Below are positions 1 through 64,000 of a DNA stretch of 64,000 nucleotides, one piece after another; within the stretch, counting starts at the first letter, position 1, and each line of letters begins with the position of its first letter. The notes beneath the pieces are model-generated. The model worked only from the letters and a program-made list of their open reading frames with translations. It did not search any database and had not been told where the DNA came from. The DNA is from Oscillospiraceae bacterium (GTDB lineage: Bacteria > Bacillota > Clostridia > Oscillospirales > Acutalibacteraceae): positions 186,001 through 250,000 of the forward strand of contig SVOT01000001.1 in the NCBI GenBank assembly GCA_015066225.1, given 5' to 3'. The position numbers were made by a program, and so were the translations under genes.

Positions 1-374
1 CCGGTTTCAAGGTCTAAGAATCTTTCGTAGTTTTTTCGCGGAAGGATTGCCTTGTAATCAATTGAAATATCACACAAGGGCATATATGCCTGTGAACAGT
101 TGGCGAGCACATCAGCCTCTATAAGATCCTGACCCTTTCTGTATTCGCCGTTCATAACAAGCTCACGTGCTTTTATGAAGCTTTCGTTTGCTTTTTCGGT
201 CAGGATTGATTTTCTTGGGTAGCCTGTCCACAAAGTGTCAGAATTCATAGCTATTGTTTCTTTATCTGTTCTGCCGTAAACCATTGCACCCAAAAAGCCG
301 TTACCCAAGGGCATTGCCTGTAACCAGCTTCTTGCCGCTGATTTATAATATAATGTTTTTGAATCGTTTAGCAT
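1..374 (-). CDS. Glycoside hydrolase family 95-like (alpha-L-fucosidase type), N-terminal part, truncated by window edge
   Basis: Reverse-strand translation from ATG at 374: MLNDSKTLYYKSAARSWLQAMPLGNGFLGAMVYGRTDKETIAMNSDTLWTGYPRKS..., matching the GH95 N-terminal pattern (W..A.PLGNG.LGAM...NSDTLW.G.P). Confidence 0.75.
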   Translation of the reverse strand, partial: MLNDSKTLYYKSAARSWLQAMPLGNGFLGAMVYGRTDKETIAMNSDTLWTGYPRKSILTEKANESFIKARELVMNGEYRKGQDLIEADVLANCSQAYMPLCDISIDYKAILPRKNYERFLDLET

Positions 375-503
375 AAAGACACCACCTGTATAAATTTAGT
401 ATATTTTACATTAATTTTGATATAAAATCAATATATTTATGTTATAGGTGTTGTAAAAAAAATATAATTATGATATATTTGTATCGTATTTTGGAATTGA
501 GGT

Positions 504-1757
504 GTGCAAATGAAAGCTTTTAATGAATTTTTTGATGAAAAGAAACTGGGGTTTGATTCCACTGTCGAATATATGGTGAAAAAAATCACCGATATTTGTG
601 AAAAAATCGGTCCTCGTGCCCCCGGTAGCAAAGAAGAACTTGAAGCCCAAAAATTAATGGGTAAAGACCTTGAACAGTGGGCAGATAAAATTGAAATAGA
701 AGATTTTACCGTTCACAGACAGGCGTTTATGGGCTTTATTCCTTTTACTGTTGCTATGGCGATTGTTGCAACAATTTTCTTCTTTTTCTATCCCTTGATC
801 AGCTTCATTGCTACTGTTATCGCTTTTATTCCCCTTGTTCTTGAATTTTTGATGTATAAACAATTTATTGACCCTTTGTTTTTCGGTCATCCCTCCCATA
901 ACCTTATTGCAACAAGAAAGCCAAAGGGTGAGGTAAAGAAAAGAATTATACTTATTGCTCACTCCGACTCACAGTATGAATGGATTCTTAACTATAAGCT
1001 CGGCGGCACAGGAATGAAGCTTTTTCTTATCCCTGCGGTTGTCGGTTTGGTTGTTTGCTGTATTGCAAGCCTTGTTAAGGGCATTGTTGTTGATTTTAAA
1101 GGTATCGAAACCCCGGCTTCTTCAACATTCTTCCTTATCGTAGGAATAATTCTTTGCATCTTTATTATTCCCTACATAGGCTTCCTTTTTTTCCAAAGCT
1201 ACACCAAGAGCGTCCCCGGTGCAAATGACAATCTCTCAGGTTGTTTGTCAGTAATGTCAGTTTTAAAACTCCTTGACGAGTCTGACATCAGATTTGAAAA
1301 CACAGAAGTCAGAGTTATTCTTTCAGGCTCTGAAGAAGCGGGCTTGCGTGGTGCGAAAGCTTATGCCGAAGCACATAAGCATGAGCTTCGTGAAATTGAA
1401 ACAGTCGTAGTAGCTTGTGACACAATGCGTGATTTAAAAGATATGGCGGTTTATGACCGTGATCTGAGCGGTACCTTGAAGCACGATAAACAGGTTAAAG
1501 AGCTTGTTAAACAGGCAGCCGCAAACTGTGGTTGGGATATTCCCTATGCTTCTATTTACCTTGGTGCTTGCGATGCTGCTGCCTTCACACAGAAGGGGAT
1601 TAAAGCAACAGGCTTTGCTGCTATGGATCCCACACCGCCCAGATATTATCACACAAGACTCGATGCTCCGGATATGCTTGTTCCCGAAGCATTAAAGGTC
1701 GGTGCTGAAATCTTACTTGAAACTGTCTGCCTTTATGATCTTGAAGGTTTGAAATAA
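504..1757 (+). CDS. M28-family zinc metallopeptidase, membrane-embedded
   Basis: Motifs HSD, GANDN, SGSEEAG, D(T)MRD and YYHTRLD in the M28 order, plus several hydrophobic segments. Start may be the internal ATG at 510. Confidence 0.8.
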   Translation: MQMKAFNEFFDEKKLGFDSTVEYMVKKITDICEKIGPRAPGSKEELEAQKLMGKDLEQWADKIEIEDFTVHRQAFMGFIPFTVAMAIVATIFFFFYPLISFIATVIAFIPLVLEFLMYKQFIDPLFFGHPSHNLIATRKPKGEVKKRIILIAHSDSQYEWILNYKLGGTGMKLFLIPAVVGLVVCCIASLVKGIVVDFKGIETPASSTFFLIVGIILCIFIIPYIGFLFFQSYTKSVPGANDNLSGCLSVMSVLKLLDESDIRFENTEVRVILSGSEEAGLRGAKAYAEAHKHELREIETVVVACDTMRDLKDMAVYDRDLSGTLKHDKQVKELVKQAAANCGWDIPYASIYLGACDAAAFTQKGIKATGFAAMDPTPPRYYHTRLDAPDMLVPEALKVGAEILLETVCLYDLEGLK

Positions 1758-1811
1758 TTGTTATTTGTGACCGCTTTTTGGGCGGTCACAAGTTCAGTTT
1801 AGGAGAATTCG

Positions 1812-2729
1812 ATGAACTATATTATATTAGACCTTGAGTGGAATAACGCCTATTGTAAAAAGAAAAAGGGCTTTATGAATGAGATTATTGAGATAGGTGC
1901 CGTAAAGCTTAATGATGAGTTGCAGGTAATTGATACGTTTTCAATTTTCATTAAAGCACAGTTAGGGAAAAAACTCCATTCAAGAGTCAAAGAATTAACT
2001 AATATTACAAACGATGATATAAGCACGGGTAAACCGTTTTCACAGGCTATGTCGATGTTCAGAAAGTGGGTTTCAAACGAACCGAACATAATAATGACTT
2101 GGGGCGATACCGATATCAGAGTAATGATTGAAAACTTTCGCTATTTCAACGGTATTGGGTTTATTCCTTTTCTGAGCAACTATGTGAATTTGCAGAAATA
2201 TGCTCAGGCATTTATGAATATACCTAAAGCCGAGCAGATCGGTCTTTCTCATGCAGCAGAAAAATTAGGCATAGATTTTGAGAATTACTCGTTGCATCGT
2301 GCACTGGATGACAGCAAGCTGACCGCTGACTTGTTTAAAACAATGTATAACAAGAGTATGCTTGATTCTTACACTCATATTTGCGACGCATCTTTTTACA
2401 CAAGACTCACATTCAAACCCAAGCCCATTACCGATATCAACAGTCCGCTTATTGACAAGACAAAAATGCGTTGTGTATGTGATATCTGCGGCAACCCTTG
2501 TGACAGGGTTTCTGAATGGAAAATTGTCAATCACTCGTTTAAGGCAATTTTTAATTGCAAAAAATGCAAACGAAAAATGCGCTTTTTAATCCGATTCAAG
2601 GAATATTATGACAGAGTTGATATTAAAACATCAACAGTTCCGTTTATTGAGAAAAAAGAGATAATTAACGTTGTGGCTGTTGAACAGCAAAGCACAACCG
2701 AGCAAAATGAAATCAAAGGTGAAGAATAA
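1812..2729 (+). CDS. DEDDh 3'-5' exonuclease (KapD/EXOIII-like) with C-terminal zinc-ribbon-like module
   Basis: LDLEWN, ITNDDI, WGDTDIR and HRALDDSKLTADL motifs; C-terminal CDICGNPC...CKKCKRK. Confidence 0.8.
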   Translation: MNYIILDLEWNNAYCKKKKGFMNEIIEIGAVKLNDELQVIDTFSIFIKAQLGKKLHSRVKELTNITNDDISTGKPFSQAMSMFRKWVSNEPNIIMTWGDTDIRVMIENFRYFNGIGFIPFLSNYVNLQKYAQAFMNIPKAEQIGLSHAAEKLGIDFENYSLHRALDDSKLTADLFKTMYNKSMLDSYTHICDASFYTRLTFKPKPITDINSPLIDKTKMRCVCDICGNPCDRVSEWKIVNHSFKAIFNCKKCKRKMRFLIRFKEYYDRVDIKTSTVPFIEKKEIINVVAVEQQSTTEQNEIKGEE

Positions 2730-3685
2730 TGAATTATCCTATAAAATTGAAACCTGTTTTTAAAGAAATCGTATGGGGCGGTAACCGTCTTAAAAATGAT
2801 TATGGCTTTGAATCCAACCTCAATAATATTGCCGAGGCCTGGATGCTTTGTGCAAGGGACGATGGCGACAACATTGTTGAAAATGGCGTATTCAGTGGCA
2901 AATCATTTAAAGAGGTTGTTGCAGAAAACAAAAGTCTTCTCGGTAGAAAAGGCGAGAAATATGCTGAATTCCCCTTGCTCATAAAGTTTATTGATGCAAA
3001 ATCAGATTTATCTGTCCAGGTTCATCCGGATGATGAATATGCACGTATTCACGAAAACAGTTACGGCAAAACAGAGGCTTGGTATATTCTCGATTGTGAT
3101 GAGGGTGCTCAGCTTATATATGGCTTTAAAAATGAACTTAGTAGAGATGAGTTCAGAAAATCTATTGAAGATAATACTTTCCTTGAAAACGTTAACAAGG
3201 TTAACGTAAAAAAGGGCGATATTTTCTTTATAAAGGCGGGTACACTTCACGCTATCGGTGGCGGTATTCTTCTTGCTGAGGTTCAGCAGAACTGCAATAC
3301 AACATACAGAGTTTATGATTATGGAAGACTTGTTAACGGTGTGCCCCGTGAGCTACATATTGAAAAAGCGATAGACGTTACAGATACCGTTCCACCTACT
3401 GATTCAAACGAGCCTGTTTGCGTCAAGTCAGGTGATGGATTTGAATTTAAAAACCTTTGCTCCTGCGAGTTCTTTAATATGGATACAATTACCGTAGAAG
3501 GCAACTATAAAATTAGCGGTACTGATGATACATTTATATCTTTACTTGTTTTGAACGGCAACGGTTCAGTTTCATTTAACGGTACAACTGTTGATGCAAA
3601 ATCGGGTGACAGTATTTTTATACCCGCAGGTAAGGGTGATATTTTGATTTCAGGCAAAATGGAGATTTTGAGCAGTACTTTGTAA
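2729..3685 (+). CDS. manA: Type I mannose-6-phosphate isomerase
   Basis: KPVFKEIVWGG, LSVQVHPDDEYA, GKTEAWYIL, AGTLHAIGGG motifs. Confidence 0.9.
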   Translation: MNYPIKLKPVFKEIVWGGNRLKNDYGFESNLNNIAEAWMLCARDDGDNIVENGVFSGKSFKEVVAENKSLLGRKGEKYAEFPLLIKFIDAKSDLSVQVHPDDEYARIHENSYGKTEAWYILDCDEGAQLIYGFKNELSRDEFRKSIEDNTFLENVNKVNVKKGDIFFIKAGTLHAIGGGILLAEVQQNCNTTYRVYDYGRLVNGVPRELHIEKAIDVTDTVPPTDSNEPVCVKSGDGFEFKNLCSCEFFNMDTITVEGNYKISGTDDTFISLLVLNGNGSVSFNGTTVDAKSGDSIFIPAGKGDILISGKMEILSSTL

Positions 3686-3700
3686 AATCAGGTGGTAATT

Positions 3701-5590
3701 ATGTCTTTGTTGACAGCGCAAAATTTAACATTTGGTTTTCTTGACGGCGTCTTGTTTAAAGACGCCGCTTTTAAGGTTGAGGAAAACGATCGAATCGGCT
3801 TAATAGGTGCCAACGGGACAGGTAAAACGTCGCTATTCAAACTGATTATTTCTGAGTATTCGCCTAACAACGGTGGAATTGTTCGCGGTAAAGATGTTCG
3901 CATCGGTTATATGGAGCAGTACCTCGTTTGTGATGATGCTCAAACCCTGTATAACGAAGCTCTCAGCGTTTTTAATGACGTATCCGAAATGGAGGCAGAG
4001 CTTGAAGAAATTAACCTTAAATTGCTTGAAAATAACTCTGATTTTTTAATTGAACGTCAGCTTTTTCTAACCGATGAAATTGAGAAGCGTGATGGCCTTG
4101 TTTACCGAGCCAAGACAAAATCTGCTCTGCTTGGTCTGGGATTTTCGGAAAGTGATCTGGACTTGCCTGTAAACTCCCTTAGCGGTGGTCAACGTTCGAA
4201 GTTGTCTTTGTGCAAATTACTTCTTTCAAATGCAAATTTGCTTTTGTTGGACGAGCCCACCAATAATCTTGATATTGACGCCGTAAACTGGCTCGAGGAC
4301 TTTCTGTGCAAATATAAAGGGGCTTTTATTGTTGTTTCTCACGACAGATTTTTTCTTGATAAGGTTACAACGTCAACGATGGAGATTTGTCATAAGAAAA
4401 TTACTCTTATAAAGGGTAATTACAGTGTTTTCAAGAAAATTAAAGCTGAAAGAGAGCTTGCTATTGAGCGTGAGTATGAAAAAAATGTCGCTGAAATTAA
4501 ACGCATCGAGGGCATTATAGAGCAGCAAAAACGCTTTAACCAGGAGCGCAACTACATAACAATAGCCAGCAAGCAAAAACAAATCGACCGAATAAAAGAA
4601 ACACTTGTTGTGCCTGATAAGGCTGTTGACACTTTAAAATTTTCTTTTAACAGCGAACTAAGAAGTGGTGATGATGTTCTTGCGGTCGAGAATTTATCAA
4701 AATCATTCGGCGAAAAGCATTTGTTTTCCGCTTTTAATATGAATATATACAGAGATGATAGGGTATTCCTGTTGGGACCCAACGGATGTGGAAAATCCAC
4801 TTTTTTAAAAATTGTTAATAAAGAAATTATGCAGAATATGGGTACTGTAAGGTACGGCTCAAATCTCAAAATCGGGTACTTTGACCAGAATATTGATAAG
4901 CTTGATTCAGATAAAACTGTTTTAGACGAGGTGTGGGATATTTACCCATTTATGACCGAGACAGAAATCAGAAATGCACTGGCAATTTTCTTGTTTAAAG
5001 GCGAAGATGTGTTTAAAAAAGTGCAATCAATAAGCGGCGGTGAGCGTGCGAAGCTTTCATTGCTCAAAATTATGTTGTCTAAGCCAAACTTTTTAATTCT
5101 GGACGAGCCGACCAACCACCTTGATATAACCTCACGTGAGGCGTTGGAGCATGCTTTGTTGAATTATAACGGAACGTTGCTTGTTGTTTCCCATGACAGA
5201 TATTTTATCAACACTCTTTCCAGCAAAATTATTTATCTGACAAATACAGGAGCTGTAAACATCAACGGCAACTATGACAGTTATATCGAATATAAAGAAT
5301 CCCTCCATTCCGAAGCCGTTCAGCCACAACCTAAAAAAGGTGGTGGTGAGGAATACAAACAGCGTAAAGAACAGGCAAGCCTTGAAAGAAAGCGAAAAAC
5401 AAGAATTGCAAAGCTTGAGGATATGATTTCTGATTCAGAGGAGAAACTTAATATTCTTCAAAATAGTCTTTTGCTTCCCGAGATTTCGGGTGACTATGAA
5501 AAGCTCCTTGAAACCACAAATTCAATTCAGAGCTTAAAAGATGAATTAGATAATATGTATTCAGAATGGGAGTACTTGCAAACAGAATAA
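3701..5590 (+). CDS. ABC-F family ATP-binding protein
   Basis: Two ABC domains (GANGTGKT/LSGGQRSK/LLLDEPTNNLD and GPNGCGKS/ISGGERAK/LILDEPTNHLD), no TM segments. ORF track starts at 3692; ATG at 3701 follows an AGGTGG-like SD. Confidence 0.9.
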   Translation: MSLLTAQNLTFGFLDGVLFKDAAFKVEENDRIGLIGANGTGKTSLFKLIISEYSPNNGGIVRGKDVRIGYMEQYLVCDDAQTLYNEALSVFNDVSEMEAELEEINLKLLENNSDFLIERQLFLTDEIEKRDGLVYRAKTKSALLGLGFSESDLDLPVNSLSGGQRSKLSLCKLLLSNANLLLLDEPTNNLDIDAVNWLEDFLCKYKGAFIVVSHDRFFLDKVTTSTMEICHKKITLIKGNYSVFKKIKAERELAIEREYEKNVAEIKRIEGIIEQQKRFNQERNYITIASKQKQIDRIKETLVVPDKAVDTLKFSFNSELRSGDDVLAVENLSKSFGEKHLFSAFNMNIYRDDRVFLLGPNGCGKSTFLKIVNKEIMQNMGTVRYGSNLKIGYFDQNIDKLDSDKTVLDEVWDIYPFMTETEIRNALAIFLFKGEDVFKKVQSISGGERAKLSLLKIMLSKPNFLILDEPTNHLDITSREALEHALLNYNGTLLVVSHDRYFINTLSSKIIYLTNTGAVNINGNYDSYIEYKESLHSEAVQPQPKKGGGEEYKQRKEQASLERKRKTRIAKLEDMISDSEEKLNILQNSLLLPEISGDYEKLLETTNSIQSLKDELDNMYSEWEYLQTE

Positions 5591-5593
5591 AAG

Positions 5594-5629
5594 AAAAATC
5601 ACCTGCATATAATTTTGCAGGTGATTTTT
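5594..5629 (+). terminator. Rho-independent terminator-like hairpin (AAAAATCACCTGCA...TGCAGGTGATTTTT)
   Basis: Long perfect inverted repeat followed by a T-run just after the ABC-F stop; its 3' arm contains AGGTGA 5' of ATG 5630. Confidence 0.75.
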
Positions 5630-6427
5630 ATGAATAAAAAGGATTATTTAATTAAAACAATATTTTTTCAACTTCTGATCTGCACTTTACTGTTTATAAT
5701 TGTTTTTGCGTTAAAAATGAACGGAAACACCCTTTTTATTGAGTTAGACAATCTTCTTTATGACAAATTAAGCAATAATTCAGTAGTAGAAGAGGTTGTT
5801 GATGTTTTTTCGAAACAAAAAACTAACGATAACAGAAAAACGGACGAAGAATTCACAACTGAACAACAAATTAATAACGAAAAAATTGAGAGCGAAACAG
5901 TTTTTGTGCCGTTTGAGGAGCCGTCTTTGGCCGCAGAAATCAAAGGTACAGGTGGTGCTGATATTCAAATTAATTCTAAAATGGATATCCCCGAAAACGT
6001 CAGTATATCATTATATAAACTGAATCAGAAAATGATTAAACCATTATCCGGAACTATAACTTCTGAGTTCGGACCAAGAATACATCCTATTGACGGCGAT
6101 TTGAGGTTTCATGCAGGCATAGATATAGCTGCCGATAAGGGAACACCGATATATGCTGCTTTTGACGGTGCTGTTGAAGAAGCGGGATACGATAAATGGA
6201 ATGGATATTATATAAAATTAAAGCACGATAATAATATTATGACTGTTTATTGCCACTGCGAAAAGCTCAACGTAAAAAATAAACAGGTAATCAGAGCAGG
6301 TGAGTGTGTTGCAACAGTTGGCTCCACAGGTAGCTCCACAGGCCCGCATTTGCACTTTGAATTAAGAATTAATAATAAATCATTCGACCCGTCAATTGCA
6401 CTGAAAGAGGCAAATGATGCGGTTTAA
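5630..6427 (+). CDS. M23/LytM peptidase-domain membrane protein, SpoIVFA-like
   Basis: N-terminal TM; FGPRIHPIDGDLRFHAGID, YCHCEKL, GPHLHFEL motifs; immediately upstream of and overlapping an M50 protease gene. ORF track start is 5615. Confidence 0.75.
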   Translation: MNKKDYLIKTIFFQLLICTLLFIIVFALKMNGNTLFIELDNLLYDKLSNNSVVEEVVDVFSKQKTNDNRKTDEEFTTEQQINNEKIESETVFVPFEEPSLAAEIKGTGGADIQINSKMDIPENVSISLYKLNQKMIKPLSGTITSEFGPRIHPIDGDLRFHAGIDIAADKGTPIYAAFDGAVEEAGYDKWNGYYIKLKHDNNIMTVYCHCEKLNVKNKQVIRAGECVATVGSTGSSTGPHLHFELRINNKSFDPSIALKEANDAV

Positions 6428-7004
6428 TATAAAAGATATACACTTCAATCTGAGTTTTACGTTTTTTGCGGTTTTTCTGTTTTACTATCTGAATAATAGT
6501 TTGTTGATTTATTTTTATGCTATAATTTCAGTGCTTGTGCACGAAAGCATTCATTTATTATTGATTATGCTTTGTGGCGGTAAAATTGACTGTATAAAGT
6601 TTAATATTTTCGGCGGAACAATTCAAAGAAATTCAAATGTAATTATCAGCGATTACGCAGAAGCGCTGATCAGTATTTCAGCACCTATTACAAATATAAT
6701 TCTGTTTCTTCTGGATTATATAATAAAATGTGAAATTACCGATTGGGGAGCGGTAAACATAGTATTAGGAGCAATAAATATAGCACCGTATTATAGCTTT
6801 GACGGCGGTAGATTTCTGTATTTTATATTACGAAGAAGATATTCTGAAAGAATTTTGTTCTTAATTCAGTTTACTCTCTCTTTATCTTTAACGATTATTT
6901 TAACAGCTTTCACAATTGCTTTAACAATGCTGAATAAAAGCAGTTTTATACTGATTTTATTTAATATATACGTGATATTTTCACTATTTTTCATCAAAAG
7001 TTAA
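6414..7004 (+). CDS. spoIVFB: M50 site-2 protease family protein, SpoIVFB-like
   Basis: VHESIHLLLI (HExxH) and YYSFDGGRFLYF (DGGR) motifs, polytopic, overlaps the LytM gene. Confidence 0.75.
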   Translation: MMRFNIKDIHFNLSFTFFAVFLFYYLNNSLLIYFYAIISVLVHESIHLLLIMLCGGKIDCIKFNIFGGTIQRNSNVIISDYAEALISISAPITNIILFLLDYIIKCEITDWGAVNIVLGAINIAPYYSFDGGRFLYFILRRRYSERILFLIQFTLSLSLTIILTAFTIALTMLNKSSFILILFNIYVIFSLFFIKS

Positions 7005-7056
7005 TATAAATTCAATTATGACATATGTTACAAATATTAAGATTTTGTAACAATTA

Positions 7057-7084
7057 TTGAATTATTTCGGTTTTCGTTTATAAT
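7057..7084 (+). promoter_or_regulatory. Predicted sigma-A-type promoter (TTGAAT-16-TATAAT)
   Basis: Near-consensus hexamers upstream of the 7120 start. Confidence 0.5.
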
Positions 7085-7119
7085 TAGTTTAATAAAATTA
7101 ATTTTTGTGTGGTATAAAA

Positions 7120-8574
7120 ATGGAATATATATTTAAATCCGAAACGTCGCTTAAACGAATTCAAGACATTCGTGAATTCCTTCTCAGCGATAAATGGATG
7201 CTTATTCTTTCGCTCGTTGCTGCCGTTTTTGCGTGTCTGCATTCATATCATATAAAAGGTGATTATCAGATTTGGGGAACAGTTGTTCTTGCTTATATTA
7301 CCGGTTTCTGTTTTTTGATGTCCGGTGACATTATAACAATGCTTATACCTACGATGTTTACCTATATGATTGCTATGCGATGCTACAATTCGCTTGCAAA
7401 ATTTTTAGACATAGCGTGGCTGTTTGTTCCGCTTGTTCCCATGGCTTTATTCAACCTTATAGCATACAGAAAAAAGCCAACCACAAAAGGCTCGCAGTTC
7501 AAGCCAATGCTGTTTGTATCTATTGCTGTTATCTTAGGCGGTGTTGGCTTTATTTCGCCTAAAGAGTATTTTTCCGGTACCTCTCTTTACCATATGTTGG
7601 GCATCGGTTTTGCAATGCTTTTGATATATTGCTACTTTTACGCTAAAATAGATGTTCCGAAAGACTATTCATTAATTGAAAAGATAACAAAAATTATGGT
7701 TGTTATGGGGCTTTTCGCCTCTTTTATGGTAATAGCCCATTATATGATTAACATTCAGAAGGCAATTGAAAATCAAGGCCTGCTCTATGTCAGGTGGCGA
7801 AACAACCTTTCGACAATTTTAATGATTGTTATGCCTTTTGCATTTCTTATGGCAAGAAACAAGTCTTATGCTACGATTTTCGGCTTCTTGTTTTATTTTG
7901 CTATGCTTATAACAGGTTCACGTGGCGCAATGGTGTTCGGAACAATCGAAATTGTTATGTGTACTGTTATGTTTGTGCTGTACGACAAGCGCAGGAGACT
8001 CGCATACGGCATAATCTGTGGTTGTATAGTCGTTGCAGCCTTAATGTTCCTGCCGCAGATACTGACATTCTTCGATTACACAATAGACCGTCTTTTCAGA
8101 GTATTTAATCAGTTTATATTAGGCGGTGGCGAAGATTCCGAAACCAGAGTTAAGCATTATGCACGTGGTATTCAGGATTTCTTAAACAGACCAATTTTCG
8201 GCACCGGTCTTGGTTATATGGGTAATCGTGACATTTTCCAGAATAAAGCAGGTTCTCTTTGCTGGTACCATTGTGAGCCCATACAAATTGCCGCAAGCTT
8301 TGGTATTGTTGGTATTATTGCTTTTATTTATCAGTTCATTAAAAGGAATGCTTTGATTTGGAAAAAAGCAACTTTCTTTAATATGACAATTTTCCTTTCC
8401 TACTTCAGTCTTGAAATGATGTCACTTGTTAACCCCGGAATACTTTGTCCAATGCCATACTTATTATTGGTAACTTTGTTTATGGTTATTGTTGAAAAAT
8501 GCAACAATGAAGTGCAACAGGAAAAAATCCCGATTCTGAAAAAATTCAGAAATAAACTTCAAGAGAAGAAATAA
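7120..8574 (+). CDS. O-antigen ligase family (Wzy/WaaL-like) polytopic membrane protein
   Basis: Multiple TM segments; GSRGA and ...RPIFGTGLGYMGN...CWYHCEPIQIAASFGIVG region typical of O-antigen ligase family. Confidence 0.75.
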   Translation: MEYIFKSETSLKRIQDIREFLLSDKWMLILSLVAAVFACLHSYHIKGDYQIWGTVVLAYITGFCFLMSGDIITMLIPTMFTYMIAMRCYNSLAKFLDIAWLFVPLVPMALFNLIAYRKKPTTKGSQFKPMLFVSIAVILGGVGFISPKEYFSGTSLYHMLGIGFAMLLIYCYFYAKIDVPKDYSLIEKITKIMVVMGLFASFMVIAHYMINIQKAIENQGLLYVRWRNNLSTILMIVMPFAFLMARNKSYATIFGFLFYFAMLITGSRGAMVFGTIEIVMCTVMFVLYDKRRRLAYGIICGCIVVAALMFLPQILTFFDYTIDRLFRVFNQFILGGGEDSETRVKHYARGIQDFLNRPIFGTGLGYMGNRDIFQNKAGSLCWYHCEPIQIAASFGIVGIIAFIYQFIKRNALIWKKATFFNMTIFLSYFSLEMMSLVNPGILCPMPYLLLVTLFMVIVEKCNNEVQQEKIPILKKFRNKLQEKK

Positions 8575-8583
8575 ACAAGAATT

Positions 8584-8622
8584 GAGCTGTAAAAAACTTT
8601 CGTTTTTTTACAGCTCCTTTTA
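8584..8622 (+). terminator. Terminator hairpin GAGCTGTAAAAAAC..GTTTTTTTACAGCTCCTTTT
   Basis: Inverted repeat plus T-tract; near-identical to 37270-37315. Confidence 0.8.
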
Positions 8623-8682
8623 CTTGATTATTATTCTTCATTATAGTAAAATGTAAACATATAATGTTCTGGAGTTGTAAAA

Positions 8683-10545
8683 ATGTTAAAAGATAAGATA
8701 GAAAAAATTCTTCCCTTAGTTCAAAAACCCGCAAGATACACCGGTGGGGAATTGAACTCTGTTGTAAAAAACAAAAAGAATACAGATATAAGATTTGCTT
8801 TTTGTTTCCCCGATACATATGAAATTGGTATGTCGCACCTCGGGATGAAAATTTTATATAGCTTAATTAACTCACGAGAGAATTATTGGTGTGAGCGTGT
8901 ATTTGCACCAGATGTTGATATGGAAGAGGTTATGCGCGAAAACGATATACCTCTCTTTGCTCTTGAGAGCAGAGATGCTTTGGCGGATTTTGACGTTGTT
9001 GGTTTTACAATTCAATATGAATTATGTTACACCAACATCCTTAATATGCTTAATTTGGCAAAAATCCCCCTTAAAAGTTACGAAAGAGGCGATTCATTAG
9101 ATATTCCGATAATTATCGCCGGCGGTCCCTGCGTCTGTAACCCTGAACCGTTAGCTGATTTTATTGATGCTTTTCAAATTGGTGAGGGCGAAGAAATGAT
9201 GCTCGAATTTCTTGATTTGCTTAATGAATGCAAAAAGAACCACACTTCCAGGAAAGAGTTTTTAAAGCAGGCTTCGCAAATCAAGGGTATTTACGTGCCT
9301 TCACTTTATAATGTTGAGTATAACAGTGACGGAACTATAAAAAAGGTTACACCTATCGAGGGTGCACCCGAAAAGGTTGATAAACGTGTTGTTGCCGATC
9401 TTGATAACATTTTTTACCCCGATAAGTTCGTTGTTCCCTTTGTTGAAGTTGTTCACGACAGGGTAGTTCACGAAATTTTCCGTGGATGTATCCGTGGTTG
9501 TCGCTTTTGTCAAGCAGGCTTCTGGTATAGACCAATTAGAGAGAAAAATGTCGATACAATCAGCAAACAGAGTCGTAAATTAGCTTGCACAACAGGCTAT
9601 GATGAATTATCCTTATGCTCTCTTTCCAGTAGCGATTATACTAAAATCACCGAGCTTCTCGAGGTTCTTCTGGGATGGGCTACTCCTCAAAAAATCAATA
9701 TTGCTTTACCTTCTCTGAGAATTGATAATTTCTCTGATGAATTAAAAGAAAAGCTTGCTCTTGTAAGACGCTCGGGCTTAACGTTTGCCGCCGAAGCGGG
9801 TACGCAAAGAATGCGTGACGTAATAAACAAAAATATTACGGAATCAGAAATTTTAACAACCTGCAGAAAAGCATTTGTTGGTGGTTGGACAGCTGTTAAA
9901 CTGTACTTTATGATAGGTCTTCCTACTGAAACAGATGAAGACGTAATCGGAATTAACGAACTTTCTCAAAAGGTTGTTGAAGAATTCTATTCTAATCCCG
10001 ATAAACCAAAAGGCAAAGGTGTTTCGGTAAGTGCGGGTGTATCATCGTTTGTGCCAAAGCCCTGTACTCCCTTCCAATGGGAGCCCCAGGATACCGTTGA
10101 TGAATTAAAACGAAAACAGCAGCTGCTTTTAGCAACCTGCACCTCAAAGAAAATTACTTTCAGATTTCATAACGTAAACCTAACTTATCTTGAAGGCATT
10201 TTTGCCCGCGGTGACAGAAGACTTGGTAAGGTTATTGAAACAGCGTATAACAAGGGTTGCACCTTTGATAGTTGGGATGATAAATTCAACTTTGACGCCT
10301 GGATGGAAGCCTTTGATGAGTGTAACAGCGACAAAGCTTTTTACGCTAACAGGCGCAGAGATTATGATGAAATTTTACCTTGGGATCATATTAATTCTGG
10401 TATAAAAAAATCATTCTTAATTAATGAGAACGAAAAAGCAAAAGCCGCCCAAACAACACCCCATTGTCGACAGAATTGTGCTGCCTGTGGCTCAAATTCA
10501 TTGAACGGAGGAAAGTGCCATGCGCTCAATAAGAATTTGGTTTAA
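8683..10545 (+). CDS. TIGR03960-type B12-binding/radical SAM protein
   Basis: FRGCIRGCRFCQAGFWYRP radical SAM motif; pairs with the DUF2344/TIGR03936 gene. Confidence 0.9.
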   Translation: MLKDKIEKILPLVQKPARYTGGELNSVVKNKKNTDIRFAFCFPDTYEIGMSHLGMKILYSLINSRENYWCERVFAPDVDMEEVMRENDIPLFALESRDALADFDVVGFTIQYELCYTNILNMLNLAKIPLKSYERGDSLDIPIIIAGGPCVCNPEPLADFIDAFQIGEGEEMMLEFLDLLNECKKNHTSRKEFLKQASQIKGIYVPSLYNVEYNSDGTIKKVTPIEGAPEKVDKRVVADLDNIFYPDKFVVPFVEVVHDRVVHEIFRGCIRGCRFCQAGFWYRPIREKNVDTISKQSRKLACTTGYDELSLCSLSSSDYTKITELLEVLLGWATPQKINIALPSLRIDNFSDELKEKLALVRRSGLTFAAEAGTQRMRDVINKNITESEILTTCRKAFVGGWTAVKLYFMIGLPTETDEDVIGINELSQKVVEEFYSNPDKPKGKGVSVSAGVSSFVPKPCTPFQWEPQDTVDELKRKQQLLLATCTSKKITFRFHNVNLTYLEGIFARGDRRLGKVIETAYNKGCTFDSWDDKFNFDAWMEAFDECNSDKAFYANRRRDYDEILPWDHINSGIKKSFLINENEKAKAAQTTPHCRQNCAACGSNSLNGGKCHALNKNLV

Positions 10546-11182
10546 TAAGAAAGATTCTGCGAAATACATTTCACACCTTGATTTAACCCGTTGTCTTATC
10601 CGCGCTTTTCGCAGAACAGATATTCCGCTATGGTACACCGAGGGATTTAATCCTCATCCGCATCTTGTATTTGGTTTACCCTTACCCCTTGGTGTTGAGG
10701 GTATGCGCGAAACACTTGATATCAGATTAAATGACGACAGTTATCCGAATGAAAAGGTTTTGGAGCAGCTTAATCTGGCAACAGTGCCCGGTATAGATTT
10801 TATAGAAATTGCTGAGCCTGTTTTAAAGCCTCTTGCTGTTGTTTTTGGTGATTATACTGTATCCATCCCCAACGTTAATAATGCCGATGAGTTTATTGAA
10901 AAAATTAAAAGAGCCCTTAATGGTGGCGACATAACAATAGAAAAGAAGACCAAAAAAGGTGAGTTCAAGCAAATTAACGTTTGCGAACATATATCCGATG
11001 TCAGTTTTTATGCTGATGATACAACAGTTATGTTTAATTTCAGATTACCTGCGGGCAATGATTTTACAGTTAACCCGGTTCTTTTCTGCAAATCGCTGTT
11101 TTCGAAGATTGACTCATCTGACCTACTCCACAGAATAGTTCGAAACAGACTTTTAACTAAGGATTTGGAAGAATTCAGATAA
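10520..11182 (+). CDS. TIGR03936 family radical SAM-associated protein (DUF2344)
   Basis: MRSIRIWFNKKDSAKYISHLDLTRCLIRAFRRTDIPLWYTEGFNPHPHLVFGLPLPLGVEG. Confidence 0.9.
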   Translation: MRSIRIWFNKKDSAKYISHLDLTRCLIRAFRRTDIPLWYTEGFNPHPHLVFGLPLPLGVEGMRETLDIRLNDDSYPNEKVLEQLNLATVPGIDFIEIAEPVLKPLAVVFGDYTVSIPNVNNADEFIEKIKRALNGGDITIEKKTKKGEFKQINVCEHISDVSFYADDTTVMFNFRLPAGNDFTVNPVLFCKSLFSKIDSSDLLHRIVRNRLLTKDLEEFR

Positions 11183-11222
11183 TTATAACAAGAAATTTTT
11201 CATATAATTAACAGGTGATTGT

Positions 11223-11936
11223 ATGAAAAAGCTTCTTTTTGCGATAATTCCCGTATTATTATCGTTAATTATTTTTATTTCTTCAATATTTTTCCCTGCA
11301 TCAATACCTCAAAACGTCAATTTGACTCAGGGCTATTCCTTGCCGGTTATAATTATTGATCCCGGTCACGGCGGTTTTGACGGGGGAGCTGTGTCAGTAA
11401 ACGGCACACCTGAAAAACATATTAACCTTCAAATTTGCTTGCTGCTCAATGAGTATCTTACTTCGTTTGGCTATAAAACAATAATTACGAGAGAAACAGA
11501 TATTTCACTTGAGGATACCGGCTTAAAAACAATCCGTTCTAAGAAAACATCTGACTTACACAACAGAATGAGCATTATGAGCAAAACAGAAAATGCCGTT
11601 TTCGTTTGTATTCATCAAAACTCTTCTACTAACTCAAGCTATAAAGGCTTTCAGGTGTTTTATTCACCGAATTTCAAGTCTAAAAGCGAGCTTCTGGCCA
11701 ATTGCATTCAAGAATCTGCTCTTACGGTTTTGCGAGAAGAAAAGCCTCGTAAGATTAAAGAATGTGGAAGCTCAGTATTTTTGATTTATAAAGCAGTTAA
11801 GCCTGCTGTATTAGTCGAGTGTGGGTTTATTTCTAATGCAGAAGAAGCAAATCTTTTGGAGTCAATACCACATCAGGAAAGAATTGCCTTTAGCATCGCT
11901 AACGGTATTCAAAAATATTTATCACAGGAATGGTAA
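11223..11936 (+). CDS. N-acetylmuramoyl-L-alanine amidase (Amidase_3, CwlD-like)
   Basis: IIIDPGHGGFDGGAV, HQNSSTNSSYKG, VLVECGFISNAEEANLL motifs; N-terminal signal anchor. Confidence 0.85.
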   Translation: MKKLLFAIIPVLLSLIIFISSIFFPASIPQNVNLTQGYSLPVIIIDPGHGGFDGGAVSVNGTPEKHINLQICLLLNEYLTSFGYKTIITRETDISLEDTGLKTIRSKKTSDLHNRMSIMSKTENAVFVCIHQNSSTNSSYKGFQVFYSPNFKSKSELLANCIQESALTVLREEKPRKIKECGSSVFLIYKAVKPAVLVECGFISNAEEANLLESIPHQERIAFSIANGIQKYLSQEW

Positions 11937-11937
11937 T

Positions 11938-13308
11938 ATGGCTAAAACAAAAACGTTATTTGTGTGTAATAATTGCGGATATGAAACCGCAAAATGGTTT
12001 GGCAAATGCCCATCGTGCAGCGAATGGGATACAATGGAGGAACAGGTAGTGATTAATGAGCCTGCAAAAGGCTCCAGAAATCATTTATCTTCAGCCCCTG
12101 GTAAAGCACTGCCATTATCCAAAATCGATTCAAGCAACGAAATCCGCTATAATACGGGTATCGGTGAGTTTAACCGTGTTTTGGGAGGTGGACTTGTTAA
12201 GGGTTCATTGGTTTTAATTTGCGGTGATCCCGGTATTGGTAAATCTACAATTTTATTACAGATTTGTGAGCTTTTGAATAGAGATTTATCTATTCTTTAC
12301 GTATCGGGTGAAGAATCTGCTTATCAGATTAAAATGAGAGCACAAAGACTTAACGTTTCAAGCGATAGGCTTTCAATAATGTGCGAAACCGATGCAGAAA
12401 TAATAAGTGAATATATTAAAAGCGAAAAGCCGGACGTTGTTATGATCGACTCAATTCAGACTATGAGTATAAACGACGTAGCCTCAACAGCCGGTAGCCT
12501 CACACAGGTAAGAGAATGTACAAACCTTTTTATGAGAACGGCGAAGAATTTTGATATTCCAATTATCCTCGTCGGTCACGTTAATAAGGATGGCAATATT
12601 GCAGGACCAAAAGCGCTCGAACACATAGTTGATACTGTTTTATATTTTGAGGGTGAGCGCAATCTTACATACAGAATTTTAAGAACAACAAAAAACCGTT
12701 TCGGTTCAACTAACGAAATCGGCGTTTTTGAAATGACAGGCAAAGGCTTGAATGAAATAGAAAGTCCGTCACTTGCAATGATATCCGGCAGACCTGTTAA
12801 CGTATCGGGTACCTGTGTGACGTGCCTAATCGAGGGCTCAAGACCAATTCTCGCCGAGGTACAAGGTCTTGCAACTGCTTCCGGCTACGGCAACCCACGA
12901 CGTATGGCTGCAGGTTTTGATTACAACAGAATGGCAATGCTCATTGCTATTCTCGAAAAGCGTTCCGGTTATTTCCTTGGTAATATGGATTGTTTTGTAA
13001 ATATAGTCGGAGGTCTCAAAGCGGATGAGCCTGCATGTGACCTTGCGGTTGCTTTGTCGCTTATTTCAAGCTTCAAAGACTCTGTTATAGACAGCTCTAC
13101 AATCGTCTTTGGCGAAATCGGATTAGCGGGTGAAATCAGAACAGTCACAAACTGTGAGCAACGTATCCGAGAGTGTCAGCGTTTAGGCTTCAAGCGCTGC
13201 ATTGTGCCCCGTCAGAACTTATCAACTCTTCCAAAAAACAGCTTTACTGATATTGAAATTATTGGTGTTAGAAATATCAGAGAGGCCTTTGAATCTGCAA
13301 TATTATGA
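11938..13308 (+). CDS. radA: DNA repair protein RadA
   Basis: CNNCGYE...CPSC zinc finger, GDPGIGKST, KNRFGSTNEIGVFEM. ORF track extends upstream to 11821, but the zinc-finger start fits ATG 11938. Confidence 0.95.
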   Translation: MAKTKTLFVCNNCGYETAKWFGKCPSCSEWDTMEEQVVINEPAKGSRNHLSSAPGKALPLSKIDSSNEIRYNTGIGEFNRVLGGGLVKGSLVLICGDPGIGKSTILLQICELLNRDLSILYVSGEESAYQIKMRAQRLNVSSDRLSIMCETDAEIISEYIKSEKPDVVMIDSIQTMSINDVASTAGSLTQVRECTNLFMRTAKNFDIPIILVGHVNKDGNIAGPKALEHIVDTVLYFEGERNLTYRILRTTKNRFGSTNEIGVFEMTGKGLNEIESPSLAMISGRPVNVSGTCVTCLIEGSRPILAEVQGLATASGYGNPRRMAAGFDYNRMAMLIAILEKRSGYFLGNMDCFVNIVGGLKADEPACDLAVALSLISSFKDSVIDSSTIVFGEIGLAGEIRTVTNCEQRIRECQRLGFKRCIVPRQNLSTLPKNSFTDIEIIGVRNIREAFESAIL

Positions 13309-14051
13309 GTAAACTGGTATCTTCACCTAATTTGCCTGAAAATAAAGTAAAAAAGCTTATTATCGGAAAGTGTAATACAAAAGAAATTGCCGAATTAAAC
13401 GAACTGAGCATTGATACGGTATGCATTGAAGGCGGTAACAGCCTTGATTCAGAAATACGCTCACACGCCGACGTTCTTTGCTTTAACACAGGAAAAGGGG
13501 AGTTGTTCGTTTCACCGGAGCTTAATGAATTGAATTTAACATCTGACCGATTCAAGGTTACACAAATAAAGAATAGTGTCAGGTCGCCTTATCCTGAAGA
13601 TGTACCATTGAATTGTGCTTTTATAGGTGATAAGATTATTTGCAACACAAAATATGTTTCTGATGAAATTGTCTCGTTTGCAGAAAAGAACAAACTAACA
13701 ATTATTCATACAAACCAAGGATATTCAAAATGCTCATTATGTGTTGTAAATAAAAATGCTGTTATTACAGAAGATGCCGGATTGTATAGATTGTTAAAAT
13801 TTTATCAATTTGATGTCCTGAAAATTGAATCCGGACAAGTTTATTTATCAAAAAACCATAGTGGATTTATTGGTGGAGCCTCAGGTTTACTCAGTAATAA
13901 GTTAATTTACTTTAGCGGGAACATTTACAGCCACAAAAACTACAATAATATAAAATGCTTTTTAGATAATTATTCAATAAACATTTATTGTAATAAATCA
14001 CGTCAATTAAGAGATTTCGGCGGAATTATTCAATTAACGGAAGAAAACTGA
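13305..14051 (+). CDS. DUF6873-like / GME-fold (guanidino-group modifying enzyme-like) protein
   Basis: NQGYSKCSLCVVNKNAVITEDAGL...SGFIGGASGLLSNKLIYFSGN pattern; ATGA overlap with radA. Confidence 0.55.
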   Translation: MSKLVSSPNLPENKVKKLIIGKCNTKEIAELNELSIDTVCIEGGNSLDSEIRSHADVLCFNTGKGELFVSPELNELNLTSDRFKVTQIKNSVRSPYPEDVPLNCAFIGDKIICNTKYVSDEIVSFAEKNKLTIIHTNQGYSKCSLCVVNKNAVITEDAGLYRLLKFYQFDVLKIESGQVYLSKNHSGFIGGASGLLSNKLIYFSGNIYSHKNYNNIKCFLDNYSINIYCNKSRQLRDFGGIIQLTEEN

Positions 14052-14133
14052 AAAAATCCGTTTAATCAGTTTTTTTAAAATGATGAAAGCATCGTCAGAA
14101 AAATTTCTGTTAAAGTAGAAAGGAATCAATATT

Positions 14134-14238
14134 ATGAAAAATCCCGAGAAAAACGCAGTAGCCAAGCTTGGCTACACAGTTACAATGATTGTGGTTACAT
14201 CTGCAATTCTTGTTGTTATGAAGAAATATAAAAAATAA
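14134..14238 (+). CDS. 34-aa putative single-pass membrane small protein
   Basis: MKNPEKNAVAKLGYTVTMIVVTSAILVVMKKYKK; AGAAAGGA SD 8 nt upstream. Confidence 0.5.
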   Translation: MKNPEKNAVAKLGYTVTMIVVTSAILVVMKKYKK

Positions 14239-14321
14239 TAGTTTATCTGGTTAACTTAATTTTTTTATTCTTTTTCCCTGCCCCTAATTATACAAAACTT
14301 TAATTTTGTATAATTAATTCT

Positions 14322-15380
14322 ATGAAAATTAGAGGTATTAACTTGAAAAAACAAGATTTCTGGGAAATATTCCCCCCTTTTGTTGCTGAGTTTTTAAATT
14401 ACAACAGCGTTATAAAAAACAGGTCTGACCTGACCGTAATTGAATACGGTAATGATTTGCAGACTTTTTTCAGGTTTTTAAAAGTTATCCGTGGATTAGT
14501 TGACAGAGAAACTCCTTTTGAAGAAATCGCAGTAAATGACATTTCTATTGAGATGATTTCAACAGTTTCTCTCAACGATGCTTATATGTTTCTTGTTTAC
14601 TGCAAAGACAATAGAGATAACAATGAACGTACAAGGGCCCGAAAAGCAACTACCCTGCGAATGTTTTACAAATACTTAACCGTTCAGAAGAAATTATTAG
14701 ATGAGAATCCCCTGCAGGAGCTCGATAGCCCTAAAATAAAAAAGACTCTCCCCAAATATCTAACCCTTGAGGAAAGCCTTCAGCTTTTAAACGCTGTTGA
14801 CGGCAAATATAAGGAACGCGATTATTGTATTCTTACAATGTTTTTAAACTGCGGATTACGTCTTTCTGAGCTTGTTTCTTTAGATTTAACAGATATCCGT
14901 TCAAACAACACTCTTGTAGTTACAGGTAAAGGTAATAAAGAGCGCACTATTTACTTGAATGACGCCTGTATAGATGCAATTAATGCCTATCTCCCCTTTC
15001 GCAAGGTTGACGGCGTAAAAGACAGCGACAGAAATGCGTTGTTTATCAGCCATCAAAAAACAAGAATCAGCCCAAAAACTGTTCAATACATAGTAAAATC
15101 CAACTTAGAAAAGGCAGGTTTGGCAGGTAGAGAGCTTTCGACCCATAAACTAAGACATACAGCAGCAACACTGATGTATCAATATGGTAACGTTGATGTT
15201 CTGGCAATCAAAGAGATCCTTGGTCACGAAAGCCTCAGCACAACGCAAATTTATACTCATATTATGGATGAACAGCTTCAAAAAGCGGCTCAGGCAAACC
15301 CGCTAAGTGGTGTTAAAGCACCCAAGAGAGCTGATTACGACCTTAATAAACTAAATGATGCCGAAGAAGCCGATAAATAG
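14322..15380 (+). CDS. Xer-type tyrosine recombinase
   Basis: GLRLSEL, HKLRHTAATLMYQYGNVDVLAIKEILGHESLSTTQIYTH (R..HxxR..H..Y). Confidence 0.9.
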   Translation: MKIRGINLKKQDFWEIFPPFVAEFLNYNSVIKNRSDLTVIEYGNDLQTFFRFLKVIRGLVDRETPFEEIAVNDISIEMISTVSLNDAYMFLVYCKDNRDNNERTRARKATTLRMFYKYLTVQKKLLDENPLQELDSPKIKKTLPKYLTLEESLQLLNAVDGKYKERDYCILTMFLNCGLRLSELVSLDLTDIRSNNTLVVTGKGNKERTIYLNDACIDAINAYLPFRKVDGVKDSDRNALFISHQKTRISPKTVQYIVKSNLEKAGLAGRELSTHKLRHTAATLMYQYGNVDVLAIKEILGHESLSTTQIYTHIMDEQLQKAAQANPLSGVKAPKRADYDLNKLNDAEEADK

Positions 15381-15992
15381 CTTTATTCCAATTGTTTTTA
15401 TGATGCTGCCAATTAACAACGGTAAACACATCACGCAATAATACATAGCAATATCTCTTAACGAATAACAAGCTTTTGATGCTCTTCCGTTAATTACCAC
15501 ACAAAATAATTCAACAGACATTTTCATACTTTCACAGCAGCACTTTAACAAAGTCGCTGCTGTTATTGCGTAAAAAGGGATATTTCCAAGAACACAAAAA
15601 ATAAAACCCGTTAATCCATAGTTAGTAAAATAACAACAAATGCTACTGCCAAAAATTAACCCCAGAACGAATGGTAATAAACATAAAGCAGGTGTTCCGA
15701 CAGCACAGAAACCTAAAATAAAAGCAAAAAAAACAAATAGCAGCGATATTAAAAAGTATGTAAAAAAACAATTAATAAAGCTTAATTTACTGCAAGAAAA
15801 CAAAAAACTGTCAAATAGGTTGCAAAGCACATTATTATCACTTTTTAACAGTCTTGAAGAAGTGAAAATACCAAGAATGAGCCCGCATATCAAAACAGAA
15901 CTTAAAATTATAACCACTTTATCAAATTTGAATTTATTGATATTTTTTAAATTTAATCTGTTAGCTTTAATAACTATACTTTTTTTCATCAT
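15351..15992 (-). CDS. Stage II sporulation protein M-like membrane protein
   Basis: Polytopic protein of SpoIIM size and architecture next to the Xer gene; convergent overlap with its 3' end. Confidence 0.6.
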   Translation of the reverse strand: MMKKSIVIKANRLNLKNINKFKFDKVVIILSSVLICGLILGIFTSSRLLKSDNNVLCNLFDSFLFSCSKLSFINCFFTYFLISLLFVFFAFILGFCAVGTPALCLLPFVLGLIFGSSICCYFTNYGLTGFIFCVLGNIPFYAITAATLLKCCCESMKMSVELFCVVINGRASKACYSLRDIAMYYCVMCLPLLIGSIIKTIGIKLFIGFFGII

Positions 15993-16003
15993 TTAAAACC
16001 TCT

Positions 16004-16387
16004 TTATTTTCGTGAATTAGCCGCCAATACTCCACCAACTACGCAACTTAGTACAGCTACAAGACCCATTAAAAGCGAGAACGCCGAAACATTAAAACAA
16101 AATAAATACGATATCAGAAACAGAAGCAAAGAATACAACACACCCGCCTTGATTCCTGCTTCAAATCCCCTGTTACTCGAGTTTTTATAAAGAAATTTTG
16201 ATGAAATCAAGCCACCGATAGCAATAAAAATATAAGGAATGTAAAATATAAGCCTTGAATCAGTCGAGGTATAAAATAATATGATTGCGGTTATGGCTAC
16301 ACCCAAAAGAAAGAACGCAAGACCACTAAAAATTGAAATTACATATTTTTTGATTATGTTTTTTAAAAGTGTATTATCTGAAGACAT
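16004..16387 (-). CDS. TIGR04086-type small membrane protein
   Basis: Four TM segments, located next to yajC. Confidence 0.6.
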   Translation of the reverse strand: MSSDNTLLKNIIKKYVISIFSGLAFFLLGVAITAIILFYTSTDSRLIFYIPYIFIAIGGLISSKFLYKNSSNRGFEAGIKAGVLYSLLLFLISYLFCFNVSAFSLLMGLVAVLSCVVGGVLAANSRK

Positions 16388-16428
16388 AAAAAAACCTCCG
16401 CATAGCCTTTTTTCAAGGATATGCGGAG
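16388..16428 (-). terminator. Terminator hairpin CTCCGCATA...TATGCGGAG + T7
   Basis: 9-bp perfect stem plus T-run on the minus strand after yajC; 3' arm includes GGAGG upstream of ATG 16387. Confidence 0.7.
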
Positions 16429-16438
16429 ATTCGCAATT

Positions 16439-16912
16439 TTATTCTGCTTTTTCTTCAACTGTTGATTCAACATTTGCGTCTTCTGTCTCGCCAATGTTTT
16501 CAACCTTTTTTGTTTTTTTCTTTTTGCCTTCAACTGCTTTATCGATAGCAGCCTGTTCATTTTTTGCCTGTTTAGCCTCTGCAGCAGCCTTTCTTTCAGC
16601 TTCCATACGAGCGTTTGCTGTATCATTTGTCTGAATAGCCCAACGCTGGAACTTCATCTTAATTCTGTCTGCACCTGTTTCAAGAACGATACTGTCCTCT
16701 TTAACAGTAACAACTCTGCCCATAATGCCGCCGATTGTTGTGATTTCGTCACCAATCTGGATTGAATCACGCATCTGCTGCTCTTGCTTCTGTTTCTTCT
16801 TCTGAGGACGAATCATAAGAAAATACATAGCAGGAATCATTAAAAGCATAAGAATCATGCCCATAGGACTGCCATTAGGTGTTTCACCGGCTAATAAAAT
16901 AAAATCAAACAT
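16439..16912 (-). CDS. yajC: Preprotein translocase subunit YajC with Lys/Ala-rich C-terminal extension
   Basis: MFDFILLAG...MILMLLMIPAMYFLMIRPQKKKQKQ...GDEITTIGGIMGRVVTV. ORF track start 16927. Confidence 0.9.
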   Translation of the reverse strand: MFDFILLAGETPNGSPMGMILMLLMIPAMYFLMIRPQKKKQKQEQQMRDSIQIGDEITTIGGIMGRVVTVKEDSIVLETGADRIKMKFQRWAIQTNDTANARMEAERKAAAEAKQAKNEQAAIDKAVEGKKKKTKKVENIGETEDANVESTVEEKAE

Positions 16913-16989
16913 TATAAAATCCTCCAAAAAATTCGTACCAATGTATTATACTATATTTTTAAAAATATACAATAGTTTTTCACAAAATA

Positions 16990-18120
16990 TTATATTCTTT
17001 TGTCTAAAACATCAACGTATTTATTTTTAAATTCAGAGAAGGTTCCGTTATCTAACTCGTCTCTGATTCTTTTCATCAGGTTATTATAAAAATAAAGGTT
17101 ATGAGTTACTGCCAATCTCATGGCAAGCACTTCTTTCGCTTTGAAAAGGTGATGTAAATATGCCCTGGAAAATTTCTGACAGGTCGGGCAATTACACTCT
17201 ACATCAATAGGTGAATCATCGGTAGCATATTTAGCGTTGTTCATATTAATTATACCGTTCCACGTAAACAAATGCCCATGTCGAGCGTTACGGCTTGGCA
17301 TAACACAGTCGAATAAATCAACACCCCTGCTGACACCCTCAATGATGTTGCCCGGTGTACCGACGCCCATAAGATAACGAATTTTATCTTTAGGTGCGAA
17401 GGGTTCAACAGCAGAAATGATTCTGTACATATCCTCCTTAGGCTCACCAACAGCAAGACCACCGATAGCATAACCGTCCAAATCAAGCTCTGCGATTTCT
17501 TTCATATGCTCAACACGCAAATCATCAAACGTTGCCCCTTGGTTAATACCGAACAAAAGCTGATTCGGGTTGGTTGCACTCCCCGATTCATTCAGATTTT
17601 TCATTTCAATCCGGCATCTTTTGAGCCAACGTGTAGTTCTTGCAATTGATTCTTTGGCATATTTATATTCAGCGGGATTTTTCACACATTCATCAAAAGC
17701 CATAGCTATTGTTGAACCAAGATTAGATTGAATCCGCATACTTTCTTCCGGTCCCATAAAGATTTTTTTACCATCAATATGAGAATTGAAGGTAACGCCC
17801 TCTTCTTTGATTTTTCTTAAACCTGCCAAGGAAAAAACTTGAAATCCACCGCTGTCTGTAAGAATAGGTCCGCTCCAGCCGGTAAATTTATGAAGACCTC
17901 CAAGATCTTTTATTAGCTTGTCACCGGGTCTCACGTGAAGATGATAGGTATTGCAAAGCTGAACCTGGCAGTCAATTTCTTTTAAATCATAAGCAGAAAG
18001 ACCGCCTTTGATTGCCGCACAGGTGGCAACGTTCTGAAAAGCAGGCGTCTGAACAACGCCGTGAACTGTGTGAAATTCACCGCGACGTGCAGTCCCCTCA
18101 GTTTTTAGAAGTTTAAACAT
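16990..18120 (-). CDS. tgt: tRNA-guanine transglycosylase
   Basis: LTDSGGFQVFSL, MGVGTPGNIIEGVSRGVDLFDCVMPSRNARHGH. Confidence 0.97.
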   Translation of the reverse strand: MFKLLKTEGTARRGEFHTVHGVVQTPAFQNVATCAAIKGGLSAYDLKEIDCQVQLCNTYHLHVRPGDKLIKDLGGLHKFTGWSGPILTDSGGFQVFSLAGLRKIKEEGVTFNSHIDGKKIFMGPEESMRIQSNLGSTIAMAFDECVKNPAEYKYAKESIARTTRWLKRCRIEMKNLNESGSATNPNQLLFGINQGATFDDLRVEHMKEIAELDLDGYAIGGLAVGEPKEDMYRIISAVEPFAPKDKIRYLMGVGTPGNIIEGVSRGVDLFDCVMPSRNARHGHLFTWNGIINMNNAKYATDDSPIDVECNCPTCQKFSRAYLHHLFKAKEVLAMRLAVTHNLYFYNNLMKRIRDELDNGTFSEFKNKYVDVLDKRI

Positions 18121-18145
18121 AAATACTCCTTATTAGTTAAATAAA

Positions 18146-19177
18146 TTAAACGATAAGCATTGCGTCGCCAAAGGAAAAAAATCTGTATTTTTCCTCTACC
18201 GCTGTTTTATACGCAAAAAGCGTTTTATTGTAGCCATAGAAAGCAGAAACAAGCATAATTAACGTGCTTTCAGGTAAATGGAAATTAGTCAGAAGACCGT
18301 CGATGCACTTAAAGCTATAACCGGGATAAATAAATATATCTGTCATTCTTTCATCCTCGCAGATTTCACCACGAAAGGTTGCACATGATTCGAGCGTTCT
18401 GCAGCTTGTTGTTCCTACAGCGATAACTCTGCCGCCGTTTTTCTTTGTTCTGTTAATCAAGTCCGCAGTTTCTTGGGGCAAAAAATAGTGTTCAGAATGC
18501 ATTAAATGGTCTTCTATGCGCTCTGCTTTTACCGGGCGAAACGTACCCAAACCAACGTGAAGCGTAACGTAACCGATATTTACACCTTTTGCTTTTAGTT
18601 TTTCTAAAATCTCATTTGTAAAATGCAAACCGGCAGTTGGTGCGGCTGCAGAGCCGAGCTCCTTTGAATACACTGTCTGATAACGTTCTTTATCCTGCAG
18701 TTCTTCTGTAATATAGTGAGGAAGCGGCATCTCGCCGATTTTATCAAGAATATTAAAAATGTTGTCATTTTTATCATATATGAAACGGATAATTCTATTA
18801 CCGTTATCAAGAACACCTTCAACCTTAGCAGTTAATATACCGCCACCAAAAGTAAATTCCGTGCCCTCTTTCGCCCTTTTACCGGGACCCGCAAGTGTTT
18901 CCCATACATTAGTTTCAATTTGCTTTAATAACAAAAACTCAACGACAGCACCTGTCCCGTTCTTTGTACCGTAAATTCGAGCAGGAAGTACACGCGTGTT
19001 ATTAAGAATAAGACAATCACCGGCTTTTAAATAATCACATATATCGTAAAAATGCTTATGCTCAATTTCGGTACTTTCTTTAGAAAGCACCATCAGCCTT
19101 GAACTGTCTCTCGGCTCCAAGGGATGTTGGGCAATGAGAGATTCTGGTAAATCATAGAAAAAATCAGACTTGTTCAT
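18146..19177 (-). CDS. queA: S-adenosylmethionine:tRNA ribosyltransferase-isomerase
   Basis: [55 protein letters not shown]. Confidence 0.97.
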
Positions 19178-19208
19178 ATTTATTCCTCTATAAATTAACT
19201 AAAAAAGA

Positions 19209-19237
19209 TTGACTTAACTTTTCATTAATGGTATTAT
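19209..19237 (+). promoter_or_regulatory. Predicted promoter (TTGACT-17-TATTAT) for asd-dapA-dapB
   Basis: Near-consensus hexamers with 17-bp spacing. Confidence 0.5.
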
Positions 19238-19319
19238 ATATAATCGTTAAAAAGCGGAATATATTATAAAACATTTGCTTCGCATTTACAAGTATTATTT
19301 TAAAATACGGAGGTTACTT

Positions 19320-20402
19320 ATGAAAAAGTACAAAGTTGGTATTATCGGTGCAACAGGTATGGTTGGTCAGAGATTTGCACTTTTGCTTGCAGATCACCCG
19401 TGGTATGACGTAACAGTTCTTGCCGCCTCATCACGTTCTGCCGGTCAGAGCTACAAAGAGGCACTTGGCAACCGTTGGTGCATGGAAGAACCCACACCGG
19501 CAAAATATCTTGATATGACAGTTCTTGATGCAGAAAAAGACATTGAAAAAATTGCTTCTGAAGTTGATTTTGTTTTCTGCGCCGTTAACCTTTCAAAAGC
19601 AGAAACAAAAGAGCTTGAAGAAAAATATGCTAAGGCTGAATGTCCCGTTGTTTCCAACAACAGCGCACACAGAATGACTGCAGACGTTCCTATGGTTGTT
19701 CCGGAGCTTAACCCCGAGCATATTGAAGTCATTCATTCCCAGAGAAAGCGTCTCGGCACAAAAAGAGGCTTCATTGCAGTTAAGTCAAACTGCTCTTTGC
19801 AGTCTTACGTTCCCGCTCTCTTCCCTCTTCACGATAAATACACGGTTAAGGACGTTGTAGTTTGTACATATCAGGCAATCTCAGGCGCAGGCAAAACTTT
19901 TGAAAGATGGCCCGAAATGGTAGACAACGTTATCCCCTTTATCGGTGGTGAAGAAGAAAAGAGTGAGAAAGAGCCCCTCAAGCTCTGGGGTAAAATCGTT
20001 GGTGACGAAATTGTTTCTGCAACCGAGCCGCACTTTACAGCTCAGTGTATTCGTGTTCCCGTTTCCGACGGTCATATGGGTGCTGTTTTCGTAAGATTCG
20101 AAAACAAGCCTGAAAAAGAAGAAATGATTGAAATGTGGAAGAATTTCAAGGGCAGAGCACAGGAGCTCGACCTCCCCTCTGCTCCCAAGCAGTTCCTTCA
20201 CTATTTTGAAGAGGATAACATGCCTCAGACAAAGCTTCACAGAAACCTTGAAAACGGTATGGCTGTTTCTATTGGTCGTCTTCGTGAAGATACACAGTAT
20301 GATTATAAATTCGTATGCCTTGCACACAACACTCTTCGTGGTGCTGCGGGTGGTGCTGTTCTTCTTGCAGAGCTTCTTTGTGCAGAAGGCTATATGGATT
20401 AA
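19320..20402 (+). CDS. asd: Aspartate-semialdehyde dehydrogenase
   Basis: VGIIGATGMVGQRFALLL, KSNCSLQSYVPAL, QAISGAGK; GGAGG SD before ATG 19320. Confidence 0.95.
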   Translation: MKKYKVGIIGATGMVGQRFALLLADHPWYDVTVLAASSRSAGQSYKEALGNRWCMEEPTPAKYLDMTVLDAEKDIEKIASEVDFVFCAVNLSKAETKELEEKYAKAECPVVSNNSAHRMTADVPMVVPELNPEHIEVIHSQRKRLGTKRGFIAVKSNCSLQSYVPALFPLHDKYTVKDVVVCTYQAISGAGKTFERWPEMVDNVIPFIGGEEEKSEKEPLKLWGKIVGDEIVSATEPHFTAQCIRVPVSDGHMGAVFVRFENKPEKEEMIEMWKNFKGRAQELDLPSAPKQFLHYFEEDNMPQTKLHRNLENGMAVSIGRLREDTQYDYKFVCLAHNTLRGAAGGAVLLAELLCAEGYMD

Positions 20403-20413
20403 TAATATATTAA

Positions 20414-21319
20414 ATGGAGGTTTTCGCTGTGAAAAAACCGATTTTCACGGGTGCCGGTGTTGCAATTGTAACACCTTTTAAAGGCGAGGATTTAAAAATC
20501 AACTTCTCTCTTTTTGAGGAGATAATCGAAAACCAGATACAAAACGGAACAGATGCGATTGTAGTTTGCGGAACAACAGGTGAAAAATCCACACTTGTTT
20601 ACGATGAACACGTTGAAGCTATCCGTACAGCTGTACGTGTTACAAACGGCAGAATTCCTGTTATTGCAGGAACAGGCAGTAATGACACTGTTCATGCAGT
20701 AAAGCTCTCAAACGACGCTGAAAAATGCGGAGTTGACGGTCTTCTTATGGTAACCCCCTACTACAACAAAGCTTCTCAGGACGGACTTATAGAGTCATAT
20801 ACCTATATCGAAAAACGTGTTTCAACACCTATTATTCTTTATAACGTACCCTCAAGAACAGGGGTTAATATTAAACCTGAGACTTATCTTGAACTATCAA
20901 AGCTCCCGCTTATAAACGGTGCAAAGGAAGCCAGCGGTGATATATCTGCTTTTGCAAAAACCGTTGCACTTTGTGGTGATAATCTTAATTTTTATTCAGG
21001 TAACGATGACCAGATTACAGCCTTCACCGCTTTGGGGGCAAAAGGTGTTATTTCTGTTCTTTCAAACATAGCTCCGAAGCTTGCACATAATATTGCTATG
21101 CTGGGTATTGAAGGAAAAACCGAAGAAAGCGCAAAGCTGCAGCTTGAATATATTGATTTATGCAATGCTCTTTTCTGTGATGTTAATCCCATCCCCGTCA
21201 AAGCAGCTATGTGTATGATGGGAATTGACGTGGGAAGATGCAGAATGCCTCTTTCCCCTCTTAATGAAGCTAACACTAAGCTTCTTGAGTCTGTTCTAAA
21301 AAAACACAATATGATATAA
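20414..21319 (+). CDS. dapA: 4-hydroxy-tetrahydrodipicolinate synthase
   Basis: GTTGEKSTL, LYNVPSRTGVNI, NGAKEASGD; between asd and dapB. Confidence 0.95.
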   Translation: MEVFAVKKPIFTGAGVAIVTPFKGEDLKINFSLFEEIIENQIQNGTDAIVVCGTTGEKSTLVYDEHVEAIRTAVRVTNGRIPVIAGTGSNDTVHAVKLSNDAEKCGVDGLLMVTPYYNKASQDGLIESYTYIEKRVSTPIILYNVPSRTGVNIKPETYLELSKLPLINGAKEASGDISAFAKTVALCGDNLNFYSGNDDQITAFTALGAKGVISVLSNIAPKLAHNIAMLGIEGKTEESAKLQLEYIDLCNALFCDVNPIPVKAAMCMMGIDVGRCRMPLSPLNEANTKLLESVLKKHNMI

Positions 21320-21372
21320 TTTGCGGGACGGATTTTTCCGTCCCATAACACTAAATAAAGGAAGTAAATTTT

Positions 21373-22125
21373 ATGACAAGAATACTTTTAAGCGGTTGTT
21401 GCGGCAAAATGGGCAGAAATGTCATTAGCATCGTTAACGAACGCAAGGATTGCGAAATAGTTGCAGGCATAGATATTGTTGATGACTCATCAATCGGTTT
21501 TCCAATTTTCCAAAGCTACGACGAGGTAGAGATCAAAGCAGACGTAATTATAGATTTTTCCAACCCCTCTTTACTTCCCGATATGCTTTCTTTTGCCGAA
21601 AAGAATAACACTGCCGTTGTTCTTGCAACAACCGGTCTTAACGAAGAACAAATTAAAAGTGTTGAAAACGTCTCTGAAAAGGTTCCCGTATTTTTTTCAT
21701 ACAATATGTCAATCGGTGTTAGCCTTCTTTGTGAAATATCAAAAACAGTTGCAAAGGTACTGGGAAATGGTTTTGACGTTGAAATTATCGAAGCTCACCA
21801 CAACAAAAAAATTGACGCACCAAGCGGTACGGCAATAATGTTAGGTAATGCTGTTAAAGAAGAACTTCCCGACCACTACTTTGAATATGACCGTTTTTCA
21901 AAAAGGCAAAAAAGAGAAGCAAATGAAATCGGCATTCATTCAATTCGCGGTGGCACAATAGTTGGCGAACATCAGGTTGTTTTCGCGGGAAACGACGAGA
22001 TATTAACCTTGAGCCACAGTGCTCGTTCAAGAGCAATTTTTGCGACAGGTGCAGTTAATGCCGCTGTTTTCATCGCAGAAAAAGAAAACGGTATGTTCAA
22101 TATGTCAGATTTAATAAACGGATAA
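21373..22125 (+). CDS. dapB: 4-hydroxy-tetrahydrodipicolinate reductase
   Basis: GCCGKMGRNV, EAHHNKKIDAPSGTA, GEHQVVFAG. Confidence 0.95.
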   Translation: MTRILLSGCCGKMGRNVISIVNERKDCEIVAGIDIVDDSSIGFPIFQSYDEVEIKADVIIDFSNPSLLPDMLSFAEKNNTAVVLATTGLNEEQIKSVENVSEKVPVFFSYNMSIGVSLLCEISKTVAKVLGNGFDVEIIEAHHNKKIDAPSGTAIMLGNAVKEELPDHYFEYDRFSKRQKREANEIGIHSIRGGTIVGEHQVVFAGNDEILTLSHSARSRAIFATGAVNAAVFIAEKENGMFNMSDLING

Positions 22126-22126
22126 A

Positions 22127-22161
22127 TTAAGCGGTAGATACAGTTGTATCTACCGCTTAAT
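22127..22161. terminator. Bidirectional terminator TAAGCGGTAGATACA-GT-TGTATCTACCGCTTA
   Basis: 15-bp perfect inverted repeat between convergent dapB and pcrA. Confidence 0.85.
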
Positions 22162-22163
22162 TT

Positions 22164-24584
22164 TTAAAGCTTTGTAAGCTTTGCCATTTTCGCCATTATT
22201 TTTTTTGTTCCGCAAGAATCAAAAGCAATTTCAAGCACCATATCGCCACCAACAGCATTAGCGCCAATAATCAAGCCCTGACCAAAGGTTTTATGCTCTA
22301 CCCTGTCACCAACCTTGAAATCAAGGTTGACTGCGGATTTTGAAGTCGAAGCAGGTTTTGAACCTGAGAACCCACCAAATCCTGAGAACCCGCTTGAGGT
22401 TGCAGTTTTTTTGGGTGCTCCTGCCCTGTTACCAACGCTTGAAGCTGAATAGGTACGTGTATTGCTACCGTAACCACCAAAACTATTAACAGGTTGTTTC
22501 TTTTCTGTTTCTGTTAATTCCTCGGGTATCTCCGCAAGAAATCTTGAAGGTCTTGTAAAGTTTGTATTACCGTAAATCATTCTGGAGTGTGCATTAGTTA
22601 TATATAACTTTTCCTTTGCACGCGTTATACCAACGTAACAAAGACGACGCTCCTCCTCCAGCTCACTCGGGTCATACATTACTTGGTTACCGGGGAAAAG
22701 CCCCTCCTCCATACCAACAATGAAAACAACCGGGAATTCCAGTCCTTTTGCAGAATGAAGCGTCATAAGAACAACAACCTCATCCTTTTCATCAAGATTG
22801 TCGAGATCGGTTGTTAACGCAATCTCTTCCAAAAAGCCGCTGAGAGAAGCTTCTTCACCGTTATTATCCATATAATCAACTAATCCGTTAAGAAGCTCAA
22901 AAACGTCAGATTTGCGTTCTTCTGCTGTTTCTCTGTCAGCGTCAAGTGACTCCATATATCCGCTGTCATTGATAACATCAATAAAGAACTCTTTAATATC
23001 CTTTTCTTCTAACGAAGCGGCAAAGCCTTTAATTAACGTGGCAAATTCCATTAATTTTGATGCACTTCGGGAAAGAATGGGGTACTCATTGGCGTTAGAG
23101 ATAACTTCAAATAAACTAAGACCCAAGCTGTCTGCAATCTGCATAGCATTATTAATCGTTGTGTCACCAATTCCCCTTTTAGGTTCATTAATAATTCGTT
23201 TTAATCTTACGGTATCAGAGGGATTTGTTATAACAGACAAATAAGCCATTACGTCTTTAATATGCTTTCTGTCATAGAACTTAAATCCACCGATGACCTT
23301 ATATTTTATTCTGCCGTTTGTAAGAGCATTTTCAATGCTCCTTGATTGGTTATTTGTTCTGTATAAAATAGCAATGTCCGAGGGCTTGTACTTACTTGAA
23401 ACGTTAATAAAATTATATATTTCATCAGCTACAAAGCGACCCTCTTCACGCTCATCTGCCAGGGTGCGGACCTTAATTTTGTCACCGCCATCCTTCTCTG
23501 TCCAGAGAGTTTTACCCTTTCTGCCCCTGTTATTTTTAATAACGGCATTAGCGGCATCGAGAATAACAGAAGTTGAGCGGTAGTTTTGCTCAAGTCTTAT
23601 AACCTTTGTATCATCATACTGATTCTCGAAAGAAAGAATATTCTCGATTGTAGCACCTCTGAACTTATAGATACTCTGGTCATCGTCACCAACAACACAA
23701 ATATTGTTGTATCCGCCTGCAAGAAGAGAAGTGAAAATATATTGCGCGTGGTTAGTGTCCTGATACTCATCAACCATAACGTATCTGAATTTTCTCTGAT
23801 AATACTCCAGTATATCGGGATTTTCTTTCAAAAGCTTTACGGCATTGACAATAATATCATCAAAATCCATTGCATCAGCTTTTTTCAGGCGTTCCTCGTA
23901 TTTATAATATGCCTGAGCAATCAGTTTTTTATTAACATCAAAGGGTGTTAAAGAATTTTCGTAATCCTCAGGCGTCATTAAAGAATCTTTTGCCTTGCTG
24001 ATTTCTGATAAAACAAGCTTCGGAGGCAATCTTTTTTCATCAATGTCAAGAGAACGCAAAACATCCTTCATAACTCTTCTTGAATCATCTGTATCATAAA
24101 TAGTAAAATGCTTTGAAAAACCGATTCTGTCGCAATCACGGCGAAGAATACGAACACAGCAGGAGTGAAAGGTGCTTGCCCATACATCATTACCTTTTTC
24201 ACCAAGCATTGCTTCAAGTCGTGCTTTCAACTCGTTAGCGGCTTTATTCGTAAATGTTATAGCAAGAATCTGCCATGGTGCAGGAACATCTACCCCAAGC
24301 ATTCTTTCAAGGTCTGCAGAAAGCTCGCCGCCGTTTTCAATATAATTACGCAAAACCTCTTCATCATTAAAGCTTGGCACTCTGTACGAAAAATCAGAGT
24401 TATAAGCATTACCGTATTTTATCAGATACGCTATTCGGTTAACAAGAACCGTTGTTTTACCGCTACCGGCACCGGCAAGAATAAGAACGGCGCCATTCAC
24501 GGTAAAAACAGCTTCTTTTTGCATATCATTCATTCTTGAAAACTCTTTTTCAATCAGTTTTCTTCTTAATTCGTAGAAACCCAT
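22164..24584 (-). CDS. pcrA: UvrD/PcrA-type ATP-dependent DNA helicase
   Basis: LILAGAGSGKTTVL, ITFTNKAANELKAR, VDEYQDTN, VGDDDQSIYKFRGA, EEERRLCYVGITRAK. Confidence 0.95.
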   Translation of the reverse strand: MGFYELRRKLIEKEFSRMNDMQKEAVFTVNGAVLILAGAGSGKTTVLVNRIAYLIKYGNAYNSDFSYRVPSFNDEEVLRNYIENGGELSADLERMLGVDVPAPWQILAITFTNKAANELKARLEAMLGEKGNDVWASTFHSCCVRILRRDCDRIGFSKHFTIYDTDDSRRVMKDVLRSLDIDEKRLPPKLVLSEISKAKDSLMTPEDYENSLTPFDVNKKLIAQAYYKYEERLKKADAMDFDDIIVNAVKLLKENPDILEYYQRKFRYVMVDEYQDTNHAQYIFTSLLAGGYNNICVVGDDDQSIYKFRGATIENILSFENQYDDTKVIRLEQNYRSTSVILDAANAVIKNNRGRKGKTLWTEKDGGDKIKVRTLADEREEGRFVADEIYNFINVSSKYKPSDIAILYRTNNQSRSIENALTNGRIKYKVIGGFKFYDRKHIKDVMAYLSVITNPSDTVRLKRIINEPKRGIGDTTINNAMQIADSLGLSLFEVISNANEYPILSRSASKLMEFATLIKGFAASLEEKDIKEFFIDVINDSGYMESLDADRETAEERKSDVFELLNGLVDYMDNNGEEASLSGFLEEIALTTDLDNLDEKDEVVVLMTLHSAKGLEFPVVFIVGMEEGLFPGNQVMYDPSELEEERRLCYVGITRAKEKLYITNAHSRMIYGNTNFTRPSRFLAEIPEELTETEKKQPVNSFGGYGSNTRTYSASSVGNRAGAPKKTATSSGFSGFGGFSGSKPASTSKSAVNLDFKVGDRVEHKTFGQGLIIGANAVGGDMVLEIAFDSCGTKKIMAKMAKLTKL

Positions 24585-24585
24585 A

Positions 24586-25146
24586 TCAATTATTTATTAA
24601 TATCCTTTCAATTTGTGAAAAAGTCGTTTTTAACGTTTGGGATAATTCAAATAAAGATGCATAAACTGTGTATCTTAACAACGGCTGTTGCTCAACGCCG
24701 CTAATACAATCCTTGATTTTCTTCTGAATGTAAAAAGATGTGTTTGAGGTAACACTCAAACTCTCGGAACACTCATTTAAAACCTGTTTTTTATTTTTAA
24801 AATCCACTAAAGATGACAACAGCCTTTCTTGCCGTTTTAAAATATCTGCTAAAAGACCGTTGGTTTTTCTGACATCATACCAGAATAGTGAAGAAAACTC
24901 ACTGATAACTCTGATACAATGCATCTGCTCAGTCAGACAATCAGCAATAACATAAATATCATCACGGGATATAGGGGTAATAAATTCGTTACACAGCTGA
25001 TAATTTAATTCTTTCTTTAAAGAAAAAAAGGTCATTCTGCTAAACTCAATGTTTCTGTTGTTTAAAACGTCAGAAAATGCCTTTGAAACGTCATTTGATA
25101 AATCATTTAACATCTTGAAATAGTTATAAGATTTCTTCAAATACAC
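24586..25146 (-). CDS. DUF47/PhoU-like helical protein
   Basis: FITPISRDDIYVIADCLTEQMHCIRVI resembles the DUF47 signature. Confidence 0.55.
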   Translation of the reverse strand: MYLKKSYNYFKMLNDLSNDVSKAFSDVLNNRNIEFSRMTFFSLKKELNYQLCNEFITPISRDDIYVIADCLTEQMHCIRVISEFSSLFWYDVRKTNGLLADILKRQERLLSSLVDFKNKKQVLNECSESLSVTSNTSFYIQKKIKDCISGVEQQPLLRYTVYASLFELSQTLKTTFSQIERILINN

Positions 25147-25147
25147 C

Positions 25148-25678
25148 TCATAAATTATATAAACTTTTACCCGTTGAATCTATTGCAACAATAACAGGAA
25201 AATCCCTGATTATTAATTTCTTAACCGATTCACATCCAAGATGTGGGAAAGCAACAACCTCACAGGATTCAACACAGCAAGAATACAACGCACCGGCTCC
25301 GCCGATTGCGGCAAAATAAACACATTTATTCTTGATTATGGCATCATAAACGTCTTTGTTGCGGTCGCCTTTACCAATCATTGCCTTTAATCCCAAGGAA
25401 AGTAGCTGTGGGGCAAATACATCCATTCGCGAAGACGTTGTAGGACCAATGCTGCCAACAGCCAAGCCATTCTTTGCAGGAGTGGGTCCGGCATAATAAA
25501 TCACAGTATTTTTGATATCAAAAGGAAGGCTCTCGCCTTCCTTTATCAAATTAATGAAATTCTTATGAGCAGCATCTCTTGCGGTGTATATAGCACCGGA
25601 TAAATAAACCTTGTCACCTGCTGAAAGCGTTTGTGCCCATTCATTAATATTATTTGTATCTAAAAAATATTCACTCAA
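25148..25678 (-). CDS. Fe-S fumarate hydratase/tartrate dehydratase beta-subunit-like protein
   Basis: LSGAIYTARDAAHK, YYAGPTPAKNGLAVGSIGPTTSSRMD, MIGKGDRN motifs. Confidence 0.85.
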   Translation of the reverse strand: MSEYFLDTNNINEWAQTLSAGDKVYLSGAIYTARDAAHKNFINLIKEGESLPFDIKNTVIYYAGPTPAKNGLAVGSIGPTTSSRMDVFAPQLLSLGLKAMIGKGDRNKDVYDAIIKNKCVYFAAIGGAGALYSCCVESCEVVAFPHLGCESVKKLIIRDFPVIVAIDSTGKSLYNL

Positions 25679-26415
25679 TATTCATCATCGCCTAAATCAG
25701 ATTCTTCCGAAACAGAAACTTCACTTGAAACAACTGCCGTTGGTAATATTTTTTCTGTATAGCCTGTATCAGAAATTAGCGCCTGAGCCGTTTTGCTCAT
25801 ATCACCGGTAAGCACTTTAATACGCAATTCAACCTCTTCAACAGATTTAGTGAAGTTCCTTGCTATTTCACCGATACCTGCAGAAAGATCATCAATCTTA
25901 ATAGCAGTCTCACCGATTGCTTCATAAACAGACTTTGTAACGTCATTAGCTCTTTCGCGCGCAGCTTCAACAAGCTCTTCCGAGTGCGCTCTGGCGTCAA
26001 GCATAGCAACACCCACCTGTCTTTCAAGGTCGCGTTTTTTGTCAAGCTCAGCAACAAGTCGTAAATTCTCAGCCTTGAGTGCATCAATTTCTTCTTGTGC
26101 ACCCTCATTAGCCTCGGCCTTAGAAACACGTTGTGTCAACTCAGTAATTAAATCGTCCTTATCACTCAAAGAACTCTCCAAATTAACAATTTCGGCATTA
26201 AGAGAAGCGTTTTCTGAACGCAATTTACTCAAATCATCAAGCTCATTCTGAAGCTGAGTAAGTTGGGCTGCGAGCTGAGTTTTTTCAGCATTCATTGTCG
26301 CTAAAGCTCTTTCGAGATTACTTTTTTCTGAGAGGACGTTTTCGATAAAACTCATAACGTCGTCTTTTTTAAAGCCACCAAAGGCTGAGGTTCTGAACAA
26401 AACATCATTAGCCAT
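25675..26415 (-). CDS. DivIVA-like coiled-coil protein
   Basis: N-terminal FRTSAFGGFKKDDVMSFIENVL followed by a long coiled coil. Confidence 0.6.
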   Translation of the reverse strand: MANDVLFRTSAFGGFKKDDVMSFIENVLSEKSNLERALATMNAEKTQLAAQLTQLQNELDDLSKLRSENASLNAEIVNLESSLSDKDDLITELTQRVSKAEANEGAQEEIDALKAENLRLVAELDKKRDLERQVGVAMLDARAHSEELVEAARERANDVTKSVYEAIGETAIKIDDLSAGIGEIARNFTKSVEEVELRIKVLTGDMSKTAQALISDTGYTEKILPTAVVSSEVSVSEESDLGDDEY

Positions 26416-26551
26416 ACTTTAACCCCCATTTTTAACTCTAATAAGTATAGCAGATAAATTATCATAAAACAACAAAAATTTGTTTTTTTTATTTATTTTT
26501 GAGACAATGTGTAGTATAATCTAATAAAAAACAAGTAAAGGTTGTGAACGT

Positions 26552-27499
26552 ATGAAAAAAACAACAAAGCTTCTTTTAGGCGGTGCAGGACTTTTCGCTG
26601 GAATAGGCACTGTAATGAACACAATGGTTTTAACACGTGTTTCAAAAAAAATCAGTGATAAAAACCATGAGCTTGAAGAAAAAAAGAATCCCCGTGACCC
26701 TTCTGCACCCAAAGAAATACTCAGAGCTGAGGGCGATGCTTGGTTAGATTCAAAACAACACAGCCACATTGTAATACAGAACAGTGAAAACAAACCTATA
26801 CACGGTTACATAGTAAAAGCAAATGAGCCCTCGGATAAATGGCTTATCTGCATACACGGCTACACAAGCTCACCTAAAGGTATGGGTAGTTACGCTCTTC
26901 ATTACCATAACCGTGGCTACAACGTATTGCTTCCCTGTCTGAGGGGTCATGACATCAGCGAACACCGTTCCATTTCTATGGGTTGGCTCGACAGACTTGA
27001 TATCCTTGATTGGATAAAATATCTGATTGACATTTACGGCGATATTCAGATTGTTTTGCACGGCGTTTCAATGGGCGCCGCAACAGTTATGATGACTACA
27101 GGCGAAGATCTCCCGAAAAATGTTAAGTGTGCAGTTGCTGATTGTGGTTTTTCTTCTGTGTGGGATGAATTTAAAAACGAAATGAAAGAAACCTACCATG
27201 TACCTGCATTCCCTGTTCTTTATGCAGGCGACCTGGCAACAAGAGTAATAGCAGGATACGGTTTCAAAGAGGCCTCCAGTCTCAAGCAGGTTGCAAAATC
27301 AAAAACACCCACCATTTTCATACACGGTGAAAAGGATTTATTTGTTCCGTACAGAATGCTTGATCTCAACTACAATGCTGCTGCGTGTGAAAAAGAAAAA
27401 CTCTCAATTCCTGATGCAGAGCACGCTGAAGCACACCTTGTTCACCCCGAATTATACTGGGAAAATACATTCAGATTTGTTGAAAAATACGTCAAATAA
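26552..27499 (+). CDS. Alpha/beta hydrolase, membrane-anchored
   Basis: ICIHGYTSSPKGM, HGVSMGAAT nucleophile elbow, HGEKDLFVP, HAEAH. Confidence 0.85.
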   Translation: MKKTTKLLLGGAGLFAGIGTVMNTMVLTRVSKKISDKNHELEEKKNPRDPSAPKEILRAEGDAWLDSKQHSHIVIQNSENKPIHGYIVKANEPSDKWLICIHGYTSSPKGMGSYALHYHNRGYNVLLPCLRGHDISEHRSISMGWLDRLDILDWIKYLIDIYGDIQIVLHGVSMGAATVMMTTGEDLPKNVKCAVADCGFSSVWDEFKNEMKETYHVPAFPVLYAGDLATRVIAGYGFKEASSLKQVAKSKTPTIFIHGEKDLFVPYRMLDLNYNAAACEKEKLSIPDAEHAEAHLVHPELYWENTFRFVEKYVK

Positions 27500-27511
27500 A
27501 TTTCTTTAATC

Positions 27512-27540
27512 AACTCCCCGTATTTATGGGGAGTTTTTTT
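27512..27540 (+). terminator. Terminator AACTCCCC-GTATTTAT-GGGGAGTTTTTTT
   Basis: Perfect stem plus T-run. Confidence 0.85.
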
Positions 27541-27579
27541 ATATAATAGTACTAAAATTATATAATTTTGAAAAATCAG

Positions 27580-27608
27580 TTGAATTTAGCTAAAAATTGG
27601 TGTATTAT
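27580..27608 (+). promoter_or_regulatory. Predicted promoter (TTGAAT-17-TATTAT) for pckG
   Basis: Near-consensus hexamers, 17-bp spacer. Confidence 0.5.
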
Positions 27609-27660
27609 GGTAACGATTACAGAATAGGTAATTTTGGACAAATTTTAGGAGGTTTTTGTT

Positions 27661-29439
27661 ATGGCATTAACTACAAACAAGAGCGTTCTCTCCTGGATCG
27701 ATGAAAAGGTTGAACTTGTAAAACCCGACAACATCGTTTGGATCGACGGCTCAAAAGAACAGATCGAGGAGCTCAGAGCAACTGCTTGCTCAACAGGCGA
27801 ACTCATCAAACTTAATCAGGAACTTCTCCCCGACTGCTATCTTCACAGAACTGCAGTAAACGACGTTGCTCGTGTTGAAGGCAGAACATTCATTTGTGCA
27901 AGCACAAAAGAAGAAGCCGGCCCCACAAACAACTGGATGGAACCTTCAGAAGCATATAAAATGCTTTACGACATTGCTCGCGACAGCTACAAGGGCAGAA
28001 CAATGTACGTTATCCCCTATTCTATGGGTCCTGTTGGCTCTCCTTTCGCAAAAGTCGGTATCGAGCTTACTGACTCAATCTACGTTGTTCTTAACATGGT
28101 TATCATGACAAGAGTCGGCAAAGACGTTCTCGAGGTTCTCGGCGACAGCAACGATTGGGTACGTGGTCTTCACTGCCGTTGTGACATTGACGAGGAAAAG
28201 AGATACATCTGCCAGTTCCCTCAGGATAACACAATTATTTCTGTTAACTCCGGCTACGGCGGAAACGTTCTTCTCGGTAAAAAATGCTTCGCACTTCGTA
28301 TTGCTTCTTACCAGGGTTGGAAAGAAGGCTGGCAGGCAGAGCACATGCTCATCCTCGGTATTGAAAATCCCCAGGGCGAAGTTAAATATATCTGTGCAGC
28401 TTTCCCCTCAGCTTGCGGCAAAACAAACCTTGCTATGCTTATTCCTCCGGAGCTTTACAAGGAAAAGGGCTATAAAGTATGGTGTGTCGGTGACGATATT
28501 TCCTGGATCCGCAAAGGTCCCGACGGAAGACTTTACGCTATTAACCCTGAAAACGGTTTCTTTGGTGTTGCTCCCGGTACTAACGTAAAATCCAACCCCA
28601 ACGCTCTTGCTTCCACAAAGAAAGGCACAATTTTCACAAACGTTGCTCACAACCTTGATGACAACACAGTTTGGTGGGAAGGTCTTGATAAAAATCCCCC
28701 TGCAAATGCAGTTGAATGGAAGGGTAACCCCTGGAATGGCCAGGAAAGTGAAGAAAAAGGCGCACATCCCAACAGCCGTTTCACAGCTCCTGCTGTAAAC
28801 TGTCCTTGCCTCAGCCCCGAATTTGAGAACCCCAACGGTGTTCCGATTTCAGCAATCGTATTCGGCGGCAGACGTGCAAAGCTTGCACCCCTCGTTTATC
28901 AGTCACGTGACTGGAACCACGGTGTATTCGTAGGTTCAATTATGGCTTCCGAAACAACAGCTGCAGCTGCAGGTGCAGTTGGTGTTGTTCGTCGTGATCC
29001 CATGGCTATGCTTCCCTTCTGCGGCTACAATATGGCTGACTACTGGCAGCATTGGATTGACATCGGTGCAACTCTTGATCCCGAAAAAGCACCCAAAATT
29101 TTCAACGTTAACTGGTTCCGTAAGGATGACGAAGGCAACTTTATGTGGCCCGGCTTCGGTGATAACCTTCGTGTACTTGAATGGATTATCAACCGTTGTG
29201 AAGGCAAGGTAGATGCTAAGGATACAGAAATCGGCTATATCCCCTACGCTAAAGACATCAATATTGAAGGTCTTGAGGGCGAAGTATCTCTCGAATCTCT
29301 CGAAAGCATCCTTGAAGTTGAAAAAGAGCTCTGGCAGGAGGATGCAAAGGGCATCGAAGAATTCTACGCTAAATTCGGCGATAAAATCCCTGCTGTTCTT
29401 GCAGAGGAACTTGCTACACTCAAGAAAAACGTTCAGTAA
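27661..29439 (+). CDS. pckG: Phosphoenolpyruvate carboxykinase (GTP)
   Basis: FPSACGKTNLAML, VGDDISWIRKGPDGRLYAINPENGFFGVAPGT, SETTAAAAG. Confidence 0.97.
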   Translation: MALTTNKSVLSWIDEKVELVKPDNIVWIDGSKEQIEELRATACSTGELIKLNQELLPDCYLHRTAVNDVARVEGRTFICASTKEEAGPTNNWMEPSEAYKMLYDIARDSYKGRTMYVIPYSMGPVGSPFAKVGIELTDSIYVVLNMVIMTRVGKDVLEVLGDSNDWVRGLHCRCDIDEEKRYICQFPQDNTIISVNSGYGGNVLLGKKCFALRIASYQGWKEGWQAEHMLILGIENPQGEVKYICAAFPSACGKTNLAMLIPPELYKEKGYKVWCVGDDISWIRKGPDGRLYAINPENGFFGVAPGTNVKSNPNALASTKKGTIFTNVAHNLDDNTVWWEGLDKNPPANAVEWKGNPWNGQESEEKGAHPNSRFTAPAVNCPCLSPEFENPNGVPISAIVFGGRRAKLAPLVYQSRDWNHGVFVGSIMASETTAAAAGAVGVVRRDPMAMLPFCGYNMADYWQHWIDIGATLDPEKAPKIFNVNWFRKDDEGNFMWPGFGDNLRVLEWIINRCEGKVDAKDTEIGYIPYAKDINIEGLEGEVSLESLESILEVEKELWQEDAKGIEEFYAKFGDKIPAVLAEELATLKKNVQ

Positions 29440-29447
29440 TTAAACAG

Positions 29448-29482
29448 TTATAAAGGGTTGTGCTTCGGTACAGCCCTTATAA
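29448..29482 (+). terminator. Hairpin TTATAAAGGGTTGTGCTTCGGTACAGCCCTTATAA between pckG and DHDPS-family gene
   Basis: Imperfect inverted repeat; short T-rich tail only. Confidence 0.5.
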
Positions 29483-29520
29483 ACTTTATAAAAAATCATT
29501 ACAGAAAGAAGTCGTTCTAA

Positions 29521-30423
29521 ATGGCAAAGCTTACAAGAGAAACAAAAGACGGTATTTATTCACTTATGCTCACTCCTTTCTTTGAGGACAGAAGCATTGA
29601 CTACAATACATATGAAGAATATGCAGATTGGCAGGTTTCACAGGGTGTTGACCACCTTTTCGCGGTTTGCGGAAGCTCTGAAATGACACTACTTTCACTC
29701 GAGGAAAGGCTCAAACTTGCAGAACTCACCGTTAAACACAAAGGTAACACAACTGTTGTTGCCACTGCAAATATTGAAGCAACAAAAGAAGAAAATCTTG
29801 AAGAAATCAAAAAAATGGAGCAGACCGGTGTTGATGGAATCGTTCTCACAACTAAAGGTCTTGGCGATGATGATGAAAAGCTTGTTGAGTACATCAGCGA
29901 GCTTGCTTCAAGCGCAACCGTTCCTGTTTTTCTTTATGAATTCCCCGGCTTTCAGCCCCACCTTATGAGCGGTAAAGCATACGGTGAACTCACAAAAGAC
30001 GGACTTATCTGGGGAATCAAGGATACAACCTGTTCACTTGAAATGATTAAAGATAAAATTGCAAACAAAGGTGATTCCACAATCATTCAGGCTAATATGC
30101 CCTATCTCTTTGATTCATACGTTGCAGGTGCAAGAGGCGTTATGGCTACCCCCACATCCTGCGGTGGTGCATTCTTCCAGCGTTTCCACGAAGCATTTGT
30201 AAGCGGTGATATGGCCCTTGCCGAACAGCGTTACAACGAAATCATTCTTCTTGACAACGCTATCGACAGCGGCTTCTGCGCAAGTGCTAAAGAGCTTATT
30301 CGTCTCCAGGGAGTTGAAGGCTTTAACTGGTACACAAGAGGCTCACACAACCTCAGCCCCGCAAGACTTCGCTCAATCAAATCCTTCCATGATTGGTGCG
30401 TAGCTAACGGCTTAATGAAGTAA
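29521..30423 (+). CDS. Dihydrodipicolinate synthase/N-acetylneuraminate lyase family aldolase (second paralog)
   Basis: GSSEMTLLSLEER, VFLYEFPG, WGIKDTTC (Schiff-base Lys). Confidence 0.85.
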   Translation: MAKLTRETKDGIYSLMLTPFFEDRSIDYNTYEEYADWQVSQGVDHLFAVCGSSEMTLLSLEERLKLAELTVKHKGNTTVVATANIEATKEENLEEIKKMEQTGVDGIVLTTKGLGDDDEKLVEYISELASSATVPVFLYEFPGFQPHLMSGKAYGELTKDGLIWGIKDTTCSLEMIKDKIANKGDSTIIQANMPYLFDSYVAGARGVMATPTSCGGAFFQRFHEAFVSGDMALAEQRYNEIILLDNAIDSGFCASAKELIRLQGVEGFNWYTRGSHNLSPARLRSIKSFHDWCVANGLMK

Positions 30424-30435
30424 TTTATATATAAC

Positions 30436-30466
30436 AAAAGCACCGTAGTTTTCTACGGTGCTTTTT
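30436..30466. terminator. Bidirectional terminator AAAAGCACCGTAG..CTACGGTGCTTTTT
   Basis: Inverted repeat between convergent genes. Confidence 0.85.
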
Positions 30467-30479
30467 ATTATGTGTTTTA

Positions 30480-31919
30480 TTAATATGCTTTACCCCAGCA
30501 AACCATATGCTTTGCAGGTTTACCGCAGCAAACGCAGGTATCGGCAAGTTTTTCTTGCTCAAAGGGGATACAACGTGAGCCAACACCGGTTAACTCCTTA
30601 ACCTTGTCTTCGCATTCTTCTTCGCCACACCACATTGCTTTAACAAAGCCATCGCCGTTTTCAGCAAGAGCATTGTTGATTTCATCAATTGAAGTGCAAT
30701 TATATGAATGCTTCTTAACGTTTTCAAGAGCTTTGTTATATATTGCTTCGGCAAAAGCATTAAGCGCGTTACTGATACCCTCTTCGAGGTTATCAAGAGA
30801 AACAAAAATCTTTTCTCTGTTATCTCTTCTAACGAGAACACACTGATTATTTTCAATGTCCTTGGGTCCGATTTCAAGACGAATGGGAACGCCCTTCATC
30901 TCATATTCAGCAAATTTCCAGCCAGCGGAGTTATCGCTTGAATCAAGCTTAACTCTGAATTTCTCGGAAAGACGATTTTTAAGTTCGTTTGCTTTGTCAA
31001 GAACCCCCTCCTTATGCTGTGCAATGGGAACAATAACAACCTGAATAGGTGCAACAGCAGGAGGAAGAACAAGACCGTTATTGTCACCGTGTGACATAAT
31101 GATGGCACCGATAAGGCGTGTTGTCGAGCCCCAAGATGTCTGATGAACGTATGAAAGCTTATTGTTTTTATCCTGATATGTCATATCAAAAGCTCTGGCA
31201 AATCCATCACCGAAATAGTGGCTCGTAGCTGCCTGTAAAGCCTTGCCATCGTGCATTAAAGCCTCAATAGCGTATGTAGCAACAGCTCCTGCGAATTTGT
31301 CACTCTCAGTTTTAACGCCCTTAACGACAGGCATACAAAGTGATTTCTCACAGAAATCAGCATAAACATTGAGCATCTGTTCTGTTTCCTGAATAGCTTC
31401 TTCAGCAGTTGCGTGAACAGTGTGACCCTCCTGCCAAAGAAATTCTCTTGTTCTGAGGAAGGGACGAGTTGTTTTCTCCCAACGAACAACACTGCACCAC
31501 TGATTGTAAAGCTTTGGCAAATCCCTGTGAGACTGAACAACCTTAGCATAATGCTCGCAGAATAATGTTTCTGAAGTGGGGCGAACGCAAAGACGCTCTT
31601 CAAGCTCAGCACTACCGCCGTGTGTAACCCAGGCAACCTCAGGAGCAAAGCCTTCAACATGGTCCTTCTCCTTCTGCAAAAGGCTTTCGGGAATAAACAT
31701 AGGCATATATACATTTTCGTGACCAAGCTGCTTGAATCTTGTATCAAGAATATTCTGAATATTTTCCCAGATTGCATAACCATAGGGGCGAATAATCATG
31801 CATCCCTTAACACTTGAATAGTCAACAAGATCCGCTTTCTTTACAACGTCTGTATACCATTGCGCAAAATCCACTTCCATAGAAGTGATAGCTTCTACCA
31901 TTTTTTTCTGTTCTGCCAT
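30480..31919 (-). CDS. proS: Prolyl-tRNA synthetase (archaeal/ProS-3 type)
   Basis: Class II motifs [34 protein letters not shown] track start 31952, likely ATG 31919. Confidence 0.95.
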
Positions 31920-31935
31920 TTTAAAATCCTCTTTA

Positions 31936-32163
31936 TCATAAATTTTCTTCAATATACTTAACTAAATCGCCAACTGTTTCAAGCTTTTCAGAAGCTTCCC
32001 AGGTGACCTCAATGCCAAATTCATCTTCAACAGACATACATAAATCGGCTATATCAATTTCATCCAAACCGAAATCAACAGCAAATGAAGAATCTAACTC
32101 AACAACATCATCTTCATCTAAAAATTCATCCAAGATAATTTCTTTGAGTTTTTGAAAAACCAT
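31936..32163 (-). CDS. Acyl-carrier-protein-like protein lacking the canonical phosphopantetheine serine
   Basis: ACP size and fold pattern; [12 protein letters not shown] in place of D.G.DSLD..EL (codon GAA at the Ser position). Confidence 0.7.
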
Positions 32164-32295
32164 TATTCAACCCCATTTCAGAGTAATAATAAATCTCAAA
32201 TATAGATTTTATAAACTTACAGAGTTTTTGTCAATAGTTTTGCACCATTTTCAAAAACTCTATAACATATTATATGCAAGAAAAAACTGAATCAA

Positions 32296-32862
32296 TTATT
32301 TTCTTGATATTTTTTCATATTCTTTTAGAAGTGTCGGTGCAATAAGGTTATAAATAAGAACATTAGCACCCGCTTTTATAAAGTTAAACGCAACACAAAC
32401 ACCTAAAAAGCCTTTTATAAAGGATATTGCATCCATATGCATAAAAGCAGATGCAAGCCAGATATTCATCGGTATCATAACAATAACAACGACAATTACA
32501 CCACACAAGGATGAAACCAATACACCTTTAAGTCCACTGAATTTTTTTCTTAACAAATAAATTGTCAAAATCATTAAACCCGAGGATAAAAAGTGCATCA
32601 AAAAACCAATAATACCACTTGATGCGCTGACAGTTAAAGCCTGGATAAGACAAACCACAAAAAGTGTTGCCAGACCGTAAATCGGTCCAAAAAGTGTTGA
32701 GCAAACAAGAATAGGCACATCTGCAAACTCCATTTCATAGAACGGTGCAGACGGGAAAATTGAAAATCTGATGGTCACCATCAGAACAATTGATAACGCC
32801 GCAAGGACGGCAGATATCGTGAGTCTTTGAAGCTTTTGATCACTACTTTTTGATGTTTTCAT
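32296..32862 (-). CDS. ribU: Riboflavin ECF transporter S component (RibU-like)
   Basis: Polytopic; FYEMEFADVPILVCSTLFGPIYGL; preceded by FMN riboswitch. ORF track start 32928 lies in the riboswitch terminator; ATG 32862 preferred. Confidence 0.8.
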   Translation of the reverse strand: MKTSKSSDQKLQRLTISAVLAALSIVLMVTIRFSIFPSAPFYEMEFADVPILVCSTLFGPIYGLATLFVVCLIQALTVSASSGIIGFLMHFLSSGLMILTIYLLRKKFSGLKGVLVSSLCGVIVVVIVMIPMNIWLASAFMHMDAISFIKGFLGVCVAFNFIKAGANVLIYNLIAPTLLKEYEKISRK

Positions 32863-32884
32863 AAAAACACACCTTTCAAATAAA

Positions 32885-32912
32885 AAATTCGCCCCGAAAG
32901 ACTCAGGGCGAA
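32885..32912 (-). terminator. FMN-riboswitch expression-platform terminator ATTCGCCCTGA-GTCT-TTCGGGGCGAATTTTTT
   Basis: Strong stem plus T-run between aptamer and ribU start. Confidence 0.75.
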
Positions 32913-32944
32913 TAAAAGGTTTCAACAAAAGAATAACTTTTGAA

Positions 32945-33055
32945 ATCTTCTTTCATCCGGACTATACCGTCGGTTCGGGAATTTCACCCAATCAACCGCA
33001 ATGCGGCTCGCAGACTTTACTGCCGGTGGGGAATCACACCCCGCCCTGAAGTTTC
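32945..33055 (-). promoter_or_regulatory. FMN riboswitch (RFN element)
   Basis: Minus strand reads CTTCAGGGCGGGGTGTGATTCCCCACCGGCAGTAAAGTCTGCGAGCCGC...GATTGGGTGAAATTCCCGAACCGACGGTATAGTCCGGATGAAAGAAGA, the conserved RFN core. Confidence 0.95.
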
Positions 33056-33150
33056 GTAAATACATATTAACACCATAATCAAAAAAAATCAAGCATATTG
33101 TTAAACAAAAACAATTACTTAACTTATTAGTTCATAAACAGCAATAAACA

Positions 33151-33179
33151 TTGACTTTTATAGGTAAATATAATATAAT
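33151..33179 (+). promoter_or_regulatory. Predicted promoter TTGACT-17-TATAAT for tyrS
   Basis: Hexamers and spacing near consensus. Confidence 0.6.
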
Positions 33180-33219
33180 TTAGCTGTATGTAAAAATATC
33201 AAATACAGGAGAAATTCAA

Positions 33220-34443
33220 ATGGGTATTTATGAAGAATTAGTGGCTCGTGGGCTTATTGCTCAGGTTACTAACGAAACAGAAATTCGTGAAATGATTAAC
33301 AGCGGTAAAGCAAAGTTTTATATTGGCTTTGACTGCACGGCAGACAGCCTTACAGCCGGTCACTTTATGGCTCTTACTCTTATGAAACGTCTGCAGATGG
33401 CCGGTAACCAGCCTATCGCTCTTATCGGTGGCGGTACAACTATGATTGGCGACCCCTCCGGCAGAACAGATATGAGAAAAATGCTTACAAAAGAAGATAT
33501 TGACCATAACGCTGATTGCTTCAAGCGTCAGATGGAGCGCTTCATTGAATTCGGCGAGGGAAAGGCACAGATGGTTAACAATGCCGAGTGGCTTTTGAAC
33601 CTCAACTACGTTGAACTCCTTCGTGAGGTAGGTGCTTGCTTCTCAGTTAACAATATGCTTCGTGCCGAGTGCTACAAACAGCGTATGGAAAAGGGTCTAA
33701 GCTTTCTTGAATTCAACTATATGATTATGCAGAGCTATGACTTCTATTATCTTTTCAAAAACTACGGCTGTAATATGCAGTTCGGTGGTGACGACCAATG
33801 GAGCAATATGTTGGGCGGTACAGAGCTTATCCGTAAAAAGCTCGGTGCAGATGCCCACGCTATGACAATCACTCTCCTCACCGATTCACAGGGCAAAAAG
33901 ATGGGTAAAACAGCAGGCAACGCTGTTTGGCTTGATGCTAACAAAACGAGCCCCTACGAGTTCTATCAGTATTGGAGAAATGTTGCTGACGGCGACGTTC
34001 TCAAGTGCATCAGAATGCTCACCTTCCTCCCCCTTGAGCAGATTGACGAAATGGATAAATGGGAAGGCAGTGAGCTTAACAAAGCAAAAGAGATTCTTGC
34101 TTATGAACTCACCGCCCTTGTTCACGGTAAAGACGAAGCAGAAAAGGCACAAAATGCAGCAAAAGCAATCTTCGCAGGGGCAGGCAACTCTGAAAATATG
34201 CCCTCAACCACTCTTGAAGCAAGCGATTTTTCAGACGAGGGTCTTAACATAATTGATGCGTTGACAAAAGCAGGTCTTTGCCCCTCCAGAGGTGAAGCAA
34301 GACGACTTATTCAGCAGGGCGGTGTAAGCGTTGATGACGTTAAAATTAGTGAGCCCAATTACATAATACCGGTTTCTGATTTTGAAAAAGGTTATGTAAT
34401 CATCAAAAAAGGCAAAAAAGTCTTCCACAAAATCATAAAGTAA
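33220..34443 (+). CDS. tyrS: Tyrosyl-tRNA synthetase
   Basis: FDCTADSLTAGHFMAL (HIGH-like), KMGKTAGN (KMSKS-like), C-terminal S4 domain. Confidence 0.95.
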   Translation: MGIYEELVARGLIAQVTNETEIREMINSGKAKFYIGFDCTADSLTAGHFMALTLMKRLQMAGNQPIALIGGGTTMIGDPSGRTDMRKMLTKEDIDHNADCFKRQMERFIEFGEGKAQMVNNAEWLLNLNYVELLREVGACFSVNNMLRAECYKQRMEKGLSFLEFNYMIMQSYDFYYLFKNYGCNMQFGGDDQWSNMLGGTELIRKKLGADAHAMTITLLTDSQGKKMGKTAGNAVWLDANKTSPYEFYQYWRNVADGDVLKCIRMLTFLPLEQIDEMDKWEGSELNKAKEILAYELTALVHGKDEAEKAQNAAKAIFAGAGNSENMPSTTLEASDFSDEGLNIIDALTKAGLCPSRGEARRLIQQGGVSVDDVKISEPNYIIPVSDFEKGYVIIKKGKKVFHKIIK

Positions 34444-34456
34444 TCCCGGTGATATA

Positions 34457-34996
34457 ATGAGTAAATTATATGATGCCTACATCTCTTCTTACCGTATGGA
34501 TGCCCCCGATTGGGAAAGCTTTCTGAAAACTGCAGGTGATATTTATTTTTCACCACAGGTTCAGAGCTTGGAGCAATTTGAGCAGCATTTTAAAATCAAC
34601 AGACTTCAGCATATAAGAAGTGTTGCATACCTCAGCTTTCTTATAACAAGAAAATTGGGCTTGGATTACAAAAGCACTGCTCGCGCCGCAACAATGCACG
34701 ACCTTTTCTATTACGATTGGCGTGAAAAAGATTTAAGTCACAAGCTCCACGGCTATCGTCACCCAGGCGTTGCTCACAAAAACGCCTGGTATTTGTGCGG
34801 TTATCTTAACAAAAAAGAAGAAGATATTATAAAAAAACATATGTGGCCGCTCACCATTATCCCCCCGAGATACCTTGAAAGCCTTGTGGTATCATCAATG
34901 GACAAATATTGCGCCACAATTGAAGTATTTTACTCATCATCATCAAAATACAGAGATAAATTCCACAAATTAACCGGAATAGGTGGTGAACAATGA
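34457..34996 (+). CDS. HD-domain protein
   Basis: ATMHDLFYYDW, HGYRHPGVAHKNA. Confidence 0.7.
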   Translation: MSKLYDAYISSYRMDAPDWESFLKTAGDIYFSPQVQSLEQFEQHFKINRLQHIRSVAYLSFLITRKLGLDYKSTARAATMHDLFYYDWREKDLSHKLHGYRHPGVAHKNAWYLCGYLNKKEEDIIKKHMWPLTIIPPRYLESLVVSSMDKYCATIEVFYSSSSKYRDKFHKLTGIGGEQ

Positions 34997-35808
34997 GCGT
35001 TCTTGATTATATATTTTATTTCTTTTTATATAGCTTTGTCGGTTGGTTTTTTGAATCATGTTATTGCTCAATAAGGCCAAAAAAATGGATCAACCGCGGC
35101 TTTTTGCGGGGCCCGATTTGTCCCATTTACGGAGCCGGAGGTATGGTAATTTTACTGTTACTTGTGCCATTGCGTGATCTTACCAGCAACCTTTATATTA
35201 ACGAAGCAATAATTTTCGTTGTGGGTATGGTTGCTTGCGATATTGTTGAATTTTTGACAAGCTATATTATGGAAAAATTGTTCCATGCCCGCTGGTGGGA
35301 TTACTCCAACAAGAAATTTAACATTCAAGGCAGAATTTGTCTTACCCACACCTTCTATTGGGGCACTTGTTCTTGTTTATTTGTTTTTATCCTGCAACCG
35401 CTTGTTGATATTTACCTTGTCAGCCAGGTTCCGGAGCAGTCAAGAAACATTTTAACATATATTTTCCTTACAATACTCGTTTTTGACCTGATTGACACAG
35501 TAATCAACGCTCTCGGAATCAGAAGTATGCTGACCAATTACGAGAAAATCTCAAACGATATAAGTAATTTTGCCATTGATGCCTACACATCCCTTGGCGG
35601 CAAAACAGACAAGGATGAGTTGCAGAAGCGATTTGCCGAGCAACGCACGAGATACGACAATTTCAAGAAGGATTTTTCAGAAAAGAAAAACAAAAGCAAG
35701 CAACGTCTTTTTAAAGCTTTCCCCTTTCTTAGAGACGGAATGGCAAAACAAGATAAAATCCTTGAGGATTTGCTGAACGATTTAAAAGAAAAAATCAATA
35801 AAAATTAA
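34993..35808 (+). CDS. Putative ABC-transporter permease-type membrane protein (PF06541-like)
   Basis: YSFVGWFFESCYCSIRPKKWINRGFLRGPICPIYGAGGM signature. Confidence 0.8.
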   Translation: MSVLDYIFYFFLYSFVGWFFESCYCSIRPKKWINRGFLRGPICPIYGAGGMVILLLLVPLRDLTSNLYINEAIIFVVGMVACDIVEFLTSYIMEKLFHARWWDYSNKKFNIQGRICLTHTFYWGTCSCLFVFILQPLVDIYLVSQVPEQSRNILTYIFLTILVFDLIDTVINALGIRSMLTNYEKISNDISNFAIDAYTSLGGKTDKDELQKRFAEQRTRYDNFKKDFSEKKNKSKQRLFKAFPFLRDGMAKQDKILEDLLNDLKEKINKN

Positions 35809-35821
35809 CGGAGGTAAACGT

Positions 35822-37027
35822 ATGAGTATTAAACACACATATTACAGAGCCTATCAGAAAACAATGAAATTTGCAGTTAATTTCCTTGATTGGACTCCCC
35901 CGAAGCTCATTAAGGGCGCCGGTGCTGTTCTTCAGTTGCCCGAGCTTGTTAAAAAAGAGGGGCTTAACAACGTACTGGTTGTAACAGATAAGGGTCTTAT
36001 GGGTCTTGGTCTTCTCAATCCTCTTTTTGAAGCACTTGAAAAGGCAGGCATCAAATATTCCGTATTTGACAGCGTTCAGCCCAACCCCACAATCTACAAC
36101 GTTGAGGATGCGCTCAAAATGTATAAAGAAAACGGTTGCCAGGGCTTTATCGCTTTTGGTGGCGGCTCACCTATGGACTGTGCTAAGGTCACAGCCGCAA
36201 GAGTTGTTAAACCTAAACAGACACCATCAGATATGCGTGGCGTTCTCAAGGTACTTAAAAAGCTGCCACCCTTCTTTGCTGTTCCCACAACAGCGGGCAC
36301 AGGCTCAGAATGCACCATTGCCGCCGTTATTTCAAACCCCGACACACACGAAAAGAATTCTATTATGGACCCTGTTCTTCGTCCTAAATACGCTATTCTT
36401 GACCCTGAGCTTACAGTTGGACTTCCGCCCCATATAACCTCAACAACGGGTATGGATGCCCTTACACACGCCGTAGAGGCATACATAGGCAAGAGCAATA
36501 CCAAGCAGACTGAAGAAGATGCAATTATTGCCACAAAGCTGATTTTCAACAATATTAAAACTGCCTATGAAGACGGTAAAAACATCGAAGCACGTGAGAA
36601 TATGCTCGTTGGTTCTTTCCATGCGGGTCTTGCATTCACAAGAGCATACGTTGGCTATGTTCATGCAATTGCCCACAACCTTGGCGGTATGTACAACATA
36701 CCCCACGGTCTTGCAAATGCTGTTATTCTCCCCTATGTTCTTGAGTTCTTTGGCGAGAGCGCATACAAGCGACTTGCAGAGCTTGCAGACATTGCCGGTG
36801 TTTCCGGTGCGGCACAGGGCGACAGAGAAAAAGCAAAAAACTTCATTGCTGCTATAAAGAAGCTCAATGAAGAAATGAATATCCCCGATAAATTTGACCA
36901 GATTAAGGACGAAGATATCGAGCTTATTGCGGAACGTGCACTTATGGAAGGCAATCCCCTTTACCCCGTTCCGAGAATTATGAATCTCGAAGAGTGCAAA
37001 GCAATAATAAAAAAGCTTCAGAAATAA
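35822..37027 (+). CDS. Iron-containing alcohol dehydrogenase
   Basis: AFGGGSPMDCAK, PTTAGTGSECT, TGMDALTHAVEAY, GYVHAIAHNLGGMYNIPHGLANA. Confidence 0.95.
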   Translation: MSIKHTYYRAYQKTMKFAVNFLDWTPPKLIKGAGAVLQLPELVKKEGLNNVLVVTDKGLMGLGLLNPLFEALEKAGIKYSVFDSVQPNPTIYNVEDALKMYKENGCQGFIAFGGGSPMDCAKVTAARVVKPKQTPSDMRGVLKVLKKLPPFFAVPTTAGTGSECTIAAVISNPDTHEKNSIMDPVLRPKYAILDPELTVGLPPHITSTTGMDALTHAVEAYIGKSNTKQTEEDAIIATKLIFNNIKTAYEDGKNIEARENMLVGSFHAGLAFTRAYVGYVHAIAHNLGGMYNIPHGLANAVILPYVLEFFGESAYKRLAELADIAGVSGAAQGDREKAKNFIAAIKKLNEEMNIPDKFDQIKDEDIELIAERALMEGNPLYPVPRIMNLEECKAIIKKLQK

Positions 37028-37030
37028 TTT

Positions 37031-37287
37031 AAAAGGGGCTGTAAAAAAAGCGCAGACCGCACAAAACTATATAAATAAAGGGACTTTTATTAGGTTTAAA
37101 GCCTATAAAAGTCCTATTTTTTAATAAAGAACGAAATACTTGTGTTTTGTGCTACAAACAAACCTCGCCACTCGACGTACCTTTGTACGCCTTCGGGCAA
37201 ACAAAATAAGTCTGAAGCCTTGTTTTTGCTCGGTTTGTCCGTTCTGCATCTTTTTTTCCTATCCCCTGAAAAGGAGCTGTAAAAAAA
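37031..37287. repeat. 19-nt direct repeats (AAAAGGGGCTGTAAAAAAA / AAAAGGAGCTGTAAAAAAA) flanking a ~219-bp apparently noncoding element
   Basis: Copies at 37031-37049 and 37269-37287, one mismatch. Confidence 0.6.
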
Positions 37288-37315
37288 CGTTCGTTTTTTT
37301 ACAGCTCCTTTTTTA
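37270..37315. terminator. Terminator hairpin AAGGAGCTGTAAAAAAACG..CGTTTTTTTACAGCTCCTTTTTT
   Basis: Long inverted repeat plus T-run; same family as 8584-8622. Confidence 0.8.
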
Positions 37316-40300
37316 TGATGCCATAAATTGATTAACAAACTCCTGGTAATCCGCAACAGTAATTGTATTGCCGCTTGTTGCGCCGACAACGTTTGCCGCT
37401 GTATATGCACAGCCAACGAAATATGTTGACTTATCAATGGAACGTTCAACTTCCTGAACGTCAAGAACGTCGCTTACACCATCTTGATTAACGTCACCTT
37501 TTATTACAAACTGAAAATCAAATGAATACGTATTTAATACTTTTATAGTTGCCTTTGTACCGGTTGCCAGGTAATCCACCCCACCGGCTACGTGAGTTAA
37601 ACTCATTTCAAGCCCTGTAACCTCACTGTTAAAGCCAATAACATCAAAAATATCACTATGTATTGCGTTATCGCCCACATAAACTGTATAGGGCTTTACC
37701 CTTGAATCAATATACACATCATCATTTATCGGATAATAATATTTGTAATCTCTATTTAATATATAAATAGATTCAAAAGAATACGAAGTGTCACCAAAGG
37801 TGTTTGTAATAACGCAACAATAATACGGCCACGATGAATCAGAGGGAACAAGCGTGTTGCCTGTAGCTACACTTCGTTTTGTATCATCATTATTGTAATC
37901 CTTACTGTGTAAGCCATACCATACACACTTTGAATTCAAACCAATATAATCAACTGTGATGGGTTGTGAAGCATCTGTAATAACCTTTGGAGCATTAGTT
38001 ACAAACGTTGTTTCATCAGTCAAAACGATGTAATTCAAGCACAATTCTTCAGCCTTTTTGTGGGCGGTTGTTCCATTAAAAACATACATAACACAATTAT
38101 CGTTTTCTGCTATATCCAAGGTAATCATATATGGTGAAATAACCGCAAACCCTTGGTCAGGTAAATCATAAACTGCTGAAACAGTATTAAGATAAGTCTT
38201 TTCAAGGTTACATTCATCAAAGCAACCGTCGGTTACTGTTCTGAGGTTTTTGAATTCAGCAGTCTTTATCGGAGTTTTGCCCAAAGCGGCTTTCCCCAAG
38301 GTTTCGGCATCACTAACATTTATATTTACCAAACCCGTGCAACCATAGAAAGCATAATCTCCAATGTACTTTATTGAAGTTGAATTTATAGTATCAAGCA
38401 AATAACAACCGTAAAAAGCTTCTTTACCCACTTTTTCAAGAGCCAAAAGACTTACCTCAACAAGGTTTTCGGCATTTTTAAAGGCACCATCAGGTAACTC
38501 TGTTAACGAGTCAGCCCAAAACTGAGCCAGTTTAGGACAATTTGCAGGAATGAAGTGATTCCCCGAATCCGATTCTAAGTTTAGTAAAGAATTAAGTTTA
38601 AGCGTTAATAAATTGTCGCAATTATCAAAGATGCCATCTGATAATAACTCAACAGATGATGCCGAAACATAAGACAACGCCTCACAATTATAAAACAAAT
38701 TTTCAGGAAACTCGGTAATTCTGAAGCTGTTAAAATATTCAAGCTCCGTACACTCAGCAAAGGCACCTTTACCGATTTGAGTACAAACGTCAAGACTTAT
38801 GCTGGTAACCGCTGAACTATAAAACGCTCTGTCTCCAAGCTCAATAATCGAGTTGGGGCCCGGAGTTACGAGGGAGCTATTGTTCTCGAAGGCACTTTCA
38901 CCAATATATTGAGTGGTGATAAGATTAACTGAATTCAGCTTGTGACAATCTTTAAAAGCATTGTCCCCGATTCTTTCAACTACGCTCGTGTTAACTCTTG
39001 TAAGGTTATCGCAACCCTCAAAAGCGCTGTCACCAATAACTGAACAACCTGCCGCTCTTATATACTCAAGAGAATCACAATTTTTAAAAGCACTGTTACC
39101 AATTTGGGTCATTGCCGGCAAAAAGCCGACACTTCTCAATCCCGAGTTTTCAAAAGCACCGTCAGCAACCGAAACAACGTAAATGCCGTTGACAATTCTT
39201 GGCACAACAATATCTGTATCATTGCCGGTGTAGCCGGTTAGCGCGCCGTTTTCATCGACTGTGAACAACGATGCATCTGAAACAGCCCTGGTATATGAAT
39301 AACTCATATTGTAACTTGGCTTTGAGCCTTCACGAACCGCAAAAGCAGTAACAGTCATATCGTAACAAACCGTTATCGGCTCCGTGAACACCTCGTATGT
39401 GCCGGGGTCCATAAGCGAAGTGTTATAATATATTGTAGCATCAGCATCTTTACAGGTAAAAGATAAATCAAAGCTGCTTGTAAATGTAGATGACCTGTAG
39501 CTGAAAACGGGGCTTGATGTTTTTGCTTTTTCTCGGGTAAGATACTCTGCATTGACATATTTAATTGATTTGTTGCCTAAACAAAACGATGCATTATCAT
39601 CTAATTTGCCGATTATATCATCTTTTGTGACAGCGCCGCCAAACATTGCAAAGGTCACAGCGGCGGTAATAAACGGCGTTGCCATGCTTGTACCTGACAT
39701 TTTTCTGTATGCATTATTAATATAAGTACTTACTATTTCTTCACCGGGAGCGGCAAAATTACATTTAGTACCGTAGTTTGAAAATGACGGTATTTTGTGT
39801 GAATCATCGCAAGCCATAACAGTAATAACTTCATCAAAGCAAGCCGGTGAACAATAAATGTCGTCAATGTTTACACCGTCATTACCCGCTGCGGCAACGG
39901 TTATTATCCCCTCATTGTGCGCATTTGTAACAGCCTCGTGTAAAAGAGCGTTTTCACCTTTCACGCTAAGGCTAAGGTTTATAACATCAACGTCATCTTC
40001 AACAGCCGCCTGAATACCGAGGTACACCTGCAGAGCTGTTCCTTTACCGTCAGCACCAAGCACCTTATATGGCTTAATTTTAACGTTTTCTATTGTGTTT
40101 GCAACAATTATTCCTGCAACGTGAGTGCCGTGACCGCGGTCATCATAACAGCTCATTTCGGGATTGATACTGTTAAAGCCAGTTGGGATAACTCTGCCCT
40201 TCAAAAAATCGTGGTCATTACACACACCCGTGTCAACAACTGCAACAATCAAATCATTTTCATATACAATTTCGTTATCGGAAATATACTTTTTAACAGC

Positions 40301-40819
40301 ATTATACCCGAATTTTTCTGACTGGCTCTGTGTAGGAATTGCATCATAAATCAGGTTATCGGGTGTTCCCACCTCGTCTGAAGAAACGCTTTCCTCGCAC
40401 ACTAAATCTTCCTGCACAAATTCAACGCTATCAAGAGATAAGTAATATTGATATGCATTTATAAAATCTTCTGAATTTTTAAACTGTAAAACGTGAAGAT
40501 CATTGTAGCCACAGATATGAGCAACAGCATTCATCGAATCTATTTCTCTGTGCGATTTTACAACAAGTCTGTTTGTATATTCTACGTTAGCTTTCGCATC
40601 TGCTAAAGAGCTTTCAGCCTCTGTTTGAGAATCACCATAATATTTTCCAACTGAACCGCTTATAGACATCTGATTATTACCTTCAATTAAGCTACTGACC
40701 TCGGACATAAACTCACGAAGAGCAGCGGATGAATAAGAATCATCGGCAAACACAGATAAAACTCCCACAGACGGGAGCAACAAACAAATTGTTAAAATTA
40801 AACACAAAAAACGTTTCAT
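37313..40819 (-). CDS. Secreted S8 subtilase with chitobiase-like and BspA-type LRR repeats and a C-terminal dockerin
   Basis: Signal peptide; VVDTGV/GHGTHVAG/GTSMATPF triad; repeated IGDSAFEGCDNL LRR_5 units; C-terminal GDVNQDGVSDVLDVQEVERSI. Confidence 0.9.
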   Translation of the reverse strand: MKRFLCLILTICLLLPSVGVLSVFADDSYSSAALREFMSEVSSLIEGNNQMSISGSVGKYYGDSQTEAESSLADAKANVEYTNRLVVKSHREIDSMNAVAHICGYNDLHVLQFKNSEDFINAYQYYLSLDSVEFVQEDLVCEESVSSDEVGTPDNLIYDAIPTQSQSEKFGYNAVKKYISDNEIVYENDLIVAVVDTGVCNDHDFLKGRVIPTGFNSINPEMSCYDDRGHGTHVAGIIVANTIENVKIKPYKVLGADGKGTALQVYLGIQAAVEDDVDVINLSLSVKGENALLHEAVTNAHNEGIITVAAAGNDGVNIDDIYCSPACFDEVITVMACDDSHKIPSFSNYGTKCNFAAPGEEIVSTYINNAYRKMSGTSMATPFITAAVTFAMFGGAVTKDDIIGKLDDNASFCLGNKSIKYVNAEYLTREKAKTSSPVFSYRSSTFTSSFDLSFTCKDADATIYYNTSLMDPGTYEVFTEPITVCYDMTVTAFAVREGSKPSYNMSYSYTRAVSDASLFTVDENGALTGYTGNDTDIVVPRIVNGIYVVSVADGAFENSGLRSVGFLPAMTQIGNSAFKNCDSLEYIRAAGCSVIGDSAFEGCDNLTRVNTSVVERIGDNAFKDCHKLNSVNLITTQYIGESAFENNSSLVTPGPNSIIELGDRAFYSSAVTSISLDVCTQIGKGAFAECTELEYFNSFRITEFPENLFYNCEALSYVSASSVELLSDGIFDNCDNLLTLKLNSLLNLESDSGNHFIPANCPKLAQFWADSLTELPDGAFKNAENLVEVSLLALEKVGKEAFYGCYLLDTINSTSIKYIGDYAFYGCTGLVNINVSDAETLGKAALGKTPIKTAEFKNLRTVTDGCFDECNLEKTYLNTVSAVYDLPDQGFAVISPYMITLDIAENDNCVMYVFNGTTAHKKAEELCLNYIVLTDETTFVTNAPKVITDASQPITVDYIGLNSKCVWYGLHSKDYNNDDTKRSVATGNTLVPSDSSWPYYCCVITNTFGDTSYSFESIYILNRDYKYYYPINDDVYIDSRVKPYTVYVGDNAIHSDIFDVIGFNSEVTGLEMSLTHVAGGVDYLATGTKATIKVLNTYSFDFQFVIKGDVNQDGVSDVLDVQEVERSIDKSTYFVGCAYTAANVVGATSGNTITVADYQEFVNQFMAS

Positions 40820-40903
40820 AAATACCCTCTAAATAAATTTATAATAATACTATACACCCTCAACCTTACAGCTATATTGTGAAATTATGAATAATTTGTA
40901 AAT

Positions 40904-40934
40904 AAAGCCGACTATCTGTCAAGACAGTCGGCTT
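40904..40934 (-). terminator. Hairpin terminator AAGCCGACTGTCTTGACAGATAGTCGGCTTT
   Basis: Strong inverted repeat after the second subtilase gene. Confidence 0.75.
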
Positions 40935-40938
40935 ATAT

Positions 40939-43900
40939 TCACCAAGATAACGCCTGGTTTACGGCTTGCTGATAATCCAAAGAGTCAATTGAACCATTTT
41001 GATTTGTGTCTGCAGCTGTTTTAAATAAATCTAAAAACTGACGTTTACCACTTGATACACGCTCAATCGCCCGAACATCTAAAACATCAACAACGCCGTC
41101 AGCATTAACGTCTGAGTAAACCACAAGGGTATATGAATCGGCAACAACGCCATCGTGATAAATATCGAGTGTTGTTCCTGTGCCGTAGCACTCCAGTCCT
41201 GCTGTTGTTGAATACGGGGTTAATTCAATATCGCCGTCAACAATCAAGGCGTTTTCGATTGTTCCCACGTTATTGGGGCTATACGTATAAATATAACATT
41301 CCATATAATCAACATTTGTCACGTCTTCATCAACTGTTCTTATTACATTGAACAAATTGTGGCAAAGAGAGCTGCGTATCTTTACTTCGTTGCCGTTATC
41401 CGTGCTTGTTGCTTCGCAGTAATAGTATTTATAATCCGCCTCTCTGCCTTCTTCATACAAGAACTCAATGGGGTCCTCAACATTTTCATCAAGCCCTTCA
41501 AGAACAACGGCATCAGTGCGATTTTCATTGTTACATCCGTACCATTTATATGTAAGATTAAAGCCAAAGCTTTCGAACATAAGAGCATCGGCGGAGTTAT
41601 AATAACCTGCGACATCTGTGATTACGGATTCCTTTTCACCTAAAGCAACAAAGGAGATATCATTGCTGTCACAATAATTTTCAACAACGGAACCGCTGTG
41701 ACCGATAACAACGCTATTCTTTTGGTCAGCGCTGAAGCTTTTTATTCCGGAGCCGATTAAAACATAGTCTGCTACCGGCAAAGAATATAATTCCACAACA
41801 TTTTCAAGATAAAGGCAATCAAAGCTCAGACCATTAAACGCACCAACCTCGGCGGTTTTTAACCCTTTCATTTCGAACTTACCTGTTTCCATTAAGCCAC
41901 TTGCGTTCAAAGCATTTTTGCCGATATATTCAAGTATATCAAACTCAAAAGCATCGGCAGTAATTCTCTTGCAGCCCGCAAAGGCTTCTTCGTTTATCTT
42001 TTTCACGTGCTTGTAATCACATCTTGAGTTCGATGCACTAAGATATGAGCAATTCTTGAAGCATCCCTTAGGTATTTCAGTAAACCTAACCGGAAGCACA
42101 ACAGTTGCTAAATTACCACAATTTGCAAAAGCATATTCGCCCAGTGAATTAATTTTTGTAATTGTTGCATTACTTAAGTTGTCGCAATATGCAAAAGCAT
42201 ATTCGCCAATATCGGTGATACTTTCCAAAGTCGGGTAACTAATTTTATCACAGTTATAAAAGCAGTAATCGCCAACTGAAGTTAAAACCGGCATATCTAT
42301 TTTTGTAAGATACACATTGTTTTTAAAAGCACTCGCCGGCAAGGCTTCAACAAGAGGAAGTGCTACCTCAGCATTAACCGAACACTCTGCAAAAGCTCCG
42401 TCACCAATTTGTGTTACAAGCGGGAAGCTGACTTTTTTGATTTTCGTTCCATAGAATGCTTCATTGCCTATTTCAACAACAGACGATAAATAGTAAGTGT
42501 TCAAGGGAGTGTTATAAAAAGCTCTGTCACCAATAACCTCCGCTTTATTAAAATGAACGATGGTTATCAACGGACAACCTGACAGGAAATTTGCAGGAAC
42601 TTCTTTTAACGAATTAAGGGAAACTGTACGTAATTTTTCAGAATTCGGAAAAGCAATGCTGCCGTTTTCAGTGGTCGGAAATTCAGTCAATGCATCAAAA
42701 GATATGCTCTGAACCGCACTGTTATCAAACGCAGAAAAATCAATATCAGTCGCTTTATCTGCCGTGATGCTGAAGAAATTAGAGCAACCGGAAAATACGT
42801 TTGACTCAATTCTTTTAGCATTGTTTATTGAACAAGTATATAATTCAGGACAGTTGTAAAAAGCACGCACACCCAAAACCTCAGCAGAGTCAATATAAAC
42901 ATAGTAAAGCTTAGGTAAATTCATAAAGCACTCATTAGGAATCGACTTTATTGCGTTACCGTAAAAGGTTTTCAGAGATGTAAAGCCTTGCATATTATCC
43001 GTTGAATCAAAACCGGTGGCGCCATCAACGTTTATATATGTGATGTTTGACTCAATGCCTTCAAAAGCATCAACATTGATTACCTTCAAATTTTTAAGAA
43101 CAACAGTTGTTAACGATGAACAACCTGAAAATGCATTGTCCGCTGCAGTCTCAAGCATTGGCAATTCAATTCGTGTAAGAGCTGTACCACAGAAAGCATT
43201 TTCCCCGATAGTTTTTGCTACAGGTAAGTTCACAGTTGTTAAATTTGCACAGCCAAAAAACATGCTCGCCTTGATATCTTGCAAGGTCATATCCGTATAT
43301 GATTCAAGAGAATACAATGAACCGGGCAAACCGTCGTAACGGCTTTCAAGGCTTTCGAAAACAACAGTTTTAATTGCCGAGGAATCGCTGAACGTTGTAT
43401 TATCAAAGCTCTTCAACTTGGGAAGATTTACAGATTCAAGAGTAGATATTTTTGAAAATGCATATTTGCCTGCTGATTCCAAACCGGAAAAGCTTGCAGA
43501 TGTAATGGCAGTGCCATAAAATCCATAATCACCGACACTTGTAATGCTCGATAATTCAACATTAGAAAGCTGCTTGCAATTTTTAAAGAAATTATCGGGC
43601 ACAGATGTAATTTCATTTGCAACAAAATCAGTAACGTTCGGAGCAAATTCACCCAAGAGTAAGTCTTTTGTTTCAAAGACCTCTGCACAGTTAAAGCTGA
43701 ATTTTTTAATGTTATTACAACCCTCGAAGTCACTTAAATCAACTGTAACTAAAGAATCAAAACACACCTCTTCAAGTGAAGCACAAGAAACAAATGCATC
43801 AACGCCGATTTCAGTTACCTTCTCGAATGCAGCACTTGCAAGTGCCGTGCCGTAAAATGCCTCTGAACCAATTTTTTCAGCATTAATAAATGTTGCGGAA

Positions 43901-46065
43901 TTTAATGCGGTGCAGCCACTGAACGCCTTGTCACCTATGCTGAGAACCTTTTCGGAGCTTATAGATTTAATTGTAACACAATTCTCAAACGCAGAAGCGC
44001 CGATAACCTCTGCATTTGTAATTATAGCACTAAACAAATTGGCGCAATCTGCGAAAGCGCCCTCACCTATAGTTGTGGCTTTACCTGATATAACAGAATT
44101 CACGCCCGATCCCGCAAAAGCACGTGTACCGATTATAGTAGCAGAGGAAACCGTTACCGTTTTTAAGGAAGTAGCATTTTCAAAACTATATTCCTGAACT
44201 TCAATAAGCTTTGGGAAATTGATAGAAGTCAATGATGAGCAACCGTAAAAAGCTTCTGCACCAATCTGAGTTACCGCCGTTGCAGAAATTGTCTTTAACG
44301 AATTGCATCCGGAAAATGCAGAATCTCCAATTTGTGTTAATCCGCTTGCAGATATATTTTCAAGATTAACGCAATCCTTGAATGCATTATTACCGATTTT
44401 AGTTATTGTTGAGTTAAGAGTAACTGAAGTAACTATCGCATTATTACGGAATGCATCATCTGCAACAGCTGTTATTTTTATATCATTATACGTCGCAGGT
44501 ATGCTCACCTGTGCATCCGAACCGTTATACGAAAGAACCGTTCCCGCCTCATCAATTGTAAAATAGGATGCATCAACATCAATTTTTGTTAGGGTTACGC
44601 TGGCAGGCGAACCTAGTAGCTTGCCTGTTTCAACACAATATGCCGAAACGGACACAGACTCTGAAAATGTCAGCGGAGCTTTGTATTCAAGATATGTATT
44701 CTTTGCCATTTTATCTGTTCTGTAAAGGATTTTGGCACCCGCAACAGAGCAGCTGATTTCTAACGAAACCGACCCCATAAACGAAGTTGAAGATTTATTA
44801 AAAACAGGTTTAACCGTTTGTTCTGCGTACGTAACGGGCGAACCCGGATAAACACATTTACCCGAAACACCACCGTAACAGGGCTGACTAATCTGAAGAA
44901 GCTTTGCTTTGACGCTGTCAGGCGAAAGAGAAGAGTTTTTAGACAATTGATATGTAACTGCGGCTACGATAAACGGTGCCGCCATAGAGGTTCCTGAGGA
45001 AGATTTATAAGTATTCCCTAAATATGAGCTTAAAATATTTTCTCCGGGTGCGGCAACGTCACATGATGTGCCGTGATTTGAAAATGAGCAAATACGCCTT
45101 GTATCATCACAAGCCATAACCGTTATTGCTTCCTCAAAACTTGCGGGCGAATATGTATTGTTTGAAATATCATAACCGTCATTACCCGCAGCGGCAACCA
45201 CAACAATACCCGCATTATATGCATTTCTGACGCCTTCGTGAAGAATTTCACTTTCACCCTGTCTGGAAAGGCTGAGATTTATTATATCGACACCATCTTC
45301 AATGGCAGCCTGAATACCCAGATACACCTGCGTATCCGTACCTCTACCACTGTCATCAAGAACCTTATAAGGTCTTATTTTAACGTTTGTTAAGGTGTTC
45401 GAAGCAATAATACCGGCAACCTGTGTGCCGTGACCCCTGTCATCATAGCATGAATCGCCGCCAACACTGTTGAAGCCTGTTGTCTGTACTCTGCCACTCA
45501 AAAGGTCATGGTCATTTTCAACGCCGGAATCCACAACTGCAACTGTAATTGTAGGCAAGCTACTCGCAGAGCCAAGCGAAGACATTGCGGATGTGTAGCC
45601 GAATTTTGCCGATTGAGCTTCCATAGGTCTTTGAACAACACTTTCGGAAACGACTGAGCCTTCTTCACAGAATTTATCTTCCTGAACGTAGTCAACATAA
45701 TCAAGCTCGGAATAGTACTTATATGCCTCAGAAAAAGACTCACCATCATCGAACTGAAGTATATGTAAATCATTATATCCGCATATATGATTTACACTGT
45801 CAAGTGAATCAATTTCATTTTTAGATTTAACAATCAATCTGTTTGTGCTATCGTTTTCGTCTTCTTCAGAAGAACTACCGTTATTATAAAACTTATCAAT
45901 GCTACCGCTGATTGTAAAACCGGAAGAACTAACCATATCGTTATATGAATTATTAAACTCTTGCAACGCCGATAATTCATCGGAATCTGCGGCAAAAGCC
46001 GAAAACACACCTATTGACGGCATAAGCAGGCATATTGATATTATTATGCACAATATTCTTTTCAT
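40939..46065 (-). CDS. Giant (1708 aa) secreted S8 subtilase with extended BspA-type LRR array and C-terminal dockerin
   Basis: Signal peptide; VVDSGV/GHGTQVAG/GTSMAAPF; more than 25 IGD.AF.GC..L units by eye; SDVNADGVVDVLDVRAIERV...ADTNQNGSIDSLDYQQAVNQAL. Confidence 0.9.
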   Translation of the reverse strand: MKRILCIIISICLLMPSIGVFSAFAADSDELSALQEFNNSYNDMVSSSGFTISGSIDKFYNNGSSSEEDENDSTNRLIVKSKNEIDSLDSVNHICGYNDLHILQFDDGESFSEAYKYYSELDYVDYVQEDKFCEEGSVVSESVVQRPMEAQSAKFGYTSAMSSLGSASSLPTITVAVVDSGVENDHDLLSGRVQTTGFNSVGGDSCYDDRGHGTQVAGIIASNTLTNVKIRPYKVLDDSGRGTDTQVYLGIQAAIEDGVDIINLSLSRQGESEILHEGVRNAYNAGIVVVAAAGNDGYDISNNTYSPASFEEAITVMACDDTRRICSFSNHGTSCDVAAPGENILSSYLGNTYKSSSGTSMAAPFIVAAVTYQLSKNSSLSPDSVKAKLLQISQPCYGGVSGKCVYPGSPVTYAEQTVKPVFNKSSTSFMGSVSLEISCSVAGAKILYRTDKMAKNTYLEYKAPLTFSESVSVSAYCVETGKLLGSPASVTLTKIDVDASYFTIDEAGTVLSYNGSDAQVSIPATYNDIKITAVADDAFRNNAIVTSVTLNSTITKIGNNAFKDCVNLENISASGLTQIGDSAFSGCNSLKTISATAVTQIGAEAFYGCSSLTSINFPKLIEVQEYSFENATSLKTVTVSSATIIGTRAFAGSGVNSVISGKATTIGEGAFADCANLFSAIITNAEVIGASAFENCVTIKSISSEKVLSIGDKAFSGCTALNSATFINAEKIGSEAFYGTALASAAFEKVTEIGVDAFVSCASLEEVCFDSLVTVDLSDFEGCNNIKKFSFNCAEVFETKDLLLGEFAPNVTDFVANEITSVPDNFFKNCKQLSNVELSSITSVGDYGFYGTAITSASFSGLESAGKYAFSKISTLESVNLPKLKSFDNTTFSDSSAIKTVVFESLESRYDGLPGSLYSLESYTDMTLQDIKASMFFGCANLTTVNLPVAKTIGENAFCGTALTRIELPMLETAADNAFSGCSSLTTVVLKNLKVINVDAFEGIESNITYINVDGATGFDSTDNMQGFTSLKTFYGNAIKSIPNECFMNLPKLYYVYIDSAEVLGVRAFYNCPELYTCSINNAKRIESNVFSGCSNFFSITADKATDIDFSAFDNSAVQSISFDALTEFPTTENGSIAFPNSEKLRTVSLNSLKEVPANFLSGCPLITIVHFNKAEVIGDRAFYNTPLNTYYLSSVVEIGNEAFYGTKIKKVSFPLVTQIGDGAFAECSVNAEVALPLVEALPASAFKNNVYLTKIDMPVLTSVGDYCFYNCDKISYPTLESITDIGEYAFAYCDNLSNATITKINSLGEYAFANCGNLATVVLPVRFTEIPKGCFKNCSYLSASNSRCDYKHVKKINEEAFAGCKRITADAFEFDILEYIGKNALNASGLMETGKFEMKGLKTAEVGAFNGLSFDCLYLENVVELYSLPVADYVLIGSGIKSFSADQKNSVVIGHSGSVVENYCDSNDISFVALGEKESVITDVAGYYNSADALMFESFGFNLTYKWYGCNNENRTDAVVLEGLDENVEDPIEFLYEEGREADYKYYYCEATSTDNGNEVKIRSSLCHNLFNVIRTVDEDVTNVDYMECYIYTYSPNNVGTIENALIVDGDIELTPYSTTAGLECYGTGTTLDIYHDGVVADSYTLVVYSDVNADGVVDVLDVRAIERVSSGKRQFLDLFKTAADTNQNGSIDSLDYQQAVNQALSW

Positions 46066-46151
46066 AAAGCTCTCCTTTGGTTGTTCTCAAAATAATAATA
46101 ATTCATAATCTTAATATCTGCGTTGCAAAAATATGAACAATCTGTAAACAA

Positions 46152-46190
46152 AAAAAGAGAGTCATCTACCTGCCCGGTAAATGACTCTTT
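46152..46190 (-). terminator. Terminator AAAGAGTCATTTACC..GGTAGATGACTCTCTTTTTTT
   Basis: Inverted repeat plus minus-strand T-run downstream of the ACT gene. Confidence 0.75.
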
Positions 46191-46202
46191 ATCAGATTTA
46201 TT

Positions 46203-46637
46203 TTAAAGCTTCTGAACATCTGCCTCGGTAATCATATGAATTCCTTGTTCAACAAGTGCATTCTGAGCGCCTGCTACGTCTTCAACACGGAAAATCATAT
46301 AAGCGTGCTTTGTAACACCGTTACCCATAAAAGCATACATATAGTCAATGTTAAAGCCCTTTGCCTCAAGGATATTAAGAACCTTGTTAAGACCGCCGGG
46401 AACATCAGGAATTTTAACACCCAAAACGTCAGTTAACGAGTGAATATAACCTTCATCCTTTAAAACGGTAGTTGCTTTATAAAGGTCTTTAACAATGATA
46501 CGAACAATACCAAAATCCCCTGTTTCCGCAAGAGAAAGGGCTCTCATATCAATTTCGTTTTTTGCAAGAACGCTTGTCATTGCGCTCATTGAACCGGGTT
46601 TATTTTCAACAAAAACTGAAATTTGTTTTATACTCAT
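46203..46637 (-). CDS. Tandem ACT-domain protein
   Basis: ISVFVENKPGSMSAMTSVLAKNEIDMRALSLAE; VPGGLNKVLNILEAKGFNIDYMYAF. Confidence 0.85.
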   Translation of the reverse strand: MSIKQISVFVENKPGSMSAMTSVLAKNEIDMRALSLAETGDFGIVRIIVKDLYKATTVLKDEGYIHSLTDVLGVKIPDVPGGLNKVLNILEAKGFNIDYMYAFMGNGVTKHAYMIFRVEDVAGAQNALVEQGIHMITEADVQKL

Positions 46638-46649
46638 AGCAGCTCCTCC

Positions 46650-47951
46650 TCAGATTTTTCTTTTATCAATAATGCGAACAGCCTTACCTTCACTACGAAC
46701 GATTGATTTCGGAGCAACCAAGGTAACTTTAGCAGAAATACCGAGCATTGAGCGAAGACCGTCAACAAGCTCTTTTTGTCTCTTGTCAATTTCACCCATA
46801 TTATCAGTGAACATTTCAGGTGTCATTTCAACGTGAACGTCAAGAGTATCGGTATTTTTAACTCTGTCAACAATAATCTGGTAGTTAGCAGAATACCCCT
46901 TATTGAGAAGAACTGTTTCTATCTGTGAGGGGAACACGTTAACACCGCGAATAATCAGCATATCATCACTTCTGCCCATGGGCTTGCACATTTTAATAAA
47001 CGTACGTCCGCAAGAGCATTTTTCACGCTTGAGAACACAAATATCCTTAGTTCTGTAGCGAAGTATGGGGAAAGCTTCTTTTGTTATTGCAGTGAAAACA
47101 AGCTCACCCTTTGAGCCCTCGGGAAGAACCTCGAGTGTTTCGGGGTCAATAATCTCTGCAATAAAATGGTCTTCGTTTATATGCATACCGCTCTGTGCAG
47201 AGCATTCAAATGCAACACCCGGACCCGAAAGCTCCGTAAGGCCATATATATCATAAGCCTTGATTCCAAGAGCTTTTTCGATATCATGGCGCATCTCTTC
47301 ACTCCAGGCTTCTGCGCCGAAAATGCCCGCTTTAAGAGGAATCTGTTCGGGAGAAAGGCCCATTTCTTTCATTGACTCACCAAGATATGCAGCATATGAA
47401 GGTGTACAACAAAGGATGGTTGATTTTAAATCCTGCATAAACATAATCTGTCGCTCAGTATTACCCGAAGAAATCGGGATAGTAAGACAACCAACCTTAT
47501 GGCTACCGCCGTTAAGCCCGGCACCGCCTGTAAAAAGACCGTAACCGTATGCAACGTGACAAACATCCTCATTTGTTGCGCCTGCAGCTGTCAATGCACG
47601 AGCACAACAATCATCCCAAAGATCTATATCGTGCTGTGTGTAATATGCCATTACACGTTTACCTGTTGTACCTGATGTTGAGTGAATTCTCACACATTCA
47701 GACAGGGGCTTTGCAAGCAATCCGTAAGGATAACCCTCTCTTAAATCATCCTTAGTGACAAAGGGTAATTTATGTAAATCTTCCGTTCCTTTAATATCAT
47801 CAGGTGTAACGCCTGCATTTTCCATTTTTGCACGATAGAGAGGAACGTTATCCCACACATGCTTAACCTGTTTAACTAATCTCTCGTCCTGCCAAGCCTT
47901 GAGCTGTTCCGGGCTGGCAGTCTCAACCTCAGGTTGATAGTAATGTTCCAT
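46650..47951 (-). CDS. Phenylacetate-CoA ligase family protein
   Basis: HSTSGTTGKRVMAYYT, YGLTELSGPGVAFEC, IKMCKPMGRSDDMLIIRGVNVFPSQIE. Confidence 0.9.
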   Translation of the reverse strand: MEHYYQPEVETASPEQLKAWQDERLVKQVKHVWDNVPLYRAKMENAGVTPDDIKGTEDLHKLPFVTKDDLREGYPYGLLAKPLSECVRIHSTSGTTGKRVMAYYTQHDIDLWDDCCARALTAAGATNEDVCHVAYGYGLFTGGAGLNGGSHKVGCLTIPISSGNTERQIMFMQDLKSTILCCTPSYAAYLGESMKEMGLSPEQIPLKAGIFGAEAWSEEMRHDIEKALGIKAYDIYGLTELSGPGVAFECSAQSGMHINEDHFIAEIIDPETLEVLPEGSKGELVFTAITKEAFPILRYRTKDICVLKREKCSCGRTFIKMCKPMGRSDDMLIIRGVNVFPSQIETVLLNKGYSANYQIIVDRVKNTDTLDVHVEMTPEMFTDNMGEIDKRQKELVDGLRSMLGISAKVTLVAPKSIVRSEGKAVRIIDKRKI

Positions 47952-48050
47952 AATTGTCTCCTTGAATAATATATCTATAAAATTACACTAAAGTGTATTT
48001 TTATACAGCAGATTATAAAACTCAAAAAAAGCAAAGTCAATAGATAATAT

Positions 48051-48500
48051 TCATTTTCTCTTGATTTTGTTTAAAATTGCTGTAAAAAACAACCTGACAA
48101 GTGATGCAGCGATAATACCGCCACCAATACCGACACCAACAGTCAAAGTTGTTAAAAAGTTTTTCGATGCCAAATCAAAATTCTCTGAAATCAAATTACT
48201 CATTGTATAATACAGGGTTCCGCCCGGAACCAAAGCAATACAACCGGGTAAAAGGAAAACAGTAGCCGGGGCTTTCCCTAATCTTGCAAAAGCCTCTGCT
48301 AACAATGCAACTGCAAAGGAAGCTACTGCGTTGGGTATAAAATCGCCACCAATGAGCTCACTCAAGCCAAAATACAATAAACAGGCTGCTAAACCGCATA
48401 TTGTAGCAAATGGCCATAATTTTACCTTCAACTTAAATATAATTGCAAAACCCAGAGTGCTGATGGTGCCGGCGATGATTTTTAAAAGAAACTCATCCAT
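48051..48500 (-). CDS. Threonine/serine exporter ThrE-like small subunit (ThrE_2)
   Basis: Polytopic, PGCIALVPGGTLYYTM; overlaps the larger ThrE subunit. ORF track start 48542, likely ATG 48500. Confidence 0.8.
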   Translation of the reverse strand: MDEFLLKIIAGTISTLGFAIIFKLKVKLWPFATICGLAACLLYFGLSELIGGDFIPNAVASFAVALLAEAFARLGKAPATVFLLPGCIALVPGGTLYYTMSNLISENFDLASKNFLTTLTVGVGIGGGIIAASLVRLFFTAILNKIKRK

Positions 48501-49317
48501 TAACAACACCCCCGAACACAAGAATGGCAACAATAAAGCCAAAAGCCACCATAATAGCCGTCAGAATAGCCTGAACAAGCTGTATAACACCGGAAACAGT
48601 ATCACCGAACAGCAAATCTCTTACTGCATTACCAAACGCCAGACCCGGAATTAACAGCATTATTGTGCCTATCATAACCATATCTATATTTTGTCCTATT
48701 CCAAAATGAACGAGAATCAAAGCACACATCGCACCTACAAAAGATGCAGCAACAGTATATAGCATCTGGTTAAAGAGCTTGACCTTATGAAGGTTAATTA
48801 TTGAAACAACGAGACCGGCAACGGCAGCTGCGAACGCATCCCAAAGATTGCCGCCAAAAAATACGGCAAACCCACCGGCAGCAATAATCCCGCCCAATAG
48901 TGTCAAAATCTTTGGAAAAGGCTTTTTATTCAATGCAACCGATATACAATTATCCACGTCACCTAAAGAAACAGCTCCGCAACAAACGTCTCTGGAGAGA
49001 TTATTCATTGCATCAAGTGTATACATATTATTTGAAGTTTTATAAATTCTTCTGACCTGTGAAGAAGTTGTGCCATCACTCATTCTTATACCAGCAATAA
49101 CTAGTGACGGTAAAGCAAATACATCTGTATGAACTGCGCCATATGCACTGCAAATGCGTTCGATGGTATCTTCAATTCGGTGGGGTTCACCACCACAACG
49201 AAGAATGTTCTCACCAATATCAAGAGCTTTACTCAAAATATAATCGGCAGTATATAATGATGCATCCGCAATTTCAAGCTTAGAAACAGCATTTTTAGGC
49301 TTCTTATTTTTAAACAA
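48493..49317 (-). CDS. Threonine/serine exporter ThrE-like large subunit (DUF1212)
   Basis: LRCGGEPHRIEDTIERICSAYG...IPGLAFGNAVRDLLFGDTVSG. Confidence 0.85.
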   Translation of the reverse strand: MFKNKKPKNAVSKLEIADASLYTADYILSKALDIGENILRCGGEPHRIEDTIERICSAYGAVHTDVFALPSLVIAGIRMSDGTTSSQVRRIYKTSNNMYTLDAMNNLSRDVCCGAVSLGDVDNCISVALNKKPFPKILTLLGGIIAAGGFAVFFGGNLWDAFAAAVAGLVVSIINLHKVKLFNQMLYTVAASFVGAMCALILVHFGIGQNIDMVMIGTIMLLIPGLAFGNAVRDLLFGDTVSGVIQLVQAILTAIMVAFGFIVAILVFGGVVNG

Positions 49318-49329
49318 AAGAAATCACCT

Positions 49330-49749
49330 TTATGATTTATATTTTCTGGATTCAATAAAATCCTGCAGAATTATCTCTGCTGCAACGGCATCAACAACGT
49401 TTTTCCTTTTTTTGCCTCTTACGTTGTTTTCGCTAAGAATTCTGTGAGCAGAAACAGTTGTTAAGCGCTCATCCCAAAAAGAAACAGGAATTTCTGTCTT
49501 GGATTTAATCAACTCACCTAAATTCTCACAGGCTTCAGCTCTGAACCCCTTGGATCCATCCATATTTTTAGGTAACCCTACAACAATCATCTCTGCCTTT
49601 TTCTCGCAAGCAACAGCTACAATCTTTTCTGCAAGAGCTTCAGGATTCCATTCATTAATAACACAAACAGGTGACGCGAGCATTTCTAACTTGTCACAAA
49701 CTGCAACACCTGTTCTTTTATCGCCATAATCGACAGATAAAATAATCAT
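49330..49749 (-). CDS. ruvX: Putative pre-16S rRNA nuclease / Holliday junction resolvase RuvX (YqgF)
   Basis: LSVDYGDKRTGVAVCD, VVGLPKNMDGS, FWDERLTTVSA, VDAVAAEIILQDF. Confidence 0.95.
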   Translation of the reverse strand: MIILSVDYGDKRTGVAVCDKLEMLASPVCVINEWNPEALAEKIVAVACEKKAEMIVVGLPKNMDGSKGFRAEACENLGELIKSKTEIPVSFWDERLTTVSAHRILSENNVRGKKRKNVVDAVAAEIILQDFIESRKYKS

Positions 49750-49761
49750 ATTTAACCTCTC

Positions 49762-49792
49762 AAAAAGGCTGATAGCTAACTATCAGCCTTTT
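49762..49792 (-). terminator. Terminator AAGGCTGATAGTTAGCTATCAGCCTTTTTG
   Basis: Inverted repeat plus T-run between PBP and ruvX. Confidence 0.8.
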
Positions 49793-49797
49793 ATTAA

Positions 49798-52245
49798 TTA
49801 TTCTCCGCTTATTTCAACAGAGGGTTGTGGCTCTGTTGTAGCCGGCGGCGTTGGTTCTGTTGTAACGGGTGGCTCTGTTGTAGCCGGTTGTGTAACAACA
49901 GGTTCGGTTGTATTAATCGGCTTAGTGGGCTTGGGCTTAGTGGGTTTAGGTTTCTTAGTCGTAGGCTCTGTAGTTGAAGTGGCTGACGGTGCAGTTACTG
50001 CATCCGGAATTTCAGAACCAATTGCATGAATCATTGCACAATTCTTACACTTCGCCGGTACGTTTGACGATTTATAATAACCGGTACTTGTGTTAGCACA
50101 ACCATCACTTGCCAAATCGCCGGAAATCGTACAATATCTTCTTGCAACAACGCCACTGGCTGTCGGGTAAGACATTGAATCAAGATCTTTGTGAACATCA
50201 TTCATTATTTCACGGAAAATCTTACCGGCAGGGTTGCCACTTGTGTTTCTTATGGGCTTTGGTTGGTCATAGCCATACCAGACAGAAGCAACGTAGTAGG
50301 GCGTTCCACCAACAAACCAACGGTCTTTATCATCGGAGGTTGTACCGGTTTTAGCAAATGTTTCAAAGCCGTTAACACCGTAACCGCCACCTGTACCACC
50401 TGTGACAACAGTACGAAGAAGCTGTCGCATAACGCCTGCGGTGCTTTCATCAACAACCTGTTCGCCCTTGCTGTTGCCGGATTCAAGAAGAACATCTGTA
50501 CCATCGTGATTTGTAACCGAATAGTAGCAATACGGCTCGAAATAATAACCGTTGTTGCCAAAAATTGCAAACGCCGCAGTCATATCAAGTGTTGTAACGC
50601 CCTGACTTGTACCACCTACACAAAGTGAAGAAAAGTTTCCGTCATAATCGGGATCATCCTCGTCAGTAACAAAAGTTGAGATTTTCAAGTCATCAACAAG
50701 GAAGTCAAAGCAAGGTTCAATGCCGACTTTTCGTATAATCTGAGTCGGAACGGTATTCAAGGATTGTGCTAAAGCAGACTGAACAGTAACAAAACTTGTA
50801 GCAGAACCATAGGAACCGCCGTAGTTAACAGGCCAACGAGAAGAGCCAAGCTTTATACCGTAGTTCTGCACCTTTGTTGACCAGGTTATAACGTTATTCT
50901 CAATAGCGGGAGTATAAACAGAAATCGGTTTAATGGATGAACCGGGCTGACGCGGTGAATCGGTTGCTCTGTTAAGACCGCGGAACGTGGTTTTTTGACC
51001 TGCACCGCCAACCATAGCAACTACCCTGCCGCTATAATCCATAATTGTCATAGCAGACTGAACGGGTGGATTTTCTTTGTCGTTTAAATCCTCATCAGGG
51101 AACGTTTCTCGTTTAACATAAACATTTTCAGCGGACTCCTGAATATCAAGGTCAATAGCAGTGTAAATACGCAAACCACCAAAGAAAACTTTCTTCCATG
51201 CCTCGTTATATGAGAGTTTATATTCCTTTTGAAGGTCTTCTATAACTGTATCTATAACATATTCAACATAATACGAAGATTTTTCCGAATCAGTTTTGTC
51301 TGTGAATTTGATATCGTCTTCAGTGTAGTCTATATCCTCATCCTCTTCATCCTTTGTAACCTGGCTACCCTTATAATTTTCACTGTTTGTAAAGATAAGC
51401 TCAAACTCCATTGCTTCGTCATACTCTTTTTGAGTAAGACTGCCCTGTTCAAGCATACATTTAAGGCAATATTGCTGACGAGGAATATTATTTTCAGGCT
51501 CGGTAAGCGGGTCATATTCAGCGGGAGCCTTTGTTATTGAGGCAATAACAGCACATTCAGCGGCGTTAAGGTCCTCAACATTTTTGCCAAAGTATTTTTC
51601 TGCAGCTGTTCTGATGCCATAGCAGCCGTTACCAAGATAAACGGTGTTAAGGTAAAACTCCATTATTGTTTTCTTTGAATAAAAACGCTCAAGATTCAGA
51701 GCATTAAGGATTTCGTAAAACTTACGGGAAACCGTTCTGCCGTCTTCTTTTGTAAGGTTTTTAATCAACTGCTGGGTTATGGTGGAGGCACCACGCTCAA
51801 AACCTGATGACAGAACACCGAAAACAGTTCCGTACCAGTCAACACCCTTATGTTCATTGAAGCGCTTATCTTCAAGGTCACGGAAAGCGTCAACCATAGC
51901 TTTGGGAATTTCATCATATTCAATCCAGACTCGGTTCTGTGCACCATGAAGCCTCAGAAGTTCAACAAGCTGCTTATTGGAATCATAACCGTAAATAATA
52001 CTTGTCTGCTCCTGGTTAGCCTTGTATTCCTCAAGGTCAATCATCTTTTTGCCGTTAACATATTCATCAGCAAAATTGTAGATATAAGTGCAGGCAACAG
52101 TACCGCAAATAAGTCCGATTGCAATAATTACGAACGCAATGCGAAGCATCAGCCTTAATCTCGGATGTTTCTTTTTTGCGCTACCGTCTGTTTTGGATTT
52201 TTTTGCGCCAAAAGGTTTTTTTATTGGTTTGTGGCTATCTGCCAT
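49798..52245 (-). CDS. Class A penicillin-binding protein (PBP1A) with Thr/Pro/Glu-rich C-terminal repeats
   Basis: EDKRFNEHKGVDWYG...GASTITQQL transglycosylase; PGSSIKP and KTGTT transpeptidase motifs; (TTEP)n tail. Confidence 0.95.
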   Translation of the reverse strand: MADSHKPIKKPFGAKKSKTDGSAKKKHPRLRLMLRIAFVIIAIGLICGTVACTYIYNFADEYVNGKKMIDLEEYKANQEQTSIIYGYDSNKQLVELLRLHGAQNRVWIEYDEIPKAMVDAFRDLEDKRFNEHKGVDWYGTVFGVLSSGFERGASTITQQLIKNLTKEDGRTVSRKFYEILNALNLERFYSKKTIMEFYLNTVYLGNGCYGIRTAAEKYFGKNVEDLNAAECAVIASITKAPAEYDPLTEPENNIPRQQYCLKCMLEQGSLTQKEYDEAMEFELIFTNSENYKGSQVTKDEEDEDIDYTEDDIKFTDKTDSEKSSYYVEYVIDTVIEDLQKEYKLSYNEAWKKVFFGGLRIYTAIDLDIQESAENVYVKRETFPDEDLNDKENPPVQSAMTIMDYSGRVVAMVGGAGQKTTFRGLNRATDSPRQPGSSIKPISVYTPAIENNVITWSTKVQNYGIKLGSSRWPVNYGGSYGSATSFVTVQSALAQSLNTVPTQIIRKVGIEPCFDFLVDDLKISTFVTDEDDPDYDGNFSSLCVGGTSQGVTTLDMTAAFAIFGNNGYYFEPYCYYSVTNHDGTDVLLESGNSKGEQVVDESTAGVMRQLLRTVVTGGTGGGYGVNGFETFAKTGTTSDDKDRWFVGGTPYYVASVWYGYDQPKPIRNTSGNPAGKIFREIMNDVHKDLDSMSYPTASGVVARRYCTISGDLASDGCANTSTGYYKSSNVPAKCKNCAMIHAIGSEIPDAVTAPSATSTTEPTTKKPKPTKPKPTKPINTTEPVVTQPATTEPPVTTEPTPPATTEPQPSVEISGE

Positions 52246-52347
52246 AAAGGATACCTCCTTTAGTGTTTTAAAGTTCAGATTTTATCAGAATTTTCGGAAT
52301 GTATAAATTGCAGAAAATAACTTAAACTGAATAAAAAGGTGAAAATT

Positions 52348-52656
52348 ATGAAAAAACGAACGTTAATTATCTCTTTAATTATTCTTCTCGTGGGTTATTT
52401 GACAATATTCGTATTATCAGACAGAAGCAACAATACAAACACAGCGATAATAACGACACAACAAGAAAATAAATATATGCTAAAAGAATTCAACGGTATG
52501 CTTGCATTATTTGAAAACGACTTATCACAACCAAAAGAAATCTATAACATTTCTATATCATCATTCCCGGAGGAAGATGTTGTAAAACTAAAAAAAGGAA
52601 TTGTTGTTAATGGGGCTGATGAGCTTAACAGACTATTGGAAGACTACACAAGCTAG
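52348..52656 (+). CDS. Small membrane-anchored protein, BofC C-terminal-domain-like (tentative)
   Basis: Single N-terminal TM; YMLKEFNGMLALFE...SSFPEEDVVKLKKGIVV...LNRLLEDYTS. Confidence 0.45.
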   Translation: MKKRTLIISLIILLVGYLTIFVLSDRSNNTNTAIITTQQENKYMLKEFNGMLALFENDLSQPKEIYNISISSFPEEDVVKLKKGIVVNGADELNRLLEDYTS

Positions 52657-53363
52657 GGCGTATTCTCAATGATGGCCTGTGCAACCGCCATATCAAAGGG
52701 TGTTGTTATTTTAATATTATTGTCGCTACCCTCAACAAATTTCACAAAATAACCTCTGTCGTTGAAAATAGAAGCAACATCGGTATAAAACTCTAATTCA
52801 TCCTCAGGTAATGAGTTTATTACCTTATCAAGCTCTTTTAACCTGAAGCTTTGCGGAGTCTGTACTCTGTAAAGCTCCTTTCGGTTTAAAGAATCAAATG
52901 ACGAATCAGCAGATGCGGCTCTGATAACAGAATCATACACAGGCATTACCGTGTTAGCTGCACCATATTCGTTGACGGCGTTAATATTATCACGGATGAT
53001 TCTTGAATCAATAAAAGGTCTGACAGCATCGTGAGTTAATATAACATCGCTATCGGTAACGTTATAGTTATCCATCAAAAACCGACAACCGTTCTGAACA
53101 GATGAGTTTCTGTTTTTGCCACCGGGAACAACAAAAACTGTTTCGGGTGAAATGCGGTATTCAAGCAAAAGTGCTTTTGTATATTCGACCCAATCAACCG
53201 GGCAACAAACAACACCTGCCCTGAAGGAGCCGAAATCCGTGAAGTTTCTGATTGTCCTTATTAATATAGGTTCAGATTCAATTTTCAAATACTGCTTGGG
53301 TAGCTCCGGTGATTTCATTCGCGAACCTACGCCACCTGCAAGAATCATAAAAAATAAATTCAC
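52653..53363 (-). CDS. ispD: 2-C-methyl-D-erythritol 4-phosphate cytidylyltransferase
   Basis: LAGGVGSRMKSPELPKQYL, THDAVRPFI, LYRVQTPQSFRL, EGSDNNIKITTPFD. Confidence 0.9.
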   Translation of the reverse strand: MNLFFMILAGGVGSRMKSPELPKQYLKIESEPILIRTIRNFTDFGSFRAGVVCCPVDWVEYTKALLLEYRISPETVFVVPGGKNRNSSVQNGCRFLMDNYNVTDSDVILTHDAVRPFIDSRIIRDNINAVNEYGAANTVMPVYDSVIRAASADSSFDSLNRKELYRVQTPQSFRLKELDKVINSLPEDELEFYTDVASIFNDRGYFVKFVEGSDNNIKITTPFDMAVAQAIIENTP

Positions 53364-54706
53364 TTATTATTTCCTCTTTTGTCGAACCCCTCAGTACTTT
53401 CCTTTTTAAAAAGTATCTGAAGAGTCATAAGTATAAGTTTAAAATCAAGTGCCAAAGAATAGTGCTGGATATATATCAAATCCATTTTTAGTTTATTATA
53501 CGCAGATGTATTATATTTTCCGTAAACCTGAGCATAACCCGTAAGACCACCCTTGACCTTATAACGGCAAACGAACTCAGGAATCTCGGCAGAATATTTT
53601 TCAACGTGCTCAATTCTTTCGGGTCTTGGACCAACAATAGACATTTCGCCGACAAGTATATTGATTATCTGCGGCAGCTCGTCAATTCTCAATGCACGAA
53701 TAACCTTTCCGACCGGAGTTATTCTTGAATCATTATCAACAGCAGGCTGAGGACCATTCTTTTCGGCATCTACAATCATACTGCGGAATTTTAAAATATC
53801 AAAGGTTTTTAAATCTCTGGTACAACGCTTTTGTTTATAGAAAACGGGGCCACCGTCATAAAGCTTAATTGCAAGTGAAACCACAAGGAAAACAGGTGAA
53901 AAAACAATAAGTGCAAATAAAGAGCCTAAAATATCAATTATTCTTTTAACAGCTCTTTGTTCCACGGTTAATCCGTTAGAAGAACATTTTATAATCGGCG
54001 AATCGAAATATGAAATATCCGAAGCACTTCTGATAACAATATCAGAAATTTTGGGAACTACATAAACATTTTTATTCTGCTGGTATGCATATTTCAGAAG
54101 GTCGTTACGCATACGCGCGGGAACATCACAGATTATAAGGCTCTCATATTTATCAATTTTACCCGTAAGTGATTCAAAGCCTTCATCAACATTTGCGGAT
54201 TCTACTATAACATAGCGTTCCTCGAGATTGCTCATTTTATAAACTATTTCAGTCGCAAGATGGCTACCGTAAATTATGAGCATTTTCTCAGGCGGGTTAA
54301 GCTTGTGAACAATAACAAACGCCAACAATGTCCAGACTATGAGAGCTGCAACTTGTGAAAGCAATATGTAAAGCATACCCCAGATGTTAGCAATAACAGC
54401 CTTGATAAGACAAATCTGAACATAGGCTATTGCATTTGTAAACAACAAAGCAATTACCTCGTAAAAAATTATTTCGCTTTTTCGCAATTCATCAATTCTT
54501 GAGGCACCCAATATAAGGCTCATAATAAACAAAACAGCAAAATAAACCACAGCCAGGAAAATTTTACCCTTACCCATAAACGGATGCTCAAAATCAGGGT
54601 TATAAACATTGTTCCAGACAAAGAAATATATTGCGGTTGCAACTATATCAAGAAGTGTAATTGCGACTACCCTTATGGTAGTTCGATATTGTTCAATTCT
54701 TTTCAT
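53360..54706 (-). CDS. Polyprenyl glycosylphosphotransferase (sugar transferase, WbaP/CpsE type)
   Basis: N-terminal TMs; KRIIDILGSLFALIVFSPVFLVVSLAIKLYDGGPVFYKQKR...LRIDELPQIINILVGEMSIVGPRPER. ORF track start 54736, likely ATG 54706. Confidence 0.95.
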   Translation of the reverse strand: MKRIEQYRTTIRVVAITLLDIVATAIYFFVWNNVYNPDFEHPFMGKGKIFLAVVYFAVLFIMSLILGASRIDELRKSEIIFYEVIALLFTNAIAYVQICLIKAVIANIWGMLYILLSQVAALIVWTLLAFVIVHKLNPPEKMLIIYGSHLATEIVYKMSNLEERYVIVESANVDEGFESLTGKIDKYESLIICDVPARMRNDLLKYAYQQNKNVYVVPKISDIVIRSASDISYFDSPIIKCSSNGLTVEQRAVKRIIDILGSLFALIVFSPVFLVVSLAIKLYDGGPVFYKQKRCTRDLKTFDILKFRSMIVDAEKNGPQPAVDNDSRITPVGKVIRALRIDELPQIINILVGEMSIVGPRPERIEHVEKYSAEIPEFVCRYKVKGGLTGYAQVYGKYNTSAYNKLKMDLIYIQHYSLALDFKLILMTLQILFKKESTEGFDKRGNNK

Positions 54707-54777
54707 AGTACCTCTCTTTTGCTTTTGGACTGGCAAATTACCAATAATTTTTCATATATTCTACGGAGGTGAACCGT

Positions 54778-55458
54778 ATGGATATATTCAGCTTAATCGG
54801 AAATATGCTCTGCTTGATTTTACATGTAACTGACACAGACTCTTTTCCAAAACCCCTGTCTAAAAAAGAAGAAGAAAGAGTTATTGAAAAATATGCAGCC
54901 GGTGACGAAAGTGCAAAAAATATGTTAATAGAACACAATCTGCGACTTGTTGCACATATAATTAAAAAGTATTATTCAAATTACAGCGAGCAGGATGACC
55001 TTATTTCTATCGGAACAATCGGTCTGATAAAAGGAATAAACAGCTTCAAGCCCGAAAAAGGAACAAAGCTTGCCACATATTGTGCACGCTGTATTGAAAA
55101 TGAAATTCTGATGTATTTCAGAAACAGTAAGAAATTATCTCAAGAAATATCATTCAACGAGCCAATAGACACCGACAACGACGGCAACCCGTTAACCTTG
55201 ATTGATATTATTTCAACAGATGACACAATCATAGATGACATTGACACAAAAATGAAATTAATAACGCTTGCAGATAAAATCAACAGTATTGAAAACCAAC
55301 GAGAAAAAACGATTATAATAAAACGTTATGGGCTCGACGGAAGCAAACCGTTAACCCAACGTGAAATAGCAAAAGAATTAAACATTTCACGTTCTTACGT
55401 TTCGCGTATAGAAAAGAAAATTCTTGAAGATATGAGAAGCTTATTCAATGGCTCTTGA
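54778..55458 (+). CDS. sigK: Sporulation RNA polymerase sigma factor SigK (uninterrupted, with pro-sequence)
   Basis: Hydrophobic N-terminus MDIFSLIGNMLCLILHVTDTDSFPKPLSKKEE followed by sigma-70 regions 2 and 4; GGAGGTG SD. Confidence 0.9.
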   Translation: MDIFSLIGNMLCLILHVTDTDSFPKPLSKKEEERVIEKYAAGDESAKNMLIEHNLRLVAHIIKKYYSNYSEQDDLISIGTIGLIKGINSFKPEKGTKLATYCARCIENEILMYFRNSKKLSQEISFNEPIDTDNDGNPLTLIDIISTDDTIIDDIDTKMKLITLADKINSIENQREKTIIIKRYGLDGSKPLTQREIAKELNISRSYVSRIEKKILEDMRSLFNGS

Positions 55459-58400
55459 TATAACGCATTGAATCCTTAAAGGCGTGCCGTTTTCGTCAAC
55501 AGCACATAAAGCAGACAAATCAAACCACTGATACTTTTTCGCTACAGGGTCAACCAACAGCCTTGCTTTAAAGAAAACAGATTTCAAGGTCGTTCTTGTT
55601 CTTGCCAAAGCTGCAAGAACAGACTCAAGATCATCTTTATGAATAGTATCTGTTATTTTAAAGTTTTCCTTATCATTTATAGCCGCCAGAACATTGTAAC
55701 CAAAAACATTGTTAATGTTATAGGATGGTCTGAGCGTTTTATTCAAAATGTGATAAGTTATAATAGCACAACCGTTGTTTGCCATATCATAATAGAACAA
55801 GGCAGGATCAAGGGGCTCGACTTTAGATTCTTTAACCTGTGATGAATATTTTACTGTTTTGCATCTCAATTTATAATTTTCGATAAGTGCATTTGTGCCG
55901 AAAATTGCATCCTGGGCAACAGAAAAATCGCAGGCATCCGCTTCAAGCATCATTTTAATCTCATAGTCAGAAATCTGAGTGGGAATTGTGACATTCGTAA
56001 CATATGCCTTGAGATTATTGAGAGTCATAGCGGCATATTTCAGATTCTTTTCAGATGCGCCTGTAGAAATTGTGTGCTCAATAAATTCCGAAGTAACAAC
56101 GTGTCTGTCAAAAATATCATCGACGTAACAATAGTTGTGAATATATCTTGTACCGATAAGATATATTCCGATTTTGAATCCGAGACTCTTGATGGTATCA
56201 GCATAACTACGAAGCTTTCTGATGGTCACACCCTCAAGAAAATCCTGGGGAAAAATTATGCATACATCAAGACCCGAACAATCATTTTCTTCGGTAAAGC
56301 TCTTGATTTCTTGAATAAAGCTCGGCATATCGTCCGGCATTATCATTGTATAAACCGAGACAGGCGGAATCTTATGCCCCTGCTGTTTCATTTCAATCAA
56401 AACATACAACAATGATTTTAGTGAAATAATGCTTAAATTCTTTTTTGTTGCGTTTGATTTGTTGAGTTCGTAATAAACCTCTGTAGTAATCGCGATAGCA
56501 TCGTGAGAGGTTGAGAAAGGAATATAATCATAGCAAACCAACTCACCGGTTCTTGCATCACAAACAGGAACAAATTTGGGCTCGTGGTCATTTTTCATAT
56601 CCAACTGTATACCCACACCTGCTGAATCGTCTGAATATGCTGCAAGATGTCTCATACCAACGTTATAGAACGTATATGCGCTTTTTCCGCTGATTTTAGC
56701 TGATTTTGACGCATATTCGGCTGAAATAGCAAGCTTTTTGAAGTTTTTACCGTCATTTGGATACCGTGCAATACCCATTGTTGCAGTAAACTCACCGCTT
56801 TCAGTGGCAGTTCTGTAAGGTTTACGCAAAAGGTTATGGAGATTTTCAATAAACAAAACCATCTCAGACTGCTTCGTAACGTTTTTTACAAAAAGCAGGA
56901 ATTTATCCGATGCAGATTTGCAGATAATTTTATCTTTATCGGTAATACCCTTTAATTTAGCGGCAAATTCCTTAATAAGAGCATTACCGTATTCATAACC
57001 GAAAAGATTATTGCAAATGCTCATATCATCAATATCAATATGAACTAGTAAATTCTTAGAATTAGGATTGTTTTTTATATAAGAATCGACGTCAATCTCA
57101 AACTGTTTAGGCAAAAGAAGTCCTGTCAAACCGTCTGTAACGCCAAAACCGCGTTTTATATCAGAAAGAATTTCATCATCGTCATAGATACTGAACGCAC
57201 CGTCGAGGGCTATTATATCTTTATTATCATTAACTCTGAAAACGATGAAACCGACAGCCAGATATTCAACGCCATCTCTTATCACCCTGAACTCAAGTCG
57301 CGTTTTTCCTTTACCCATTTTTGCAAGCTCATTAAAACTTGCAAGGTTAACCTTATTAGAAAACCTGGGCAAATCAGCCGGGTGACAAATTTTGTGACAT
57401 TGGGAAACGAATTCAGCAAAATTCTTTGGAACATACGGAAAGAATTTATCCCACTTGCCCCTTGTTACCCTGAAAAGACCCTGTGCGATATCAGCTTCAA
57501 AAACAATATCATACGCAGATATTATAGCATCCTCACAAATATCAAGTGATTTATTTTTATTATCATTTGAATCGTTGGTATTTTCGGAAATGAACTTATT
57601 TTGCTCGCTTGGTGTCGTAGGAGCATCGTTTTTGAGCTCTCTTTCAATTTTTGCGAAATCATTAACCACAGATGAAAAACATTTAAGCAACTGAGGTGAA
57701 AATGCACCACAGGCACCGTTAAGAATGAGCTCTACCGCTTCTTCGTGTTTTAAAGCAGTTTTGTATGTTCTGTGGCTTGTCAAGGCATCATAACAGTCGG
57801 CAATTGCAACAATTTGTGCAGAAATGGGAGTTTCGTCGCCTTTGAGGCCGTTGGGATAACCGCTGCCGTCCCATCTTTCGTGGTGATAATGGCAGATTTC
57901 TTGACAATATTTGAAATATTCGTTACTTTCACTGATATCATCAAGCATACCAAGAAGCAAAGCACCACGTGTGGTGTGGGTTTTCATAATCTCAAACTCA
58001 TCCGGAGTAAGTCTGCCGGGCTTGAGCATTATAGCGTCCGGGATAGAAATTTTACCGATATCGTGAACAGAGGAAGCGTAGAAAATAAGCTCCTCCTGTT
58101 CTTTTGAAATGCCGTATTCGGGGCACATTTGTGCAACCGCAGACGTAAGTGCTTTTGTAAAAAATCGTATGCGTTTAATGTGCTGACCGGATTCCATATC
58201 ACGACTTTCAATCGCCGCAACAAGAAGCTCAACAAGGTCAAAGTTCATGCTCTGCATTTTTATATTTTGCTCACGGAGCTTGTTCGCCTGGCTGAGAATA
58301 CGCTTTGTATGAATTTTGGTAAGATTAAAAATCTGAAGCTTTAATTGACGTATTTCTGAAATGTTAATAAGCCTGCGAAGAGCCACATCATAGGAAAAGG

Positions 58401-58731
58401 GATCCGGCAGGATATCATATGCAAAGGATGAAAAGCCAGCGCTTTCAAAAACACGCATAGCCTCAAAGCTGGTGAAAAGAATCGGAACTTCTGCAAAGAC
58501 ATTATCTTCATATAATTTTGAAATCAACCACAACGCATCGTTTTCATCGGGCATTTCATCAAGAACAAACGCAGTGTTAAGATTAGAATAAAAGTCAACA
58601 TCATCCCACGAGTCGGCGGAATAAGAGCAAATGGTAAGATTGCTTTTTGATTCAAGCAATTTTATAAGCTGTTGATTTTTATCTTTATTGTCAGTGAAGA
58701 AAACAACAGAAAAATCCTTCAATACATTCAC
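55441..58731 (-). CDS. HD-GYP phosphodiesterase-type protein with degenerate GGDEF and EAL modules and C-terminal PAS-like domain
   Basis: HDIGKISIPDAIMLKPGRL and HHERWDGSGYPNGLKGDEIP-like HD-GYP motifs; GGDEF position reads SASDKF; EAL position reads YDY. Confidence 0.85.
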   Translation of the reverse strand: MNVLKDFSVVFFTDNKDKNQQLIKLLESKSNLTICSYSADSWDDVDFYSNLNTAFVLDEMPDENDALWLISKLYEDNVFAEVPILFTSFEAMRVFESAGFSSFAYDILPDPFSYDVALRRLINISEIRQLKLQIFNLTKIHTKRILSQANKLREQNIKMQSMNFDLVELLVAAIESRDMESGQHIKRIRFFTKALTSAVAQMCPEYGISKEQEELIFYASSVHDIGKISIPDAIMLKPGRLTPDEFEIMKTHTTRGALLLGMLDDISESNEYFKYCQEICHYHHERWDGSGYPNGLKGDETPISAQIVAIADCYDALTSHRTYKTALKHEEAVELILNGACGAFSPQLLKCFSSVVNDFAKIERELKNDAPTTPSEQNKFISENTNDSNDNKNKSLDICEDAIISAYDIVFEADIAQGLFRVTRGKWDKFFPYVPKNFAEFVSQCHKICHPADLPRFSNKVNLASFNELAKMGKGKTRLEFRVIRDGVEYLAVGFIVFRVNDNKDIIALDGAFSIYDDDEILSDIKRGFGVTDGLTGLLLPKQFEIDVDSYIKNNPNSKNLLVHIDIDDMSICNNLFGYEYGNALIKEFAAKLKGITDKDKIICKSASDKFLLFVKNVTKQSEMVLFIENLHNLLRKPYRTATESGEFTATMGIARYPNDGKNFKKLAISAEYASKSAKISGKSAYTFYNVGMRHLAAYSDDSAGVGIQLDMKNDHEPKFVPVCDARTGELVCYDYIPFSTSHDAIAITTEVYYELNKSNATKKNLSIISLKSLLYVLIEMKQQGHKIPPVSVYTMIMPDDMPSFIQEIKSFTEENDCSGLDVCIIFPQDFLEGVTIRKLRSYADTIKSLGFKIGIYLIGTRYIHNYCYVDDIFDRHVVTSEFIEHTISTGASEKNLKYAAMTLNNLKAYVTNVTIPTQISDYEIKMMLEADACDFSVAQDAIFGTNALIENYKLRCKTVKYSSQVKESKVEPLDPALFYYDMANNGCAIITYHILNKTLRPSYNINNVFGYNVLAAINDKENFKITDTIHKDDLESVLAALARTRTTLKSVFFKARLLVDPVAKKYQWFDLSALCAVDENGTPLRIQCVISRAIE

Positions 58732-58914
58732 CTCAAAAGTGCGTAATTAAACAGAATAATATTACCATTAAATATGCCAAAAGTCAAATTTATTACAATA
58801 ATGTAAACTAATTGTAATAAACCACAAACATTTTTTCCTAATCGCCTGACAGACATTGCATTTTTTAAAAATAGTGCTAAAATTAAATCATAAAATTAAC
58901 GGAGTGTATTTTTT

Positions 58915-60543
58915 ATGATTACAAAAACAGAATGGAAAAACATCAGGGGCTCTTCCCCTGTCCCCGACCAGATAATGCTATCAGTAAAGGGTAACCCTTC
59001 GAGTAATATGGCTGTGCGTTGGCGAACAGATACACAGGCAGACAGCGGCTTTGTTAAAATCCGTGAAAAGGATTCAACTGAATGGCGAATCATTTCGGCA
59101 CAGAGCATTGATTTTGAAACCGATATGGATTTCAGCCGTTTTCACTTTGCAGACCTCAGCGGGCTTTCTGAAGACACTTTTTACGAATATAACTGCGGTG
59201 ATGAAAAAAACCGAAGCGAAAACTATGTTTTCAAAACCACAAAAAAAGACTGCACTAAATTTTCTTTTCTTTGCATTTCAGACGTTCAAGCCGGTGACGC
59301 CGAGCCCCCTGCAGACTATTCGGCGTTAAACACCGTTCTCAAAGAAACATTAAAAAAGCACCCTCAGTGCGAATTCATTTTGACTGCGGGTGACAACACA
59401 AACTGCGGTCAGACAGATATTCAATGGACAGGACTTTTTGAGGGCTTAAAAGGAATAATTGAGTCAAAACCCATTATGTTCTGCATGGGTAACCACGACG
59501 ATATGGGCTTTGAAAACTACTTCACAAAGGAAGGTAAATATTACTCTGAATATGCTGAGTATTTTACTAATCAGCTTTGGGGCTCATACGAGCACAACGG
59601 CCCCAAGGACAGACCTGTGGCAAACTACGCTTTTGACTACGGCAACGTGCATTTCTGCGTAACAGGCACAAGCGGATATGAAGAAATGAATGAGTGGCTT
59701 GTTGACCAGATGAAAAACAGCGACAAAACCTGGAAATTTGCCGTTCACCACTTCCCTGTTAACTATTCCTCACCGGTTCTTGAAATTGAAGACACATACC
59801 CCGCTCTTCGTGAGGGAATGGATATGTGTGATATTGTTTTTTCGGGTCACGAGCACACCTTTGCACGCTCTTACCCAAGACGGGGTGAAGGTTTATTCGA
59901 CAAGCCCTCCGAGGGTACAATTCACTACAACCTCGGCTCAAGCCACAGAAACTCACCGGGGGCACGGGTTGTCAACAAGGTTTGGAACGTTAAGACATAT
60001 TGCCACGAAGAGCCCCTTTCAATGTATTCGGTTGTTGACATAGACGATAAAAAATGTACTCTTACAGCCTACGTTGAAGACGGCAGAGTTGTTGACGTTT
60101 GCGTGATTGATAAAAACAAAGATAACATCTCCCCTGCAGACCTTGCCCCGATTTACGACAAAACAAGGCTTCTTTTCAAGGGTTACGACCTTGGCATCTG
60201 CACACTTGCTACACTACCACAAAAGGTCAACGGTGTGTGGTATATACCAATCGGGCAAATAATCTCGTTCACAGGTGCCAACGTTGAAAGAGCACCGGGT
60301 AAAATTAAGGTTTCGATCTACGGCAGAACAAGCGAGTTTACCGAAAATTCAAACATTATAAAAACACAAAGTGGCGAAGAAGCAATGAGCTCCCCTTGTC
60401 TCAGGCTTGAACAAAATCAGCTTTACGTGCCCCTCGACGATTTCGGAAAAAACCTCAGAATGCACGGATATTATTATGAGCACAACAACTTCATCTCTAT
60501 TGAATCGGAAGTGCAACACCTTTCAATACCGCATCAGCCATAA
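58915..60543 (+). CDS. Purple-acid-phosphatase-like metallophosphoesterase with C-terminal copper-amine-oxidase-N-like domain
   Basis: CISDVQAG, TAGDNT, MGNHDD, HHFP, FSGHEHTFARSYP metallophosphoesterase motifs. Confidence 0.85.
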   Translation: MITKTEWKNIRGSSPVPDQIMLSVKGNPSSNMAVRWRTDTQADSGFVKIREKDSTEWRIISAQSIDFETDMDFSRFHFADLSGLSEDTFYEYNCGDEKNRSENYVFKTTKKDCTKFSFLCISDVQAGDAEPPADYSALNTVLKETLKKHPQCEFILTAGDNTNCGQTDIQWTGLFEGLKGIIESKPIMFCMGNHDDMGFENYFTKEGKYYSEYAEYFTNQLWGSYEHNGPKDRPVANYAFDYGNVHFCVTGTSGYEEMNEWLVDQMKNSDKTWKFAVHHFPVNYSSPVLEIEDTYPALREGMDMCDIVFSGHEHTFARSYPRRGEGLFDKPSEGTIHYNLGSSHRNSPGARVVNKVWNVKTYCHEEPLSMYSVVDIDDKKCTLTAYVEDGRVVDVCVIDKNKDNISPADLAPIYDKTRLLFKGYDLGICTLATLPQKVNGVWYIPIGQIISFTGANVERAPGKIKVSIYGRTSEFTENSNIIKTQSGEEAMSSPCLRLEQNQLYVPLDDFGKNLRMHGYYYEHNNFISIESEVQHLSIPHQP

Positions 60544-60548
60544 CAAAC

Positions 60549-60580
60549 AAAAGCCACCCGGCGAGGGTGGCTTTGATTTT
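60549..60580 (+). terminator. Terminator AAAGCCACCC-GGCGA-GGGTGGCTTTGATTTTTT
   Basis: Inverted repeat plus T-run. Confidence 0.8.
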
Positions 60581-60682
60581 TTAATTTAAAATTACGATAA
60601 TAACCACTATTACTTAATGAACAAACCTTTAATCTTATCAATTATTTTTCCCGAATCAGAGACAGGCTTATCTACAATCCAA

Positions 60683-60735
60683 GGCAAACATCCGTGTGTA
60701 GGCTTCGCCGAGGGTGCGTTCGAATCCCTGTTTTT
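60683..60735. repeat. Degenerate third copy of the tRNA-Ser-associated hairpin element
   Basis: GCAAACATCCGTGTGTAGGCTTCGCCGAGGGTGCGTTCGAATCCCTG resembles 62007-62057. Confidence 0.6.
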
Positions 60736-60773
60736 AAATTTCACAAGAAACCACAACATAACATATCCGGGAA

Positions 60774-61310
60774 TCAAATATTATTATGAAAATAATATAA
60801 AACTTCAGTTTCACTGTCGTATAAATAAATTGAATAAAAATCAAACTTCCTATAATTTAAATCTTCGTCAGGATCGTTGTGTTTGGTTTTGATATAAACA
60901 AAATCACCCTCGGTTATAGTTTTTCTATTAAAATCGTAGTTTTCTTTTAATTCATTTCCTATTTCATCAACCCAATTTTCAAAATTATCCATATACGAAT
61001 ACAATTCTGCAATATCATCCGAGGTAACAACAGAAAAATATTCGGATAACTCAAAGTCTTCAACCGAGATTTCATCAAAAGTATACTTTGCATAATCAGT
61101 ATAATCCTGAAATCCACCTGAAGTATAAAACTCTTTATTATTATACGGAGGTAAAGAATCAATTACAGGGTCGGAATAAGCATTATCAAACGGTGAAATA
61201 GATTTAAGAAATGCCCAAAAATCCTTATCCTCTGATTCAGAGGATAGTGAACAAGACGAAAAAGAGATAATGATTAATAAAACTAAAATAAATGATGTGA
61301 TTCGTTTCAT
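60774..61310 (-). CDS. Putative lipoprotein of unknown function (178 aa)
   Basis: MKRITSFILVLLIIISFSSCSLSS lipobox-like signal; no recognised domain. Confidence 0.6.
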   Translation of the reverse strand: MKRITSFILVLLIIISFSSCSLSSESEDKDFWAFLKSISPFDNAYSDPVIDSLPPYNNKEFYTSGGFQDYTDYAKYTFDEISVEDFELSEYFSVVTSDDIAELYSYMDNFENWVDEIGNELKENYDFNRKTITEGDFVYIKTKHNDPDEDLNYRKFDFYSIYLYDSETEVLYYFHNNI

Positions 61311-61600
61311 AATTTAAACACCTCGTTTTCTTAAAAAAAGTTGTAAGTTTGTTTGAACACCATTTAAAAGAAAACTCTAAATCCGCCAGTAAAGAATTAT
61401 TCATATATTCCCCCTCGACTAGACTTTAACACAAACCCCCATTTTTTTCAACTGCCAGCGTTACAGGCGACTAATTAATTCACATAAAAAACAGCAACCA
61501 CCATTTATTGGTGATTGCTTTATTTGTCTGTGGGCTACAAAAAAGATATATTCTGCTTTTTGTGTATGAATTCGAACTCTCACATAATCGTTAGCTTTTA

Positions 61601-61778
61601 GTGAAATCGTTCGCTTGCGCTCACGGTGAAATAATTCACTCCGTGAATTGTGAAATATTGCTCCCGTTGGTTGCAATGTGAAATAAAATTCGCCTCCTCA
61701 CATTTGCGGAGCAAATATTTCACAGCGAAGCTATTTCACTTGGCGAAGCCAAATTTCACTCGCCGCAGGCGAATTTCA
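61601..61778. repeat. Array of seven short inverted repeats separated by 7-nt GTGAAAT/ATTTCAC words
   Basis: GTGAAAT at 61601, 61626, 61650, 61678; ATTTCAC at 61717, 61733, 61753 (degenerate at 61773); perfect palindromes between most of them. Confidence 0.85.
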
Positions 61779-61781
61779 TTG

Positions 61782-61813
61782 AAAAAAGCACTTGCTTTCG
61801 CAAGTGCTTTTTT
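61782..61813. terminator. Strong hairpin AAAAAAGCACTTGC-TTTC-GCAAGTGCTTTTTT
   Basis: Perfect 14-bp stem, A/T-tracts both sides. Confidence 0.8.
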
Positions 61814-61814
61814 C

Positions 61815-61910
61815 TGGCGCAGACGGTGGGATTCGATGGGCTCTGCCCATCGTTTGCTCCGCAAACACCCGATTGTGTTCGGTTCGCCGAGGGTGGGTTC
61901 GAATCCCATT
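61815..61910. repeat. tRNA-Ser 3'-end-derived repeat with hairpin insert (copy A)
   Basis: Starts with 22 nt identical to the 3' end (incl. CCA) of the tRNA-Ser at 62109-62199. Confidence 0.85.
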
Positions 61911-61961
61911 ATTCATTTACATAAAAAACAGCAACCAACATTAATTAGCGGTTACTGTTTT

Positions 61962-62058
61962 TGGCGCAGACGGTGGGATTCGATGGGCTCTGCCCATCGT
62001 TTGCTCCGCAAACACCCGATTGTGTTCGGCTTCGCCGAGGGTGGGTTCGAATCCCATT
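61962..62058. repeat. tRNA-Ser 3'-end-derived repeat with hairpin insert (copy B)
   Basis: Nearly identical to copy A (one extra base in GGCTTCGCC). Confidence 0.85.
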
Positions 62059-62108
62059 TTTGATTTACATAAAGAAAGCAACCACCATTTATTGGTGATT
62101 GCTTTATT

Positions 62109-62199
62109 TGGCGCAGACGGTGGGATTCGAACCCACGAGCCCGGTTAAAGGCTAACGCATTTCGAGTGCGCCCCGTTATGACCACTTCGATACGTCTGC
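62109..62199 (-). tRNA. tRNA-Ser, anticodon CGA, CCA encoded
   Basis: GCAGACGTATCGAAGTGGTCATAACGGGGCGCACTCGAAATGCGTTAGCCTTTAACCGGGCTCGTGGGTTCGAATCCCACCGTCTGCGCCA folds as a class II tRNA: acceptor GCAGACG/CGTCTGC, loop CTCGAAA, long variable arm, GTGGG/CCCAC T-stem. Confidence 0.95.
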
Positions 62200-62240
62200 A
62201 TTTATTGTTATATTCAAAACGATTGTTGCGGGGAAATAAA

Positions 62241-62395
62241 CACTTCGGGGCTTGCCCCGTTATGTCCTGTTGCGGTGCCCGAAAAATCTGCATATCTGTC
62301 GATATTTGATTTTTCGACCGCTGCCACTCCTTATTGCTCGCTTACTCTGCCACCGGCAGCGCTCGCAAACGTCCCCACTTCGATACATCTTCATA
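62241..62395 (-). pseudogene. Probable decayed second tRNA-Ser copy split by ~120 nt of hairpin-rich sequence
   Basis: Shares CCCCGTTATG (near 62254) and CCACTTCGATAC (near 62374) with the intact tRNA, where these words are adjacent. Confidence 0.4.
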
Positions 62396-62501
62396 TGTTT
62401 ATATATTTTTCATTTTGTCAACGCTTGATATTTTAGCAAAAGGTCACTATTATGTCAAGGAATTTTTGGTTATTTAGTTCGACTAATTTCCCCTAATTTT
62501 A

Positions 62502-62531
62502 TTGATTAAAAGGAAATGTTAATGTTATAAT
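62502..62531 (+). promoter_or_regulatory. Predicted promoter TTGATT-18-TATAAT for the radical SAM gene
   Basis: Hexamer match upstream of GTG 62580. Confidence 0.4.
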
Positions 62532-62579
62532 TAGTTCAATAACAGTAAGTTACAACATCTGAACACGGGAGGGTTTTAC

Positions 62580-63959
62580 GTGGGTATAAAAAACAAATTT
62601 GCACAATTCAGAGAATATAAGAACGGTATTCAACACTGCACCTTTAATCCGAACGGACCGGGTGTTGTGCGCATACATCTTGTGCCACCTAAGTTTTCAC
62701 TTTTTAAAAACAGCGCTTACATAGTTATTTTAAACGGATATTATATTCTGCCCATTGGCTACTCTTGGGCTTTAATCCTTTCGACGTTTATGAAAGAGGT
62801 TAATAAATACCACGGAAAACCAATTACCGAAAAAGATGAGAACAACATTTTTAACATTACCACAAAAAAAATCAAAGCGATCTACCCGACAATTCCGTTG
62901 TCCGAAATTGAAGAAGATTTGAGTGAAATCGTGGATGTCCTTTTCACGGTAGCACGTGGAGAAACACCACAAACACCTATCGAAAAACTTTCCGTTCGTG
63001 ATTACGCACCGAATATGACGGCACCTCACCGTTTCGACTTAATGGTCAGTGCAATGACAGATGAAAACGGAGCCTGGAAATGCAACCAAAGGTGCAGGTT
63101 TTGTTACGCAGCAGGGCAAGAAAAAAGCTGCTCCACTGAGCTTTCAACCCAAGAGTGGGAAAATGTCATCGACATTCTTTACAAAGCCGGTGTACCTATG
63201 GTCACCTTTACAGGTGGTGAACCCACGCTGAGAGAGGATCTTCCGCAACTTGTAAAACACGCTGAAAAGATGGTTACACGACTTAACACAAACGGCGTTA
63301 ATTTAACGGCTCAACTTTGTTCGGAGCTAGCATCTGCCGGTCTTGACAGCGTCCAGGTAACCCTGTATTCAAGCGATGAAAGCATCCACAACTGTCTTGT
63401 GGGATGTGAGCATTTCAGCGACACGGTTTCAGGCATTAAAAATGCTTTAGAAGCAGGACTTGACGTAAGTGTTAACACTCCCCTTTGCAAAACTAATTCC
63501 GATTACTTAACTACTCTTGAATTTATTAACGCTTTAGGTGTACGCTTTGTAACGGTAAGCGGATTAATTTGCACAGGAACAGCCCAAACCACTCATAACG
63601 ATTTTGATTTGTCTGAAGCTGAATTGTCTGATATTATAAAAAACGCCAAAAATTATTGTAACGAAAACGGAATGGAAATTGATTTCACTTCCCCGGGCCT
63701 TTTAAAGCCTGATTTTCTTGAAAGGCTCAAAATGAATGTTCCCATGTGTGGCGCGTGTCTTAGTAATATGGCTGTTTCCCCCGACGGAACGGTCGTTCCT
63801 TGCCAAAGCTGGTTGAATTCAAGCGCCTCATTAGGAAACGTTTTAACTGACGATTTCAAAGCAATATGGAGCAACCCCAGATGCGTTTCAATCAGAAATA
63901 TGAGCAATGAACAGGCACTATCTTGTCCGTTCAGAACACAAAGGGAGGGTAAATTTTGA
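62580..63959 (+). CDS. Radical SAM/SPASM-type protein with N-terminal accessory domain (GTG start)
   Basis: KCNQRCRFCYAAGQ (CxxxCxxC), FTGGEPTLREDLP, C-terminal CGACLSNMAVSPDGTVVPCQSW. Confidence 0.9.
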   Translation: MGIKNKFAQFREYKNGIQHCTFNPNGPGVVRIHLVPPKFSLFKNSAYIVILNGYYILPIGYSWALILSTFMKEVNKYHGKPITEKDENNIFNITTKKIKAIYPTIPLSEIEEDLSEIVDVLFTVARGETPQTPIEKLSVRDYAPNMTAPHRFDLMVSAMTDENGAWKCNQRCRFCYAAGQEKSCSTELSTQEWENVIDILYKAGVPMVTFTGGEPTLREDLPQLVKHAEKMVTRLNTNGVNLTAQLCSELASAGLDSVQVTLYSSDESIHNCLVGCEHFSDTVSGIKNALEAGLDVSVNTPLCKTNSDYLTTLEFINALGVRFVTVSGLICTGTAQTTHNDFDLSEAELSDIIKNAKNYCNENGMEIDFTSPGLLKPDFLERLKMNVPMCGACLSNMAVSPDGTVVPCQSWLNSSASLGNVLTDDFKAIWSNPRCVSIRNMSNEQALSCPFRTQREGKF

Positions 63960-64000
63960 GTAAAAAAAGAACTGAACCTCACAAAATGAATAAACCTAAA
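63956..64000 (+). CDS. Start of a downstream gene (TTG start, translationally coupled), truncated by window edge
   Basis: GGGAGGG SD followed by TTGAGTAAAAAAAGAACTGAACCTCACAAAATGAATAAACCTAAA, overlapping the radical SAM stop codon. Confidence 0.4.
   Translation, partial: MSKKRTEPHKMNKPK

Follow-up and report, generated by a model that had tools for sequence, protein, structure and literature searches.

The array studied here raises an obvious question: what is an arrangement in which a 7-nt word stays constant while the palindromes between its copies differ, and does it act as RNA, as a set of protein-binding sites or as a mobile repeat? We addressed this in a window of 64,000 nt (the whole stretch of DNA analysed) from the genome of an Oscillospiraceae bacterium, G000 (2.04 Mb, 18 contigs). 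Read from the window sequence, the array occupies 61601-61779 and is accompanied by a terminator-like hairpin at 61781-61814 (Table 1). On the plus strand, the exact word GTGAAAT starts at 61601, 61626, 61650 and 61678, and its reverse complement ATTTCAC at 61717, 61733 and 61753, making seven copies in total; an eighth, the variant ATTTCAT, starts at 61773. When the whole window was scanned in 250-nt stretches, four plus four copies of the word and its reverse complement were reached solely at this locus, the runner-up places having five word copies and 1253 of 1275 positions scoring 0. The original prediction, that the same 7-mer separates at least seven different inverted repeats, is confirmed for all seven exact words and their palindromes, and the hairpin-forming ability that it described is borne out by folding of both strands against dinucleotide shuffles (z = -5.4 and -6.4; none of 200 shuffles equalled it). 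The sequence as read also agrees that a constant word with variable hairpins is the reverse of a CRISPR layout; a CRISPR-like array was rejected because it is the palindromes that vary and the word that stays constant, and we saw no pointer to cas genes.

The predicted boundaries required some revision. The inversion does lie at about 61685-61700, but the inverted segment is really 61685-61716 and includes one more hairpin. What had been described as a single longer unit does contain the hairpin ATTTGC-GGA-GCAAAT, but the rest of it is a strand, x'' (61685-61694), that is complementary to the first hairpin arm, at 61760-61772. Similarly, the array had been thought to end at 61778, but the unit runs on into the terminator-like hairpin.

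Table 1. Features of the array and its surroundings in the window
Feature	Position	Strand	Remark
T-hairpin, perfect 15-bp A-run/T-run terminator-like palindrome on the tRNA side, GAAAAAAGCACTTGC gaaa GCAAGTGCTTTTTTC	61781-61814	-	AAAAAA-hairpin-TTTTTT
Link l1, ATGAAAT	61773-61779	-	
Hairpin A, TCGCC-TGC-GGCGA; 5' arm = strand x	61760-61772	-	
Link l2, GTGAAAT	61753-61759	-	
Hairpin B, TTGGC-TTC-GCCAA	61740-61752	-	
Link l3, GTGAAAT	61733-61739	-	
Hairpin C, AGC-TTC-GCT	61724-61732	-	
Link l4, GTGAAAT	61717-61723	-	
Centre: hairpin D (ATTTGC-TCC-GCAAAT), then strand x''	61685-61716	-	
Strand x'', GGCGAATTTT; complementary to link l1 + strand x	61685-61694	-	
Right link r1, ATTTCAC	61678-61684	-	
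Hairpin E, ATTGC...GCAAT	61657-61677	-	
Right link r2, ATTTCAC	61650-61656	-	
Hairpin F, AATTCAC-GGA-GTGAATT	61633-61649	-	
Right link r3, ATTTCAC	61626-61632	-	
Hairpin G, CGTGAGCGCAAGCGAACG, imperfect	61608-61625	-	
Right link r4, ATTTCAC; outer end of unit	61601-61607	-	
Rfam RF01706 Gut-1 match, tRNA-proximal half	61712-61781	-	69.8 bits
Rfam RF01706 Gut-1 match, outer half	61599-61689	+	50.9 bits
Copy of tRNA-Ser 3' end, CGAATCCCACCGTCTGCGCCA; its CCA directly precedes the unit	61816-61836 (approximate)	-	read from sequence
True tRNA-Ser(cga)	62109-62199		

A scan of the window with Rfam 15 gave two facing matches to RF01706 (Gut-1), on opposite strands and both at or above the gathering score of 50 bits. 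The original prediction had been made conditional on the array not being a copy of an already named repeat family; since it matches RF01706 twice (69.8 and 50.9 bits), it is formally such a copy. Gut-1 was described in Weinberg et al. (2010) as a noncoding RNA 'found only in environmental sequences', from the human gut only, and was rated as certainly RNA structure (PMC2864571). The Rfam entry type is sRNA, and in both sources Gut-1 is a gut-metagenome noncoding RNA for which no host organism or function is given. Thus, the motif already has a name, but lacks an assigned host and function as well as complete boundaries. Like the array, Gut-1 has hairpins spaced by (G/A)TGAAAT words, but the Rfam model (77 nt) covers one half of a larger unit, whereas the real unit is a pair of inverted halves with a central strand x'' and a terminator-like hairpin. 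Furthermore, in contrast to a metagenome noncoding RNA, the unit lies at tRNA and tmRNA 3' ends and is linked to genes for 23S rRNA intervening sequence proteins (IVPs).

The larger unit is about 185 nt long and has a strict order of parts, which we parsed in 36 distinct units as [T-hairpin] l1 hA l2 hB l3 hC l4 hD-x'' r1 hE r2 hF r3 hG r4; the window copy fills every slot. The l words are (G/A)TGAAAT-like, or GTGATAT or GTTATAT in other units, and the r words are their reverse complements. In an arm-pairing test of 33 same-orientation units, the hairpin arms were 89-100% Watson-Crick paired as against 34-69% when the 3' arms were redealt among units, and no shuffle was as good. In addition, in 29 of the 29 units scored, strand x (the 5' arm of hairpin A) has two complementary partners, its own 3' arm and x'', and the tail of x'' mirrors the l1 variants GTTATAT, GTTTTAT, GTTCTAT, GTTGTAT and ACGATAT. 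An automatic search for this x/x'/x'' triple upstream of all IVP genes was confounded by the link words and, without them, lay weakly above background; we therefore claim the triple for the parsed Gut-1 units alone.

Searching the genome and its relatives for the array, as had been proposed, gave 18 Gut-1 matches in G000, several of them convergent pairs 18-22 nt apart, and matches in 27 of 40 relatives, with up to 34 copies per genome and a scattered distribution over several families of the order. Across a wide sample of the phylum, Gut-1 was found in only 5 of 399. Most GAAAT-type units begin right after the CCA of a tRNA, of a tmRNA or of a duplicated tRNA 3' end, and the window copy comes after the third copy of the tRNA-Ser 3' end. 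Near-identical units stand behind different tRNAs in two pairs of loci, L020 (from the window's genome) with L038 (from another family) and L022 with L044, and in both the identity stops at the CCA. Two blocks in the outer flank of the window copy, TTCGAATTCATA and GTAGCCCA-AGACA, are common to these four loci. The T-hairpin sequence also recurs at these loci, behind different tRNAs in other genomes, and because the identical hairpin is found behind different tRNAs, it appears to belong to the unit and to travel with it. A perfect A-run/T-run palindrome after the CCA might otherwise be taken for part of an immobile cluster of strong terminators or insulators downstream of tRNA genes. However, T-runs are missing from the array hairpins, GTGATAT-type units, which follow protein genes, have a hairpin without a T-run, and near-identical units behind different tRNAs in different families are difficult to reconcile with an immobile cluster, which we regard as highly improbable.

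Other genomes provide further evidence of mobility. Five near-identical GTGATAT-type units in G012 have unrelated flanks, and most of the contigs bearing them break off within the unit, which is what one would expect of recent repeats. The congeners G011, G018 and G007 each have a different unit type at the orthologous 3' end of tmRNA (L042, L056 and L039), and in G013 (L050) the native tmRNA terminator is kept and is followed by a duplicated tmRNA 3' end and then by the unit. As different unit types share an orthologous tmRNA end in sister species, we conclude that the unit is mobile; one unit is found at unrelated sites and different units at one site, as in mobile elements. The tmRNA comparison shows turnover rather than clean insertion. 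A strain-level empty site was not found among the genomes compared, which are different species, and when the neighbouring radical-SAM gene was used to look for such a site in orthologous position, it had just two orthologs, both in different synteny.

The suggestion of a REP-like dispersed palindromic locus in the original prediction was right in kind, as the repeat is mobile, occurs in many copies and has a protein partner. As in REP/REPIN elements with RAYT (TnpA_REP), short palindromes are dispersed with a constant short word beside each hairpin, and gene-less copies would rely on a protein made elsewhere. However, array units differ from REP/RAYT in having many different hairpins each, a PF05635 partner, a stable-RNA 3'-end target and no Y1 transposase, and the RAYT-like neighbour that had been suggested is not supported: Y1_Tnp is absent from G000, G010, G016, G024, G027 and G035, all with 18-34 copies, and Y1 occurs in 12 of 27 Gut-1 genomes as against 6 of 13 others (Fisher p = 1). 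RVT_1 is absent from most genomes with many Gut-1 copies and does not track them either (p = 0.44). As neither RAYT (PF01797) nor reverse transcriptase (PF00078) is associated with Gut-1 copy number, we rejected both as movers, and consider REP/REPIN-like movement by a Y1 transposase or a reverse-transcriptase element to be extremely improbable. Overall, the earlier interpretation of the array is partly supported; it had missed the Rfam family, the target at tRNA and tmRNA 3' ends and the IVP gene.

Does the array act as RNA? The Rfam entry type and the rating by Weinberg et al. would suit a true noncoding RNA family, a multi-hairpin RNA produced by read-through from a tRNA promoter or from its own promoter, and a multi-hairpin RNA had also been among the initial readings of the locus. 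The arms covary and fold well, as such an RNA should. However, among 794 stem pairs, read on the tRNA-sense strand, there are just 3 G-T and 2 A-C mismatches; these are equally rare, so neither strand is favoured and neither has an RNA signature, whereas the tRNA acceptor stems of the same loci contain 33 G-T in 525 pairs (6%). Moreover, a terminator-like hairpin stands between the tRNA and the array, the halves are mutually inverted so that neither strand has all words in one sense, and both strands fold equally well. When each half is read on its appropriate strand, C(GNA)G loops are frequent, making up 30 of the 43 triloops on the left and 15 of 43 on the right. Loops of the C(GNA)G type form very stable DNA mini-hairpins. 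Such a scarcity of G-U pairs counts against selection acting on an RNA and leads us to argue that the palindromes exist at the DNA level. Intolerance of wobble on both strands would follow from palindromes that act in DNA or that are kept perfect by repair, and the low G-U content could also stem from recent palindrome repair. On this evidence, a noncoding RNA seems to us an unlikely explanation of Gut-1.

A candidate protein partner came from longer units. In three genomes, and behind different tRNAs (L028, L117 and L051), homology spans the CCA, the array and a 115-aa gene up to its stop codon. The product is a four-helix-bundle protein of PF05635 (23S rRNA IVP; TIGR02436), and PF05635 proteins in long units were also found in G000 (L155, 93 bits, with the clade word ATGAAAT/GTGAAAT) and in relatives; the window copy has no IVP gene beside it. 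In a word-blind test, which called an array where at least six copies of a 6-mer and its reverse complement lay within 350 nt upstream, arrays preceded 22 of 55 distinct IVP genes. The same criterion picked out none of the 45 window ORFs, 2 of the 116 other ORFs taken from these loci and no shuffle. Outside Gut-1, the array words at IVP genes were ATGATG (e.g. at L188), GTGAAG, ATGAAG and TGATAT, with ATGAAG also in reversed order. Array-linked IVPs cluster in the IVP tree (8 changes versus 18.7 in shuffles), and the link word follows this tree, with clades sharing words, a pattern that could arise simply from inheritance of array and IVP as one unit and is not proof of binding. A tRNA or tmRNA lies just upstream of 18 of 27 array-linked IVPs but of only 6 of 28 others, the latter including arrays missed by the test. 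Among 40 genomes, IVPs occur in 25 of the 27 with Gut-1 and in 5 of the 13 without (Fisher p = 6e-4); two draft genomes, G009 and G038, have two Gut-1 copies each and no IVP was detected in them. One viral contig (L235) also carries an IVP with an array.

In IVP-bearing units, the last right link is immediately followed by a -35 box (TTGAAA), and a TATAAT-like box comes 16-17 nt further on. Together with the co-inheritance of array and gene, this could mean that the array is an operator or leader with iterated inverted sites that regulates the IVP gene, and that IVP-less copies are decayed remnants. However, most Gut-1 copies have no IVP gene (18 matches in G000 versus 2 adjacent IVPs), these copies retain intact arrays with strict pairing, and the recent near-identical dispersed copies in G012 are without a visible IVP gene. 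Because IVP-less copies are both intact and more numerous, it appears that the array itself is maintained or spread, and we find the operator explanation doubtful. As a whole, the evidence is probably best explained by a mobile element family with palindromes that act as DNA and with an IVP as partner, of which the array in the window would be a short form that lacks the protein gene.

Two features of IVP loci are recorded here as separate observations. At about a third of array-linked IVP genes (L157, L138, L165, L196, L207, L210, L226 and others), the stop codon and the start codon of the following gene share bases (ATGA, with TGA as stop and ATG as start), and the gene that follows differs each time, as if the unit had been fused to unrelated start codons. 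At the plasmid loci L276, L279 and L280, four-helix-bundle IVP genes lie between restriction-modification or DISARM genes.

IVP genes without an array often have tandem 7-mers upstream instead. Of 65 regions upstream of IVP genes, 28 had 7 as their best lag, and of the 10 usable IVP genes in a broader sample, which took in Treponema and Bernardetia plasmids, 6 passed the lag-7 threshold as against 7 of 201 control ORFs; one IVP locus of this sample (L267) was set aside for its N-run. In the Coxiella intervening sequence (IVS), GACAGAT heptamer repeats are located just upstream of the S23p ORF (PMC4990558). From these two sets of heptamers, the link word is plausibly a heptamer of the same sort, with hairpins as spacers. 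Tandem heptamers directly upstream, and sometimes also downstream, of array-less IVPs were seen in several phyla (L134, L181, L183, L191, L237, L238, L242, L243, L245, L251, L273 and L274); at L259 and L261 the periodicity upstream of the IVP is 11 nt, not 7 nt.

How might array and protein work together? The PF05635/S23 IVP family has no known function, and a Xanthomonas relative has been described as a toroidal homopentamer of four-helix bundles (PMC4990558); the solved relatives 2RLD and 2GSC have five chains each. A complete unit runs from the CCA end of a tRNA or tmRNA through the terminator-like hairpin, four links alternating with hairpins, the inverted centre and four reverse-complement links alternating with hairpins, to a promoter and the PF05635 gene. 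We infer that its palindromes may act as DNA, as cruciforms or as single-strand hairpins upon strand separation, and that their extrusion would leave the 7-nt words exposed and single-stranded at regular steps. An IVP ring might then bind one word per subunit, building a nucleoprotein complex on which maintenance or movement depends, and IVP-less copies, including that in the window, would be non-autonomous and depend on IVP in trans. No transposase was found as a partner. It is possible, and we offer this as a tentative idea, that a pentameric ring IVP reads clade-specific 7-nt words, either hairpin-spaced or tandem, and so maintains or moves itself beside stable RNA genes. The trp RNA-binding attenuation protein (TRAP) is a ring protein that reads repeated short words. 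It is unrelated to IVPs and serves as a conceptual analogy only, word-binding by IVPs being a proposal.

Several known systems resemble parts of this unit. The 23S rRNA IVS with S23/IVP proteins (e.g. in Coxiella and Leptospira) is likewise a small selfish unit that lies at or in a stable RNA gene and carries a PF05635 gene; in Coxiella, it has heptamers upstream of the S23p ORF (PMC4990558). However, the array units follow tRNA, tmRNA or protein genes instead of interrupting 23S rRNA, and carry long hairpin arrays and their own promoter. MITEs and tRNA-targeting integrative elements are also small non-autonomous repeats at tRNA genes with duplicated tRNA 3' ends nearby, but no integrase or transposase partner was found for the array units, and identity between these starts after the CCA and excludes the tRNA 3' end. 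The cyanobacterial STRR and the TAACTGA repeats of Beggiatoaceae similarly place 7-nt repeat units upstream of genes, whereas the array 7-mers are hairpin-spaced and in inverted halves; the report on the TAACTGA repeats makes no mention of a link to IVPs (PMC4679880). Our literature search found no paper joining IVP or other four-helix-bundle proteins to heptamers or to Gut-1.

Two orphans, the Gut-1 'RNA' and the PF05635/S23 IVP, thus appear as parts of one mobile element, and their pairing provides a candidate partner and, in the form of a 7-nt word that varies from one protein clade to the next, a candidate binding site. Should the hairpins act as DNA, a family of the public RNA library would be misclassified. 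If ring-shaped IVPs do read these words, this would explain the Gut-1 'RNA', part of the heptanucleotide repeats beside IVP genes in several phyla and the role of 23S rRNA IVP/S23 proteins. The tRNA and tmRNA 3'-end target and the heptamer link in other phyla make the idea testable beyond uncultured gut Clostridia.

Finally, the window contains other features of interest. The tRNA-Ser(CGA) 3' end, CGAATCCCACCGTCTGCGCCA, occurs in three minus-strand copies at steps of about 147 nt (61815-62135). Each of the two extra copies is preceded, on the minus strand, by GGGATTCGAACCCACCC and three hairpins including GATGGGCAGAGCCCATC. These GGGATTCGAACCCACCC/GATGGGCAGAGCCCATC hairpins are a second type of hairpin element at tRNA 3' ends, seen also at L021, L112, L114 and L172, and the same type was found at the tmRNA in L050. 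A repeated terminator, ACATAAAAAACAGCAACC...GGTTGCTGTTTTT, flanks the region at 61474-61526 and 61911-61963, its copies being 81% identical. Elsewhere in the window, an FMN riboswitch (RF00050, 109.9 bits) lies at 32941-33057 on the minus strand.
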